Shown here: positions 1 through 64,000 of the stretch, one piece after another
How the letters are laid out: every line of letters starts with the position of its first letter
Numbering within the stretch: the stretch's first letter is position 1
Assembly: GCA_903920695.1 (NCBI GenBank)
Contig: CAIXNB010000024.1
Location: 1-64,000 of the forward strand
Source: an uncultured beta proteobacterium
Lineage (GTDB): Bacteria > Pseudomonadota > Gammaproteobacteria > Burkholderiales > Burkholderiaceae_C
Direction: 5' to 3'
Length of the DNA: 64,000 bases
The notes under the pieces: generated by a model
Database searches by the model: none
The model's input: only the letters and a program-made list of their open reading frames with translations
Told to the model about the DNA's origin: nothing
Translations under genes and position numbers: made by a program

Positions 1-172
1 CAGACCCATAAGTTGAGAAACGAATGGGGCTTTCATATTTGTAGGTTGCATCCACTTACCTCACCAACTTGAGAAAACGGTAGATTCGGCCGTCAGACTT
101 CGAAGGGGTGCCGGCAACCCGCTCAGCACAACGGAAGCTGGTGCAAAACTGGGAGCTTAGGAAAGGCAAAGA

Positions 173-400
173 ATGACTGTTCTCAAGATGCTTTATGGTC
201 CCCCCGGAACCGGGAAGACGTGGCTTGCTGCGCGAGAGGCGGTTCGAACTGTCGAGCCAGTGGCCTACGCGAGCGCTATAGCGTCTACATTTCCGGATGC
301 GAACCTTCAGTTACTTCATCAATCGCTTGTCAATGAAGGGCAAATTTTATGGGTAACGTGCCACGCAAATTACTCATACGAGGACTTTGTCGAGGGATAG
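173..400 (+). pseudogene. McrB-like AAA+ restriction ATPase N-terminal fragment (truncated)
   Basis: Walker A LYGPPGTGKTW and WVTCHANYSYEDFVEG; the reading stops at TAG inside the conserved SYEDFVEGxRP motif, and the next codons are CGC CCA AAA (RPK) followed by TAA. Confidence 0.6.
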
Positions 401-538
401 CGCCCAAAATAAGCATGCCAAAGCAGGCGTCGCAGAAATTTAAGAAAGGGAGATCGAAGTGAGGAACAATACGGGCATAGAAGATCGGAACATTGAGCCA
501 ACCGAACTTACGGACAAGTCGAGCTTGGTCTTTCGCTT

Positions 539-2041
539 ATGCTTGCCACAACAGAGACAAAGATGCCCCTCAACAACCTAGTCAAGCGTTTCGTTGCGCG
601 TGCCGAAGATCGCAGTGTAGAAGATCACTACTTTCGGATAGGCCTCGCAGCGGCAATGATTGCCAATATTGTGTTCGCCGGGTTGCGATTTGCAAATGAA
701 CAAATTGGGGGCAAGGCAACTGGCTACTGGATCAATGTTGTTGGTGCGCTAGGACTCGCATTGTTGACAGTGGTGTACTGGCGAGATCGTCGCCAATTCC
801 ATCTCGTTTTGCAGCTTGGTCTTGCGCTCTGCGCGTTTTGTCTCGTTCTGCCTTTGCGCTACGGCATGGATTCTTCACCGTGGTGGCTTTCCATTTTGCC
901 GCTGGCCGCTACCCTGCTTATTGGCGCGCGCGCCGGACTGAGTTGGGCGGTGATCTGCATTGCGTTGAACATAGGCGCGCAATGGCTGGCACCAAGGTTC
1001 ATTTTCCCTGACGCTGCCGGCGAGGCGTGGACGGAAGCAGCCGCCAGTCGTGTGATGTTGGTCGTGTTGCTGTTCGGTATCGCCTTGCGGTTTCGCATTG
1101 TGGTGACCCAACTCGCCAGGCTGGATGCGCTGACCCAAGTGCCAAACCGACTGGCCGCCAATGAGCGGCTTCGCGCGGAGTTCTTGAGCATGAAGCGATC
1201 CAAGAACGTTTATTCAATGCTGATGATGGATATAGATTCCTTCAAGCGCGTCAATGACACCTATGGCCATAAGATTGGTGATCAAGTATTGCAGCGGGTT
1301 GCAACGACCGTGCAGGCGACTTTGCGTGAGAGTGACTTCTGCGCCCGTTTTGGCGGTGAAGAATTCCTGGTCTTGCTACCCGCCACCGGCAAGCCTGCTG
1401 CGTACCATGTGGCCGAGAAACTTCGGCAAGCGGTCCAAGCGTCGCCAGACCCGATTGCGGGTCGCATCACGGTGAGCATTGGGCTGGCGCTGGCCAATCC
1501 TGAACAAACTGACGAAGACATTGCGGTGCGTGAAGCGGATGAGGCCCTGTATCGTGCCAAGAGCGCCGGTCGCAATCAGGTTCAGGTTGCGTCGACACTC
1601 GTTGCAGAGGTCAAGAAGGGTGCTACAGCCCCTCCCGACTTGGTGCAACTGGTCTGGCGCTCGGCCTACGAATGCGGCAACCCAAGCCTCGACGCACAGC
1701 ATCGGGAACTTTTCCACGGTGCAAATCAACTCCTGAGCGCGGTACTCAATGGACTTTCCTCACAGGACGTGACGGCCATGGTAGATGGTTTTGTTGCCGA
1801 AGTGGTCCGACACTTCCACGACGAGGAAGCCATCATTACCAAGGCTGGTTACCCTGCTGCGGCACAGCATGCCGATCAGCATCGCGCTCTGGTCGAGAAA
1901 GCCGCCGAGTTGGCCACGCGCTTTCGCGACGGAACGCTGTCGGTGGGCGAACTGTTCAATTTCTTGGCACAAGACGTGGTGTCGCGACATATGCTGACAG
2001 TTGATCGTGAGTACTTTTCGTATCTCAAGCCAAGTAAATGA
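539..2041 (+). CDS. Membrane diguanylate cyclase (GGDEF) with C-terminal hemerythrin domain
   Basis: Hydrophobic N-terminus; RFGGEEF active site with upstream RESD I-site; C-terminal hemerythrin signature (LDAQHRELF, HFHDEE, HADQHRALV, HMLTVDREYFSYL). Start could also be ATG at 566. Confidence 0.88.
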   Translation: MLATTETKMPLNNLVKRFVARAEDRSVEDHYFRIGLAAAMIANIVFAGLRFANEQIGGKATGYWINVVGALGLALLTVVYWRDRRQFHLVLQLGLALCAFCLVLPLRYGMDSSPWWLSILPLAATLLIGARAGLSWAVICIALNIGAQWLAPRFIFPDAAGEAWTEAAASRVMLVVLLFGIALRFRIVVTQLARLDALTQVPNRLAANERLRAEFLSMKRSKNVYSMLMMDIDSFKRVNDTYGHKIGDQVLQRVATTVQATLRESDFCARFGGEEFLVLLPATGKPAAYHVAEKLRQAVQASPDPIAGRITVSIGLALANPEQTDEDIAVREADEALYRAKSAGRNQVQVASTLVAEVKKGATAPPDLVQLVWRSAYECGNPSLDAQHRELFHGANQLLSAVLNGLSSQDVTAMVDGFVAEVVRHFHDEEAIITKAGYPAAAQHADQHRALVEKAAELATRFRDGTLSVGELFNFLAQDVVSRHMLTVDREYFSYLKPSK

Positions 2042-2275
2042 CCTGTTTCTGGCATGGCGCCTGGCCCATAATGGCAACAGATTTGTGCGGCAGCTGGCCT
2101 TGCATCAAGCGCTGGCACTACGTTGTTCGGATTTTCGCAATTGCTTTGAGAACCTGCAGACCTTGTGCGCTTCGTGCAACGCCACGGTTCTGATCTTCCC
2201 ACGCTGAATACGAAGTCCTTCGCCTGCAACAGGGCGAATCTTCCTGCCAACCGATAATCTACGGTGGAGAACCCG

Positions 2276-4612
2276 ATGAAGTACAAACTGACGCACGAAG
2301 AGATGATTTTTCGCGACGAAGTGCGCGAATTCCTCGCCGCTGAACTGCCCGAAGATATTCGCGCCTGCGGTCGCCGCACCTCCGGCATATTCTCAGACTA
2401 CCCCGAAGGGGTGCGTTGGTTGCGCATTCTGGCCAAGCGCGGCTGGGGCGCGCCGCATTGGCCGGTCGAGTGGGGCGGTTGCGCATGGAGCGCCCGCCAA
2501 CACGACATCTTTGCCAGTGAACTGGCCGCCGCCGATGCCCCTGCACTCTCGCCCCTGGGCCTGAGCATGGCGGCGCCCGTGCTCCTGGCCTTCGGCACGC
2601 CAGAACAAAAACAACGCTGGTTGTCTGGAATCCGCACCGGCAGTGACTACTGGTGCCAGGGCTACAGCGAACCGGGCTCTGGCTCGGATCTGGCCTCGCT
2701 GCAATGCCGTGCGCGACGCGATGGCGAGCACTGGATCATCAACGGCACCAAGATCTGGACTACCCATGCGCACTGGGCCAACCACATGTTCTGTTTGGTG
2801 CGCACCGACAGCAACGCCAAGGCACAGCAAGGCATCAGTTTCCTGATGTTCAGTCTTTCGAACCCAGGCATCACGATCCGGCCGATCATCAGCATCTCGG
2901 GCGACCACGAGTTAAACCAGGTGTTTTTCGACGACGCCCGCGTGCCAGCCGACGCCCTCGTGGGCGAAGAAAATCGCGGCTGGGCCATCGCCAAGTACCT
3001 GCTGGAACACGAGCGCGGTGGCGCTGGCGCACCGATGCTGCGCGCGCGTCTGGCACGACTGCACAGCGCACTCGATGAGGCCTTTGCGCAGCGCGCAACG
3101 GACGACGTGGAACGTGCCGACAACTTGCTCACCCTGGCCGATGCCGAGTGTCGTATTGATGCGCTGCATGCCTGGGAGCAGCAGGTGCTGAGCGCGCGCA
3201 TCGGTGACGCAACGAAGCCGCGTTGGATGCCCGTTGCACCGTCCATGGGCAAGACCCTCGTCACGGAACTCAAGCAGTACCTGACCGAACTGGGCATGAA
3301 CATCGCCGGCCAGCATGGTGCCACCGCGCTCGCCATCGAGCAGGCTAGCGCACATGCCTTGCCGATTCCTGAGGCCGCCGTATTCGCCACACGTGCCTAC
3401 CTGAACGACCGCGCGGCCTCCATCTATGGCGGGACCAACGAAGTACAACGCAACCTGATCGCACGTCACTTGATCGGCGCCGAGGTCAAGGATGCTCCCT
3501 TTGAGTTGAGCGAAACCCAGGCACTGCTGAGCGCCAGTCTGCAGCACTGGTTGGCCGACAACGCGCGCTTCGAACAACACGCCCAATGGCTGGAGACGCC
3601 GAGCGCGATGGCCCCGGCATGGCAAGGCCTGGCCGTGGAACTGGGCTTACTCGGTGCCGCGCTGCCCGAAGACCTTGGTGGTACCGGTGGCGGCATGGCA
3701 GAGCAGATTCTGATCTGCCAGGCGCTGGGCCAGGCTCTCATGCCCGCGCCCTACATCACGACCGCCGTGACCGGTGCGAGCTTGCTGCAAGCCTTGGAAG
3801 ACCCAGCGGCCAGGCCACTTCTGCAGGGCGTGGCCGATGGGCAGGTTCGACTCGCGGTCGCGGCGCTGGAGCCGGGGGGTCGCACCGACTTGTCCGCTGT
3901 GCAAAGCCAATTGCTCGGCCAAGGTGCCCACCTGCGGCTGACGGGTCGCAAGGTGCTGGTGCGGGGCGCACCCTGGGCCACGCATTGGCTGGTCAGCGCG
4001 CGCGACGAGACCGGGGTCTTGCGCATTGCGCTGATTGACCCTGCAGCGCCCGGCATCCTGGCGCGCGAGTTACGCCTGGCGGACGGCGCCTGGGCGTCCG
4101 AGCTTGCCTTTGACCAAGTGCCGGTGCTGGCTTTGATTGGCAGCGGCGATGCCCTGGCGGCGCTGGAAAAAGCCTTCGACATGGCGATGCTGGCCAGCGG
4201 GGCCGAGGCCGTCGGGGTCATGCAGCGCGTGCTGCATGACACGCTGGAGTACGTGCGTCAGCGCAAGCAATTTGGCCAGCCACTGGCCGCCTTTCAAGTG
4301 CTGCAGCACCGGCTCGCCAACATGTACATGGATCTCGTATTGGCCACTGCGGCGGTCGGCGCTTGTGCTGACATTGCAGACGACAGAGCGACCGAGCGCG
4401 CACGCCGCAGCGCGTCGGCCCACGTCGCCGTGCTGCGCGCGGCGCGCTCCGTCGGGCAGGGCGCCGTGCAACTGCATGGCGGCATGGGCATGACAGAAGA
4501 ATTCGCGATGGGTCACGGCTTCAAGCGTCTGACCGTCATTGAGCAACAATTTGGTGGCCTCACGCACCACCTCAGGCGCATCGCAACTCAACTTACCAAG
4601 GACCTGAAATGA
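2276..4612 (+). CDS. Tandem (two-domain) fused acyl-CoA dehydrogenase
   Basis: Two successive ACAD modules; YGGTNEVQRNLIARHLIG closes the first and LHGGMGMTEEFAMGHGFKRL is in the second; GGAG ribosome-binding site precedes ATG 2276. Confidence 0.85.
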   Translation: MKYKLTHEEMIFRDEVREFLAAELPEDIRACGRRTSGIFSDYPEGVRWLRILAKRGWGAPHWPVEWGGCAWSARQHDIFASELAAADAPALSPLGLSMAAPVLLAFGTPEQKQRWLSGIRTGSDYWCQGYSEPGSGSDLASLQCRARRDGEHWIINGTKIWTTHAHWANHMFCLVRTDSNAKAQQGISFLMFSLSNPGITIRPIISISGDHELNQVFFDDARVPADALVGEENRGWAIAKYLLEHERGGAGAPMLRARLARLHSALDEAFAQRATDDVERADNLLTLADAECRIDALHAWEQQVLSARIGDATKPRWMPVAPSMGKTLVTELKQYLTELGMNIAGQHGATALAIEQASAHALPIPEAAVFATRAYLNDRAASIYGGTNEVQRNLIARHLIGAEVKDAPFELSETQALLSASLQHWLADNARFEQHAQWLETPSAMAPAWQGLAVELGLLGAALPEDLGGTGGGMAEQILICQALGQALMPAPYITTAVTGASLLQALEDPAARPLLQGVADGQVRLAVAALEPGGRTDLSAVQSQLLGQGAHLRLTGRKVLVRGAPWATHWLVSARDETGVLRIALIDPAAPGILARELRLADGAWASELAFDQVPVLALIGSGDALAALEKAFDMAMLASGAEAVGVMQRVLHDTLEYVRQRKQFGQPLAAFQVLQHRLANMYMDLVLATAAVGACADIADDRATERARRSASAHVAVLRAARSVGQGAVQLHGGMGMTEEFAMGHGFKRLTVIEQQFGGLTHHLRRIATQLTKDLK

Positions 4613-5586
4613 AGACCAAAATTACCGAACTGTTCGGCATCCAGCACCCCATCATCCAGGGCGGCATGCACTTTGTTGGCATGGCCGAACTGGCCGCCGC
4701 CGTGTCAAACGCGGGCGGGCTGGGCCTGATCACCGGCTTGACACAGCGCACGCCGGAGTTGCTGGCCAACGAGATCCGCCGCTGCCGCGAGATGACCGAC
4801 AAACCGTTTGGCGTCAACCTGACCTTTCTGCCGACCGTGAGTTCGCCTGATTACCCCGGCTACATCCGCGCCATCATTGACGGCGGCGTCAAGGCCGTGG
4901 AGACCGCGGGCAACAACCCGCAGAAGTGGATGCCGATGCTGCACGAGGCCGGCATCAAGGTGATTCACAAGTGCACATCGGTGCGCCACGCACTCAAGGC
5001 CGAGGCCATCGGCTGTGATGCGGTCAGCGTCGACGGTTTCGAGTGCGGCGGCCATCCGGGCGAAGATGACGTGCCCAACTTCATCCTGCTGCCGCGTGCC
5101 GCCGAGTCCTTGAAGATTCCCTTCGTCGCCTCCGGCGGCATGGCCGATGGCCGCTCACTGGTGGCGGCGCTGGCGCTGGGCGCCGAGGGCATGAACATGG
5201 GCACGCGCTTCATCGCCACCAAAGAGGCACCGGTGCACGACAACGTCAAGCAGGCCATCGTCGCCGCCAGCGAACTCGATACCCGTCTGGTGATGCGCCC
5301 GCTGCGCAACACCGAGCGCGTGCTGCGCAACGCCGCTACCGATCGCCTGCTGGCCAAGGAGGCTGCGCTGGGGGCGAGCCTCAAGTTCGACGACATCATG
5401 GAAGAGGTGGCCGGCGTCTACCCGCGCATCATGCAGCAGGGCGACATGGAGGCTGGCGTCTGGTCCTGCGGCATGGTGGCCGGGCTGATCCATGACGTCC
5501 CGACTGTCAAGGACCTGATCGACCGCATCATGCTCGAAGCCAAGGGCATCATCCGCCAGCGTCTGCGCGGCATGCTTGATGCCTGA
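4609..5586 (+). CDS. Nitronate monooxygenase / 2-nitropropane dioxygenase family
   Basis: IQHPIIQGGMHFVGMAELAAAVSNAGGLGLITGL, CDAVSVDGFECGGHPGEDD; ATGA overlap with upstream ACAD. Confidence 0.88.
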   Translation: MKTKITELFGIQHPIIQGGMHFVGMAELAAAVSNAGGLGLITGLTQRTPELLANEIRRCREMTDKPFGVNLTFLPTVSSPDYPGYIRAIIDGGVKAVETAGNNPQKWMPMLHEAGIKVIHKCTSVRHALKAEAIGCDAVSVDGFECGGHPGEDDVPNFILLPRAAESLKIPFVASGGMADGRSLVAALALGAEGMNMGTRFIATKEAPVHDNVKQAIVAASELDTRLVMRPLRNTERVLRNAATDRLLAKEAALGASLKFDDIMEEVAGVYPRIMQQGDMEAGVWSCGMVAGLIHDVPTVKDLIDRIMLEAKGIIRQRLRGMLDA

Positions 5587-5647
5587 GCACCGTCTGATCG
5601 GCTTAGCCAAAAGCCTTTGATTTACCGTCAGTCGTGCTTGCAGGAAT

Positions 5648-6130
5648 TCAAGAAGCTGCGGGCCGCACGTAGCCAGAATCAATCCAGGTCCGCGCGCTGT
5701 CAACATTGAGCTTGAAGGCCGGTGAGACCTGAACCCGGGCCAGTTCCTCGGCGAATTCATCCTGCGCACGCAGGGTGGCCGTGGCGCCCTCTTCGTCGGG
5801 CAGGATAGAGAGCTCCACCCGAATGCGGCTGCCCGCCACCATCAGGCTGACGTTCTTGTTGAGTTGGGCATGAAGCTGTTGCTCGGAACGGCGTCTGAAC
5901 TCTTTGGCCGTCTTGACCAGTGTGTTGAAAGCCGCACTGTCGAGTGGTTTGGGATTTTTCTTGTCGCGCCCCATGGTCCACGGCCCGACCAAGACCGGCT
6001 CGGATTCGCCGCTCAGGTACATCGCAACGGCCCAGCCGTCGTCGTCGTCGTTCTTGATGACGCGCGCACTCCACTGTGCGTCACTCCACAGGCGGGCTTG
6101 CTGAATCGGCTCGGGGGTATCGACTGTCAT
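5648..6130 (-). CDS. Hypothetical protein (family not recognised)
   Basis: Intact ORF in an otherwise uncovered interval, non-shadow composition, MTVDTPEPIQQARLW start. Confidence 0.55.
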   Translation of the reverse strand: MTVDTPEPIQQARLWSDAQWSARVIKNDDDDGWAVAMYLSGESEPVLVGPWTMGRDKKNPKPLDSAAFNTLVKTAKEFRRRSEQQLHAQLNKNVSLMVAGSRIRVELSILPDEEGATATLRAQDEFAEELARVQVSPAFKLNVDSARTWIDSGYVRPAAS

Positions 6131-6163
6131 GATGCTGTACCGCAAAGGGTTTGAGCATAGCCC

Positions 6164-6985
6164 TTACAGCCCGAACCGGGGTGGCCGCTTTTCCACGAAG
6201 GCCTTGGCGGCTTCGCCGAAGTCCGCCGTCATCAGGCCCAGCACCTGTGCATGGTTCTCCAGCTCAATCGCGGCATCGAGGCTGGGTGCGTCCAGATTGG
6301 CCCACATCAAGCGCTTGGTGTGCGCCGTCGAATACGCACTGTGCGCCAGAATCTGATGCGCGCAGAGCAGGGCGCGCGCCAGCAAGGCCTCAGGCGCCAC
6401 GACCTCAGCCACCAGGCCAATGCGCGCCGCCTCGTCGGCCAGCACCGGACGCCCCGTCAACATCAGTTCAAAGGCCCGCGACGCACCGATCAGGCGCGGC
6501 AGGTGGTAGCTGATGCCGCACTCGCCGGCCGTGATGCCGATGCGCACGGCACCAACGTGAAAAGAGGCGCTGGTAGAGGCAAACCGGATATCGGCCGCCA
6601 GGCTCAAAGCCATGCCCGCACCCACGGCCACACCGTGCACGGCAGCGATCACCGTGGCGTCGCTGGCGCGCAAACGTTTGATCAGGCCGGCATAGCAGAG
6701 CTGCAATTCATAGGCTTGGCTCACGTTCATGGTCGGCTTGCCGTTCTCGTCGAGCACCGACTTCAGGTCCAGGCCGGCGCAAAAGCCATTGCCCTCACCT
6801 GCCAGCACAATGACGCGTAGCGCCGGGTCGGCCAGCAAGCCGTCGAGTAGCGCGTGAAATTCACGCAACGCTGGCAGGTCCATGGCATTGAGGCACTTGG
6901 GCCGGTTCAGCCGCAGCACGCACAAGCCCGGCTCCGGCCGCTCCAGCAGCAGCGGCGGCTGCGTCGCTTCGATTGGCGCTGTCAT
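6164..6985 (-). CDS. Enoyl-CoA hydratase/isomerase family
   Basis: Crotonase fold motifs: VLAGEGNGFCAGLDLKS, AAVHGVAVGAGMALSLAADIRFAS. Confidence 0.9.
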   Translation of the reverse strand: MTAPIEATQPPLLLERPEPGLCVLRLNRPKCLNAMDLPALREFHALLDGLLADPALRVIVLAGEGNGFCAGLDLKSVLDENGKPTMNVSQAYELQLCYAGLIKRLRASDATVIAAVHGVAVGAGMALSLAADIRFASTSASFHVGAVRIGITAGECGISYHLPRLIGASRAFELMLTGRPVLADEAARIGLVAEVVAPEALLARALLCAHQILAHSAYSTAHTKRLMWANLDAPSLDAAIELENHAQVLGLMTADFGEAAKAFVEKRPPRFGL

Positions 6986-6993
6986 ACGGCGCT

Positions 6994-8241
6994 TTAGTTG
7001 GCGCTGTAATAGGCGGCGGTCGCACCCAGGTTGGCGCGCGCCTTGGCCAGTTCGACCCGCGCCAGCGTGCGCAGGTGAACTTCATCGGGGCCGTCGAAGT
7101 AGCGCATGGCGCGGCCCCAGGACCAGAGAAAGGACAGCGGTGTATCCGGCGTCACGCCCATGGCGCCGAAGACCTGCATCGCACGGTCGACAACACGCGT
7201 CTGCAATTGCGCTGCCACCAGTTTGATGGCCGAAACGTCGATGTGCGCGGCCTTGTTGCCAAAGGTGTCCATGATCCAGGCGGCATGCAGCACGAGCAGG
7301 CGGGCCTGGTCGATCTCGACGCGCGAGTAGCCGATCCAGTCCTGAATATTGGCGTTCTCGCTCAGGTGTTTGCCAAAAGCGCGACGCGTCAGCGCGCGCT
7401 CGCACATCAGCTCAACCGCCAGTTCGCACTGGCCGATCGAGCGCATGCAGTGGTGCACGCGACCCGGCCCGAGGCGCGCCTGCGCCAGCGCAAAGCCGGC
7501 GCCTTCCTGACCGAGCAGGTAGCTCACCGGCACACGCACATTGCTGAAGGTCACTTCGCAATGCCCGTCGGGTGCATGGTGGTGCATGATGGGCACGTTG
7601 CGCACGATCTTGAAACCCGGCGTGTCCAGCGGCACGATCACCATCGAATGTCGGCTGTGGCGCGGCGCCTCCGCGCTCTCATCCGACACGCCCATGACGA
7701 TGGCAAACTTGCAGTTGGGATGGAGGGCGCCGGATGTGAACCACTTGCGGCCGTTGATGAGGTATTCGTCGCCCTCGCGTTTGATGGTGGTCTGGATGTT
7801 GGTGGCGTCGGACGAAGCCACGTCGGGCTCGGTCATGCTAAAGCAGGAACGGATGTCCCCGGCCAGCAAAGGTTTGAGCCAGCGCTCGTGCTGTTCGGGT
7901 GTAGCGAACAGGTGCAGCAACTCCATGTTGCCGGTATCGGGCGCGTTGCAGTTGAAGACTTCCGCAGCCCACGGAATGCGCCCCATGATCTCGGCCAGCG
8001 GCGCGTATTCCATGTTGCTCAGGCGCGTGCCCGGTTCGTCCTCGCGCAGACCCGGCAGAAAGAGGTTCCACAAACCGGCCTCCTTGGCCAGCAGCTTGAG
8101 CGGCTCGATCACGGCCGTCGGATAAACGCCGCTGTCGGCCAGCCGCAACCAGGCCTGGTTTTGCGGCAGCACGTGACGCTCCATGAACTGGCGCAGCGTG
8201 CGCTGCATCTGCAGGTTGTCTTCAGTGTATTGAAAATCCAT
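6994..8241 (-). CDS. Acyl-CoA dehydrogenase (ACAD10/11-like)
   Basis: MDFQYTEDNLQMQRTLRQFMERHV start; CFSMTEPDVASSDATNIQTTIKREGDEYLINGRKWFTSGA; 13 bp from the APH-type kinase gene. Confidence 0.88.
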   Translation of the reverse strand: MDFQYTEDNLQMQRTLRQFMERHVLPQNQAWLRLADSGVYPTAVIEPLKLLAKEAGLWNLFLPGLREDEPGTRLSNMEYAPLAEIMGRIPWAAEVFNCNAPDTGNMELLHLFATPEQHERWLKPLLAGDIRSCFSMTEPDVASSDATNIQTTIKREGDEYLINGRKWFTSGALHPNCKFAIVMGVSDESAEAPRHSRHSMVIVPLDTPGFKIVRNVPIMHHHAPDGHCEVTFSNVRVPVSYLLGQEGAGFALAQARLGPGRVHHCMRSIGQCELAVELMCERALTRRAFGKHLSENANIQDWIGYSRVEIDQARLLVLHAAWIMDTFGNKAAHIDVSAIKLVAAQLQTRVVDRAMQVFGAMGVTPDTPLSFLWSWGRAMRYFDGPDEVHLRTLARVELAKARANLGATAAYYSAN

Positions 8242-8254
8242 GGAGAAGCTCCGG

Positions 8255-9295
8255 TTAAAGAATGGGGATCGGTTTAGTGATGGCTTCAAGCCCGCGCCGG
8301 GCCATGGCGACGCTGAGCGCGCCGACTTCGGCCGCGTTGGCCGCCGCCGCATTGCCGCGCGCCGCACGCGCCGCGATGCCTTCGAAAATCACGGCCCAGC
8401 GCATCAGCGCGAAAGCCCAGTGGAACGGTGTCGCCTGCGTGCTGCGGCCGGCGCAGCGGTAGTAATGCGCGAGGTAGTCGTGCTCCGAGGGAATGCCCAG
8501 CGCTTGTAGGTCCAGGCCGCGAATGCCGCCAAACTCGGCCGGCAGGGTGCGCCAGGGCACGGTGTTGAAAGCCACATCGGCCAGCGGGTGGCCGAGCGTC
8601 GAGAGTTCCCAATCGAGCACGGCCACGACGCGCGGCTCGCTCGGATGGAACATCAGGTTGTTGAGCTTGAAGTCGCCATGCGCGAGCGTCGTTTCGTCAT
8701 CATCGGGCATGTGCGCGCCAAGCCAGGCGATCAGTTCGTCAATGGCCGGGTTCTCCTGCGTCTTGGACAGGGCCCACTGCTGTTGCCAGCGCCGCAACTG
8801 ACGCGGGAAGAACTGCCCGGGCTTGCCGAAGTCGCCTAAGCCGACGCTGCGCCAGTCAACCCGGTGCAACTGCGCCATGGTCTCGGCCATGGCCAGGTAA
8901 ATGGCGCGGCGCTCGGCTGGCGCCATGCCCGGCAAGGCGTTGTCGGCAAAGACCCGCCCCTCGACCCGCTCCATCAGGTAAAACGGCGTGCCGATGACAT
9001 CCGACTCAGCGTGATAGAGCACGGTCGGCGGCACCGGCAGTTCGCTGGCAGCCAAGGCTTTCATGACACGGTACTCGCGGTCCACCGCATGCGCCGAGGG
9101 CAGCACCTCGCCATCGGGCTTCTTGCGCAGCACCATGCGGCGCTTATCGAAATCGACGAAGAAGGTCGGATTCGATTGGCCGCCGCCAATGCGCTGCAGC
9201 CGCATCGCACCCTGCACGCCCGGCAGTTCGCGGCGCAGGAAACTTTCCAGACGCTGCGCATCGAACGCCACCGGCGTCGCTGCTTCTGTCATCAA
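8255..9295 (-). CDS. APH-family phosphotransferase (ACAD10/11 kinase-domain / LvaA-like)
   Basis: [62 protein letters not shown]. Confidence 0.85.
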
Positions 9296-10932
9296 CGGGT
9301 GCCAGGGAGCTGGTAATCCCGGAACTGCTGACGCAAACTGGTCTTGAGCAACTTGCCGGTTGCGGTGTGCGGCAGGCTGTCAACAAACACCACGTCGTCG
9401 GGCAGCCACCACTTGGCGATGCGCTGGCTCAGGTGCGCCAGAATTTCGCCCGGTTCAACCGCCACGCCGGGGCGTTTGACGATTAGCAGCAAGGGGCGCT
9501 CCTGCCACTTCGGATGCGCCACACCGATGACGGCGGCCTCGGCCACAGCCGGATGGGACATGGCAGCGTTCTCGACGTCAATCGACGAAATCCACTCGCC
9601 ACCCGACTTGATCACGTCCTTGGCGCGGTCCACCAGTTGCAGATAGCCATCGGGGTCGATGGTGGCGACGTCGCCGGTGGGAAAGAAACCGTCGGCATCG
9701 AGCACAGCGCCGCCTTCGTCGCGGAAGTAACCGCTGGCGATCCAGGGCCCGCGCACCAGCAGATTGCCGAAGGCCACGCCGTCCCAGGGCAGAGTGACCC
9801 CCATCGCATCGACGATCTTCAGGTCAACGCCCCAGACACCGCGCCCCTGCTTGAGCTTGATCTTGAGCAGTTCTTCGGGCGGGGTGTTGGCATGCTTGGG
9901 CAGCAGCTTGCTGATGACCCCAATCGGACTGGTTTCGGTCATGCCCCAGCCCTGCACCACTTCGGCGCCGAAGTCATTCTCGAAGCGTTCCAGCATGGCA
10001 CGCGCCACGGCCGCGCCGCCGATGCCGATGCGCTTGACACCGATTGAGCGCGGATCGATCTGTGGATTCGCGTCGAGGTACTGAAACAGCATCAGCCAGA
10101 CCGTCGGCACGCCTTGCGAGAAGGTCACGCGCTCATCATGCATCAGCGTGAAGATGCTCTGCCCGTCCAGATGCGGCCCGGGCAAGACCAGCTTGGCGCC
10201 GACCATGGCGGCGGCGTAAGGCGCACCCCAGGCATTGGCATGGAACATGGGCACGATCAGCAACAGGGTCTCACTCGAACTGATGCCAAAGGTATCGGGC
10301 GCCAGTTCCATCAGCGTGTGCAGCAGTGTCGAGCGGTGCGAATACAGCACGCCCTTGGGGTTACCGGTGGTGCCCGAGGTGTAGCACAGCGAGGACGCCG
10401 AACGCTCGTCGAACTCGGGCCAGGTGTAGTCCGTGCTCTGCGCATCGAGCAGTTCTTCGTAGCACAAGAGGTTGGGCACCTGGATGGCGGGCATGTGGGC
10501 GCGATCGGTCATGGCGATAAAAGCCTTGACCGTCTTGAGCACGGGTGCCAGCTTCTCGACCAGCGCGGCAAACGTGATGTCAAAGAACAGGATCTGGTCT
10601 TCAGCGTGGTTGACGATGTAATCGATCTGCTCCGGGAACAGACGCGGGTTGACGGTGTGCAGCACCGCGCCGCTGCCCGAGACGCCGTAGTAAAGCGCCA
10701 GGTGGCGGTGTGAATTCCAGGCCAGCGTGCCAACACGAACGCCCTGGCCGATACCCAGCGATTTCAGCGCGTTGGCCACCTGCTTGCTGCGGTCGCGCAA
10801 GGCGCCCCAGTTGGTGCGGTGCACATTGCCTTCGGGCAGGCGCGAAACAATTTCGGTGTTCGGGTGAAACGTCGCCGCGTGCTCAATCAGCGACGAGATC
10901 AACAACGGGCGGTCCTGCATTAAGCCAAGCAT
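9292..10932 (-). CDS. Medium/long-chain fatty acyl-CoA ligase (AMP-binding)
   Basis: [23 protein letters not shown]-binding signature; [30 protein letters not shown]. Confidence 0.92.
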
Positions 10933-11031
10933 GCTTTGTCTCCTGGAAAAATTCTTGTTCGATGGTGTCTGGTTGCCCGGGGCCTGAAACGGCGCCCCGG
11001 GTCTTCAGAGCCAGTAGTACTAGACGCGGCT

Positions 11032-12243
11032 TTAACGGATGACTTCGTAGGCCTTGCCGTTGAAGCGCTGCAGCACCTTCTTCTCGATCGGGAAAAAGTC
11101 ATCGGCTGATGTCTGGATGTCGATGCCAGGGTAGAGCATGGGCGGCGTGAAGTGGAGGTTGGCTGCCTGCTTCATGATGTTCTCGCGCGTCAGGTTGTCA
11201 CCGGCCTGGCGCAATACCTGCGCCATGGTGGCGGCCACCGAGTAGCCGATCGAATTGAGCGAATCCTCAGGGTCGCCACCGGGGTAATACTGCTTCATCG
11301 TCGCCAGGTATTCGGCCACATCCTTGTTGCCAGCTGCTGCCGGATCAGAAGGGGTGAGCAGGTAGGTCGAAGAGATCACGCCGACGGCGTTCTCGAAACC
11401 AGCGGGCTTGAGCACGGCACTGGCCGACTGTGAAACGCTGACCAGATACTGGGTTGGCTTCCAGCCGATCTCGGCCGATTTCTTGATCGCCTGGGCCGCA
11501 AACTTCGGCGTCGTCATGATCACGAACACATCAGCGCCAGAAGCCTTGAAACTCACCATCTGGCTGTCGATGGTGGGGTCGGTCACTTCGTGTGTCAGGT
11601 GCTGCACGATCATGTGCTTGCCTTTTTCGCCCAGTCCATCGCTCAGGCCCTTCATGTAGTCCTTGCCGAAATCATCGTTCTGCATCAGCACGGCGATCTT
11701 GGCATTGGGCTTGGTGGCCATGATATGGCGCGCATAGAGCTGCCCTTCAGCCTGGTAGGTCGGCTGCCAGCCCATGGTCCAGGGAAAGGCCTTGGGATCA
11801 CCGAAGCGCGTGGCACCGGTGTTGACGAACAACTGCGGAATCTTCTTGGCATTGAGGTAGCGCTGCACCGCCATGTTGTGCGAGGTGCCAAGCGAGGCGA
11901 ACATCAGCAGCACCTCGTCCTGCTCGACCAGCTTGCGCGTCTGCTCGACCGAGATCGCCGGGTTGTAGGCGTCGTCGGCCGTGATGAAGTTGATCTTGCG
12001 CCCGTTGATGCCGCCGCTGGCGTTGAGTTTGGCGAAATAAGCGGCCATGGCCTTGCCGCATGAACCATAGGCCGAGGCCGGGCCGGAATAAGGCGTCAGG
12101 TTACCGAGTTTGATTTCGGTGTCGCTGGCGCCGGTGTCATACTTTTTTTGCGCCTGCGCCGCCAATGGCAGGCTGACCGCCAACAACAGACCAAGGCCGA
12201 GCTTGAAAGAGCGCCGCAGACCGGCATCGAATAATTTGACCAT
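11032..12243 (-). CDS. Branched-chain amino acid-type ABC transporter substrate-binding protein
   Basis: Signal peptide then YDTGASDTEIKLGNLTPYSGPASAYGSCGKAMAAYFAKLNASGGINGRKI; flanks liv-type permease/ATPase genes. Confidence 0.9.
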   Translation of the reverse strand: MVKLFDAGLRRSFKLGLGLLLAVSLPLAAQAQKKYDTGASDTEIKLGNLTPYSGPASAYGSCGKAMAAYFAKLNASGGINGRKINFITADDAYNPAISVEQTRKLVEQDEVLLMFASLGTSHNMAVQRYLNAKKIPQLFVNTGATRFGDPKAFPWTMGWQPTYQAEGQLYARHIMATKPNAKIAVLMQNDDFGKDYMKGLSDGLGEKGKHMIVQHLTHEVTDPTIDSQMVSFKASGADVFVIMTTPKFAAQAIKKSAEIGWKPTQYLVSVSQSASAVLKPAGFENAVGVISSTYLLTPSDPAAAGNKDVAEYLATMKQYYPGGDPEDSLNSIGYSVAATMAQVLRQAGDNLTRENIMKQAANLHFTPPMLYPGIDIQTSADDFFPIEKKVLQRFNGKAYEVIR

Positions 12244-12338
12244 GGGTATCTCCAATAATTTATGAATCGCACAACGCACCGCGGCTGCAACATTCAGCAA
12301 GCCCGTGGCAATGGTAGGCAGGGGCGAACGCCGCAGCA

Positions 12339-12355
12339 TCGTCGGAACTGACGAA
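12339..12355 (+). promoter_or_regulatory. Putative regulon dyad, site A (upstream of liv substrate-binding gene)
   Basis: TCGTC GGAACT GACGA A. Confidence 0.6.
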
Positions 12356-12377
12356 TTTGGCGCGCTGGAGTTGGGCT

Positions 12378-13403
12378 TCAGCCGCTACGCTCGCTGCGGC
12401 GCAGCCTGATCTTGCGCAGCAGACCCATGACACCGCCGGGCATGGCAAACATGATGGCGATCAGCACCACGCCGTAAACCGCCCAGGGCGCCGCCTTGGA
12501 AACCTTTTCTGCCATGGTCGGAACAAACATGATGAACAGCGCGCCGAAGAATGCGCCCCATAGCGTGCCAACACCGCCAACCACAATCCCGACCAGCAGC
12601 GAGATCGACAGGAACAGCGTGAACGAATCGGGTGAAACAAACTGCACGGCAATCGCCGACAGCGCGCCACCAACGCCGGTGTAGGCGGCAGAGACGCCAA
12701 AGCTCATCGACTTGTAATGGCGGTTGTCAACGCCCATGGCCTCAGCCGCCATGGCGTGATCACGAATGGCGCGCATGGCGCGGCCGCTGCCGCTTTGCAA
12801 CAGGTTGTGCGCGATGACAAACATCACGACCGCAACCGCGAGCGCGAACAGGTAAAGCCACTGGTCGCCCGTCAAGGGCAGGCCAAAAGGCGCGTCGGGC
12901 TTCATCAGCACGATGCCCTGGACACCGCCGGTCCAGACTTCCAGATGCTTGTACTTCAACAACTGCGGCATGGCCACACCCAGCGCAAAGGTAGCCAGTG
13001 CCAGGTACAGGCCTTCGAGCTTCAGGGCCGGGCGCCCAAACAGGTAGCCAACGATCAGGCAGAACACAGCGGCAGCCGGCACCGTGGCCCAATAGGGCGC
13101 GCCAGCGTGCTCCATGAGGATGGCGGCGACGTAGGCGCCCAGGGCAAAGAAGGCGCCGTGCCCGAGTGAAATCTGGCCGTTGTAGCCGGTCAGGATGTTC
13201 AAACCGAGCAGGGCAATCGCATACGCCAGCACCATGGTGGCCTGAAACAAATGGTAGCCCTTGGCGACGAAGGCCAGGCCCACCGCCAGCGCCAGCAACA
13301 GCACAAGCCAGCGCCATGTCAGGCCGGCGGCGCTGCCCTTTACCCTTGACGCGGTGAGGCCCGCTGTGAGCGGGGAAAGTGTTGTTTTAGTTGGCTGCGT
13401 CAT
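12378..13403 (-). CDS. livM: LivM-type ABC permease
   Basis: AYAIALLGLNILTGYNGQISLGHGAFFALGAYVAAI; liv operon order. Confidence 0.9.
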   Translation of the reverse strand: MTQPTKTTLSPLTAGLTASRVKGSAAGLTWRWLVLLLALAVGLAFVAKGYHLFQATMVLAYAIALLGLNILTGYNGQISLGHGAFFALGAYVAAILMEHAGAPYWATVPAAAVFCLIVGYLFGRPALKLEGLYLALATFALGVAMPQLLKYKHLEVWTGGVQGIVLMKPDAPFGLPLTGDQWLYLFALAVAVVMFVIAHNLLQSGSGRAMRAIRDHAMAAEAMGVDNRHYKSMSFGVSAAYTGVGGALSAIAVQFVSPDSFTLFLSISLLVGIVVGGVGTLWGAFFGALFIMFVPTMAEKVSKAAPWAVYGVVLIAIMFAMPGGVMGLLRKIRLRRSERSG

Positions 13404-13406
13404 GGT

Positions 13407-14279
13407 TCAAACCCGGGTAACAATTTTTCGGCCGAGCAGTCCGGACGGGCGCACGATCAGCACGCCGACGATCAGCACCAGGGCCACCGAGAGCTTGAGT
13501 TCAGTGCCAACCACATAGGTGCCGATCAGGTTCTCCAGAACACCGACGATGAAGCCGCCGAGCACAGCGCCAGCGGGATTGTCAATGCCACCGATCAAGG
13601 CGCCGGCAAAGGCGTAGATCAGCACACCGGTCATCATGTTCGGGTCCAGAAACACCACCGGTGCCACCATCATGCCGGCCACGGCGCCAATCGCGCCGGC
13701 CAGTCCCCAGCCCAGCATCAGCATGCGCCCGACATTGATGCCCACCAAGCGCGAAGACGGCGCGTTCTGCGCCGCCGCCCGCAGCGCCAGGCCGATTGGC
13801 GTGAAGCTGAAGAAAGAAAACAGCAAGGCAACCATGATCAGGGCCACGACGATGGCGCCGACCTGATGCGCCGACATCAGCTCCGAGCCATACCAGGCGT
13901 TGGCCGGAAACGGGCTCGGGAACGACTTGATGGTGAAGCCAAACAACCAGCCGGCCAGGCTGTGGAAGATCACCAGCAGGCCGATGAAGACCACCACGAC
14001 GGAGAGTTCCGGCGCGTTGTGCATGGGCCGGATCACGGCAAATTCAATCACCATCGAAATCACAAACGAGATCAACACGGTGAGCGCAAAAGCGCCCCAG
14101 TAGGGCAGGCCGGCCTCGATCAGGGCCCAGGCGACAAAGGTCGAGAACATCGCCATTTCGCCCTGCGCAAAATTGATGTGGTGCGTGGCCTGGTAAATCA
14201 TCACCAGTGCCAGGGCCACGCTGGCATAAATGCCTCCGGTGGCCAGGCCAGCAACCAGTTGATGCAGAAATTCACTCAT
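13407..14279 (-). CDS. livH: LivH-type ABC permease
   Basis: LVAGLATGGIYASVALALVMIYQATHHINFAQGEMAMF; liv operon order. Confidence 0.92.
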   Translation of the reverse strand: MSEFLHQLVAGLATGGIYASVALALVMIYQATHHINFAQGEMAMFSTFVAWALIEAGLPYWGAFALTVLISFVISMVIEFAVIRPMHNAPELSVVVVFIGLLVIFHSLAGWLFGFTIKSFPSPFPANAWYGSELMSAHQVGAIVVALIMVALLFSFFSFTPIGLALRAAAQNAPSSRLVGINVGRMLMLGWGLAGAIGAVAGMMVAPVVFLDPNMMTGVLIYAFAGALIGGIDNPAGAVLGGFIVGVLENLIGTYVVGTELKLSVALVLIVGVLIVRPSGLLGRKIVTRV

Positions 14280-14290
14280 CGATTCAACTC

Positions 14291-15007
14291 CTAATCGCCA
14301 AGGTAGGCGCGACGCACGGCATCGTTGTTGCGCATATCGGCGGCCGAGCCCGACAGCACAACCCGACCGGTCTCCAGCAGGTAGGCCGTATCAGCCAGAT
14401 CGAGCGCTAGGCGCGCGTTCTGCTCGACCAGCAGGATGGAGACACCTTCCTCCTGGTTGATGCGGCGCATGATGCTAAAGATGTCCTTGACCACCAGCGG
14501 CGCCAGACCAAACGAAGGCTCGTCGAGCAATAACAGGCGCGGGCGCCCCATCAGCGCGCGCCCGATTGCCAGCATCTGCTGCTCGCCGCCCGATAGCGTG
14601 CCGGCCTGTTGCCGGCTGCGCTCGGCCAGACGCGGGAAGTAGCCGTAGATGCGCGCCAGGTCCTGCTCGGCGCCAGTGCGGCTGCTGCGTGAATAGACGC
14701 CCAGGCGCAGGTTCTCCTCGGTGGTCAGCCCCAGGAAAGTGCCACGCCCATCGGGCACATGGCCAACGCCGAGACGCGCGATCTGCTCGGTTGACAAGCC
14801 GTCAATCCGGGTGCCAGCCAGGCTCACGCTGCCGCTGGTCTGCACCATCAGGCGGCACAGGGCGCGCAAGGTCGTGGTCTTGCCGGCGCCGTTGGCCCCG
14901 AGCAGGGTGGTGACCTTGCCCTCGTCAACATCGAGGTCAATGCCATGCAGTACGCGCGTATTGCCATAGCGTGCATGCAAGCCTCTGGCTTCGAGCAGAA
15001 GGCTCAT
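14291..15007 (-). CDS. livF: LivF-type ABC ATPase
   Basis: GANGAGKTTTLRALCRL, LSGGEQQMLAIGRALMGRPRLLLLDEP. Confidence 0.92.
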   Translation of the reverse strand: MSLLLEARGLHARYGNTRVLHGIDLDVDEGKVTTLLGANGAGKTTTLRALCRLMVQTSGSVSLAGTRIDGLSTEQIARLGVGHVPDGRGTFLGLTTEENLRLGVYSRSSRTGAEQDLARIYGYFPRLAERSRQQAGTLSGGEQQMLAIGRALMGRPRLLLLDEPSFGLAPLVVKDIFSIMRRINQEEGVSILLVEQNARLALDLADTAYLLETGRVVLSGSAADMRNNDAVRRAYLGD

Positions 15008-15810
15008 TGGGCTTTCTCCTCAACTTCGCCGAGGTAGGCGCGAATCACCTCGGGGTGCTGACGCACCTCGGCCGGCGTGCCTTCGGCGATCTTCTTGCCA
15101 AAATTGAGCGCCACCACGCGGTCCGAAATGCCCATCACCAAACCCATGTGGTGCTCCACCAGCAGCACCGTGACCTGCAAGCGGTCACGGATATCGCGAA
15201 TCAAATCGCCCAGGCTTTCGAGCTCCTCATGGTTCAGACCGCAGGCCGGCTCGTCGAGCAGCAGCAACTGCGGCTCCGAAGCCAGCGCGCGCGCCAGTTC
15301 AACGCGCTTTTGCATGCCAAAGGGCAGATCGGCGACGACGCGCTCGGCGAACTGCGTCAGCTTCAGAAAATCCATCAGGTCATCGGCACGCCCCTGGGCT
15401 GCGGCCTCAATGCGCGCCGCGCCGGGCAGGCGAAACGCATTGCGCAGAAAGCCCGCATGGTGTCGGCTGTGACTGCCCAGCAGCACGTTCTCGCGCACCG
15501 TCATCGTGCGAAACAATGCCAGGTTCTGGAAGGTGCGGCCGATCCCGATTTCAGCGATGCGGTGCCGCCGCAGCGCGCGCAGTTTGTGGCCATTGAACGC
15601 GATGCTGCCGCTGTCGCACTCGTAGAGGCGCGACAGGCAATTGAACAGCGTGCTCTTGCCGGCACCATTGGGCCCGATCAGCGCGCAGATCTCTCCGGCT
15701 CGCACGTCGAAAGACACATTGCTCAGCGCCAGGATGCCGCCAAAGCGCACCGTCACAGCGTCCACCTGGAGCAGCGCGCCCGTGCCGCTGTCACTCTGTT
15801 CATTTGCCAT
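15004..15810 (-). CDS. livG: LivG-type ABC ATPase
   Basis: [43 protein letters not shown]; start MANEQSDSG. Confidence 0.92.
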
Positions 15811-15827
15811 GGCCGACTGTTCTAGGA

Positions 15828-17006
15828 TTAGAGACGTTCGATGATGGTGACGTTGGCCATGCCGCCGCCTTCGCACATGGTCTGCAAACCGTAGCGCTTG
15901 CCGCGTTGCGCCAGCGCGTTGATCAAGGTGGTCATGAGTTTGGTGCCGGAAGCGCCGAGCGGATGGCCTAAGGCAATGGCGCCGCCGTTGACGTTGAGTC
16001 GGTCTGGATCGGCGCCCAGCGCCTTGAGCCAGGCCAGCGGCACGGAAGCGAAAGCCTCGTTGACTTCGTAGAGGTCGATGTCGTCGATGGTGAGGCCGGC
16101 TTTCTTCAGTGCACGCTCGGTGGCGGGAATAGGTGCTTCGAGCATGATCACCGGGTCGTGGCCCAGCACCGACATGTGGTGGATGCGCGCCAGCGGCTTG
16201 ACGCCAAGCAGCTTGAGGCCGCGTTCACTCACGACCATGACGCCGGTCGCGCCGTCGCAGACCTGGCTGGCGTTGGCAGCGGTGACAACGCCCCCTTCCT
16301 GCAGCAGCTTGACGTTCTGGATGCCCTGCAAGGTGGCTTCGAAACGGATGCCCTCATCGACCGTGTGCAGCTCGCTCGTGTCTACCCCATCGGCCGAGCG
16401 CACTGCGACCGGCAGGATTTCGGCCTTGAAGGCGCCGCCTTCGGTGGCTGCCTTGGCGCGCTGATGGCTTAGCAGCGCGAAGCGGTCAAGCTCGTCCTTG
16501 CTCAGGCCAAATTTCTTGGCCATCATCTCGGCGCCGGCGAACTGGCTGAACACCCCGTTGTTGTAACGCTGGTTGATGCCCGCGCTCTGGTAGAAGCCCA
16601 GGCCGGCCTTTTGCGCCAGCGAGCTCGGGCTGAACATGGGCACGCGCGTCATGGACTCGACACCAGCTGCGATCACGATGTCCATGCAGCCCGACATCAC
16701 CGCCTGCGCGGCAAAGTGCACCGCCTGCTGGGATGAGCCGCACTGACGGTCGATTGAGGTGCCGGGCACGGAGTCGGGCAGGCGCGAGGCCATGATGGCA
16801 TTGCGCGCGACGTTGGTCGACTGCTCGCCGACCTGACTGACGCAACCCATGAAAACATCTTCGACCAAAGCGGGATCGACGCCGGAGCGATCCAGCAGTT
16901 CATTGAGCACCTGGGCCGCCAGGTCAACCGGGTGCCAGCCGGCCAGGCGGCCGCCGCGACGACCGCCAGCGGTACGGGTGGCGGCAACGATAAATGCTTC
17001 AGACAT
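15828..17006 (-). CDS. Acetyl-CoA acetyltransferase (thiolase)
   Basis: [67 protein letters not shown]. Confidence 0.93.
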
Positions 17007-17073
17007 GATGGGGCTCCGTGAATCAGTTAATGGGTTTGTGGCTGAATTCTGTCCGCCCGGAGCCTGCGCAGCG

Positions 17074-17090
17074 TCGTCGGAACGGACGAA
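17074..17090 (+). promoter_or_regulatory. Putative regulon dyad, site B (upstream of thiolase gene)
   Basis: TCGTC GGAACG GACGA A. Confidence 0.6.
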
Positions 17091-17124
17091 TTTAGAACCG
17101 TCTGGCGCGCCTGCGACACCGAAT

Positions 17125-17140
17125 CCGTCGCTTTCGACGA
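17125..17140 (-). promoter_or_regulatory. Putative regulon dyad, site B2 (opposite orientation, upstream of ech 17198)
   Basis: Minus strand TCGTC GAAAGC GACGG. Confidence 0.5.
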
Positions 17141-17197
17141 TCCGGCGCACGCCGACCGGCGTCATACTGCCCTTCTGTGCTGCCAACCGGAATCGCC

Positions 17198-17971
17198 ATG
17201 GACGAAAACCTTTTGCTGATCGAACGCCCGCAAGCCGGTTGCGTCTGCCTCACCCTTAACCGGCCGCAGGCCCTGAACGCCCTGAACGGCGCGCTGCGCG
17301 TGGCCCTGGTACAAGCACTCGACACGCTGGCGCAGGACGCCAGCGTGCGCGTGCTGGTGTTGACCGGAGCCGGGCGCGCCTTCTGCGCCGGGCTCGACCT
17401 GAAGGAGCTCGGCCAGCAGGGGCTGGCAGCACGCAGCCCGGAGCGCGATCCGGTGGCCGCGCTCGCACGTTTTCCGCATCCGGTGATTGGCGCCATCAAC
17501 GGCGCCGCGGTGACCGGCGGCTTCGAGTTGGCGCTGGCCTGCGACGTCTTGCTGGCCTCCAGTAGCGCACGTTTTGCCGACACCCACGCCCGCATCGGCG
17601 TGATGCCGGGCTGGGGCTTGTCGCAAAAACTCGGCCGGTTGATCGGTGTCTCACGCGCCAAGGAGATGGCTTTCAGTGGCAATTTTCTTGACGCCCAGAG
17701 CGCCGAGCGCTGGGGCCTGGTCAACCGGGTGCTGGCGCCAGAGGCCTTGTTACCGGCAGCGCTGGCGCTGGCAGCGGACATGGCCAGCGCGCTGCCGGAG
17801 ATGGTTAGCGCCTACAAGCGGCTGATCGACGACGGCCTGCGCCTGCCGCTGGGCGAGGCGCTGGCGCTGGAAGCACAGCGCTCGCGCGAATGGGCAGCGA
17901 CACTGACCCCCGAAACCCTGGCGGCGCGGCGCGACAGCGTGCAGCAGCGCGGCCGCGCGCAGCAGGACTGA
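17198..17971 (+). CDS. Enoyl-CoA hydratase
   Basis: LVLTGAGRAFCAGLDLKEL, GAINGAAVTGGFELALACDVLLAS; divergent from thiolase. Confidence 0.9.
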   Translation: MDENLLLIERPQAGCVCLTLNRPQALNALNGALRVALVQALDTLAQDASVRVLVLTGAGRAFCAGLDLKELGQQGLAARSPERDPVAALARFPHPVIGAINGAAVTGGFELALACDVLLASSSARFADTHARIGVMPGWGLSQKLGRLIGVSRAKEMAFSGNFLDAQSAERWGLVNRVLAPEALLPAALALAADMASALPEMVSAYKRLIDDGLRLPLGEALALEAQRSREWAATLTPETLAARRDSVQQRGRAQQD

Positions 17972-18045
17972 GCCCGAATTCGGCTGCGCGATGGCGACCG
18001 ATAATTTGTGCCGCTGGCACCCCCAAACACCTTGCGAGTAAATTG

Positions 18046-19212
18046 ATGCTGACCAACCATTTCCTGACCGCCGACGAACGCGCCGAACTGGCGCTCTTCA
18101 CCGAATCCCTCGAACGCTTCTGCGCCGCCGAGATCGAACCGCGTTACCGCGACTGGGAAAAAGCCGGTCAGGTGCCGCGCGAACTGTTCAACAAGATGGG
18201 CGAGCAGGGCTTTCTCTGTGCCGACGTGCCCGAGGCCTATGGCGGCGCCGGCGCCAGCGTGAACTTCTCGTTCGCCGTGATCGAGGTGCTGTCGCGGCGC
18301 GGCTACGCCGGCTTTGTCGGCGGCATGCAGGTGCACACCGACATCATTCCGCCCTACCTGCTGCACTTCGGCACCGAGGCCCAACGCCAGTACTGGCTGC
18401 CACGCATGGTGCAGGGCACGGCCGTGGCAGCCATCGCCATGACGGAACCCGGCGCCGGTAGCGACCTCAAGGCGATCCGCACCCATGCGCGCCGGGACGG
18501 CGACAGCTACGTCATCAACGGCTCGAAGATCTTCATCTCCAACGGCCAGAACGCCGATCTGTTCGTGCTGGCGGCCAAGACCGACCCGGCCGCTGGCGCT
18601 CGCGGCGTGAGCCTGTTTCTGGTCGACGGCAGCACGCCGGGCCTGCGCCGTGGCGCCCGCCTTGAAAAGATCGGCCAGCATGCCGGCGACACCTCGGAGC
18701 TGTTCTTCGACGACATGCGCGTGCCGGCCGACGCGCTGCTCGGCGGCGCTGAGAGCCAGGGCTTTGTGCAGATGATGCGTGAGCTGCCGCGTGAGCGCCT
18801 GATCATCGCGGTGCAGGGTGTGCACGGCGCCAAGGGCGCGCTCGGCGTGACCCTGCGCTACGTGCAGGAACGCCAGGCCTTCGGCCAGCCGATCGCGCAG
18901 TTCCAGAACACGCGCTTCAAACTCGCCGAGGTCGCAACCCAGATCGCCGCCGCCGAGGCCTTCAACAACGCCTGCATCGACGCCTATCGCCGCGGCGAAC
19001 TCACGCCCGAAGCGGCCTCCGCGCTGAAGCTGCACGCCAGCGAGCTGTTCTGCCGGGTCGCCGACGAGTGCCTGCAATTGTTTGGCGGCTATGGCTACAT
19101 GGCCGAGTACCCAATCTCGCGCTTCTGGACCGACGCCCGCGTGCTGCGCATCTATGGCGGCACCTCGGAGATCATGAAGGAATTGGTGGCGCGCTCGCTG
19201 CTTGGCCGATAG
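18046..19212 (+). CDS. Acyl-CoA dehydrogenase
   Basis: IAMTEPGAGSDLKAIRTHARRDGDSYVINGSKIFISNG, LFGGYGYMAEYPISRFWTDARVLRIYGGTSEIMKE. Confidence 0.93.
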   Translation: MLTNHFLTADERAELALFTESLERFCAAEIEPRYRDWEKAGQVPRELFNKMGEQGFLCADVPEAYGGAGASVNFSFAVIEVLSRRGYAGFVGGMQVHTDIIPPYLLHFGTEAQRQYWLPRMVQGTAVAAIAMTEPGAGSDLKAIRTHARRDGDSYVINGSKIFISNGQNADLFVLAAKTDPAAGARGVSLFLVDGSTPGLRRGARLEKIGQHAGDTSELFFDDMRVPADALLGGAESQGFVQMMRELPRERLIIAVQGVHGAKGALGVTLRYVQERQAFGQPIAQFQNTRFKLAEVATQIAAAEAFNNACIDAYRRGELTPEAASALKLHASELFCRVADECLQLFGGYGYMAEYPISRFWTDARVLRIYGGTSEIMKELVARSLLGR

Positions 19213-19260
19213 GGTTTCGGGAGCGGCACCGACCAAGGTGCGAAAAGTAAACGGCGAATG

Positions 19261-19295
19261 TTTACAATATCGGAATCAAACTCCGGAACTGTAAA
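19261..19295. promoter_or_regulatory. Imperfect 14-bp inverted repeat abutting the start codon of the DUF4143 ATPase gene
   Basis: TTTACAATATCGGA-ATCAAAC-TCCGGAACTGTAAA (11/14 arm pairs), ending 2 nt before ATG 19298; a perfect GTAAAC-N7-GTTTAC dyad overlaps at 19247-19265. Confidence 0.5.
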
Positions 19296-19297
19296 GA

Positions 19298-20458
19298 ATG
19301 ATTCCGCGCCACGCCACGCCACGACTGCTTCGGTTGCTGCAGGGTTTTCCGATTGTCACGCTCACCGGGCCGCGACAATCCGGCAAGACAACCCTGGTGC
19401 GCCATCTCTTGGCCGACAAGCCCTACGTCTCGCTGGAGGCGCCCGCGCAGCGCGAATTTGCCCGCAGCCAGCCAGCCGATTTTCTGCTGCAATTCCCGAA
19501 CGGCGCGGTCATTGACGAGGCGCAAAACGCACCCGAGCTGCTGTCGCAAATGCAGGGCGTGGTAGACGCATCAGGTGCCATGGGGCAGTTCGTTTTGACC
19601 GGTTCGCATAATCTCTCCTTGCTCGCCAGCGTGACGCAGAGCCTGGCCGGTCGCACAGCGCTGGTGGAACTGCTGCCGCTTTCAATCGCCGAGTTGCGTG
19701 ACGCGAAACTATTGGCCGCTGACTACCCCAATCAGATGGTCAAAGGCTTCTACCCGGCTTTGTACGACCGGGCGCTGGAGCCCCATGAATGGCTGCAAGC
19801 CTATCTGGTGACTTATGCCGAACGCGACGCGCGCGCGCTCACCGCCATTCAAGACCTGGCTGCGTTTCAGCGCTTCTTGCGGCTCACCGCAGCGCGTACC
19901 GGGCAACTCCTGAACATGCAGTCTCTGGCCAGCGACACCGGCGTCTCCGACAAGACCGCCAGGCAGTGGCTTTCTATTCTGGAGACCTGCTACCTGGTGC
20001 ACTTGGTACAGCCGCATTTTGCGAACTTTGGCAAGCGCCTGACCAAGAGCCCCAAGCTTTACATGACCGATGTCGGTCTGGCCGCGGCGCTGCTGGGTAT
20101 TCAAACCGCGGGTCAAATGCAACACCATCCGCTGCGTGGCGCCTTGTTTGAAACCATGGTGGTCAATGAATTTCTGAAGAACCGCGCCAACACCGGTGTG
20201 CGCTCGCCCTTGTATTTTTGGCGTGACAACATTGGCACTGAGGTGGATCTGATTCTGGAACGCGGCACCGAACTGGCGGCGGTCGAGATCAAATCCGGCA
20301 TCACGGTGGCCAGCGACGCTTTTGGCAACTTGAAGAAATGGCAAAAGTACGCCCAGGAGCGCGGCAACTTTTCAGCCATCTACCCCGGACTGGTCTACGG
20401 CGGCGATACCGCTTACGCCCGCGACGGCGTCGCGGTGATGCCATGGCACGGGTTGTGA
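19298..20458 (+). CDS. ATP-binding protein, DUF4143 (AAA_14) family
   Basis: VTLTGPRQSGKTTLVRHLL, AVIDEAQNAPELLSQMQ, LTGSHNLSLL, FYFWRDNIGTEVDLILE-type C-terminal motif (LYFWRDNIGTEVDLILERG). Confidence 0.88.
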   Translation: MIPRHATPRLLRLLQGFPIVTLTGPRQSGKTTLVRHLLADKPYVSLEAPAQREFARSQPADFLLQFPNGAVIDEAQNAPELLSQMQGVVDASGAMGQFVLTGSHNLSLLASVTQSLAGRTALVELLPLSIAELRDAKLLAADYPNQMVKGFYPALYDRALEPHEWLQAYLVTYAERDARALTAIQDLAAFQRFLRLTAARTGQLLNMQSLASDTGVSDKTARQWLSILETCYLVHLVQPHFANFGKRLTKSPKLYMTDVGLAAALLGIQTAGQMQHHPLRGALFETMVVNEFLKNRANTGVRSPLYFWRDNIGTEVDLILERGTELAAVEIKSGITVASDAFGNLKKWQKYAQERGNFSAIYPGLVYGGDTAYARDGVAVMPWHGL

Positions 20459-20532
20459 CGAGGGCGCACGCAGAAGCAGAACATGATCTCGCCAAACCGA
20501 AGTCGCGCAGGATCTGCGTGCACAATGCGGCC

Positions 20533-21498
20533 ATGAAGACACGCTACATCTCCCACCTGCTGCTGAGTCTGGCCCTGAGCGCGCCAGCGTTCGGCTTTGA
20601 CCTGCAAGGCCACCGCGGCACGCGCGGCCTGGCGCCCGAGAACACGCTGCCGGCGTTTGAGAAAGCCATGCGCATCGGAGTCGACACCCTGGAGCTCGAC
20701 GTAGGTCTGAGTGCCGACAATGTGCTGGTTATCTCGCATGACCCCTACCTGAACCCGCTGATCGTGCGCGATGCCAAGGGCGAGTGGCTGAGCGGCGGCA
20801 AAGGCCCGCTAATCCGCTCGCTGACCTATGCGCAGATCCAGACCTACGAGCTGGGCCGCATCAAGCCGGGCACGCCTTATGCCACGCAGTTCGCCACACA
20901 GGAAGCCGTCGATGGCACGCGCATGCCAACGCTGGCCGCGCTGTTCGAGCGCGTCAAGGCCTTGGGCAGCACGGTGCGCTTCAATATCGAAACCAAGGTC
21001 GATCCGACGCAAGCGAACGACACGGCCAGCCCCGAAGAAATGACGCAGGCCCTTGTCAAGCTGGTGCGTGATGCCGGCATGGCCGGCCGCGTGACGATCC
21101 AGAGCTTTGACTGGCGCACGCTCAAACTCGCGCAAGCCATCGCGCCCGAGATCCCGACGGCCTACCTGAGTTTCCAGAACGCCAACAACGACACCATCAG
21201 CAGCGGTGTCTGGACGGCCGGCTACAAGAGCGCCGACTATCCAGACCTTCCCGCCATGGTCAAGGCAGCAGGCGGTGCCATCTGGTCGCCCAACGGCGGG
21301 GCCGTGAGCGAAGACCTGGTGAAAAAGGCGCACGCCCTGGGTTTGAAGGTTCTGCCCTGGACCATCAACAACCCGCCCGAGATGGACAAGCTGATCGGCT
21401 GGGGCGTGGACGGCATCATCAGCGACTATCCAGACCGCCTGCGCACGGTGCTGGCGGAGCGCAAGATGCCCTTGCCGGCGCCGCTTCGCGCCCAGTAA
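20533..21498 (+). CDS. Glycerophosphodiester phosphodiesterase (secreted)
   Basis: Signal peptide; GHRGTRGLAPENTLPAFEKAMRIGVDTLELDVGLSADNVLVISHDP. Confidence 0.92.
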   Translation: MKTRYISHLLLSLALSAPAFGFDLQGHRGTRGLAPENTLPAFEKAMRIGVDTLELDVGLSADNVLVISHDPYLNPLIVRDAKGEWLSGGKGPLIRSLTYAQIQTYELGRIKPGTPYATQFATQEAVDGTRMPTLAALFERVKALGSTVRFNIETKVDPTQANDTASPEEMTQALVKLVRDAGMAGRVTIQSFDWRTLKLAQAIAPEIPTAYLSFQNANNDTISSGVWTAGYKSADYPDLPAMVKAAGGAIWSPNGGAVSEDLVKKAHALGLKVLPWTINNPPEMDKLIGWGVDGIISDYPDRLRTVLAERKMPLPAPLRAQ

Positions 21499-21620
21499 GT
21501 ACGCCGTCCGCTGGCTCAGACTTTTCCGATCATGTGGGTCTTTTCGAGGCGGATCGGCAAGGTCGTACGATAGACCACCGACGCCGATTCGCGACAATCG
21601 GTGTTTTGCCCCTCAAAACC

Positions 21621-22865
21621 ATGCAAACCAAGACCTTCTCCATCCTCCCTGTCATCATCGCAATCGCCGTGGGCGCCCTGGTTCCTGGCTCAGTGGCCCT
21701 GGCGGCCAAACACCACGCAAGCAAGCCCGCGCCACACAAGAAAGCTGCGGCCGCCGTGAACGCCCTGCCGCCACTGGCTGCTCAGACCGCTTTGGCGGGC
21801 AGCCCGCCGGCGCTGCCCGCCAAGGCATGGCTGCTGATGGACTTCGACTCCGGCGAGGTGCTCGCCTCGGCCAACGCTGACGAACCGCTGCCGCCAGCGT
21901 CGCTAACCAAGATGATGACCAGCTACCTGGTCGAGCAGGCCCTGCGCTCCGGCAAGCTCAAACAAACCGACCTGGTCTCGGTCAGTCAGAACGCTTGGTG
22001 CCGGGGTACGAGCAGCGAGTCGTGCATGTATCTGCCGCTCAACAGCCAGGCCACGGTGATCGACCTCCTGCGCGGCATCGTCATCCAGTCGGGCAACGAC
22101 GCGTCCAAGGCGATTGCCGAACACATGGCCGGCACCGAAGAGGGCTTTGCCAAGCTGATGAACGCCGAAGCTCTGCGCCTCGGTATGACGCACACGCATT
22201 TCGTGAACCCCACGGGCCTGCCCGACCCGGCGCACAAGGCATCTGCGGGTGACCTCGCCATCCTGGCGCGCGCAATCATCCGCGACAGCGCTGAGTATTA
22301 CCCGATCTACGCGGAACACGATTTCAAGTACAACGGTATCAAGCAAGGCAACCGCAATGTCCTGCTCTACACCGATCCCAGCGTTGACGGACTGAAGACT
22401 GGCCACACCGACGAGGCCGGCTACTGCCTGGTGACCTCATCCAAGCGCAACGGGACGCGCCTGATCACGGTCATCCTCAACACCCACAGCGCTCAGGCGC
22501 GTGCTGACGAGACGCGAGCGCTGCTCGGCTGGGGTTTCAGTAACTTCGAGAAGGTCACCCCGATCCAGCCAAACACGGTGGTCACGACGGCCAAGGTGAG
22601 CTTCGGCAAGGCAGATACGGTCGCCGCGGGTCTGGCAGCGCCGTGGATGTTGACCGTGCCGCGCGGCCAGCAAGTGCAGACCGCAGTGGAGCTCAAGCCG
22701 GGCCTGGAGGCGCCGGTGACCAAGGGCGCTGTGATCGGCAAGGTGGTCGCGACCTCGAACGGCAAGCCAATGGGCGAAGCCCCGCTCGTCGCGCAGGCCG
22801 ATGTGGAACGCGCGGGCCTGCTGCTGCGCATGTGGCAGCACATGGCCAAGTTGCTCGGAAAGTAA
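21621..22865 (+). CDS. D-alanyl-D-alanine carboxypeptidase (PBP5/6 family)
   Basis: PPASLTKMMTSYL (SxxK), SGNDAS (SxN-like), DGLKTGHTDEAGYC (KTG). Confidence 0.92.
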   Translation: MQTKTFSILPVIIAIAVGALVPGSVALAAKHHASKPAPHKKAAAAVNALPPLAAQTALAGSPPALPAKAWLLMDFDSGEVLASANADEPLPPASLTKMMTSYLVEQALRSGKLKQTDLVSVSQNAWCRGTSSESCMYLPLNSQATVIDLLRGIVIQSGNDASKAIAEHMAGTEEGFAKLMNAEALRLGMTHTHFVNPTGLPDPAHKASAGDLAILARAIIRDSAEYYPIYAEHDFKYNGIKQGNRNVLLYTDPSVDGLKTGHTDEAGYCLVTSSKRNGTRLITVILNTHSAQARADETRALLGWGFSNFEKVTPIQPNTVVTTAKVSFGKADTVAAGLAAPWMLTVPRGQQVQTAVELKPGLEAPVTKGAVIGKVVATSNGKPMGEAPLVAQADVERAGLLLRMWQHMAKLLGK

Positions 22866-22887
22866 ACGCTGGCAGGCCAACGCCAGC

Positions 22888-22920
22888 CATGCCGGTGATC
22901 GCACCCATCGGGCCGGCATG
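22888..22920 (+). terminator. Hairpin downstream of D,D-carboxypeptidase gene
   Basis: CATGCCGG ... CCGGCATG perfect 8-bp inverted repeat 22 nt after the stop; no long T tract. Confidence 0.35.
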
Positions 22921-23140
22921 CGGACGCAATTTTCGCGAGAGGACTCTGGCCGCGGACGGCGCTATCAGCCTTCTGCTGAAGTGCGACCAGAAAGATTCAC
23001 GGCATTCGGCTGTATGGCAAGACACGGCACATTGCCGACGAAACGCGACGTTCGCTTTGCCAGCCCAGTTTGGGCACACCTCGACCCCGGAATTTTCGTA
23101 AGATACGCAAGTAACGTATACATTGGAAATGTAAGCCACC

Positions 23141-23605
23141 TTTGTTGAACTGCCACCTTTCGAGCGAACTCGAAAAGACTACATGGATGACGAGGCCTAC
23201 AGACTGTTGCAACTCGAGTTGATGGAAGACCCGACGGCAGGCGCTGTCATCGAAGGCACAGGCGGTTTGCGCAAGCTGCGTCAAGCGGACCCGCGTCGCG
23301 GCAAAGGAAAGCGCGGTGGTCTGCGGATAATTAATTACTGGTGGTCAGGTGGTGATCAGTTTTGGCTTTTTACTGTCTATGACTTGGCATACAACTGTGC
23401 GGTTGAGTTAGCCAAGCAGCAGAAGAAATTCACGGTCACGACCTCTGTTGGGCCAACACAGAACGGCAGCAAGAGGTCGGTGTCCTTTTTCAAGAATTTC
23501 AAGTCTCTCGGCGGAGAAGCTGATGCCTTGGTGGCTTCCGTGCTGGCCTGCAAAGCCACGACAGATTCAAAAGTTTCATGGTCTGTATCCTCCAGCGAGA
23601 ACTGA
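23141..23605 (+). pseudogene. HigB/RelE-type toxin remnant with lost start codon and non-homologous C-terminus
   Basis: In-frame FVELPPFERTRKDYMDDEAYRLLQ...GTGGLRKLRQADPRRGKGKRGGLRIINYWWSGGDQFWLFTVYD is HigB-like; the codon before FVELP is ACC rather than ATG; the sequence after YD no longer resembles the toxin; no antitoxin gene follows. Confidence 0.6.
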
Positions 23606-23871
23606 CGGCTAACCCCTCAGTCGAGCCGCCAAAGTGCAGCGATCTGAACTTTGCGGCTCACCTCGAACGTTGAATGTCTGCAGTCTGGAAATATGGAACT
23701 CGACTATCAGTTTCGAGTGACTGATGGTCCTGAAATTCCAGAAGGCTCCTGATGGTCGTCAACAGCCATCCGCAGTAGTGACCTGCATAACCAGTTGCGC
23801 TGCGCTCCAACGACCAAACGGGAAGATTGATTGTCGAAGTTGAATGGTAGTTTGCTTGGCCTGCGCAGCCA

Positions 23872-24999
23872 TCAAACCATCTGCGAGATCGTCTTGCGAA
23901 AGCGCGCCAGCGACAGCGCAAACAACACGCAGCCGATCACGAGCAGGGCCACAAACGAAGTCCACACCACTTCGAACCCGGCGCCCCGGTAGAGAATGGC
24001 TTGACTCAACTCGGTGAAGTGCGTTGTGGGCGCCAGCGACATGACGCGCTGCACCCACAGCGGCATGCTCTCGCGCGGCGTCATGCCACCGGAGAGCATT
24101 TGCAGCGGCATCATGGTCAGCATCATCAGCAAACCAAACTGCGGCATGCTGCGCGCCAGTGTGGCCATGAAGATGCCCATCGAGGTGGTGGCAAACAAAT
24201 GCAGGGCCGCGCCGGTGAGGAACAAGGCAATCGAGCCCTCAATGGGCACGCGCAGCACACCCTGAATCACCACGGTGAGTGACACCGTGGCCGCCAGCAA
24301 CACCACAAGCCCCATCGACCAGACCTTGGCCACCATGATCTCGGTCGGGGTGACGGGCATCACCAGCAAATGCTCAACCGTGCCGTGCTCGCGCTCTCGA
24401 ATCAAGGCCGCACCGGTCAGGATGATGGACAGCATGGTGATGTTGTTGATCACCTCCATGAGCGAGGCAAACCATGCCGGCTGCAGCGCAGGGTTGAAGC
24501 GCGCACGCGTTACCAACTCAATGGGCGTGCTGGCGACACTGCGGTAGCCCTGCACAAATTCGGCAACTTCGCCCAGCACGATCTGCTGCACCGCGCCGTT
24601 GCCGGCAAAGGCCTGGCTCATGCGCGTGGCGTCGATGTTGAGTTGCATTTGCGGCGCACGCCCGGCCAGCACGTCACGCTGAAAATTGGGCGGAATGTTG
24701 AGCACAAAGGTGTAGCGGCCCGAGTCCAAACCAGGGTCTACTTCGGCCAGACTGATGCGTGCCGGCAGCGTAAATTGCGGTGGGTAAAACGCCGCAACGA
24801 TGCGCGCTGACAGCATCGAGTCGTCCTCGTCCACCACGGCGATGGGCGCACGGTGCATGGTCTCGGGCATCGCCGTGCCGGCCACGTAGATGGCAAGCGT
24901 GAAGGTGTAGACGATGAGAAACAGCATCGTCGGATCGCGCCACAGGCTCCACAGTTCTTTGACGCCCAGGCGGTAGATGTTGGCCAGATGGTCTCGCAT
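23872..24999 (-). CDS. ABC-2 type permease (YhhJ-like)
   Basis: ABC-2 membrane protein pattern (REREHGTVEHLLVMPVTPTEIMVAKVW); operon with RbbA-like gene. Confidence 0.85.
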   Translation of the reverse strand: MRDHLANIYRLGVKELWSLWRDPTMLFLIVYTFTLAIYVAGTAMPETMHRAPIAVVDEDDSMLSARIVAAFYPPQFTLPARISLAEVDPGLDSGRYTFVLNIPPNFQRDVLAGRAPQMQLNIDATRMSQAFAGNGAVQQIVLGEVAEFVQGYRSVASTPIELVTRARFNPALQPAWFASLMEVINNITMLSIILTGAALIREREHGTVEHLLVMPVTPTEIMVAKVWSMGLVVLLAATVSLTVVIQGVLRVPIEGSIALFLTGAALHLFATTSMGIFMATLARSMPQFGLLMMLTMMPLQMLSGGMTPRESMPLWVQRVMSLAPTTHFTELSQAILYRGAGFEVVWTSFVALLVIGCVLFALSLARFRKTISQMV

Positions 25000-25000
25000 C

Positions 25001-27766
25001 TCAGGCCTCCTGCTTCTTGAGCAAGACGATGGCCAGGCCCATGATCACCGGCACGGCGAGCAGCATGGGCCAGAACAGGGTTTGCAGATCGGCAAACCCG
25101 AGCGCCTTGCTGAACACGCCGCGGCTGATGGTGAGCATGTAGCTGGCCGGATAGATCGCGCCCATCCAGCGGCCAAAGCCTTCGAGCGACGAGACAGGGT
25201 TGATCAGCCCGGCAAACTGCACCGCCGGCAGCATGGTGCCCAGCATGGCGAAAAACATCGCCGCAATCTGGCTGCGCGTGACGGTGGAGGCCAACAGCCC
25301 CATGCCGGTCGAGCACACGCTGAAGATCAGCGCGGCCAGAGTCAGGCTTGCAAAACTGCCCGTCATGGGAACGCCAAACACCGTGACCGCCGCCAGGCAC
25401 ATGAGACCGTAATTGAACATGGCCAGCACCACATAGGGCAACTGCTTGCCAATCAGGAATTCAGTGCGCGTAACGGGGGTGACGTACAGGTTGATGATGG
25501 AGCCCAACTCCTTCTCGCGCACCACCGCCAGCGCTGTCAGCATGGCGGGCAGCATGAGCAACAAGAGCGGAATCACGGCCGGCACCATGGCGGGCAGACT
25601 GCGCACGTCCGGGTTGTAGCGGTAGCGTGTTTCAACGCTGGTCAGGGCCGCAGGCGTGATACCCGTCTGATCGTGCGCCTGCTGAGCGACCCACTGCTGG
25701 TGCATGCCCTGTGCGTAGCCGATCACGGTCTCGGCGCGCTGCGGCATGGCGCCGTCAACCCAGGCGCCGATCTGCACCGATTGGCCACGCGCTGCATCGC
25801 GCGCAAAGCCGCTCGGGATCTCGATGGCCAGCGACAACTCGCCGCTGCGCATGCGCTGATCCAGCTCAGCGTAGTCGGCGATGGCGGGCTGCTCAGAAAA
25901 ATAGCGCGACCCGGCAAGGTTCAGGGTGTAGTCGCGGCTGAGCAGCGTCTGATCCCGATCCAGCACGGCAAAACGCAGGTTGCCGACGTCCATGCTGATG
26001 CCATAGCCCATCACAAACATCAAGAGCAGCGAGCCCAGCAGCGCCAGTGCGCCGCGCACCGGGTCGCGGCGCAACTCCAGCGTCTCGCGCCACTGGTAGC
26101 TCTCAATGCGCGCCAGACTGCGGCGCAGCCGCGCCGCAAGCCCGTTGGCCGTGGCCGGGGTTTGCGCCGCGCGCGCTGATTCAATCGACGCTGGCACCGC
26201 CGTAGTGTCGTCAGCGCTCTCGCCGCTGGCCTCTTTCAGATACGCGATGAAGGCGTCTTCCAGTGTGGCGGCGCCACGCTTGGCGATGATCTGTGCCGGC
26301 GCGGCACTCTCCAGCACGCGCCCGGCGTGCATCAGCGAGATCCGGTCGCAGCGCTCGGCCTCGTTCATGAAGTGGGTCGAGATGAAGATCGTCACCTTGT
26401 CGCGGCGCGCCAGCTCGATCATCAGGCGCCAGAAGTTGTCGCGCGCAATCGGGTCGACACCCGAGGTTGGCTCGTCCAGAATCAGCAATTCGGGTTGGTG
26501 CACCGTGGCCACGGCCAGGGACAGGCGCTGGCGCATGCCCAGGGGCAATTGTTCCGGCAAGGCGTCTTGCACGGCCTGCAGCCCGAAGCGCTCCAGCGAC
26601 TGCGTCACCCGGTCCGCAATCTCGGCAGCGGGGACGTGAAACAAGCGGGCATGCAACACCAGGTTTTGCTGCACCGTCAGTTCGCCGTAGAGCGAGAACG
26701 CCTGCGACATGTAGCCCACGCGTTGCCGCGTGCGCATGTCGCGCGGGTCCACTGGCTGGCCAAACAGCCAGGCCTGCCCTTCGCTGGCGGGCAAGAGCCC
26801 GGTCAGCATCTTCATCGTGGTGGATTTGCCGCAGCCGTTGGAGCCGATGAAACCAAATATCTCGCCACGTTGAATGCGAAAGCTCACATGGTCCACCGCC
26901 ACGAAATCACCAAAGCGCATGGTCAAGTCGCGCGCCTCAATCGCGATCTCCACCGGGGCATCGCTCGCCAAGGGCGTGATGGTCACGGCTTGGTGGCCGC
27001 GGCGCTTTTCCTCTGGCAACAAAGCGATGAAGGCAGACTCCAGCGATTGCTCTGCGGTGCGCGCCAGCAACTCGGCGGGCGTGCCGGTGGCGAGCACGCG
27101 CCCATCGTCCATCGCCACCAGCCAGTCAAAGCGCTGCGCCTCTTCCATGTAGGCTGTGGCCACGACCACACTCATGCCGGGATGGTGGCTGCGAATGTGT
27201 GCGATCAAGTCCCAAAACTGGGCGCGTGCGAGCGGGTCCACGCCGGTGGTGGGTTCATCGAGGATCAGCAGATCCGGGTCATGGATCAGCGCGCAGCACA
27301 AGCCCAGCTTTTGCTTCATGCCGCCTGAGAGTTTGCCCACTGGCCGATCCAGAAACGGATAGAGGCCCGTGCTGCGCGTGAGTTCATCGATGCGACGGCG
27401 GCGCTCCGGGGCATCGTGGCCGAACAGGCGCGCAAAAAACTGCAGGTTTTCCTCCACCGACAGCGTGGCGTAGAGGTTCTTGCCCAGGCCCTGCGGCATA
27501 TAGGCGATGCGCGGGCACACCGCTTGCCGGTGCCGGCCTTGCGCCATGTCGCCGCCCAGCACCTCAAGGCGGCCTTGCTGCAGCGCGCGGGCTCCCGCCA
27601 CCAGCGCCAACAGGCTGGATTTGCCGACGCCATCCGGGCCGATCAGCCCCACCATGCAGCTAGAGGGAATGTCCAGCGTCACCTGCGCCAACGCGGTGGT
27701 TTTCTTGTAGCGCAGCGTGACCTCTTGCAGGCGTGCCACGGGGCGGGACGACTGCGCCAGCGTCAC
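25001..27766 (-). CDS. rbbA: RbbA-like fused ABC ATPase (two ABC domains) plus permease
   Basis: Two Walker A ([19 protein letters not shown]), two signature/Walker B regions, C-terminal ABC-2 membrane domain; 921 aa. Confidence 0.85.
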
Positions 27767-28833
27767 GGCTGTGCTTTAACGGTGAGCTGGGATGGCCATT
27801 GCGCCTTGGCGTCGAGCTTGAGCCAGGCCATCCCCGGCAGACCGGTCTTGACCTGCGCCAGATGGCGTTGCAGCAAACCCTGGTCAATCTGCGCCCGCAC
27901 CCGGAACATGAGCTTTTGCCGCTCGCTGGCGGTCTCCACCGTCTTGGGCGTGAATTGCGCCGTGCTGGCGACAAAAGACACTTTGGCCGGAATCACAAAC
28001 TGGGGTGCGGCGTCCAACACGATGCGCACATCGCTGTCCAGGGCCACGCGCCCCGCCACCGTTTCAGGCAGGAAGAATGTCATGTAAACGTCCGACAGAT
28101 CGATCAGGTTGAGCACCCGGCCGCCGCCGCCCACCACCTCGCCCTGTTGCGCCACCAGAAACTGGACACGGCCATCACGCGGCGCCTTGAGTTGGCTGTC
28201 GGCCAGTTCCACATCAATGCGGGCCAGTGTGGCCTGCATGGCGCGCACATTGGACAGCGCCCCGGCGACCTGGTTGCGTGCGGCCGAGATACCAACCTGC
28301 GCCGCTTTGGCTTGCGACCTGGCCGCCGAAAGAGCGGCCACCAGACTGCGCACCTTGGCGCGATCATCGTCGAGCAGTTGACTCGAAAAAAAGCCTTCCT
28401 GCGCCAGTTTTTCCGAGCGCGGAAGCCGACGTTGCGCGGTGTCAAGATCGCTTTCACGTTGCGTCACTACCGCCAGCGCCGCCTGGTAGTTGCTCTCCTG
28501 CACGGCGACCTGAACTTCAGCGCCGCTGACGGCTTGCTGCGCTTGCTGCAAGCGCGCCAGTGCTTCGTCGCGCTGGGCCTGCAGGCTTTCAATCTGCATC
28601 TGCGCCAGCGGCTGCCCGGCTTTGACAAAATCGCCCTCGGAGACCAATATTTTTTCCACACGCCCGCCGAGCTTCGCTGCCACGGCGACCTCGGTCGCTT
28701 CGATGCGGCCATTGCCACTGATGAAACCCTCGCCCAAGCCCTGGGTACGCCACGGACTCCATGCCACCAAGGCTGCAGTGGCCGCAGCCAGCAACACGGC
28801 TGCAGTGATGGCGGTCTTCAAATTCGGTTTCAT
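27763..28833 (-). CDS. HlyD-family membrane fusion protein (YhiI-like)
   Basis: Single N-terminal TM, coiled-coil/lipoyl pattern ([40 protein letters not shown]); ATGA overlap with rbbA. Confidence 0.9.
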
Positions 28834-29034
28834 CGCGATACCTCGGATAGTGGCGCTCTGAAATTATGAATCGGAGAATGTCGCGCCGTGCTGTCATGCG
28901 TCAAACAGCCGCAGCTTCCTGCGCTTGCGTTGAAGCTACGCGCAATAGCCTAGTTCCGGGTCGTTGCGAAGTCTGTGCGCTGTCGAACGCAGTGCGTACT
29001 TGGCGGCAAACAATGAGAGACGTGCGCGGCTGCG

Positions 29035-30330
29035 CTATGCCGCGCTGCGGCGCTTCGCGGCGGCCTTGGCAGCTGCCGGTTTCGCGATGGTTTTGGTCGG
29101 CGCTTTCTTCTGCAACACCCTGCGGATCACCTGTTCGCAATCCTGCTGCGACATGTAGCTCGGTACCGGGTAGTTGAGGTCGGCCTCGCGGCAGGCGGCG
29201 CGGGCCAATGCCGGGATGTCTTTGGCACGCAATGCCTCCAAATACCGTGGAATGCCCAGATCTGCGTTCATGGCTTCAATCGAATCCATGAACTTCTGCG
29301 CCAGTTCGGCCTCGGGTTCGGACTTCTTGCCAAGCCCGACCCGTAGCGCCAGCACAGCCAGTTTCGCCGTGATGGCCGGGCTCAGGAAGCGCAGAACATG
29401 GGGCAGCATGATCGCATTGGCGAGGCCATGCGGCGTGTGGTACAGGCCGCCCAACTGATGCGCAATGGCGTGCACGTAACCGACGTTGGCGCGCGTGAAA
29501 GCTTGGCCCGCGTAATTTGCAGCCAGCGCCATCTTCTCGCGCGCCACCAGGTCCTTGCCTGTGGCGTACGCGACGGGCAGATTCTGGTAGATCATGCTGA
29601 CGGCGGTGAGCGCCATGCGGTCCGTGAAAGCGCTGCCCCAGTGACCGATAAAAGCCTCAATGGCGTGGGTCAGCGCGTCCATCCCGGTTGCTGCCGTGAT
29701 GTCCTTGGGCAAGCCTGTCATCAAACTCGGGTCCAGTGCCGCCATGGTGGGAACGATGCGGGTGTCGGCAATCACCAGTTTGCGCTGGGCGGCCTGGTCC
29801 GATACCACAGCGGCTACCGTTACTTCGGAGCCGGTGCCGGCGGTGGTCGGCACCGCGTAAATGGCAGCCGGCGCGTGCAAGCCCTTGAAGTAACCCACCA
29901 ACTGCTGCGGCCGCTTGTTGTTGGCAGCCGATAAACCAATGACCTTGGCCGCGTCCATGGCGGAACCGCCGCCAAACGCAATGATGGCGTCGCAGCCTTC
30001 GGCCTTGAAAATTTCAACGCCTTTTTCAATCTCATCAATCGGGGCGTCAGGGCTGACTTCATCGAACACGACAAATTCCGTACCGCCAGCCGTGAGCGCC
30101 TCGGTCATGGGCCGCATCAAGCCGAGCCGCGAAATGGTGGCGTCCGTGACAATCAGTATCTTTCGGTGGCCAAAGTCATTGATGATCTGTCCCAAGCGCC
30201 CACTGGCGCCGGGCCCCATCATCATCGTGGGCGTTGGAATGGGCAGCAACCGGGTCACAACGCCGGCGACACGCATCACGGTTGAAAGGCCGACGGATCT
30301 CGCAACGCCCGTCAAAATGTTCACAGCCAT
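29035..30330 (-). CDS. Iron-containing alcohol dehydrogenase with basic Ala/Lys-rich C-terminal tail
   Basis: IIAFGGGSAMDAAKVIGL, TTAGTGSEVT, GMDALTHAIEAFIG, HAIAHQLGGLYHTPHGLANAIMLPH; tail QKKAPTKTIAKPAAAKAAAKRRSAA. Confidence 0.92.
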   Translation of the reverse strand: MAVNILTGVARSVGLSTVMRVAGVVTRLLPIPTPTMMMGPGASGRLGQIINDFGHRKILIVTDATISRLGLMRPMTEALTAGGTEFVVFDEVSPDAPIDEIEKGVEIFKAEGCDAIIAFGGGSAMDAAKVIGLSAANNKRPQQLVGYFKGLHAPAAIYAVPTTAGTGSEVTVAAVVSDQAAQRKLVIADTRIVPTMAALDPSLMTGLPKDITAATGMDALTHAIEAFIGHWGSAFTDRMALTAVSMIYQNLPVAYATGKDLVAREKMALAANYAGQAFTRANVGYVHAIAHQLGGLYHTPHGLANAIMLPHVLRFLSPAITAKLAVLALRVGLGKKSEPEAELAQKFMDSIEAMNADLGIPRYLEALRAKDIPALARAACREADLNYPVPSYMSQQDCEQVIRRVLQKKAPTKTIAKPAAAKAAAKRRSAA

Positions 30331-30436
30331 GGGAACGCTCCTTGGTTAAATGACTTTTGTTTGAGCCATTCGAGATTGTGATGATGCATCTTGTAGAAGA
30401 ATTCTTGTAGTCGTTTCACTCCAAATCACGATCAGC

Positions 30437-32560
30437 ATGAAAACAGTTGTTGGGATCGGCCTGGGCGCCAGCGCTCAAGACTTCAAATTCACGACGAAGT
30501 TCCTCGGGCACCAACTCAGTGTCCATCGCGTGGGCGCCAATGGCAGCATCGCCAAGGCCAGCAGGCTCCTCAAGTATTGGGAAGCACGCGCCGACGTGAT
30601 TGGCCTGGGGCTGATCAAGGACCGCTACGAAGCCGGCACGCAGCGCTTCATTGAAGAAGACAGCGCAGGCCTGAAGGCCGTGGTGTCAAGGGTGCCGGTG
30701 ACCGATGGCGCAGCATTGGGCGACATCCTCCAGGAGTGGGCTGTACGCCACGCGCAGGCTGAACTCGGCAACTATTTCAACAACGCGCGCGTTCTGTTCT
30801 TCTCAGGACTGCGCAACAGCAAGCTCGCGTCGGCATTGGCTGAGCACACCGAAAATCTGATGTTTGCCGACCCATTGTTGCAACTCGGCGTGCCCAAGCT
30901 GCTGACGTCGATGGAGGCGTTGAAGCTGTACGGCAGCGGCGCGCACTACGTGCGAGACTGGGCGCCGCCCAGCGTCATGGCGTCTGACCTGGTGCGGCAG
31001 TGGACCCGCTTTGTACTGAGAAAGGCGATGCACAAGGCCAGCGTGATCGTTGCAAACCTGATTGACCTGGACGAGTTTGGCCTTGAGGAATTGGCCGGCA
31101 AGACCATCATCACCTCCACCGCCAGTGAGCAGCGCATTGCGCAACTCAGGGACAAAGGCGTCCACATGGTGATTGACGGCTCGCCGGTCCTGAAGGGACG
31201 CGTGCTGGGGCCTTACCTGCTCGACGCCATGATCTGCGCCGCCACCGGCAAGCAGCCGCAGGCCATTGGGCAAGACGACTACTTGGAGATCATCACGGGG
31301 CAACAACTGGCGCCGCGCATCATCTACCCCAACGGCTTCAAGCGTGTCAACCGCTTTGCGTTCGTGATCCATCCGCTGTCCCAGGAGTATTTCAAGAAGG
31401 TCAAGCCGATTGAATTGCTGTCGCAGGTATCACCGCCGGTGTTGATGGACTCGCTTGAAAAAATCATGGCCTACGCGCCACCTTTTGTGTATTCGCGCGT
31501 CTCGGGTATTCGTTCGCCCACGGGCGTCGAAGCCGAAGGCTGGTTGATTTCGGTGGGCGGCACGCCCAAGGAAATCATGCAGCACAACCCCGAGTTCACC
31601 TACCGGCGCTTGCTCGCCGCCGCCGCCATGGCCAGGCGGTTGGGCGCACAGATCATGGGCCTGGGTGCCTTCACCAAAGTCGTGGGTGACGCGGGCGTCT
31701 CGGTGGCCAGGCGCTCGGCGCTACCCATTACCACGGGCAACAGCTATAGCGCCTCCGGCGCGCTGTGGGCGGCCCATGACGCGCTGCTGCGCTTGCAACT
31801 CCTGCCCGTACCCAAGGGCCGGGAACGCGTCAAGTTCAAAGCCATGGTGGTCGGCGCCACGGGCGCCATCGGTTCGGTCTGCGCGCGCCTGATGGCCAAG
31901 GCGGCCGAAGAGGTCTACATGGTCTCGCCCGAAACCGCCAAACTGCTCTCGCTCAAAGAGTCCATTCTTCAGGAAACGCCGGACGCCAAGCTCTTTCTTG
32001 CCGCACGCGCCGACAAAAACATCGCCGACATGGACATGATCGTGACGGCAACTTCGGGTGCCGGCAAGAAAGTTCTCGACATCATGCAAGTCAAGCCGGG
32101 CTGCGTTATCACGGATGTGGCGCGTCCGCTGGACTTGCCACCCGAGGAAGTCGCCAAGCGCCCCGATGTGCTGGTGATTGAATCGGGTGAAATTCAACTG
32201 CCGGGCGATGTGCACATGAAGAACATCGGATTGCCCAAAGGCGTGGCCTATGCCTGTCTGGCGGAGACCATTGTGCTGGCACTCGAAGGTCGGTTCGAGA
32301 ACTTCACCGTGGGCCGCGCCATCGAGTGGGCAAAGGTGCGCGAGATCTACCAGCTCGGCATCAAGCACGGCATGACACTGGCCGCCATCTCGGGCGTGAA
32401 TGGTCCCTTCAGCGACGAAGACATCGAAGGCGTGCGCAAGCTCGCGCTGGCCGCTCGGGCCGACCAAGCCTCGCCCACGCTCACAGCGGCGCCGCGGCGA
32501 AAGGCGAAGCCTCGCAGCAAAACACCAGCCGCTCTTGCGAAAACAAGGGCTGCACGGTGA
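30437..32560 (+). CDS. Long-chain acyl-ACP/acyl-CoA reductase (AAR)-like protein with novel N-terminal domain
   Basis: C-terminal ~390 aa matches the layout of cyanobacterial AAR: FAFVIHPLS, LGAFTKVVG...TTGNSYSA, VVGATGAIGSVCARLM, and GVAYACLAETIVLALEGRFENFTVGRAIEWAKVREIYQLGIKHGM including the candidate active-site Cys; first ~310 aa unrecognised. Confidence 0.7.
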   Translation: MKTVVGIGLGASAQDFKFTTKFLGHQLSVHRVGANGSIAKASRLLKYWEARADVIGLGLIKDRYEAGTQRFIEEDSAGLKAVVSRVPVTDGAALGDILQEWAVRHAQAELGNYFNNARVLFFSGLRNSKLASALAEHTENLMFADPLLQLGVPKLLTSMEALKLYGSGAHYVRDWAPPSVMASDLVRQWTRFVLRKAMHKASVIVANLIDLDEFGLEELAGKTIITSTASEQRIAQLRDKGVHMVIDGSPVLKGRVLGPYLLDAMICAATGKQPQAIGQDDYLEIITGQQLAPRIIYPNGFKRVNRFAFVIHPLSQEYFKKVKPIELLSQVSPPVLMDSLEKIMAYAPPFVYSRVSGIRSPTGVEAEGWLISVGGTPKEIMQHNPEFTYRRLLAAAAMARRLGAQIMGLGAFTKVVGDAGVSVARRSALPITTGNSYSASGALWAAHDALLRLQLLPVPKGRERVKFKAMVVGATGAIGSVCARLMAKAAEEVYMVSPETAKLLSLKESILQETPDAKLFLAARADKNIADMDMIVTATSGAGKKVLDIMQVKPGCVITDVARPLDLPPEEVAKRPDVLVIESGEIQLPGDVHMKNIGLPKGVAYACLAETIVLALEGRFENFTVGRAIEWAKVREIYQLGIKHGMTLAAISGVNGPFSDEDIEGVRKLALAARADQASPTLTAAPRRKAKPRSKTPAALAKTRAAR

Positions 32561-32613
32561 TCTTCGGCACGAGTGGGGCGTTCGCCCTGGTGGGCTGCCA
32601 GTAAACGGCGCGC

Positions 32614-33396
32614 TTAACGCGGCGCCATGCGGATGGCGCCGTCCAGGCGCACGCTCTCGCCGTTGAAGTAACCGTTGACGATCATGGTTTCGGCCAGATG
32701 GGCGTATTCGTCGGGCGCGCCCAGGCGTTTCGGGAACGGCACCGAGGCCGCCAGCGCCGCCTTGACATTGTCCGGTGCCGCCTGCAGCAGCGGCGTGTTG
32801 AAGATGCCGGGCAGGATGGTGTTGACACGAATACCCTCGCCCATCAGGTCGCGCGCAATCGGCAGCGTCATGCCGACGATGCCGGCCTTGCTCGCGGCGT
32901 AGCTGGCCTGACCTATTTGCCCATCCTGCGCCGCCACCGATGCGGTGTTGACGATGGCACCGCGCTCGCCATCGGCCAGCGGCGCCAGGGTCAGCATGCC
33001 GGCCGCCGACTTGGCGATGCAGCGGAAAGTGCCGACCAGATTGATCTGGATGATGCGGTCGAAATTGGCCAGCGGGTAGTGCTTGATGTCGCCGGTTGCC
33101 TTGTCGCGGCTGGCGGTCTTGACCGCGTTGCCGGTGCCGGCGCAGTTGACCAGAATGCGCTCCTGGCCGATGGCCGCGCGCGCCTTGGCGAAGGCCGCGT
33201 CAACCTGCTCCTCGGATGTCACATCGACCTGGCAGAAAACGCCGCCGATCTCTTGCGCCAGAGCCTCGCCCTGGGCCGCGTTGAGATCGAACAGCGCGAC
33301 CTTGACACCATGAGAAGCCAAACGCCGTGCCGTGGCCGCGCCCAGGCCGGAGGCGCCGCCGGTGACGACGGCCGCAATACTGGAATTGAGTTGCAT
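32614..33396 (-). CDS. SDR family dehydrogenase (3-hydroxyacyl-CoA dehydrogenase type 2-like)
   Basis: VVTGGASGLGAATARRLASHG, IVNTASVAAQDGQIGQASYAASKAG, RVNTILPGIFNTPLL. Confidence 0.9.
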   Translation of the reverse strand: MQLNSSIAAVVTGGASGLGAATARRLASHGVKVALFDLNAAQGEALAQEIGGVFCQVDVTSEEQVDAAFAKARAAIGQERILVNCAGTGNAVKTASRDKATGDIKHYPLANFDRIIQINLVGTFRCIAKSAAGMLTLAPLADGERGAIVNTASVAAQDGQIGQASYAASKAGIVGMTLPIARDLMGEGIRVNTILPGIFNTPLLQAAPDNVKAALAASVPFPKRLGAPDEYAHLAETMIVNGYFNGESVRLDGAIRMAPR

Positions 33397-33452
33397 AGGA
33401 ACACCTTTTGAAACAAGTGCCCCCAGTCTAGAAAAATCGCGCACATCGGGCA

Positions 33453-33469
33453 TCGTCTGAAGCGACGAA
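33453..33469 (+). promoter_or_regulatory. Putative regulon dyad, site D (upstream of SDR gene)
   Basis: TCGTC TGAAGC GACGA A. Confidence 0.6.
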
Positions 33470-33540
33470 AAAGCCGATGGCGGGCGGCAATTGAGATTGC
33501 CGTAAATCATGACCATGAACCGCGTCGGTACGTCCCAGCA

Positions 33541-33614
33541 TTGTCATTGCGGGCCCCGACCCGCAATCCAGGGTTCGCGTCGCAATGGATGCCGGATCAG
33601 GTCCGGCATGACAA
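33541..33614. repeat. REP-like palindromic element (two hairpins with outer terminal inverted repeats)
   Basis: TTGCGGG..CCCGCAA (33547-33566), ATGCCGGA..TCCGGCAT (33589-33609), outer TTGTCAT/ATGACAA. Confidence 0.7.
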
Positions 33615-33623
33615 GCTTGGGGG

Positions 33624-34511
33624 CTACCGCCGCCGGCGAATCAAACCTTCCTGCGCGACTGATGCCACCAGGCGGCCATCGCGGCTGAACAGGTTGCCAC
33701 GGCAAAAGCCGCGCGCGCCGGTGGCCGAGGGCGAGTCGGTCACATACAGCAGCCAGTCGTCAAAGCGGAAGTCGCGGTGGAACCACATGGCGTGGTCCAG
33801 GCTCACGCACTGCACTTCGGGCTGCATGAAGGTCATGCCATGCGGGCGCATGGCGACCAGCAACAGGCTGAAGTCGGAGGCATAGGCCAGCAGCGCCTGG
33901 TGGATCAGCGGGTCGTCCGGCAGGGCGCCGTGCGCGCGCATCCAGGTCCGGTTGTAAGGCGGGCGCGGCTCGGGGGCCAGCATGTCAAGCGGATCGACGG
34001 GTCGAATGTCGATCGCACGCGCCTGATCGACCACGGCGCGCGCTGCCTCGGGCAGGCGGTCGCGTAGCGCAAGACGGGTTTCATTTTCATCCTGCAAACC
34101 TTCCGGTGGCGGCGTGGCTGGCATCTCGCGCTGATGATCGACGCCGGGCTCGCTGCGGTGAAACGAGGCCGACATGTAGAAGATCGGCAACCCATGCTGC
34201 ATGGCCACGACACGGCGCATGCTGAAACTGGCGCCGTCGCGCACCACGTCAACCTCGTAGTCAATCGGGGTCGCCTTGTCGCCGGCGCGCAGGAAGTAGC
34301 CGTGCAGCGAGTGCACGCCCTGACCCGACACGGTGCGCGCGGCTGCCATCAGCGCCTGGCCCAGAACCTGCCCGCCAAACACGGCCGGGCTGCCAATGTC
34401 AATGTTGCCGCCGCGAAAACGGTGGGCATCGAGTTGCTCAAGACGAAGCTGCTGGATCAAGTCATGGAGTGCGGCCAGACGGCGCGGATCCTGGTTGGCG
34501 GTGACAGACAT
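33624..34511 (-). CDS. tesB: Acyl-CoA thioesterase II
   Basis: VFGGQVLGQALMAAARTV, LHGYFLRAGDKATPIDYEVDVVRDGASFSMRRV, SLDHAMWFHRDFRFDDWLLY. Confidence 0.92.
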   Translation of the reverse strand: MSVTANQDPRRLAALHDLIQQLRLEQLDAHRFRGGNIDIGSPAVFGGQVLGQALMAAARTVSGQGVHSLHGYFLRAGDKATPIDYEVDVVRDGASFSMRRVVAMQHGLPIFYMSASFHRSEPGVDHQREMPATPPPEGLQDENETRLALRDRLPEAARAVVDQARAIDIRPVDPLDMLAPEPRPPYNRTWMRAHGALPDDPLIHQALLAYASDFSLLLVAMRPHGMTFMQPEVQCVSLDHAMWFHRDFRFDDWLLYVTDSPSATGARGFCRGNLFSRDGRLVASVAQEGLIRRRR

Positions 34512-34593
34512 GGTGTGTGAAATGCGTCAGTAAACAGGGTGACAGACGGGCTGTCGTTGCTCGCCAGTGTATGCTGCATAATCCGCCAACAAA

Positions 34594-34609
34594 TCGTCCG
34601 AATGGACGG
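34594..34609 (+). promoter_or_regulatory. Putative regulon dyad, site E (between tesB and LAL regulator)
   Basis: TCGTC CGAATG GACGG. Confidence 0.55.
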
Positions 34610-34674
34610 CTTTTCCGCGCGAACGCCCAGGCCCTGAAGCCGCCCGGCGCGGCCTCTGACTCTTTGAGCGACCC

Positions 34675-37392
34675 ATGCCCGCTTCTTCCCACAACGACCC
34701 CATGCCAGCACGCGCCAGCGCCGAGTCCCGTCGCTCAGCCAGTTCCGCCGGACTCGACAGCAAGTTCAACCCACCCGCGCCGGTGGCGGCACAGGTGCAG
34801 CGCCAGGGCCTGTGCGAGGCGATCTGCCGCTGCGCCGGGCAACTGGCGCTGGTCAGCGCGCCAGCCGGCTTTGGCAAGACCACGGCCATGGTGCAAGCGC
34901 GCGCACAACTTGAGCAGACCGGCCTCAGCACGGTCTGGCTGACGCTGGACCGCGCCGACAACGATGTCTCGCGTTTCATGATCTGTCTGGGCGAAGCGGT
35001 CACGCGGCTCGGCCTCGGCGGTCCGGATGCAGGCACCGGCATCGACGCGGTGCAGGCGCTGGCGCGCAGTGATATCCCGTTTGCGCTCTTTCTCGACGAG
35101 TTCGAAACCGTGCACGAGGCGGCGGTGCTCGGTCTGGTGCGCGAGATCGCCGACCACCTGCCACGCAGCGGGCACCTGATCATTGGCTCGCGCAGCCTGC
35201 CTCAACTCGGCCTGGCGCGGCTGCGCGTGCGCGGCCTGCTGACCGAGATCGACGCCGACCGCCTGCGCTTCAGCCTGCAGGATGCGCTGACCCTGTTCGA
35301 GCAGCGGCGCGAGCCTAACGCCCTGAGCAGCGAGCAACTGTTTCGCCTGCACCAGAAAACCGAGGGCTGGGCCACTGCGCTCTGGCTGGCCTCGATCGCG
35401 CTGGATCGCACGGTCGATCATGGCGACTTCGTCGACCGCTTCTCGGGCTCAAGCCGGGCCGTGGCCGACTACCTGGCCGAGGACGTGCTGGCGCACCAGC
35501 CAAACCACATCCGGCGCTTTCTGCTGCGCACCAGCCTGCTGCGCCAGCTTGACGCATCGGTCTGCGCTGCACTCAATCCGCGCGCCGACTGCGAGGCGCT
35601 GCTTGAACAACTCGATGCCGAACACCTGTTCCTGAGCCCGGTCATGGGTGCGCGGCGCATCTGGCGTTACCACAGCCTGTTCGCCGACTACCTGCGTACC
35701 CAACTCGAGCGCGAATACCCGGACGATGTGGCGCGCCTGCATCTGGCGGCCTCGGGCTGGTATGAATCGCAGGGCCGTCCCGTGCCGGCGATCGACCACG
35801 CGATCGAGGGCGGCGATTTCCCGCACGCCATGAGCCTCCTCGCCAGCCACGCTGACGCCTTTCTGGAGCAGGGTCGCATGCGCCTCTTGTCGCGCTGGTT
35901 CGCCAGCGTGCCGCCGGCACAGCGCCAGGCGCACCCGCGGCTGGAGATGATTGCGATCTGGGCCGCCTGCTTCACACGCGGTCCCTGGGAGGCGATGGAG
36001 ATGCTGGAGCGTTCCGGCGCCAGCGAGAGCGCCGACCCTTACCTGCGCGCCAACGCCAATGGCATGCGCCCGATGCTGCTGGCGATGCAGGACCGCAACG
36101 AGGAATCACTGGCGCTGGGCCGTGAAGCACTGCGCCAGTTGCCGACCGGTCACCAGTTTGCCGACACCACGCTGCTCAACGCCATGGCGCACAACCTGGC
36201 GGTGATGGGCGACCAGCGCGAAGCCCAACAACTGCTGGACGCGGCGCGGCGCGAGCAGGGCGGCAGCAGCACCTTTAACCGCATGTACACCGAGTCCACC
36301 GAAGGCCTGCTCGATCTGCAGCAGGGCCGATTGCGCCAGGCCACGGCCCGCTTTCGGCTGGCAGTGGATGCCACCCATGCGGTGAGCCATACGCACACCC
36401 ATGGCAACGCGCTGGCCGGCGTCTACTACGCCTGCGCGGTCTACGAGGCGAACCAGCTCGACCAGGCCGATCACCTGCTCAACGTCTACCTGCCGATCAC
36501 GCGCGATGTCGGCCTGCCCGACCACATGATCCTTAGCCACGCCATGCGCTCGCGCATCGCCTTCATCAATGGCGATGTGGACGCGGCCTCGCTGGCACTG
36601 ACGGAGCTTGAATACCTGGGCAGCCATCGCAAGCTGCCGCGCGTGGTGGCGGCGGCCAAGCTCGAACGCGCCCGCATGCTGCAGTTGCAAGGCAACGCGG
36701 CGGCGGCGCACGACGAGCTGATGCGGGCCGACGACCCGACCTTGTGGAGCCGCGAGCAGCGTCAGCGCATGCTCGCGCATGACATCCAGTACATGGCTCT
36801 GGCCCGGCTACGCTGGGAGGTCGCGTTCGGCGCGGCCGACGACTGCCTGATGCGGCTCGATGCCGAAATCAAACGCGCCAGCGCGGCCGGCCGGCAGCGC
36901 CGCTTGCTGGTGCTGCGCCTGCTGCGCGCCCTGGCCTTGCAGCGCAGCGGCGAGGTGCCGGTGGCCGTGACCGAGGTCGGCAGCGCACTGCAGTTTGCCT
37001 GCCAGGAAGGCTTTATGCGCCTGATTCTCGACGAGGGACCGGTGCTCGGCGCCCTGGTGCAGCGTTACCAGACCCTGCACGACAGCGGCCAGGTGCGCGA
37101 CCCCTTGCTGGGCGACTACCTGCAGCGCCTGCTGCAGGCCTTTGGCCCACTACCAACCGAGATCGAAGCCACGCCGGATCTGCTCGGTGGCGTGCTGGAG
37201 CCACTGACGCGCAAGGAAATCCGCGTGCTGCAACTGCTGGTCGAAGGCTACTCGAACAGCGCCATGGCAGAGAAGCTGTTCGTCTCCGACAGCACGGTAC
37301 GCACCCATCTGCGCAACATCAACATGAAGTTCGGCGCCCACAGCCGCACGCAGGCGGTGGCAATTGCGCGCCGGCTCGGCCTGACCGCCTGA
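34675..37392 (+). CDS. MalT/LAL-type ATP-dependent LuxR-family transcriptional regulator
   Basis: Walker A SAPAGFGKTTAM near N-terminus; C-terminal LuxR HTH LTRKEIRVLQLLVEGYSNSAMAEKLFVSDSTVRTHLRNINMKF. Confidence 0.9.
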   Translation: MPASSHNDPMPARASAESRRSASSAGLDSKFNPPAPVAAQVQRQGLCEAICRCAGQLALVSAPAGFGKTTAMVQARAQLEQTGLSTVWLTLDRADNDVSRFMICLGEAVTRLGLGGPDAGTGIDAVQALARSDIPFALFLDEFETVHEAAVLGLVREIADHLPRSGHLIIGSRSLPQLGLARLRVRGLLTEIDADRLRFSLQDALTLFEQRREPNALSSEQLFRLHQKTEGWATALWLASIALDRTVDHGDFVDRFSGSSRAVADYLAEDVLAHQPNHIRRFLLRTSLLRQLDASVCAALNPRADCEALLEQLDAEHLFLSPVMGARRIWRYHSLFADYLRTQLEREYPDDVARLHLAASGWYESQGRPVPAIDHAIEGGDFPHAMSLLASHADAFLEQGRMRLLSRWFASVPPAQRQAHPRLEMIAIWAACFTRGPWEAMEMLERSGASESADPYLRANANGMRPMLLAMQDRNEESLALGREALRQLPTGHQFADTTLLNAMAHNLAVMGDQREAQQLLDAARREQGGSSTFNRMYTESTEGLLDLQQGRLRQATARFRLAVDATHAVSHTHTHGNALAGVYYACAVYEANQLDQADHLLNVYLPITRDVGLPDHMILSHAMRSRIAFINGDVDAASLALTELEYLGSHRKLPRVVAAAKLERARMLQLQGNAAAAHDELMRADDPTLWSREQRQRMLAHDIQYMALARLRWEVAFGAADDCLMRLDAEIKRASAAGRQRRLLVLRLLRALALQRSGEVPVAVTEVGSALQFACQEGFMRLILDEGPVLGALVQRYQTLHDSGQVRDPLLGDYLQRLLQAFGPLPTEIEATPDLLGGVLEPLTRKEIRVLQLLVEGYSNSAMAEKLFVSDSTVRTHLRNINMKFGAHSRTQAVAIARRLGLTA

Positions 37393-37407
37393 GCGCGTGG
37401 CGCTCTT

Positions 37408-38199
37408 TCAAGTGCCGCTGTAACGCGGTGCGCGTTTTTCCAAAAAGGCCTGCATGCCTTCGCGAAAGTCATCGCTCTGGGTGCACAGCACCTGCTGGCG
37501 GTCTTCCATTGCAATCACGGCGTCCAGGCTGGCGGCATCGACCGAATGGCCGAGCGCTTCCTTGGTCAGGCGCAGTCCCAGCGGCGTCGTGCGCAGCATG
37601 TCGTCGGCCAGCGCCTGGGCCTCGACCTGCAGTTCGGCCAGCGGCGCGACGCGGCTGAACAGGCCCAGACCGTAGGCGCGCTGGGCGTCCATGAAACGGC
37701 CGGTCAAGAGGTATTCGGCGGCAACCGAACTGCCGACCATGCGTGGCAGAAAGTAGCTCACACCCATGTCGCAACCGGTCAGGCCGACCCGGATAAAGGA
37801 GGCGTTCATGCGCGCATCGGGCGTGGCAAGGCGGATGTCGGATGCCAGTGCCAGCGCAAAGCCGCCACCGCTGGCCGCGCCCTGGATCACGCTGATGATG
37901 GGCTGCGGGCAACGGCGCATGGCGAGCATGATGTCGCGGATGCTGTGCTGCACCGCCATCATGCCGACGCTGCCGAGTTCGCTGCCAGGCTGTTGTTCCT
38001 TGAGGTCGAGCCCGGCGCAGAAACTCGCACCCGCCGCCTGCAGGATGACAACGCGCACTTCGTGGCGTCGGTAGAGGCCCTGAAAATAGTTGCGCAGCGC
38101 ACTGGCCAGGGCCGGGTTGAGGGCATTGAGGCGCTGCGGCCGGTTCAGGGTCAGGCGGGCAATGCCGCCACTTTCCTGAATGTCGAGAATGTCCTGCAT
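37408..38199 (-). CDS. Enoyl-CoA hydratase/isomerase family
   Basis: ILQAAGASFCAGLDLKEQQ, SVIQGAASGGGFALALASDIRLAT. Confidence 0.9.
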   Translation of the reverse strand: MQDILDIQESGGIARLTLNRPQRLNALNPALASALRNYFQGLYRRHEVRVVILQAAGASFCAGLDLKEQQPGSELGSVGMMAVQHSIRDIMLAMRRCPQPIISVIQGAASGGGFALALASDIRLATPDARMNASFIRVGLTGCDMGVSYFLPRMVGSSVAAEYLLTGRFMDAQRAYGLGLFSRVAPLAELQVEAQALADDMLRTTPLGLRLTKEALGHSVDAASLDAVIAMEDRQQVLCTQSDDFREGMQAFLEKRAPRYSGT

Positions 38200-38231
38200 A
38201 AACAGTCCTTGAGGTGATGCTGACCATTGGC

Positions 38232-39380
<1,149 letters not shown>

Positions 39381-39414
39381 GGGAATCTTTCAATGACAGG
39401 AACAAAGTGCGGGC

Positions 39415-40512
39415 TCAGGCTAAGGCGGGTGCACGCCAACGCGCCAGCACGGCGTCGGGCGTGCCGGCCTGGCTGCGCAACGGCATGGCGGCCGGCGTGC
39501 GATCGAAGCGCGGCGCCGGTGCGGGCTGCACGACGCCATCGAGCTCGACGAAGGTCGCGCGCGCTGCGTTGTGCGGATGACGCGGCGCCTCGTCCCAGTC
39601 GAGCACGGGCGCAAAACAGGCGTCGCTGCCTTCGAGCAGCGCGCACCACTCATCACGCGTGCGGCTGCGAAAGACCTGGGCCAGACGCAGCTTGAGCAGG
39701 GGCCAGGCAGCGCGGTCCATCTGGGCGTCAAAGGCCGGGTCGTCGGCAATGCCGCAGTGCATGCGCAGCAGCGCATAGAACTGCGGTTCGATCGCGCCAA
39801 CGGCGACAAAGCGACCATCAGCACAGGCATAGGTATCGTAGAAGTAGGCGCCACCGTCGAGCAGGTTTTCGCCGCGCTGATTGCTCCACTGGCCGGCCGC
39901 CTTCATGCCATACATCATGGCCGACATCAGGGCGGCGCCGTCGGTCATGGCGGCGTCAACGACCTGGCCGCGTCCCGAGCGACCAGCCTCGAACAGGGCG
40001 CTGAGCAGCCCGACGGCCAGCAGCATGGCGCCACCTCCGAAGTCACCGACATAGTTGAGCGGCGGCACCGGTGACTCGCCCGAGCGGCCAATGGCGTGCA
40101 GCGCGCCACTGATGGCGATGTAGTTGATGTCATGGCCGGCGGCCTGCGCCAACGGGCCGCGCTGGCCCCAACCAGTCATGCGGCCATAGACCAGACGCGG
40201 ATTGCGTGCCTGGCAAACGTCCGGGCCCAGACCGAGGCGCTCCATGACGCCGGGGCGGTAGCCCTCGATCAGCGCGTCGGCGTGCGCGATCAGGCTCAGA
40301 GCCTGCTCACGCGCCTGCGGCTCGCGCAGGTCAAGCGTCAGCACGGTGCGGCTGCGTGCCAGCACATCATTAGGGTCAAGCGCCGCACCGGGGCGCGCGA
40401 TGCGCACTACCTCGGCGCCCAGATCGACCAGCACCATGGCACAGAAGGGTCCCGGCCCGATACCGGCAAACTCGACAATCCGCAATCCTGACAACGGTCC
40501 CGCCATGTGCAC
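39415..40512 (-). CDS. CaiB/BaiF-family CoA transferase / alpha-methylacyl-CoA racemase
   Basis: [53 protein letters not shown]. Confidence 0.9.
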
Positions 40513-40579
40513 GCTCCTTGCTGCGCACGGTTTGTGCGCATTTCAAGACCGATGGTGCCGACTCGAGCGGCAAGGCGCA

Positions 40580-40596
40580 TCGTCTGAATCGACGAA
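40580..40596 (+). promoter_or_regulatory. Putative regulon dyad, site C (upstream of CaiB-family gene)
   Basis: TCGTC TGAATC GACGA A. Confidence 0.6.
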
Positions 40597-40703
40597 ATCG
40601 TGCGCCAGGGACAGTGAGCGCTTCCGCTTGGCCCTGTAAACCTACAATGCGCGGCGGCTACCGGGATTCGCGCCGCAACCCATCGACCTATTGCCCTCAC
40701 CAC

Positions 40704-41918
40704 ATGACGCCACAGAAACCTCTCGCCATTGCACTGGCTGGCATGTTGTCGCTGGCGGTGGCCATGGGCATCGGCCGATTTGCCTTCACGCCGCTGCTGC
40801 CCATGATGCTGCACGACGGTGTGATTGACCTGCCGGCGGCCAGCTGGCTGGCCACGGCCAATTACCTCGGCTATTGGCTCGGCGCCATGGCTTGCGCACT
40901 ACAGCCCTGGCTCTGGGGACGCTGGCGCGCCTTGCCCGCAATCGTCCATACGGCGGCGATACGCGCTGGCCTGCTGGCCACCGTGCTGCTGACGCTCGGC
41001 ATGGCTGCGCACTGGCCGAGCGCCTGGCCGCTGTGGCGCTTTCTGGCGGGCATGGCCAGTGCGCTGGTCTTTGTCTACACCTCGGGCTGGTGTTTGGCGC
41101 GCCTGTCGGCCTTGGGTCAACCGAAGCTGGCGGGCGTCATCTTTGTCGGACCCGGCCTGGGCATCATGGTGAGCGGTCTGGCGGCCACGCTGATGGTGGC
41201 TGGCAACGTGCGTGCGGCCAGTGCCTGGCTGGCATTCGGTGTGCTGGCGGTGATCCTGACGGCACTGGTATGGCCGCAGCTGCGCGGCCGGGTGGCATTC
41301 AGTGCGACGCCGCCTGATCTGTCGAACGCCTCGGGCCAGGCGCCGATGGCCGTTTTCGCGCTCGCCTATGGTCTGGCCGGTTTCGGCTACATCGTCACCG
41401 CCACCTTTCTTCCTGTGATTGCGCGCCAGGCCTTGCCTGGCTCGGTCTGGCTCGACCTGTTCTGGCCGCTGTTTGGCCTGGGTGTGGGCTTGGGCGCCTT
41501 GCTCACGATCCGCTTTCCGGTCCATTGGGATCGCCGCCACCTGCTGATGGGCTGCTACACGATGCAGGCCAGCGGAATCCTGCTCGGCGTGTACTGGCCG
41601 AGTCTGGTTGGGTTCGCCTTCGGCAGCCTGCTGATCGGTCTGCCCTTCACGGCCATCACTTTGTTTGCGATGCAGGAGGTGCGGCGCCTGCGCCCCGAAG
41701 GCGCCTCCGGCTTTATCGGTCTTCTAACGGCGGTTTATGGTTTGGGCCAGATCGCCGGCCCACCCTGGGTCAGCCTGCTGCTGCAGCGCAGTGCAAATCC
41801 GGGGCAGGGCTTTGCCCTCGCGCTGCAGACGGCGGCCGCCAGCCTGTTGCTCGGCGTGGCCCTGTTCGGCTGGCTGGTACGGCGCCATCCGGTGGCGGCA
41901 AACGCTGCGCTGGAATAG
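40704..41918 (+). CDS. YbfB/YjiJ family MFS transporter
   Basis: AGMLSLAVAMGIGRFAFTPLLPMM and repeated TM segments. Confidence 0.85.
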   Translation: MTPQKPLAIALAGMLSLAVAMGIGRFAFTPLLPMMLHDGVIDLPAASWLATANYLGYWLGAMACALQPWLWGRWRALPAIVHTAAIRAGLLATVLLTLGMAAHWPSAWPLWRFLAGMASALVFVYTSGWCLARLSALGQPKLAGVIFVGPGLGIMVSGLAATLMVAGNVRAASAWLAFGVLAVILTALVWPQLRGRVAFSATPPDLSNASGQAPMAVFALAYGLAGFGYIVTATFLPVIARQALPGSVWLDLFWPLFGLGVGLGALLTIRFPVHWDRRHLLMGCYTMQASGILLGVYWPSLVGFAFGSLLIGLPFTAITLFAMQEVRRLRPEGASGFIGLLTAVYGLGQIAGPPWVSLLLQRSANPGQGFALALQTAAASLLLGVALFGWLVRRHPVAANAALE

Positions 41919-41927
41919 CCAGGCTGA

Positions 41928-42305
41928 TTAATCGGCCGGCGGTGTTTTGCCGGGCAGCAAGGGGACGGGCCGGCGGTCCGCCAGCAGATGGCGTATGCCC
42001 AGAACCGGATGGCGCAGCAGCATGCGTGGCCCGGCCCAGCGCATCACGACCCGGATGCGCTCGCGCATATCCTTGGTATAGCAATGCACGACACACTTGG
42101 CGCAATTTGGCTTGGCATCGCCAAAGACGCAGCGCTGCAGGCGGCGCTGGGCGTAGTCAAACAAGTCGCTGCATTCGGCGCAGCGCTGAGTGCTGGCGTG
42201 GTGATGGGCGCAGTACATGTCGATCATCACTTCGATGGTCTTGAGTTCGCGCACGCGCCGGACAAAGCGCTTGTCGGTGGTGAATTCAATGAATTGATCT
42301 GACAT
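41928..42305 (-). CDS. Nitrous oxide-stimulated promoter family protein (YgbA_NO)
   Basis: RRVRELKTIEVMIDMYCAHHH...CAECSDLFDYAQRRLQRCVFGDAKPNCAKCVVHCYTKDMRERIRVVMRWAGPRML. Confidence 0.85.
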   Translation of the reverse strand: MSDQFIEFTTDKRFVRRVRELKTIEVMIDMYCAHHHASTQRCAECSDLFDYAQRRLQRCVFGDAKPNCAKCVVHCYTKDMRERIRVVMRWAGPRMLLRHPVLGIRHLLADRRPVPLLPGKTPPAD

Positions 42306-42529
42306 GCGTCTGGCTTGGGTTGTTAGGGGCCGAGGCTGCCGTTGGCTCCGGCACTGGTACTGGTACTGGCACGACCGGAGTGTAAACAGCGCGCCAGCGC
42401 ACCGGGTGTACCCCACTGCGAAAGCGGGTATGCGCGGCACAATGTTTTACGTGCGTTGCACGACCGTAGCCCCTGCCGGGCTTGCCATGCCCTAAACTGG
42501 AATCGAATCATTCCAACCAATGGGAGGCC

Positions 42530-42982
42530 ATGCCGATGCGTATTGATCACACCAGGCGCGCCGCTCTGGCCGCCATGGCCCTGACTCTGGCCGGCTGCAG
42601 CACACTGCAACCCAACCGGGAATTGGCAGCATTCAGCGCGCAGTTGACGGGCTCGAACCAGGTGCCGCCAGTGGCCACCGTTGCCAGCGGCCGTCTTTAC
42701 GCTGTGCTGAACAAGGACAGCCGCCTGTTGCGCTGGAAATTAACTTACTCCGGCCTGAACGGAGCGGCGACCGCCATCGACTTTCATGGCCCGGCGCTGA
42801 TTGGCGCCAACGCCAGCAGCATGCTTGCCTTCAAGGGGTCGCTCAAGAGTCCGGTGCAAGGACAGGCCACGCTGAACCCGACGCAGGCCGCCGACCTGCT
42901 GAGCGGAAAATGGTATTCGAATATCCACACGGCGGCCCGGCCCAACGGCGAGATCCGGGGTCAAATAATTTTGCAGGAGTAA
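42530..42982 (+). CDS. CHRD-domain lipoprotein
   Basis: Lipobox LAGC; FSAQLTGSNQVPPVATVASG ... WYSNIHTAARPNGEIRGQI. Confidence 0.82.
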   Translation: MPMRIDHTRRAALAAMALTLAGCSTLQPNRELAAFSAQLTGSNQVPPVATVASGRLYAVLNKDSRLLRWKLTYSGLNGAATAIDFHGPALIGANASSMLAFKGSLKSPVQGQATLNPTQAADLLSGKWYSNIHTAARPNGEIRGQIILQE

Positions 42983-43091
42983 GAAGCCGTCAGTTGCCGG
43001 CCCATCACGCTGGAACGGGATCGAAAAATCGTATCAAACCGCTGCCGGCTACTTCGGCACGGTGCGATGGCTGGGGCGGCCCGGCGGCGGA

Positions 43092-43520
43092 CTAGGTCTT
43101 GATGTAATTCGTCAACTGCGAGATGGTCTGCTCGTGGTCGGCGATGATGTCGTTCATCAAGTCGCGGATCGAAATCATGCCCAACACCTGGGCGCCTTGC
43201 AGCACCGGCAAGTGCCGGATCTTGTGCTGGCTCATCAGACTCATGCAGGCCAGTGTGCCGGTGTCGGGGGTAACCGTGATGACGCTGCGCGTCATGATGT
43301 CGGCAACCGTGGTTTCTTTCGAATTTTTGCCCAGCAGCGCCACCTTGCGCGTGTAATCGCGCTCAGAAACCAGTCCCACCAGTTTGCCCTGATCCATCAC
43401 CACCATGGCACCCACGCCATAGTCGGACAGTAGCCGGAGTGCCTCAAAAACGGTGGTCGACGGGCTGACCTGAAAGACCGTCGAGTTGTGATTTCTCAAC
43501 AATTCCTGAATGGGTTTCAT
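43092..43520 (-). CDS. CBS-domain pair protein
   Basis: Two CBS motifs (ALRLLSDYGVGAMVVMDQGKLVGLVSERDYTRKV; SLMSQHKIRHLPVLQGAQVLGMISIRDL). Confidence 0.9.
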   Translation of the reverse strand: MKPIQELLRNHNSTVFQVSPSTTVFEALRLLSDYGVGAMVVMDQGKLVGLVSERDYTRKVALLGKNSKETTVADIMTRSVITVTPDTGTLACMSLMSQHKIRHLPVLQGAQVLGMISIRDLMNDIIADHEQTISQLTNYIKT

Positions 43521-43737
43521 AAATGCTCCTTTAGTTGTTCCCGCGCTGACGATGCAGTGTAAACACTTTCGCGCAATGCAACAGAAGCGACTGAAACGGG
43601 CAGCGACGCACCAGCGCAATACCGAGCCGCCTGGGTAATTCTGTGAAGGGCTATAGTAGCGACGAGTTTCCAGTTGAGACTTGCCAAGTGCGCGCGAAAT
43701 AGCGGCATGACTGGCGCACGCATGCAAAAGGGTCAAC

Positions 43738-44316
43738 ATGAAATTACTGCTTCTCGGTCTACTTGTTTTTCTGGCGACGCACTCGGTGCGCATCGTGGCT
43801 GACGACTGGCGGTCACAGGCCCGGGCCCGTTGGGGTGAGCTGACCTGGAAGGCCGTGTTTTCACTGCTGTCACTGCTTGGCCTGGTCCTGCTGATCTGGG
43901 GCTTTGGGCTGGCGCGCCAGGAACCGGTGCAACTCTGGAGCCCGCCGCTGGGCATGCGCCACCTGGCTTCACTTTTGACCCTAATCGCTTTTGTTCTGCT
44001 GGCAGCCGCTTTTGTACCCGGCAACAGCATCAAGGCGCGCCTGCATCACCCCATGGTGCTGGCCGTCAAGGTATGGGCCTTGGCACATCTTCTGGCCAAT
44101 GGCAATCTCGCGCACGTGCTGCTATTCGGATCGTTTCTGGCGTGGGCCATTCTGGACTATTCCGCAGCGCGGCGGCGTGACCGTGCGGCCGGCACGCGTT
44201 ATCGCCGTGGCAGCGCGGGCGCCACCGGCATCACCGTGCTAGCCGGACTGGCTGGATGGATCGTGTTCGCGTTCTGGCTGCACGGCATGCTGATCGGCGT
44301 ACGCCCAATGGGCTAA
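43738..44316 (+). CDS. NnrU family membrane protein
   Basis: LLLGLLVFLATHSVRI...RHPMVLAVKVWALAHLLANGNLAHVLLFGSFLAWAI pattern (here HHPMVLAVKVWALAHLLANG). Confidence 0.85.
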   Translation: MKLLLLGLLVFLATHSVRIVADDWRSQARARWGELTWKAVFSLLSLLGLVLLIWGFGLARQEPVQLWSPPLGMRHLASLLTLIAFVLLAAAFVPGNSIKARLHHPMVLAVKVWALAHLLANGNLAHVLLFGSFLAWAILDYSAARRRDRAAGTRYRRGSAGATGITVLAGLAGWIVFAFWLHGMLIGVRPMG

Positions 44317-44335
44317 CAAGGCGTGGGGGTAAACC

Positions 44336-46816
44336 GTGAGCATCCGCAACCTCGACGCCCTGTTTGACCCGGACTCGATCGCTGTCATCGGCGCATCAAC
44401 GCGCATCGACAGCATCGGCACCACGGTCTGGCAGCAACTCTCTGACGGCACTTTCCCGGGCCAGCTTTACGCCGTCAATCCAAAGTACCGTGAACTCGAC
44501 GGCCGCGCGGTCGTGGCCCGCGCCTCTGATTTGCCGTGCGCGCCGGCGCTGGCCGTGATCTGCACACCACCGGCGACGTTGCCGCGCCTGATAGCAGAAC
44601 TGGCAGGCATCGGCACGCGCGCGGCCGTGGTCATGACCACGGGAATGAGTGCAGCGCAGAAGCTGGCCATGCAGAAGGCGGCAAAAAGCCATTTGCTGCG
44701 CCTGCTGGGGCCCGCCAGCATCGGCCTGCTGGCGCCGCATCAGGGGCTCAACCTCAGTTATTCCCCGGTCGATGCCAGCCCCGGTGAACTGGCCTTCGTG
44801 TCGCAATCGGCGGGCCTGATGACGGCCATGCTGGACTGGGCGAAAGGACGCAACATCGGGTTTTCGCATTGCGTTTCTCTGGGCGAACAGGTCGACGTCG
44901 ACTTTGGCGACATGCTTGATTACCTGGCCAGCGATCCGAAAACGCGCGCCATTCTGTTGTACGCCGAATCTATCGTGTCACCGCGCAAGTTCATGTCGGC
45001 GGCGCGCGCGGCCTCGCGCAACAAGCCGGTCGTCATCGTGAAGACCGGGCGTTCGCTGCCAGGGGAACCAGCAGCAGCCCCGCACGCCATTGCGCCCTCG
45101 GGTTCGGACATGGCGTTTGAAGCCGCTATCAGCCGGGCCGGCATGCTCAGGGTCAACACGCTACAGGAATTGCTGTTGGCAGCGCAGACCCTGTCACGCT
45201 TTCGCACCAACACCGACGACGCAATCACGATCCTCACCAATGACGGCGGCGCCGCTGTCATCGCCGCCGATGCTGCGGGGTATGCCGGTATCAAACTGGC
45301 GGAAATCGGCACAGTAGCCGGTCAGCAGCTCGACGCCCTGCTGCCACCGGGCCACTCGCGCGGCAATCCAGTGAACATTCTTGACGACGCGCCGCTCGCG
45401 CGCTATGAGCAAGCGCTCAAACTGCTGCTGCAGACGCCGGCCACAGGCGCCGTTCTGTTTATCCACGCACCGACGGCCGCCGTGCCCAGCGCCGCGATTG
45501 CGCAGGCACTGGCGCCCCTGGCACAACACGAACCGGGCCACCCGCCGCGCCTGCTGGCCTGCTGGCTGGGGGACCAAACTGCCGCACAGGCACGCCAGAC
45601 ATTTCAGGACGCGGGCATCGCCAACTTCGATACACCGGAGCAAGCCATACGGGCTTTTTCCCTGTTGACGCGCTATCGGCACAATCAGGCCGAATTGACG
45701 GAAGCGCCACCAGCACTACTGGAAGGCCGGACGCCAGACACGGCTGCCATCCGCACAATCGTGGCCAGTGCGCTGGCCAGTGGCCACGAAACGCTGAGCG
45801 AAGCGCAAACCCGCTCGCTGCTCCAGGCCTGCGGCATTGCCGTACTGCAACCACTGCAACCACTGCATGCAGATGCAAGACCACAGGCAAGCGCACAAGG
45901 CCGGCACGCGCAGGAGTTAATGGTCGGCAGCAGGATTGACAGCGTGTTCGGTCCGGTCATCGTGTTTGGCCAAGGCGGCAGGGCCGAGGACATCATGGCG
46001 GACCGGGCCATGGCGCTGCCGCCCCTGAATGTGCCACTGGCGAAGGCGCTGGTTGCGCGCACCCAGGTATCGCGTCTGCTGGCTGGCTGGGGCGATACGC
46101 CGGCGGTAGACGAGGCGGCATTGCACGGCGTGCTGCTGGCGGTATCCCAGTTGCTGGCGGAAATTCCGGAGATCGCCGAACTTGAGATCAACCCGCTGCT
46201 CATCAACTTTGAAGGCGTGCAAGCAATGAATGCACGCATCCGCGTGGATGCGGCGGCACCTGGCGGGGCGCGCAATTTTGCGATCCGCCCTTATCCGGCA
46301 CACCTGGAAGAAACCGTGCAGTGGCAAGGACAGACTTTGTTGTTGCGGCCGATCCGGCCCGAAGATGAAGCGCTGCACATGGAATTCCTGCAGTCTCTGG
46401 TGCCACAGGACATCCGCATGCGGGTTTTCTACAGCCGACGCAGCATGGAGCGCAGTGAGTTGGCGCGTCTGGTGCAGATTGATTACGCGCGTGAGATGGT
46501 CTTCATTGCCGTGGCCAACACGCCCGCTGGCCAGCCGCAAACCCTGGGTGTGGTGCGTGCCATGACGGATCCCGACAACGTAGCGGCTGAGTTCGGTGTC
46601 ATCGTACGATCCGATCTCAAAGGCGGCGGCCTCGGACTGCTGTTGATGCGCAAACTGATTGCCTATCTGCGCACCCGAGGCACGGCACGGTTAGTGGCCA
46701 CGGTACTGGTTGAAAATGACCGAATGCTCAAGCTGGCCAGTGAGTTGGGCTTCAAGAACGATCCTCAAGGTAGCCATGAAGTTGACACCAAGGACATCGT
46801 GCTCGCACTCACTTGA
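44336..46816 (+). CDS. Bifunctional acyl-CoA synthetase (NDP-forming)-like / GNAT acetyltransferase (Pat/YfiQ-like)
   Basis: CoA-binding N-terminus FDPDSIAVIGAS; ATP-grasp-like middle; C-terminal GNAT (EFGVIVRSDLKGGGLGLLLMRKLIAYLRTRG). Confidence 0.88.
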   Translation: MSIRNLDALFDPDSIAVIGASTRIDSIGTTVWQQLSDGTFPGQLYAVNPKYRELDGRAVVARASDLPCAPALAVICTPPATLPRLIAELAGIGTRAAVVMTTGMSAAQKLAMQKAAKSHLLRLLGPASIGLLAPHQGLNLSYSPVDASPGELAFVSQSAGLMTAMLDWAKGRNIGFSHCVSLGEQVDVDFGDMLDYLASDPKTRAILLYAESIVSPRKFMSAARAASRNKPVVIVKTGRSLPGEPAAAPHAIAPSGSDMAFEAAISRAGMLRVNTLQELLLAAQTLSRFRTNTDDAITILTNDGGAAVIAADAAGYAGIKLAEIGTVAGQQLDALLPPGHSRGNPVNILDDAPLARYEQALKLLLQTPATGAVLFIHAPTAAVPSAAIAQALAPLAQHEPGHPPRLLACWLGDQTAAQARQTFQDAGIANFDTPEQAIRAFSLLTRYRHNQAELTEAPPALLEGRTPDTAAIRTIVASALASGHETLSEAQTRSLLQACGIAVLQPLQPLHADARPQASAQGRHAQELMVGSRIDSVFGPVIVFGQGGRAEDIMADRAMALPPLNVPLAKALVARTQVSRLLAGWGDTPAVDEAALHGVLLAVSQLLAEIPEIAELEINPLLINFEGVQAMNARIRVDAAAPGGARNFAIRPYPAHLEETVQWQGQTLLLRPIRPEDEALHMEFLQSLVPQDIRMRVFYSRRSMERSELARLVQIDYAREMVFIAVANTPAGQPQTLGVVRAMTDPDNVAAEFGVIVRSDLKGGGLGLLLMRKLIAYLRTRGTARLVATVLVENDRMLKLASELGFKNDPQGSHEVDTKDIVLALT

Positions 46817-47021
46817 TGCCGATGGCCCACTGGATTAGGTACTTCGCAACGAAGCCGGTCATACCGAAGGCCAGACCCAGAAAAATCACAAAGGTGCCGA
46901 ATTTCCCGGCCTTGGACTGCCAGGCCAGATGGCCGATGATGAACAGCATGTAGAGCATGAAAGCGCCGATGCCAAAGCTCAGGCCAAAGGCGGCAATCTG
47001 TTCTTCCGAGTAACCGAACAT
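46809..47021 (-). CDS. Small membrane protein, DUF2788-like
   Basis: 70 aa, two TM segments; overlaps upstream gene by ATGA. Confidence 0.7.
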   Translation of the reverse strand: MFGYSEEQIAAFGLSFGIGAFMLYMLFIIGHLAWQSKAGKFGTFVIFLGLAFGMTGFVAKYLIQWAIGIK

Positions 47022-47863
47022 CAGAACGGCTCCCGCTGCGGCAGGGCCGAAGCATCCACCAGTTCACGGTAAGCGTGCCAGCTTGCGTGCCCCAGCAGCG
47101 GCACCACGGCGATCAGTCCGAGCATGAGTGTGCCCATTCCGAACAGGGTCAAACCCATGATGAGCGCGGCCCAGAATGCCATCGGCAGCGGATTGGTCAG
47201 AATCACTTTCCAGCTCGCAACCACGGCCTGCAATAGGGTCAACCGACGGTCCAACAACAAGGGAATAGCGATCACGGACGAGGCGAAGATCGGTGCCGCC
47301 AGTACGCCGCCGACCGCCAGCCACAGCTCGAACAGGAAACCGTGCCTGGCCAGCACAACATGCTGGACAAAATCAAGCGGATTCTGGACCGGTCCCGGGG
47401 CCAGCAGCGTAATCAAGGCGGCCGAGGTCAAAACCCAGCCGGTCCCGGCCTGCGCCAGCAAAGCGCCAAACTGCACCAGACACCAGTAGTCATTGCCCCA
47501 TTTGCTGGGGTGATGGTGTTGCCAGTTCGACCAGGTTTTCAGCACCAGGCGAAGATCGGTTCTTTCACCCCGTTCGCGCGCCCGACTGAGGGCGTACAGA
47601 CTGGTCGCCAGCACCGGCGCCACCAGCAAAAAACCGGAAAGGGCGCCGGCCAGCAGCCAGAAGCGCTGGTAAAAGATCGCCACCAGCGCGGCCCCGGCAA
47701 GGGCCAAAACCAAGCCATGTGCCAGGCTGATCCAGCCGCAAAGCAACATGTCGCGCCATCCCAGCAGCAGCCAGTGCAAGGGTCGGGTCACGGCCACGCT
47801 GCGGATGACGGGAACTGCGCCGACAGAGAGTTCAGCATCGCCTGAAGATGAAATTTTGGACAT
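47021..47863 (-). CDS. DUF2189-like integral membrane protein
   Basis: Multiple TM segments; GWRDMLLCGWISLAHGLVLA, LGHASWHAYRELVD. Confidence 0.75.
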   Translation of the reverse strand: MSKISSSGDAELSVGAVPVIRSVAVTRPLHWLLLGWRDMLLCGWISLAHGLVLALAGAALVAIFYQRFWLLAGALSGFLLVAPVLATSLYALSRARERGERTDLRLVLKTWSNWQHHHPSKWGNDYWCLVQFGALLAQAGTGWVLTSAALITLLAPGPVQNPLDFVQHVVLARHGFLFELWLAVGGVLAAPIFASSVIAIPLLLDRRLTLLQAVVASWKVILTNPLPMAFWAALIMGLTLFGMGTLMLGLIAVVPLLGHASWHAYRELVDASALPQREPF

Positions 47864-47995
47864 AAGCCTTGCAAGTGTAGAACGGACCACAACCCGTGAG
47901 TGGCCCTGATCCGGGCTCAACAAACCACTGTATCGCGCCATCGGGCAGCGTTGGGCGCCGCATAATGGGCCTTCTTAGCATCCCAGGAGATTGTC

Positions 47996-48361
47996 ATGCC
48001 CCGTCCCATCCTCGACGAATCGAAGATTCACCCCGCGATCCGGGACAAAATTGCCAACCATGAGCAGGGCATTGTGCGCGAAGTGCAGGCCGCCATTGCC
48101 AAACACCTGGTGGTGGTGGTGGGCATGGGCATGAACCCGTTCCCGAAGAAGGCCCGCAAGGCACTGAACGCGGCCGCAGTGGCCCACCATTACCTCGAAT
48201 ACGGCAACTATTTCAACAACTGGCGCCAGCGCAATGCCCTCAAACTGTGGACCGGTTGGCCAACCCTGCCGATGGTGTTTGTCAAGGGGACGCTGGTCGG
48301 CGGTGCCAACGACCTGATCGCCCTGATTGACAGCGGCGAACTGAAAAAGATGCTGGCCTGA
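47996..48361 (+). CDS. Glutaredoxin-fold protein lacking active-site cysteine
   Basis: Monothiol-Grx-like C-terminal half (WTGWPTLPMVFVKGTLVGGANDLIALIDSGELKKML); the CGFS position is NPFPKKARKAL and the protein has no cysteine. Confidence 0.8.
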   Translation: MPRPILDESKIHPAIRDKIANHEQGIVREVQAAIAKHLVVVVGMGMNPFPKKARKALNAAAVAHHYLEYGNYFNNWRQRNALKLWTGWPTLPMVFVKGTLVGGANDLIALIDSGELKKMLA

Positions 48362-48413
48362 CCCAAGAGCACGCTGTCATAGCGGGACCAGGCCGTCGCG
48401 CCCGCCGCGAGAT

Positions 48414-48962
48414 TTACTTCTGGGGCTGAACTGGCCCTTTGCCATCGCGCGGGCCACCCCTGCGTCCGGCAGAACCTTGATGCGGCAGTGTGCTGGCATC
48501 AAAAACCTTTTGCTGCTCGGGCGTCAGCGTGGCATAGAAGGCTTTGGTCGCCACGCCACGTTTTTCCATGGCAGCATTCATCTCGCTCGCATGCTGGGCG
48601 TGCAAGGCTTGCATCTTGTCGATGCGCTCGGGCGTTGGCAACTTGGCCAATTCGGTGAAATCAGGACGTTTTGCCATTAGCTCGACCGGCATTTTGACGG
48701 CCGATGTGAATGTAGTCCAGGCGCCTTCCTGCGCCGCTGTCAGCTTGAGTTGTTCCTTCAGTTTCGCGTGATGGCGGTCGGCCATCGCCTGCATTCTGGC
48801 GGGGTCCATTCTTCCCATGTCGTGGTGCATCATGCCTTCATGCATCATCGGTGCGCCTGGGCCCATCATGGGACCACCGGGGCCAGGGGTTTGCGCAAAG
48901 AGGGTCAGGCTTGAGCAGGCCAGCAGGCTAGCCAGCAATACGGGTTTGAAAACTGATTTCAT
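48414..48962 (-). CDS. Spy/CpxP-like LTXXQ periplasmic protein
   Basis: Signal peptide, Met/His-rich N-region, LKEQLKLTAAQEGAW and ATLTPEQQKVFD motifs. Confidence 0.82.
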   Translation of the reverse strand: MKSVFKPVLLASLLACSSLTLFAQTPGPGGPMMGPGAPMMHEGMMHHDMGRMDPARMQAMADRHHAKLKEQLKLTAAQEGAWTTFTSAVKMPVELMAKRPDFTELAKLPTPERIDKMQALHAQHASEMNAAMEKRGVATKAFYATLTPEQQKVFDASTLPHQGSAGRRGGPRDGKGPVQPQK

Positions 48963-49116
48963 AAGAGTTCCTTTTGCATCGGTCTGACGCGCACGATTGG
49001 CATCAGCTTGCGAAGAATGTTGCGCCAGCGCTGTGTCTGTGACGTGAGGCTTGATGGCTGGCGTGTAAAGTAAGATCAAGCCGTCAAGGCCAGACGACCG
49101 CGCCGAGGCTGTGCCA

Positions 49117-49299
49117 TCAATTCGGCTTCTGCATAGCACAGGTGTTCCAGCCGAAGATGGCGTACGGTGGGCACCAGCCAATGGCACCCGTGGCCAACGG
49201 TACAAGACCAAGCCAACCCCACCAACCAACCGTTCGGGTTGCGGCCAGACCGATCACGATGCGCAGAATGCGGTCGATGCCGCCAACGTTTGATTTCAT
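49117..49299 (-). CDS. DUF2892 (YgaP-like TM) small protein
   Basis: MKSNVGGIDRILRIVIGLAA ... GWCPPYAIFGWNTC. Confidence 0.85.
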   Translation of the reverse strand: MKSNVGGIDRILRIVIGLAATRTVGWWGWLGLVPLATGAIGWCPPYAIFGWNTCAMQKPN

Positions 49300-49330
49300 A
49301 CCAAGCTCCTATAAAATAGTGATGACAGAA

Positions 49331-49786
49331 TCAGGCGCCTGAGTAGCAGCAATTGCCTGCCAAGTCGTCCAGGATGGGGCAATCGGGTCGCTCGTCGCCA
49401 TGGCAATGCTCGAGCAGGGAAGCCAGCGTACGTTGCATAGCTTGCATCGCTTCAATACGTTGCGACAGATCATCCACATGCTTCTGGGCAATGCGTTTGA
49501 CGCTGGCACTGGTGCGCTTGCGGTTGTGCCAGAGGTCCACCAGCTCGGCAATCTCGACCATCGAAAAGCCCAGCGTGCGACAGCGTTTGATGAACTGCAA
49601 GGTGCGCACGTCCGCTTCACCGTACTGCCGGTAACCACTGTCCGTGCGTGCTACGGTTGAGAGCAAGCCCATTGATTCATAGTGGCGCAGCATCTTGGCC
49701 GACACGTTTGAAAGCCGCGCCGCCGTGCCGATAGCGACCGGCCACGAGGTGCCCGTCGCCATGCCACTCTGGGGCAAGGTTTTCAT
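49331..49786 (-). CDS. cueR: MerR-family metal-responsive regulator (CueR-like)
   Basis: AARLSNVSAKMLRHYESMGLLSTVARTDSGYRQY HTH; C-terminal Cys cluster CPILDDLAGNCC; located between copZ and copA genes. Confidence 0.85.
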   Translation of the reverse strand: MKTLPQSGMATGTSWPVAIGTAARLSNVSAKMLRHYESMGLLSTVARTDSGYRQYGEADVRTLQFIKRCRTLGFSMVEIAELVDLWHNRKRTSASVKRIAQKHVDDLSQRIEAMQAMQRTLASLLEHCHGDERPDCPILDDLAGNCCYSGA

Positions 49787-49980
49787 GCCGCGACTTCGTA
49801 ACCTTCTTCAATAATGGCCTGGGCTAGCAGTTCACGCGGCTGTTCTGATACCACATCAACTTTTCCCAGACTGCGGTCAATCTTGATCTCGGCATTGGGA
49901 TCAGCTTGTTTCACGGCGCGCATGACCGCCTTTTCGCAGTGGCCGCAGGTCATGCCGGAAACGGTAAAAGTCTGATTCAT
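49783..49980 (-). CDS. copZ: Copper chaperone (HMA domain, CopZ-like)
   Basis: FTVSGMTCGHCEKAVMRAV. Confidence 0.9.
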   Translation of the reverse strand: MNQTFTVSGMTCGHCEKAVMRAVKQADPNAEIKIDRSLGKVDVVSEQPRELLAQAIIEEGYEVAA

Positions 49981-50018
49981 GGAGAACTCCTCTGGGTGAA
50001 CACTTTGAAAGATGGGTG

Positions 50019-50049
50019 ATTTTGAACCTTACCCCGATGGGAAGGTCAA
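50019..50049 (-). promoter_or_regulatory. CueR-type promoter for copZ-cueR
   Basis: Minus strand TTGACC-N19-CAAAAT with operator ACCTTCCC-N5-GGTAAGGT inside the 19-bp spacer. Confidence 0.7.
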
Positions 50050-50066
50050 GCACTATGTAAAAAACC

Positions 50067-50097
50067 TTGACCTTGACATCGTGGGAAGCATTAGGCT
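50067..50097 (+). promoter_or_regulatory. CueR-type promoter for copA
   Basis: TTGACC-N19-TAGGCT with degenerate CueR dyad ACCTTGA...GGAAGCA. Confidence 0.6.
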
Positions 50098-50104
50098 CAC
50101 CCTT

Positions 50105-52426
50105 ATGAATACAGTTCCATCTTCTCCCATTTCAACCGCCAGCGTGGACATCGGCATTGGTGGCATGACTTGTGGCTCCTGTGTGGCACGCGTCGAAAAA
50201 GCCTTGAAGAAAGTGCCGGGTGTACAAGAAGCCACGGTGAATCTGGCCACCGAATCGGCACGCATTGTTTACATGCCATCAGAGCAGATGGAGGCAAAGC
50301 TGCGCCGCAGCGTGCGTGACGCCGGCTATGAGCCGGTCGCAGCCAATGCCGCGCTGGACGCCGCCGACGCCTCGCCCTGGGCTGGCTTCATGCCGGTTGC
50401 AATCGGCTTGGTCCTGTCCGTTCCGCTGGTGTTACCGATGTTGGGCGATTTACTGGGTCAGCACTGGATGCTGCCGGCCTGGATCCAGTTTGCGTTAGCA
50501 ACTCCGGTGCAGTTCATTCTGGGTGCACGTTTTTTCAAGGCGGGGTGGCATGCGCTCAAGGCCTTGGCCGGCAACATGGATTTACTGGTTGCCATTGGCA
50601 CGACGGCGGGTTGGGTATTGTCGATGTGGTTGTGGCTGACTGCCGAGCCTGGCGTTACGGTGCACTTGTATTTTGAGGGTTCAGCAGTCGTCATCACCAT
50701 GGTGTTGTTGGGCAAATGGCTGGAAACTCGGGCTAAACAGCAAACAACATCGGCCATTCGGGCCCTGCATGCTTTGCGACCCGAACTGGCACACCTGATA
50801 GGTCCGGATGCTGAGGTCAATGTCCCAGTAGACGAAGTGATGGTTGGTGACCGTCTGGTGGTGCTGGCTGGAGAGCGTATTCCGGTTGATGGTGTGTTAT
50901 TGGAAGGGTACACACAGGTCGATGAATCGATGCTCACAGGTGAGCCGCTGCCTGTTGATAAACAGGCTGGCTCTGACCCAACGGCAATCTTGAAAGGTGG
51001 CTCCATTAATGGCGACGGCCGCATTGTGATGCAGGTAAAAGCCACTGGTGCTGAAACTGTGTTGTCACACATCATCCGCTTGGTAGAAGACGCGCAAGCG
51101 GCTAAGGCACCGATTCAGCGTATGGTGGATCAGGTCAGTGCTGTTTTTGTTCCTGTGGTTCTGGTAATTGCCTTGCTCACATTATTCGCCTGGTGGTTGA
51201 CAGGACATTCTTTTGAGTTGGCTGTCATCCGTGCTGTTGCAGTGTTGGTCATTGCCTGCCCTTGTGCGCTTGGCCTGGCCACACCAGCGGCCATCATGGC
51301 TGGTACCGGGGTTGCAGCCAAATATGGCATCTTAATCAAGGATGCACAAGCGCTTGAAATTGCACACAAGGTCAATGTTGTGGCATTCGACAAAACCGGG
51401 ACTTTGACACTGGGAAAACCTCGACTGACGCATTTTTTCGTGGGCAATCACGATGCGCTTGATGAGTCAAAAACCTCAGAGTTAAATGAAAACGATTTTT
51501 TGGCTGTTGCAGCCTGCCTGCAAAGCGGCAGCGAACATCCATTGGCACGCGCTGTTGTTTCTGCTGCGCATGAACGTGGGATTTTCATTCAAACGCCTTC
51601 CAATGTCCGCAGTTTGCCCGGACGCGGTACCGAAGGTCAGGTGGTAAATGGTTCCACCATCAACACTTATCTGATTGGCAGCCTACGCTGGATGAATGAG
51701 TTGGGTGTCCACTATCAGGACGAAGAAGAGGGTGCAACGGGCCCACACGCCCTTGAATTTCAAAATACAGGGCACACTGTGTCACTACTGGCGCAACGCC
51801 TGCCAGCTCATGACCAACACGCAGAACAGATAAAAATTCTTGCCACCATGACTTTTGGCGATGAGCCAAAACCCGGCGTAAATGAAGCGTTGGAAAATTT
51901 ACGAGCACGTGGTATCAAGACTGTGATGATTTCAGGTGACAACCAGCAGGCCGCCGAAGCCATGGCACGTCGTCTGGGATTAAAGCCTGAGCTTGGGGAA
52001 GTGAAAGCCGAAGTCCTGCCAGGCGACAAAGCTGCACTGGTGATGGGTTTGAAAACTGGTGGTTGTACTGTGGCCATGGTTGGTGACGGTGTCAATGATG
52101 CTCCGGCACTGGCAGCAGCCGATGTGGGTATTGCCATGGGCAATGGCACAGATGTTGCCATGCACGCGGCGGGTATTACCTTGATGCGGGGCGACCCGGC
52201 GCTGGTGGCTGCAGCGCTTGCTATTTCCGCCCGGACCGTTGCCAAAATCAGGCAGAACCTGTTTTGGGCCTTCATCTACAACGTGGCTGGTATTCCGCTG
52301 GCAGCATTTGGTTTCCTGAACCCGGTTGTGGCTGGTGCCGCCATGGCCATGAGTTCAGTCAGTGTCATGAGCAACGCACTGTTGCTCAAACGTTGGAAGC
52401 CTGAAGATAGTCCAAAAAAACTTTAA
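50105..52426 (+). CDS. copA: Cu(I)-translocating P-type ATPase
   Basis: HMA motif [18 protein letters not shown] ([13 protein letters not shown]), [19 protein letters not shown]. Confidence 0.95.
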
Positions 52427-52431
52427 CAGTG

Positions 52432-52660
52432 ATTTTTTCTTGTTCTTCTTCTAAATCTTCTTATTTAAGATAGTAGTAGTAGATAAGGCTTGCATCAAAG
52501 TGTGGAAAATCTTCTTTTCATTAATTAAATCAAAGACTTGGATCACTTTAAGCAATGTGGATGACCGTGCTCGGCGTGGTTCTTTAAAATGGACAACTTT
52601 GGTGAATTTGATCAGCCTGTGGATAAGCATCTCTTTATGCAAAGACTATCCACAACACTG
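52432..52660. other. oriC: Probable chromosomal replication origin (oriC)
   Basis: DnaA boxes TGTGGAAAA (52501-52509), TGTGGATGA (52556-52564), TGTGGATAA (52618-52626), CTATCCACA (52646-52654); TAG x4 DnaA-trio-like run (52471-52482); AT-rich pyrimidine tract; upstream of mnmG-rsmG-parA-parB. Confidence 0.7.
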
Positions 52661-52676
52661 TGCTTTGACAACAAGC

Positions 52677-52725
52677 AGTAAACCTGTTTAGAGGATTAAT
52701 TCTCTAAACAGGTTTACTTTTTTTT
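52677..52725 (+). terminator. Strong intrinsic terminator
   Basis: Perfect 17-bp arms AGTAAACCTGTTTAGAG / CTCTAAACAGGTTTACT followed by T8. Confidence 0.88.
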
Positions 52726-52931
52726 CCTACTTGATCAAACCCTCGGCCTTCCTGGCAGCGATTACAGCCGGGTGGGCGCATTGGTATTGTCTGAGACCGA
52801 TAGCGGCATGATGGAAGGAAGCATCAACCACACGCAGATGGTTTGCAATAACGCAAACACCCGCGCCGCCATCAATCACAACATAGTCGAATTTTTGAAA
52901 TTGCAAGTTAGAAAGCCTTGTGGGAAGTTGT

Positions 52932-54374
52932 TTACTTGGTTAGAAAGTCGAGGTATTTGGTGGCGAACTTCCCGTAGGGTGGCCACAGGAACTTCATGGC
53001 ACTGAAGGACGCCTGGTAAAAAACTGGACGCATCTTGGAAAAGGTGACGAAGCCTTCGTAGCCATGGTAATGGCCCATGCCACTGGCACCGACGCCGCCA
53101 AACGGCAGAGCATGCTGGGCAACGTGAAATAGTGCGTCGTTTACGCTCACACCGCCCGACATGACGCGGTCCAGCAGGGTTTGGATGATATGGGCGCTGT
53201 TGCTGAAGGGATAGATTGCGAGTGGACGCGGCCCGTGGTTGATGGCTGTGATGGGCTCTTCCAACGAGTCGTATTCCAGGATCGGCAGGATCGGCCCAAA
53301 AATTTCGCGGCTTAGAAGAATGCTGTCAGCCGGCGCATTGAGTACGAGGTGCGGTGCGATCTTGTTGCTGGCCGCATCCCACGGTTTACCCGGGATCAGT
53401 TGCACCAGCGTCGCACCAGCGGTCCTGGCCTCTTCCAGTGCCGTGGTGAGTCGCTGGAAGGCGCGTTCATCAATGATGGCGGTAAAGTCAGCCGAGTTCA
53501 GATCGGGATAGCGCGCACAGACGATTTCTTTTGCTGCTGCTACAAACTCATTGGTTTTACCCTTGGGCAAATAGACGTGGTCGACTGTGGTGCAGATTTG
53601 CCCGGCATTGAGCAGTTTGACAAACAAGAGTCGCTCGGCCGCTTTGCGCAAAGGGTAATCCGCACAGACGATGGCGGGTGACTTGCCTCCAAGTTCCAGT
53701 GTGATCGGGCAAAGATTCTGCGCGGCGGCAGCCATGACCGAGCGGCCGGTCTGGCCCGAACCAGTGAACAGCAGGTGGTCAAACTTGAGTTTTGAGAACT
53801 CGATGCCGACACCGCCGGTTTCATCGAAGAAAGCCAGCTTTTCCCGAGGAAAGTAGGTCGGCGCTTTTTCAATCAGGAGTCTTGCAAGATGACGCGAGTT
53901 TTCCGACATCTTGACCATTGCCCGGTTGCCGGCGGCAAAAATATAGATCAGAGGAACAAAACTCAGATTGATCGGAAAGTTCCACGGCACGATGCATCCG
54001 ACCACGCCCAGCGGCTGCGGGATGACCCGATTCCTGGCGCCCAGAAAGTTGCGCAGATCAATCGCCCGTTTTTGTGGCTTCATCCATTTCTTGAGATGTT
54101 TGAGTGTGTCGTTGATGGCATCGAGTGTCGGGAAAATTTCGGTAAACAGGGTTTCGTGTCGTGATCGACTCCCGTAGTCGGCGTTGACGGCGTTGACCAA
54201 GGCTTCCTTGTTGTCCCGAATAAAGGCCTGCAGTTTGAGCAGGTCGGCGCGGCGCTCGGCCAAGCTGGGGATCGGGTGCGAAAAATAGGCGTTGCGCTGG
54301 AGTTGCAGGCTGGTCTCAAGCCTATTGTCGATCAGGGCTTGGGGCATGTTGCTGTGCAGGGAGGAATCGTTCAT
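52932..54374 (-). CDS. Coniferyl-aldehyde dehydrogenase-like aldehyde dehydrogenase
   Basis: VIPQPLGVVGCIVPWNFPI, LELGGKSPAIV, LLNAGQICTTVDHVYLP catalytic Cys. Confidence 0.9.
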   Translation of the reverse strand: MNDSSLHSNMPQALIDNRLETSLQLQRNAYFSHPIPSLAERRADLLKLQAFIRDNKEALVNAVNADYGSRSRHETLFTEIFPTLDAINDTLKHLKKWMKPQKRAIDLRNFLGARNRVIPQPLGVVGCIVPWNFPINLSFVPLIYIFAAGNRAMVKMSENSRHLARLLIEKAPTYFPREKLAFFDETGGVGIEFSKLKFDHLLFTGSGQTGRSVMAAAAQNLCPITLELGGKSPAIVCADYPLRKAAERLLFVKLLNAGQICTTVDHVYLPKGKTNEFVAAAKEIVCARYPDLNSADFTAIIDERAFQRLTTALEEARTAGATLVQLIPGKPWDAASNKIAPHLVLNAPADSILLSREIFGPILPILEYDSLEEPITAINHGPRPLAIYPFSNSAHIIQTLLDRVMSGGVSVNDALFHVAQHALPFGGVGASGMGHYHGYEGFVTFSKMRPVFYQASFSAMKFLWPPYGKFATKYLDFLTK

Positions 54375-54531
54375 GGGGTACTTTCTCAACAAATGGTATT
54401 GCTGCTGTATCGGCTTTGAATCGGGCGCAGTTGGACCAAGTTGACCCAATATCGCACAGTAAATGCTTGCTTGACGCTGAAATGTCAAAAAATTTGAAAT
54501 TTTGGGGTATTCACCTTGAGGAATACAGGCT

Positions 54532-55224
54532 GTGTCTGCCAAAGTTGAAATTTCCCCTGCCATGGCTAGCAACTCTTGGTTCGGCGGTTTGCCGGAAAGT
54601 GATCGTCTGGCGCTGCTCGCGGCCGGTGAACGCCTTAATTTGCGCATGGGTGAAATGTTGTACCGACAGGGTGATACGCCGGGCGGCTTTTTCGGAGTTG
54701 TCAGCGGTTCGTTCAAGGTATCGACCTTGCGCGAAGACGGCAAGGAGGGAATTCTGGCGGTGATCGAGGCCGGGAACTGGTTTGGTGAAACATCGGTTTT
54801 TGACCAGTTGCCGCATCCGCACGATGCGACCGCGCTGGAGTCCGCTGAAGTGCTGGTGGTTGGACGCACCGCGTTTGAGGGGTTGACGGCCAGTCCGACC
54901 TTCGCGCGTGCGATGAGTGTTCTATTGTCAAGTCAGGTGCGCTTGTTATACGGCCTGATAGAGGATGTCTTGTTGCGCTCCACCAATACCCGTGTGGCAC
55001 GACGCCTGATGGCCTTGGTGCGCGGCGATGCTACGCTGGCCTGGGATTGCCGAACGGTCGTTCCGGTGTTACAGGAACAACTGGCAATGATGTTAGGCAT
55101 GAGTCGACAGACGCTGTCCAAGGAGTTGAAGGCGTTGGAGCGGGACGGGGTGCTGCTGGTGGGTTATCGTCGGATCGAAATATGCTCACTGGCTGCTTTG
55201 GAGTCCAGGAGCAAGCTGGGCTGA
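54532..55224 (+). CDS. Crp/Fnr-family transcriptional regulator
   Basis: cNMP-binding fold ([24 protein letters not shown]...[10 protein letters not shown]), [30 protein letters not shown]. Confidence 0.9.
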
Positions 55225-55309
55225 GGGTTTCATAGGGCTTTGCACGCCGGTTTTGGGTCGACCGGTAAAATCGACTCCTTTCTCCCGGCTCAGATTGGTA
55301 CCTACAAGC

Positions 55310-57343
55310 ATGCTTTATTCACATCATTTCGACGTGATCGTCGTTGGCGGCGGCCATGCTGGAACCGAGGCGGCGTTGGCTGCGGCCCGAATGGGCTGCC
55401 AGACTTTGCTGCTGAGCCACAACATCGAGACCTTGGGTCAAATGAGTTGCAACCCGTCGATTGGCGGCATCGGCAAGGGGCATCTGGTCAAGGAGGTGGA
55501 TGCGCTGGGCGGTGCCATGGCGGTTGCCACGGACGAGAGCGGCATACAGTTTCGTATTCTGAACTCTAGCAAAGGTCCGGCGGTGCGAGCGACTCGCGCC
55601 CAAGCCGATCGCCTGCTGTACAAGGCAGCGATTCGCCATCGGCTGGAGAATCAGCCCAACTTGTGGCTTTTCCAGCAAGCGGTTGATGATTTGATGGTCG
55701 AGGGTGATCGGGTAGTGGGAGCTGTGACGCAGTCCGGGATCAAGTTTCGGTCCAGCACCGTGGTATTAACGGCGGGGACATTTCTGGATGGCAGGATTCA
55801 TGTTGGCTTGAATAACTATCCGGCAGGGCGGGCCGGGGATCCGCCAGCGATGAGTTTGAGCGCTCGCTTGAAGGAGTTGAAGTTGCCGCAAGGCCGACTG
55901 AAAACGGGTACCCCGCCGCGGCTTGATGGTCGATCAATTGATTTCAGCAAGTGCATTGAGCAACCCGGCGACGGCATGCCAGGTGGCATGAGTCAGCGCA
56001 TGCCGGTTTTCAGTTTCATGGGGCATGCTGAGCAGCACCCACAGCAAATGCCGTGTTGGCTGACTCATACCAACCAGCGCACGCACGACATCATCCGCAG
56101 CGGTTTTGATCGCAGCCCCATGTTCACAGGAAGGATTGAAGGCATTGGCCCACGCTATTGCCCGAGCGTGGAAGATAAGATCAATCGGTTTGCTGACAAG
56201 GACAGTCACCAGATTTTTCTGGAGCCGGAGGGCCTGACGACGCACGAGTACTACCCCAACGGCATTTCGACCAGTCTGCCCTTTGATATTCAGTACGCGT
56301 TGGTGCGTTCCATGACGGGTCTTGAGAACGCGCACATCCTGCGGCCTGGCTATGCCATTGAGTACGATTACTTTGACCCACAGCAACTCAAAAGCAGTTT
56401 TGAAACCAAGGTCATTAGCGGGCTTTTCTTCGCCGGACAGATTAATGGCACTACCGGTTACGAAGAAGCTGCGGCCCAGGGTCTGTTTGCGGGCGTCAAC
56501 GCCGCGTTGCAGGCGGGTGCGAAGACTGCGTGGTCGCAGGATAGCTGGTTGCCGGGGAGGGAGCAGGCCTATCTTGGCGTGATGGTGGATGATCTGATTA
56601 CCAAGGGCGTAACCGAGCCCTATCGCATGTTCACGAGTCGTGCCGAGTTTCGGTTGCAACTGCGCGAAGACAATGCCGACCAACGTTTGACCGAGGTGGG
56701 TCGCCAACTCGGTCTGGTTGATGACGTCCGCTGGGAAGCCTTTAATCGCAAACGCGATGCGGTTTCACGTGAAACAAAGCGTTTGCAGTCAATCTGGGTC
56801 AGTCCGCAGAATCTGACAGCGCAAGAGTCACAGAGGGTTCTGGGAAAGCCTGTTGAGCACGAGTACAGCCTAGCGAATTTGTTGCGTCGCCCGGATGTGA
56901 GTTATGCGCAACTCATGTCTCTCAATGGTGGGAAATATGCGAGTCAGGAGTTGGACGCCAGTGTTCCACGTGAATCCGATGCTGTTCTATCTGCCGGCCC
57001 GACCTTTGAGGCGGTGGTGATTGAGCAGGTTGAAGTCTTGGCCAAGTATTCTGGCTATATTGACCGTCAAAGAGAAGAGGTTAGTCGTACTGCGCATTAT
57101 GAAAACCTAAAACTGCCGGCTAACCTTGATTACCTGCAAGTGGATGCTCTAAGCATTGAAGTCAGACAAAAACTGCACCGGAACAAGCCCGAAACACTGG
57201 GGCAGGCTTCGCGCATTTCCGGAATTACCCCGGCAGCTATTTCTTTGCTGTTGGTCTACCTGAAGAAGAACAGGTTGCTGGAGTTCATCACGACTGCGAC
57301 GGGCGGGTCTGCTTGGTCGTCGCCGGATGAGGGGGTGGTTTAA
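55310..57343 (+). CDS. mnmG: tRNA uridine-5-carboxymethylaminomethyl modification enzyme MnmG/GidA
   Basis: [61 protein letters not shown]. Confidence 0.97.
56761..56776. promoter_or_regulatory. parS: parS centromere site (within mnmG)
   Basis: GGTTTCACGTGAAACA, 15/16 to TGTTTCACGTGAAACA. Confidence 0.88.
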
Positions 57344-58047
57344 TGCGAGCCTGGGAGGCGGAGTTGCGTGCGGGATTGATGGATCTGTCGCTGGTGCTGG
57401 GAGACTTGCAAATCAAGCAGCTTCTAGATTATCACGAGTTGATCCAAAAGTGGAACAAGGTCTATAACCTGACGGCCGTACGAAGTCCAGCAGAGATGCT
57501 GACACACCATTTGCTGGATAGTTTGGCGGTTGTTGGGCCTTTGCGCTTGGCCTTGCGCAAGTTTGTCCGACACCCCGGGGTGCAAGTTGAAGGTGACGCG
57601 AAGCTTGATGCTTCGCCGGCGCGTCTGCTTGACGTTGGATCGGGCGCCGGTTTGCCTGGTGTTGTGATTGCCATTTGCTTCCCAGATGTGTTGGTGGATT
57701 GCGTCGATGCCGTAGCCAAGAAGGCTGCTTTTGTTCGGCAGGCCGCGCTGACCCTCGGCCTGTCCAATCTGCGAGGCTTGCACGCGCGCGTGGAAAGTTT
57801 GACCGATCAGTACGATGTCATTAGTTCCCGTGCCTTTGCCTCCCTTGGCGACTTCACTGGCTGGTCAGTCGCAGCGCGGCGAGAAGGTGGCGTCTGGCTC
57901 GCCATGAAGGGCAAGGATCCCGCTGACGAGATAGCAGCCTTGCCTGCAAGTGTCGTGGTGTTTCACGTGGAACAGCTTTCCGTTCCCGGACTTGAAGCCG
58001 AGCGTTGCATTGTCTGGATGAGAAAAGCCCTGTTGGCACTGGATTGA
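57343..58047 (+). CDS. rsmG: 16S rRNA (guanine527-N7)-methyltransferase RsmG/GidB
   Basis: KWNKVYNLTAVRSPAEMLTHHLLDSLAVV, LLDVGSGAGLPGVVIAICFPD. Confidence 0.96.
   Translation: MRAWEAELRAGLMDLSLVLGDLQIKQLLDYHELIQKWNKVYNLTAVRSPAEMLTHHLLDSLAVVGPLRLALRKFVRHPGVQVEGDAKLDASPARLLDVGSGAGLPGVVIAICFPDVLVDCVDAVAKKAAFVRQAALTLGLSNLRGLHARVESLTDQYDVISSRAFASLGDFTGWSVAARREGGVWLAMKGKDPADEIAALPASVVVFHVEQLSVPGLEAERCIVWMRKALLALD
57959..57974. promoter_or_regulatory. parS: parS centromere site (within rsmG)
   Basis: TGTTTCACGTGGAACA, 15/16 to consensus. Confidence 0.88.
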
Positions 58048-58102
58048 AAGTATCGGGAAAACATGCCGTAAACTGCGTGCTTATCCATCGAGAAAAGAAT
58101 CC

Positions 58103-58717
58103 ATGTTTGGCATAGTCGACTATGGCGCATTTGTCATCGCAATCATTGTTTTCTTGTTGATTCCTGGTCCGGGAAATCTGGCCTTGATCACATCCACGGG
58201 CAAGGGTGGCATCGGGGGTGGTTTGGGTGCGACCTTTGGCGTTATTTTTGGCGACCAAGTTTTGATGTGGCTTGCCGTCGCCGGCGTCGCTGCATTGCTC
58301 AGCACCTATCCGGCTGCATTCAATGCAGTGCAGTGGATGGGCGCAGCCTACCTGGCCTGGTTGGGTGGCAAGATGGTTTTGGCAAAGGCCGGGTCCGCAC
58401 CCGTGCTGCAAATCAGGCCGCATCACTACCTTCGCCAAGCGTTCATGATCACCTTGCTCAACCCGAAGGCGATTGTTTTTTACATGGCATTCTTTCCCTT
58501 GTTCGTGGATCCGGCCCGACATCAGGGTTTGGCAAGCTTTGCTTTCATGGCTGTAACCATCGCTGTTTTGACCTTTGCCTATGGCCTGACGGTGGTCTTG
58601 TTGACGCATTTTCTGGCTGAGCGTTTGCGCGCGAACCCACGGATATCAGGAACGCTGCAAAAACTCGCCGGCGTGTTCCTGATCGGCTTTGGCGTCAAGC
58701 TGGCGCTAGCGCACTGA
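58103..58717 (+). CDS. LysE/RhtB family translocator
   Basis: LIPGPGNLALITSTGKGGIGGGLGATFGVIFGD, LNPKAIVFYMAFFPLFVDP. Confidence 0.92.
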   Translation: MFGIVDYGAFVIAIIVFLLIPGPGNLALITSTGKGGIGGGLGATFGVIFGDQVLMWLAVAGVAALLSTYPAAFNAVQWMGAAYLAWLGGKMVLAKAGSAPVLQIRPHHYLRQAFMITLLNPKAIVFYMAFFPLFVDPARHQGLASFAFMAVTIAVLTFAYGLTVVLLTHFLAERLRANPRISGTLQKLAGVFLIGFGVKLALAH

Positions 58718-58758
58718 TTGCCAACCCCGATTCTCATGTCACCTCAGGCAGGCACTCC

Positions 58759-59544
58759 ATGACCAAAATATTTTGCATCGCCAATCAAAAGGGCGGTGTC
58801 GGCAAGACCACCACTGCTGTTAATCTCGCCGCGGGTCTGGCTCAGGTCGGCCAGCGCGTTCTGCTGGTCGACCTTGACCCGCAAGGCAATGCCACCATGG
58901 GATCGGGCGTGGACAAGCGCGGACTGGTCCTCACGATTTACGACGTGCTGCTCGAATCCGCCTCGGTGGCAGAAGCGCGCGTCAAGAGTGACAAATTGAT
59001 CGAGGCCGGTTGTAGCTATGACGTCCTGGGCGCCAACCGTGAATTGACGGGGGCGGAAGTCGAACTGGTTGACGTTGAGCGCCGCGAAAAGCGCCTCAAA
59101 CAGGCGCTGGAAGAGGTGCGAAAGGACTATGATTTCATTTTGATCGACTGTCCGCCGTCATTGTCGATGTTGACCCTCAATGGCCTGTGTTGCGCGCATG
59201 GTGTGATCGTTCCGATGCAGTGCGAGTACTTTGCATTGGAGGGTCTCACAGATCTCGTCAACACCATCAAGCAGGTGCATGCCAATCTGAACAAGGATTT
59301 GCTCATCATTGGCTTGCTACGCGTTATGTTTGACCCGCGCATCACCTTGCAGCAGCAGGTGAGCGAGCAACTTAAGAACCATTTTGGCGACAAGGTATTC
59401 AATACCGTCATTCCCCGCAACGTGCGTTTGGCCGAAGCCCCCAGCTACGGTGTTCCAGGGGTGGTGTTTGACCCCTCAAGCAAGGGTGCGCAGGCATTTG
59501 TGGCATTTGCCCGCGAAATAGTGGAACGCATTGACAAGATGTAG
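58759..59544 (+). CDS. parA: Chromosome partitioning ATPase ParA/Soj
   Basis: IANQKGGVGKTTTAVNLAAGLA, DLDPQGNATMGSG, LIDCPPSLSMLTLNGL. Confidence 0.96.
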   Translation: MTKIFCIANQKGGVGKTTTAVNLAAGLAQVGQRVLLVDLDPQGNATMGSGVDKRGLVLTIYDVLLESASVAEARVKSDKLIEAGCSYDVLGANRELTGAEVELVDVERREKRLKQALEEVRKDYDFILIDCPPSLSMLTLNGLCCAHGVIVPMQCEYFALEGLTDLVNTIKQVHANLNKDLLIIGLLRVMFDPRITLQQQVSEQLKNHFGDKVFNTVIPRNVRLAEAPSYGVPGVVFDPSSKGAQAFVAFAREIVERIDKM

Positions 59545-59601
59545 CCTAATCCGGTGTCCTCATAACCTGAAAATTGCAATTAGCTATCAAAATAGTAGCA
59601 A

Positions 59602-60174
59602 ATGAAAGCAGCCAATATTTTGATTTTGCCGGGCTGGCAGAATTCTGGCCCGGACCACTGGCAAAGCCGGTGGGAGCGCTTGCACGGCTATCGGCGGGTT
59701 GATCAGCATGACTGGATGCGCCCACTGCGTGGCGACTGGATTGCCCAGCTGGAAGATGTCTTGTTGCAGGGTGTTGAGCCGGCGATTCTTGTGGCGCACA
59801 GCCTGGGCTGCCTTTTGGTAGCGGCGTGGGCGACGCATTCGCACAACACGCATCTTGTCAGTGCCGCGTTGCTGGTGGCGCCGGGAGATGCAGACCGCGA
59901 GGAACTGCGCCCGGTTCTCGCCAGTTGGTCGCCCATTGCCCTGCAAGGTCTGCCTTTCAAGAGCATTTTGCTCGGTAGCCGCAATGACCCCTACTGTAAT
60001 GAAGCGCGGGCCCGCGAGTTCGCCTGTGCCTGGGGCTCCGACTACATTGATGCTGGCCATCTAGGCCATATCAATGCTGAATCGGGTCTCGGTGATTGGC
60101 AGGCTGGACATGCTCTATTGCAGCGCCTGGCGTCTCAACCGCATCACTCAACATCTGCTCAGCAAGAGAATTAA
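59602..60174 (+). CDS. RBBP9/YdeN family alpha/beta hydrolase
   Basis: ILPGWQNSGPDHWQSRWE, VAHSLGCLLVAAWA, DAGHLGHINAESGLGDW. Confidence 0.9.
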   Translation: MKAANILILPGWQNSGPDHWQSRWERLHGYRRVDQHDWMRPLRGDWIAQLEDVLLQGVEPAILVAHSLGCLLVAAWATHSHNTHLVSAALLVAPGDADREELRPVLASWSPIALQGLPFKSILLGSRNDPYCNEARAREFACAWGSDYIDAGHLGHINAESGLGDWQAGHALLQRLASQPHHSTSAQQEN

Positions 60175-60187
60175 CGAGGACAATTCA

Positions 60188-61129
60188 ATGGTCACCAAAA
60201 AACCCAAAGGCCTGGGCCGCGGACTCGAAGCGCTGCTCGGTCCAAAAGTCAATGAAACGGCATCATTTGATGCGGCCAATGGTGGCACCGAAAGTCCCGG
60301 TTTGCCCGCGTCGCTTTTGCTGACCGACATGTTGCCCGGCATGTACCAACCTCGGACCCGCATGGACGAAGGCGCCCTGTACGAACTGGCGGAATCGATC
60401 AAGGCCCAGGGCATCCTGCAACCCATCCTGGTGCGTCGACTCCGTGATGGCGAGAATGTTGGCAAGTACGAAATCATTGCCGGTGAGCGCCGTTTTCGTG
60501 CTGCCAAGCTGGCCGGACTCGACACTGTGCCGGTGTTGGTACGCGATGTTTCGAATGAAGCCGCGGCCGCCATGGCGCTGATTGAGAACATCCAACGTGA
60601 AGACCTTAATCCGCTGGAAGAAGCGCAAGGCTTGCAGCGTCTCATCAAAGAATTCGGACTGACTCATGAACAGGCGGCCCAAGCCGTGGGACGATCCCGC
60701 AGCGCAGCCAGTAATTTGCTGCGCCTGCTCAATCTGGCTGATCCCGTGCAAACCATGTTGATGGCGGGCGATCTTGACATGGGTCACGCCCGTGCCCTGC
60801 TGGTTCTGGACCGTGCGACCCAGATCACGGCAGCCAGTCAGATCAGCGCTCGCAAGATGTCGGTGCGGGAAGCCGAGAGTCTGGCCAAAAAGCTCAGTGC
60901 GGAATTCAATCTGACGTCGGTCAAACCGAAAAAAGAGAAATCTCGCGACATCAAGCGGGTCGAAGAAGAGCTGTCCGATCTGCTCACAGCCGAAGTCGAA
61001 ATCAGGGTCAAAAAACGCGTCAAGCGGGCTGGACGACTCGAGGAAATGGGCGAGCTGGCAATCCGGTTTGGCTCGCTCGACGAACTCAATGGCTTGATCG
61101 ACAAGCTAACGCGCGGCGCGACGCGTTAA
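60188..61129 (+). CDS. parB: Chromosome partitioning protein ParB/Spo0J
   Basis: GLGRGLEALLG, GERRFRAAKLAGLDTVPVLVRD, ALIENIQREDLNPLEEAQGLQRLI. Confidence 0.96.
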   Translation: MVTKKPKGLGRGLEALLGPKVNETASFDAANGGTESPGLPASLLLTDMLPGMYQPRTRMDEGALYELAESIKAQGILQPILVRRLRDGENVGKYEIIAGERRFRAAKLAGLDTVPVLVRDVSNEAAAAMALIENIQREDLNPLEEAQGLQRLIKEFGLTHEQAAQAVGRSRSAASNLLRLLNLADPVQTMLMAGDLDMGHARALLVLDRATQITAASQISARKMSVREAESLAKKLSAEFNLTSVKPKKEKSRDIKRVEEELSDLLTAEVEIRVKKRVKRAGRLEEMGELAIRFGSLDELNGLIDKLTRGATR

Positions 61130-61156
61130 TCAGCAAACCGCTCACACGTCCGCGAC

Positions 61157-61187
61157 AGCGCGGTTAGTTGCAGCGCGCAACCGCGCT
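61157..61187. terminator. Bidirectional hairpin between convergent parB and GlcD-like oxidase genes
   Basis: AGCGCGGTT-N13-AACCGCGCT perfect 9-bp arms at the gene junction. Confidence 0.4.
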
Positions 61188-62604
61188 ACAGCGTGAAGAT
61201 CTTGCCCGGGTTCATGATGTTCTTCGGGTCGAGCGCTCGTTTGATGCTGCGCATCATGTCGACCGCTCCGTTGCCAGTTTCTGAAACCAGAAAATCCATC
61301 TTGTGCAGGCCGACGCCATGTTCACCGGTACAGGTGCCCTCCAGACGCAGCGCGCGCGCCACCAGGGAATGGTTCAGCTTTTCTGCGATCTCGCGCTCTT
61401 CCGGTTTACTCGGGTCGAGCAAATAGCCAAAGTGAAAGTTACCGTCGCCAACGTGGCCGACCAGGAAGTAGGGGATACCGCTGGCGTCTGCTTCGGCCAC
61501 CGAATCGAGCAGGCAGTCTGCCAAGCGCGAGATTGGGACGCAGGTATCGGTTGAGATGGCACGGCACCCGGGCTTGGACTGAATCGCAGCGAAGTAAGCG
61601 TTGTGGCGGGCCGTCCATAGGCGCGTTCGTTCTTCTGGTGTCGTGGCCCATTCGAACGCATTGCCGCCAAACTCGGTCGCAATTTCCTGCACTGACTCGG
61701 CTTGCTCCTTGACGCTGGCGGGTGAGCCGTGAAACTCCATCAGCAGCAAAGGTTCTTCCCGCAGTCCCAGCTTGGCATAGGCGTTGACCATGCGCACGGT
61801 CTTGCCGTCTATCAGCTCGACCCGCGCAATGGGAATGCCGAGTTGGATGATCTGAATCGTGCTGCGCACCGCAGCCTCAATGCTGGGGAAGGAGCAAATG
61901 GCCGCCGAGATCGCCTCGGGCAGTGGGTAGAGCTTGACCGTCACTTCGGTGATCACGCCCAGCGTCCCTTCGGAGCCTACCAGCAGGCGCGTCAGGTCAT
62001 AGCCGGCGCTGCTTTTTTTGGCACGGGTACCGGTACGGATGACCTCGCCGCTCGCTGTCACCACCTCCAGCGCGAGTACGTTCTCGCGCATGGTGCCGTA
62101 GCGCACGGCGTTGGTGCCGCTGGCCCGGGTTGCACTCATTCCCCCCAGTGTGGCGTCGGCGCCGGGGTCAATCGGAAAGAACAGACCGGTGGATTTAACC
62201 GCTTCATTGACTTGCTTGCGCGTGACGCCGGCCTGCACTGTGACCGTCAGGTCTTCGGCATTGATGGAGAGCACCTGGTTCATGCGGCTCACATCAATGC
62301 TGATGCCGCCTTGAACCGCCAGCAGATGACCTTCGAGCGAGGTGCCAACGCCAAACGGGATTACCGGTACATTGAACTGGCTGGCGAGCTTGACGGCGTC
62401 CGCCACGTCCTGTGTGCTTTGGGCAAATACCACGGCCGCTGGCGGTGGTGCCTCGAACGAGGACTCATCGCGGCCATGTTGCTCACGCACCACCAGAGCT
62501 GTTGAGTACTGCTCGGAAAAACGGTTCTTCAGCGCGTCCATCAGCGCCGCTGGCACTTCGCGTGGCTGGATGACGGGGACAAGATGCGAGGCCTGGGTAT
62601 TCAT
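61186..62604 (-). CDS. FAD-binding oxidase, D-lactate dehydrogenase (cytochrome)/GlcD family
   Basis: VIPFGVGTSLEGHLLAVQGGISIDVSRMNQVLSI, GEHGVGLHKMDFL, MNPGKIFTL. Confidence 0.92.
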   Translation of the reverse strand: MNTQASHLVPVIQPREVPAALMDALKNRFSEQYSTALVVREQHGRDESSFEAPPPAAVVFAQSTQDVADAVKLASQFNVPVIPFGVGTSLEGHLLAVQGGISIDVSRMNQVLSINAEDLTVTVQAGVTRKQVNEAVKSTGLFFPIDPGADATLGGMSATRASGTNAVRYGTMRENVLALEVVTASGEVIRTGTRAKKSSAGYDLTRLLVGSEGTLGVITEVTVKLYPLPEAISAAICSFPSIEAAVRSTIQIIQLGIPIARVELIDGKTVRMVNAYAKLGLREEPLLLMEFHGSPASVKEQAESVQEIATEFGGNAFEWATTPEERTRLWTARHNAYFAAIQSKPGCRAISTDTCVPISRLADCLLDSVAEADASGIPYFLVGHVGDGNFHFGYLLDPSKPEEREIAEKLNHSLVARALRLEGTCTGEHGVGLHKMDFLVSETGNGAVDMMRSIKRALDPKNIMNPGKIFTL

Positions 62605-62708
62605 GGGTACTTTCAACGAAAGGAGGACAAGGTTCTTCTGCGGCTTGTCCCGGAAAATTGCAGACCTGTATTTTGCTGCAACAATAGGCCGAAAACAGGA
62701 GCTTCATT

Positions 62709-63284
62709 ATGGGACAACGACTGACGCAGATCGCCACCCGCACCGGTGACGATGGCAGCACCGGCTTGGGCGACAACACCCGCGTCTCGAAGAACAGCTT
62801 GCGTGTGCATGCGATGGGCGATGTTGATGAACTCAACTCCAACATCGGTGTCTTGCTGTGCGAAGACATGCCAGCCCCGGTGCGCAGCTTGTTGGTTGAA
62901 ATTCAACATCAGCTCTTCAACCTGGGCGGCGAGTTGTCGATTCCTGGTTTTGAACTGCTCAAGGCTGAGGCGGTGCTGGCGCTGGACGCTGCTTTGGCCG
63001 AGCACAACCAGGTATTGCCGCGCCTGCAGGAATTCATTTTGCCGGCCGGTACCCGCGCTGCGGCACAAGCCCATGTCTGTCGCACCGTGGCACGGCGCGC
63101 CGAGCGCGCGGTGGTAGCGCTGGAAGCGCAGGACGCGTTGCAGGACACGCCACGCCAATACCTGAACCGTTTGTCCGATCTGCTGTTTGTACTGGCCCGC
63201 GTGCTTAACCGCTACCGCCCTGATGGCACGGTCGGCGACGACGTGTATTGGCGCAGCGAACGCTTGGCCCGCGGCGATACCTGA
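62709..63284 (+). CDS. Cob(I)yrinic acid a,c-diamide adenosyltransferase, PduO type
   Basis: TRTGDDGSTGLGDNTRVSK, GDVDELNSNIGVLL, RRAERAVVAL, LNRLSDLLFVLAR. Confidence 0.93.
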   Translation: MGQRLTQIATRTGDDGSTGLGDNTRVSKNSLRVHAMGDVDELNSNIGVLLCEDMPAPVRSLLVEIQHQLFNLGGELSIPGFELLKAEAVLALDAALAEHNQVLPRLQEFILPAGTRAAAQAHVCRTVARRAERAVVALEAQDALQDTPRQYLNRLSDLLFVLARVLNRYRPDGTVGDDVYWRSERLARGDT

Positions 63285-63663
63285 ACACGCCGCCGGCATC
63301 GTTGTGCATGTCAATCTGCCAGACGTGGGTGGTGCGGCCGAGGTGGACCGGGCGCGCAATACCGGTGACCCATCCATTTGTCGTGCCCTTGATGTGATTG
63401 GCGTTGATGTCGAGTCCCACGGCGCGGTGGCCATTGCGGTTGGAGTAGGCTGCGCCGCAAGACCCCAGGGTCTCGGCCAGCACCACGCTGACGCCGCCAT
63501 GAAGCAAGCCATAGGGTTGGCGCGTCCGCTGGTCAACTGGCACGCGAGCCCGAATGAAGTCATCACCAACCTCAAGAAATTCGATGCCGAGTCGTGCCAC
63601 TGCAGTGTCGATGTGAACGCCTGTAAGTTCTTCGACGGACAGGGCTTTGTTCCAGATGCGCAT
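63205..63663 (-). CDS. Hotdog-fold thioesterase (PaaI/YbdB-like) with atypical C-terminus
   Basis: VARLGIEFLEVGDDFIRARVPVDQRTRQPYGLLHGGVSVVLAETLGSCGA; last residues diverge and overlap the convergent ATR gene. Confidence 0.8.
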   Translation of the reverse strand: MRIWNKALSVEELTGVHIDTAVARLGIEFLEVGDDFIRARVPVDQRTRQPYGLLHGGVSVVLAETLGSCGAAYSNRNGHRAVGLDINANHIKGTTNGWVTGIARPVHLGRTTHVWQIDMHNDAGGVFRYRRGPSVRCANTRRRRPCHQGGSG

Positions 63664-63776
63664 TGATGTTCCGATTAGAAAGTTGACGGGAACTATAAGC
63701 AAATGGAAGGTCGGCCGCTGTCATACAAGGGTCAGTCGCTATTGTTAATGAGGGCAAAACCGGATTAACCTTGGGC

Positions 63777-64000
63777 ATGACGCAAGCTGCCAAGCCACCC
63801 TGTATTCCCCAGATTCGCCTGTACCAAGACTGGTTGCGCTCGCAACGCGGCCTGTCGTTTGATTCCTATGATGCGCTGTGGCGCTGGTCGACCAACGATC
63901 TGGACGCATTCTGGCGAAGCATCTGGGATTATTTCGAGTTGCAATCGCCCACGGCCTATCGCGTCGTGTGCGACGGTGCGCCCATGCCGCACACCCGGTG
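63777..64000 (+). CDS. Acetoacetyl-CoA synthetase, N-terminal part (runs off window)
   Basis: ATG at 63777 translates as MTQAAKPPCIPQIRLYQDWLRSQRGLSFDSYDALWRWSTNDLDAFWRSIWDYFELQSPTAYRVV..., typical ACAS N-terminal region. Confidence 0.8.
   Translation, partial: MTQAAKPPCIPQIRLYQDWLRSQRGLSFDSYDALWRWSTNDLDAFWRSIWDYFELQSPTAYRVVCDGAPMPHTR

Follow-up and report, generated by a model that had tools for sequence, protein, structure and literature searches.

The window, the 64,000-nucleotide stretch of DNA analysed here, encodes what is probably a two-lobed fatty acyl reductase. The protein would be composed of two tandem folds of the acyl-ACP reductase (AAR) type, with the C-lobe as the working one and an iron-containing alcohol dehydrogenase (Fe-ADH) and then WS/DGAT acting downstream. 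Its most likely role lies in the route from acyl thioester through fatty aldehyde and alcohol to wax ester. The gene is a single open frame (30437-32560, + strand) of 707 aa plus stop and is present in one copy in the genome. The features discussed below are as follows.

29035..30330, - strand: iron-containing alcohol dehydrogenase, divergent neighbour and conserved partner gene
30437..32560, + strand: putative tandem AAR-like acyl-thioester reductase (ORF translation; full-length homologues in GTDB)
30437..31345, + strand: N-half, residues 1-303, a diverged AAR-like fold without family match, probably non-catalytic
30791..30829, + strand: N-half residues 119-131 (VLFFSGLRNSKLA), probable counterpart of the NAD(P)H glycine loop; G124 and A131 are the sole invariants there
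31214..31225, + strand: N-half residues 260-263 (YLLD), probable counterpart of CLAE 607-610; Cys absent (variable position), acidic D/E kept
31346..32452, + strand: C-half, residues 304-672, a reductase domain of AAR/PigE type (matched by family, PDB sequence, and fold)
31730..31744, + strand: TTGNS motif, residues 432-436; G434 and N435 invariant, T433 in 99/100 homologues
31853..31873, + strand: GATGAIG, the GxxGxxG nucleotide-binding motif, residues 473-479; all three Gly in 100/100 homologues
32255..32257, + strand: Cys607 (Cys of YACLAE), equivalent of AAR catalytic C294; conserved in 100/100 homologues
32453..32557, + strand: Lys/Arg-rich tail, residues 673-707, variable (pLDDT <50 for 679-707)

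Architecture and distribution

The sequence-only reading had divided the protein at about residue 310. The division into two halves stands, and its limits are refined to ~1-303 for the N-half and ~304-672 for the C-half, with the tail (673-707) set apart. The full-length AlphaFold model has a pLDDT of 82 and a pTM of 0.80.

A full-length homologue is encoded in 535 of 592 candidate stretches retrieved from GTDB by pattern matching, and 15 of 61 related genomes have the gene. Carriers amount to hundreds of GTDB species and include Rhodoferax, Rubrivivax, and other Burkholderiales, as well as gammaproteobacteria, e.g., Hahella and Ketobacter. All 80 retrieved loci span practically the entire 707-aa protein. 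Across these loci, mean identity to the window protein is 60% in the N-half and 84% in the C-half, and the N-lobe is the faster-evolving of the two. Matches to the N-half in the surveyed genomes always lie inside full-length frames (at least 686 aa), and the two lobes are thus probably one working unit.

No relative was found in the viral contigs searched, and those found in the plasmids searched, PigE-type and others, all resemble the C-half. On a megaplasmid of Paraburkholderia phymatum (L153), an AAR-like stretch runs across two overlapping open frames (472-3447 and 2991 onward), either a frameshifted gene or two genes, and the first frame starts with an apparent acyl-carrier-like sequence. 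The copies in three relatives (L003, L005, and L006) are each listed with one in-frame stop inside the matched span. Two genomes of one gammaproteobacterial family, G494 and G458, have two copies of the reductase each (L102/L118 and L103/L119), with ~61% and 53% identity to the window protein. A scan for sigma-70 promoters and terminators returned nothing exceeding chance, and the antisense ORFs of the region were judged spurious.

The reductase half and its N-terminal companion

The C-half is a well-supported thioester reductase, based on its family, PDB, and fold matches, the conservation of its motifs, and the alignment of Cys607 with AAR residue 294. Residues 306-677 match PigE NF053554 over profile positions 1-364 of 837 (E 2e-53, 181.7 bits), and residues 343-647 match AAR TIGR04058 (E 3e-19, 69.4 bits). 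The PDB sequence matches are PigE 4ppm (E 2e-26) and AAR 6jzq (E 4e-11). In the whole-protein model, the best fold matches are AAR (TMt 0.70-0.73; 6jzq 0.72) and the carmabin TAD domain. The AAR-like character proposed from the sequence is therefore confirmed, and by fold comparison the C-half is not a plain shikimate dehydrogenase (best TMt ~0.44 vs 0.72 for AAR).

The Cys of YACLAE had been placed in the region of the AAR catalytic Cys, and Cys607 does align with AAR chain residue 294 (PMC9743570, PMC9594044). In the published mechanism, this residue is the catalytic Cys and holds the acyl thioester (PMC9743570). E610 is identical in 100/100 homologues. The acyl chain of an acyl-CoA or acyl-ACP would be transferred to Cys607, and the resulting thioester would be reduced to a long-chain aldehyde by a nicotinamide cofactor bound at GATGAIG. 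The mechanism is known for AAR and is proposed for the C-lobe from residue conservation; the substrate is presumably a fatty acyl thioester.

The N-half was described earlier as matching no recognised family, which agrees with the searches: residues 1-303 of the window protein have zero Pfam matches, the N-halves of 37 homologues have scattered chance-level matches only, and a PDB sequence search gave no notable match. The view of it as a new module without known relatives is not supported. Structure and profile evidence point to a second AAR fold that has diverged and probably lost catalysis, and the N-half is likely a degenerate AAR-type copy in which neither the catalytic Cys nor the glycine loop survives. 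The model of residues 1-303 has a pLDDT of 86.7 and a pTM of 0.85. Its top PDB TM-scores are to AAR (0.50, 0.46, and 0.46) and the carmabin TAD domain (0.48), and the other listed PDB matches have TM-scores of 0.37 or less. The Foldseek RMSD is large, at 8 Å.

Profile comparison of the N-half and C-half with hhalign gave no useful result when only orthologues were used (best E 0.057, in the correct register). The orthologues are too similar, and a broad superfamily profile of AAR, PigE-type, and TamH-type domains was therefore needed. Against this profile, N-half residues 12-290 align collinearly with the C-half over ~194-247 columns (E 0.0013, probability only 18%). None of 150 column shuffles reached the score, and 5/150 did so when blocks of 20 columns were kept. 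A separate custom profile aligner gave the same register and was equalled by 2/60 shuffles.

The order of helices and strands in the model, matched by eye, is identical in both lobes: first strand, beta hairpin, GLG strand, P(V/I)T-x-G, long helix, first Rossmann strand, and so forth up to the last helix and strand. Paired N/C motifs are ADVIGLG/AQIMGLG, PVTDG/PITTG, NARVLFFSG/FKAMVVGATG, and LDAMICAATGK/AETIVLALEGR. L261 or L262 was considered as the counterpart of C607 and dropped. In the hhalign alignment E610 falls on D263, which, with no gap between, places C607 on Y260.

Less likely, the N-half is an independent Rossmann-type domain that binds a ligand or has an activity of its own. Such a domain would fit the set of invariant polar residues that this half owns (R31, R104, Q107, N116, E136, N140, D145, K222, D247, and R294), the weak sequence signal between the halves, and the fold matches, which are mixed if ranked by E-value (the top one being the unrelated 6hb0). 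The TM-score ranking, the collinear profile alignment, and the identical element order all favour AAR instead. As a degenerate AAR copy, the N-lobe would most likely be a structural, docking, or regulatory part. The earlier suggestion that it generates the acyl substrate is unsupported, as it showed no signature of a ligase, transferase, or carrier; a part in selecting or docking the substrate is possible.

Neighbouring genes, wax ester synthases, and competing roles

Neighbouring genes were called with a codon-based caller. The Fe-ADH gene lies directly upstream of the reductase and divergent from it in 46 of the 74 loci with enough sequence. At L166 (genome G036), it lies 47 bp upstream in the same orientation as the reductase, and its retention despite the change in orientation argues for a functional link with the reductase. 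WS/DGAT adjoins the reductase at L055 and L056, the latter also with an AMP-binding acyl ligase. At L162, the reductase is followed directly downstream by a PRK07201-type acyl reductase and then by WS/DGAT; another WS/DGAT gene lies on the opposite strand.

Other frames in the window include a GGDEF diguanylate cyclase with a fused C-terminal hemerythrin domain (539-2041) and a 782-aa frame made up of two tandem acyl-CoA dehydrogenase units (2264-4612). The first 200 residues of an aldehyde dehydrogenase frame (52932-54869) have no Pfam match, which may be a start-site artefact.

WS/DGAT was present in all 33 carriers when both genome samples were pooled. In the set of relatives, it occurs in 15/15 carriers vs 22/46 non-carriers, and in one gammaproteobacterial order in 18/18 vs 95/277; p-values overstate the association because the genomes are related. 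Counted by genus, the same order gives 6/6 vs 50/112 (p 0.01), and the association is weak within the window's genus alone (p 0.06).

The window genome has three WS/DGAT genes, and a search for ADO (PF11266) found none in it; an alkane route is thus unlikely. A PF07993-type reductase is encoded there as well, close to one of the WS/DGAT genes (C50), so the two-lobed enzyme is not the sole acyl reductase of this genome. Most carriers of the genus have this second reductase as well (E ~1e-48 or better, frame near 700 aa). Judging from gene neighbourhood and co-occurrence, the aldehyde would be converted to alcohol by the adjoining Fe-ADH, and the fatty alcohol, at least in part, to wax ester by WS/DGAT.

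The same aldehyde-forming reductase may instead serve another end product, such as ether lipids, aldehyde signalling, or membrane repair, with the WS/DGAT co-occurrence reflecting lipid-rich lifestyles. The PF07993-type reductase in many carriers is consistent with this, as is the fact that most loci have no WS/DGAT neighbour. Several gammaproteobacterial loci adjoin housekeeping genes, apparently ppk, ppx, and rho as named by eye, and four loci (L023 at 10275-11393, L024, L045, and L068) have a ketoacyl-ACP synthase III-like gene of 372 aa directly 3' of the reductase, with a possible link to acyl-chain supply. Such a role is rather improbable, however, given the three separate WS/DGAT adjacencies and the unbroken co-occurrence in carriers. 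Moreover, the fragmented draft assembly of G012 has the reductase gene and two WS/DGAT genes without a strong PF07993 or any PF00368 reductase.

Very unlikely is a reductase that acts on a non-fatty acyl thioester, in the manner of the PigE reductase domain in the prodigiosin pathway. The C-half does score higher against PigE than against AAR, but the aminotransferase domain is absent, no pigment gene cluster was seen near the reductase, and fatty acyl enzymes are among its neighbours.

Relation to known acyl reductases

The protein is an outgroup, a member of neither AAR nor PigE, because its scores are far under the cut-offs of both families (449.7 for the AAR equivalog TIGR04058; 850, with an aminotransferase domain, for PigE NF053554). 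Shikimate dehydrogenase PF01488 scores 18.6 bits, below its gathering cut-off of 24.3. The 707-aa protein has no match to PF07993 (NAD_binding_4, male sterility; SDR-type fatty acyl reductase) or to PF00368 (HMG-CoA reductase-type domain, FcrA). The best placement for it is within the AAR/PigE/TamH superfamily, as a new branch marked by a degenerate N-lobe in tandem.

Cyanobacterial AAR (TIGR04058; 6jzq) shares with the C-half its fold, GxxGxxG, catalytic Cys, and the proposed two-step thioester mechanism. AAR is a single lobe of ~340 aa with an ADO partner, whereas the window protein has an extra N-half and comes from a proteobacterial genome without ADO. The AAR label given from the sequence is thus too narrow. 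The N-terminal reductase domain of PigE (4ppm) is the top sequence match to the C-half, with Cys and TGN motifs common to both; unlike the window protein, PigE carries a fused aminotransferase and has a role in prodigiosin formation, and the AAR-like lobe of the window protein is on the opposite side. The thioester reductase domain of PtTamH is likewise an AAR-type domain within a fusion protein with a fatty substrate, although there the fusion is to a transaminase (PMC9594044). In that study, C12 acyl-CoA gave no product with PtTamH, which was assayed as one step of a cascade that included the carrier protein TamA (PMC9594044).

A search limited to open-access papers found no description of the two-lobed reductase and nothing on Ketobacter wax esters, AAR in Rhodoferax, or carmabin TAD.

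Known wax ester acyl reductases are the SDR-type Acr1, AcrB, and FarA and the HMGR-like FcrA. These enzymes (AcrB corresponding to PRK07201) share the proposed step in the wax ester pathway with the window protein, and are unrelated to it or related at the Rossmann level only. A recent survey of wax ester acyl reductases looked for FarA, AcrB, and FcrA (PMC11948995). An AAR-type candidate across hundreds of proteobacterial genomes would extend this set. A more speculative possibility is a pseudoenzyme-enzyme tandem, in which the degenerate lobe, as an integral partner for docking or acyl sensing, passes the aldehyde to the ADH and wax synthase. Such a tandem would add a further class of fatty acyl reductase, based on AAR, to proteobacterial wax ester synthesis. 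Acinetobacter expressing a plain cyanobacterial AAR had increased aldehyde and little wax ester (PMC5806253). Since AAR-derived aldehyde is poorly used for wax ester there, the enzyme with the extra lobe would be a natural test of aldehyde channelling by the N-lobe.
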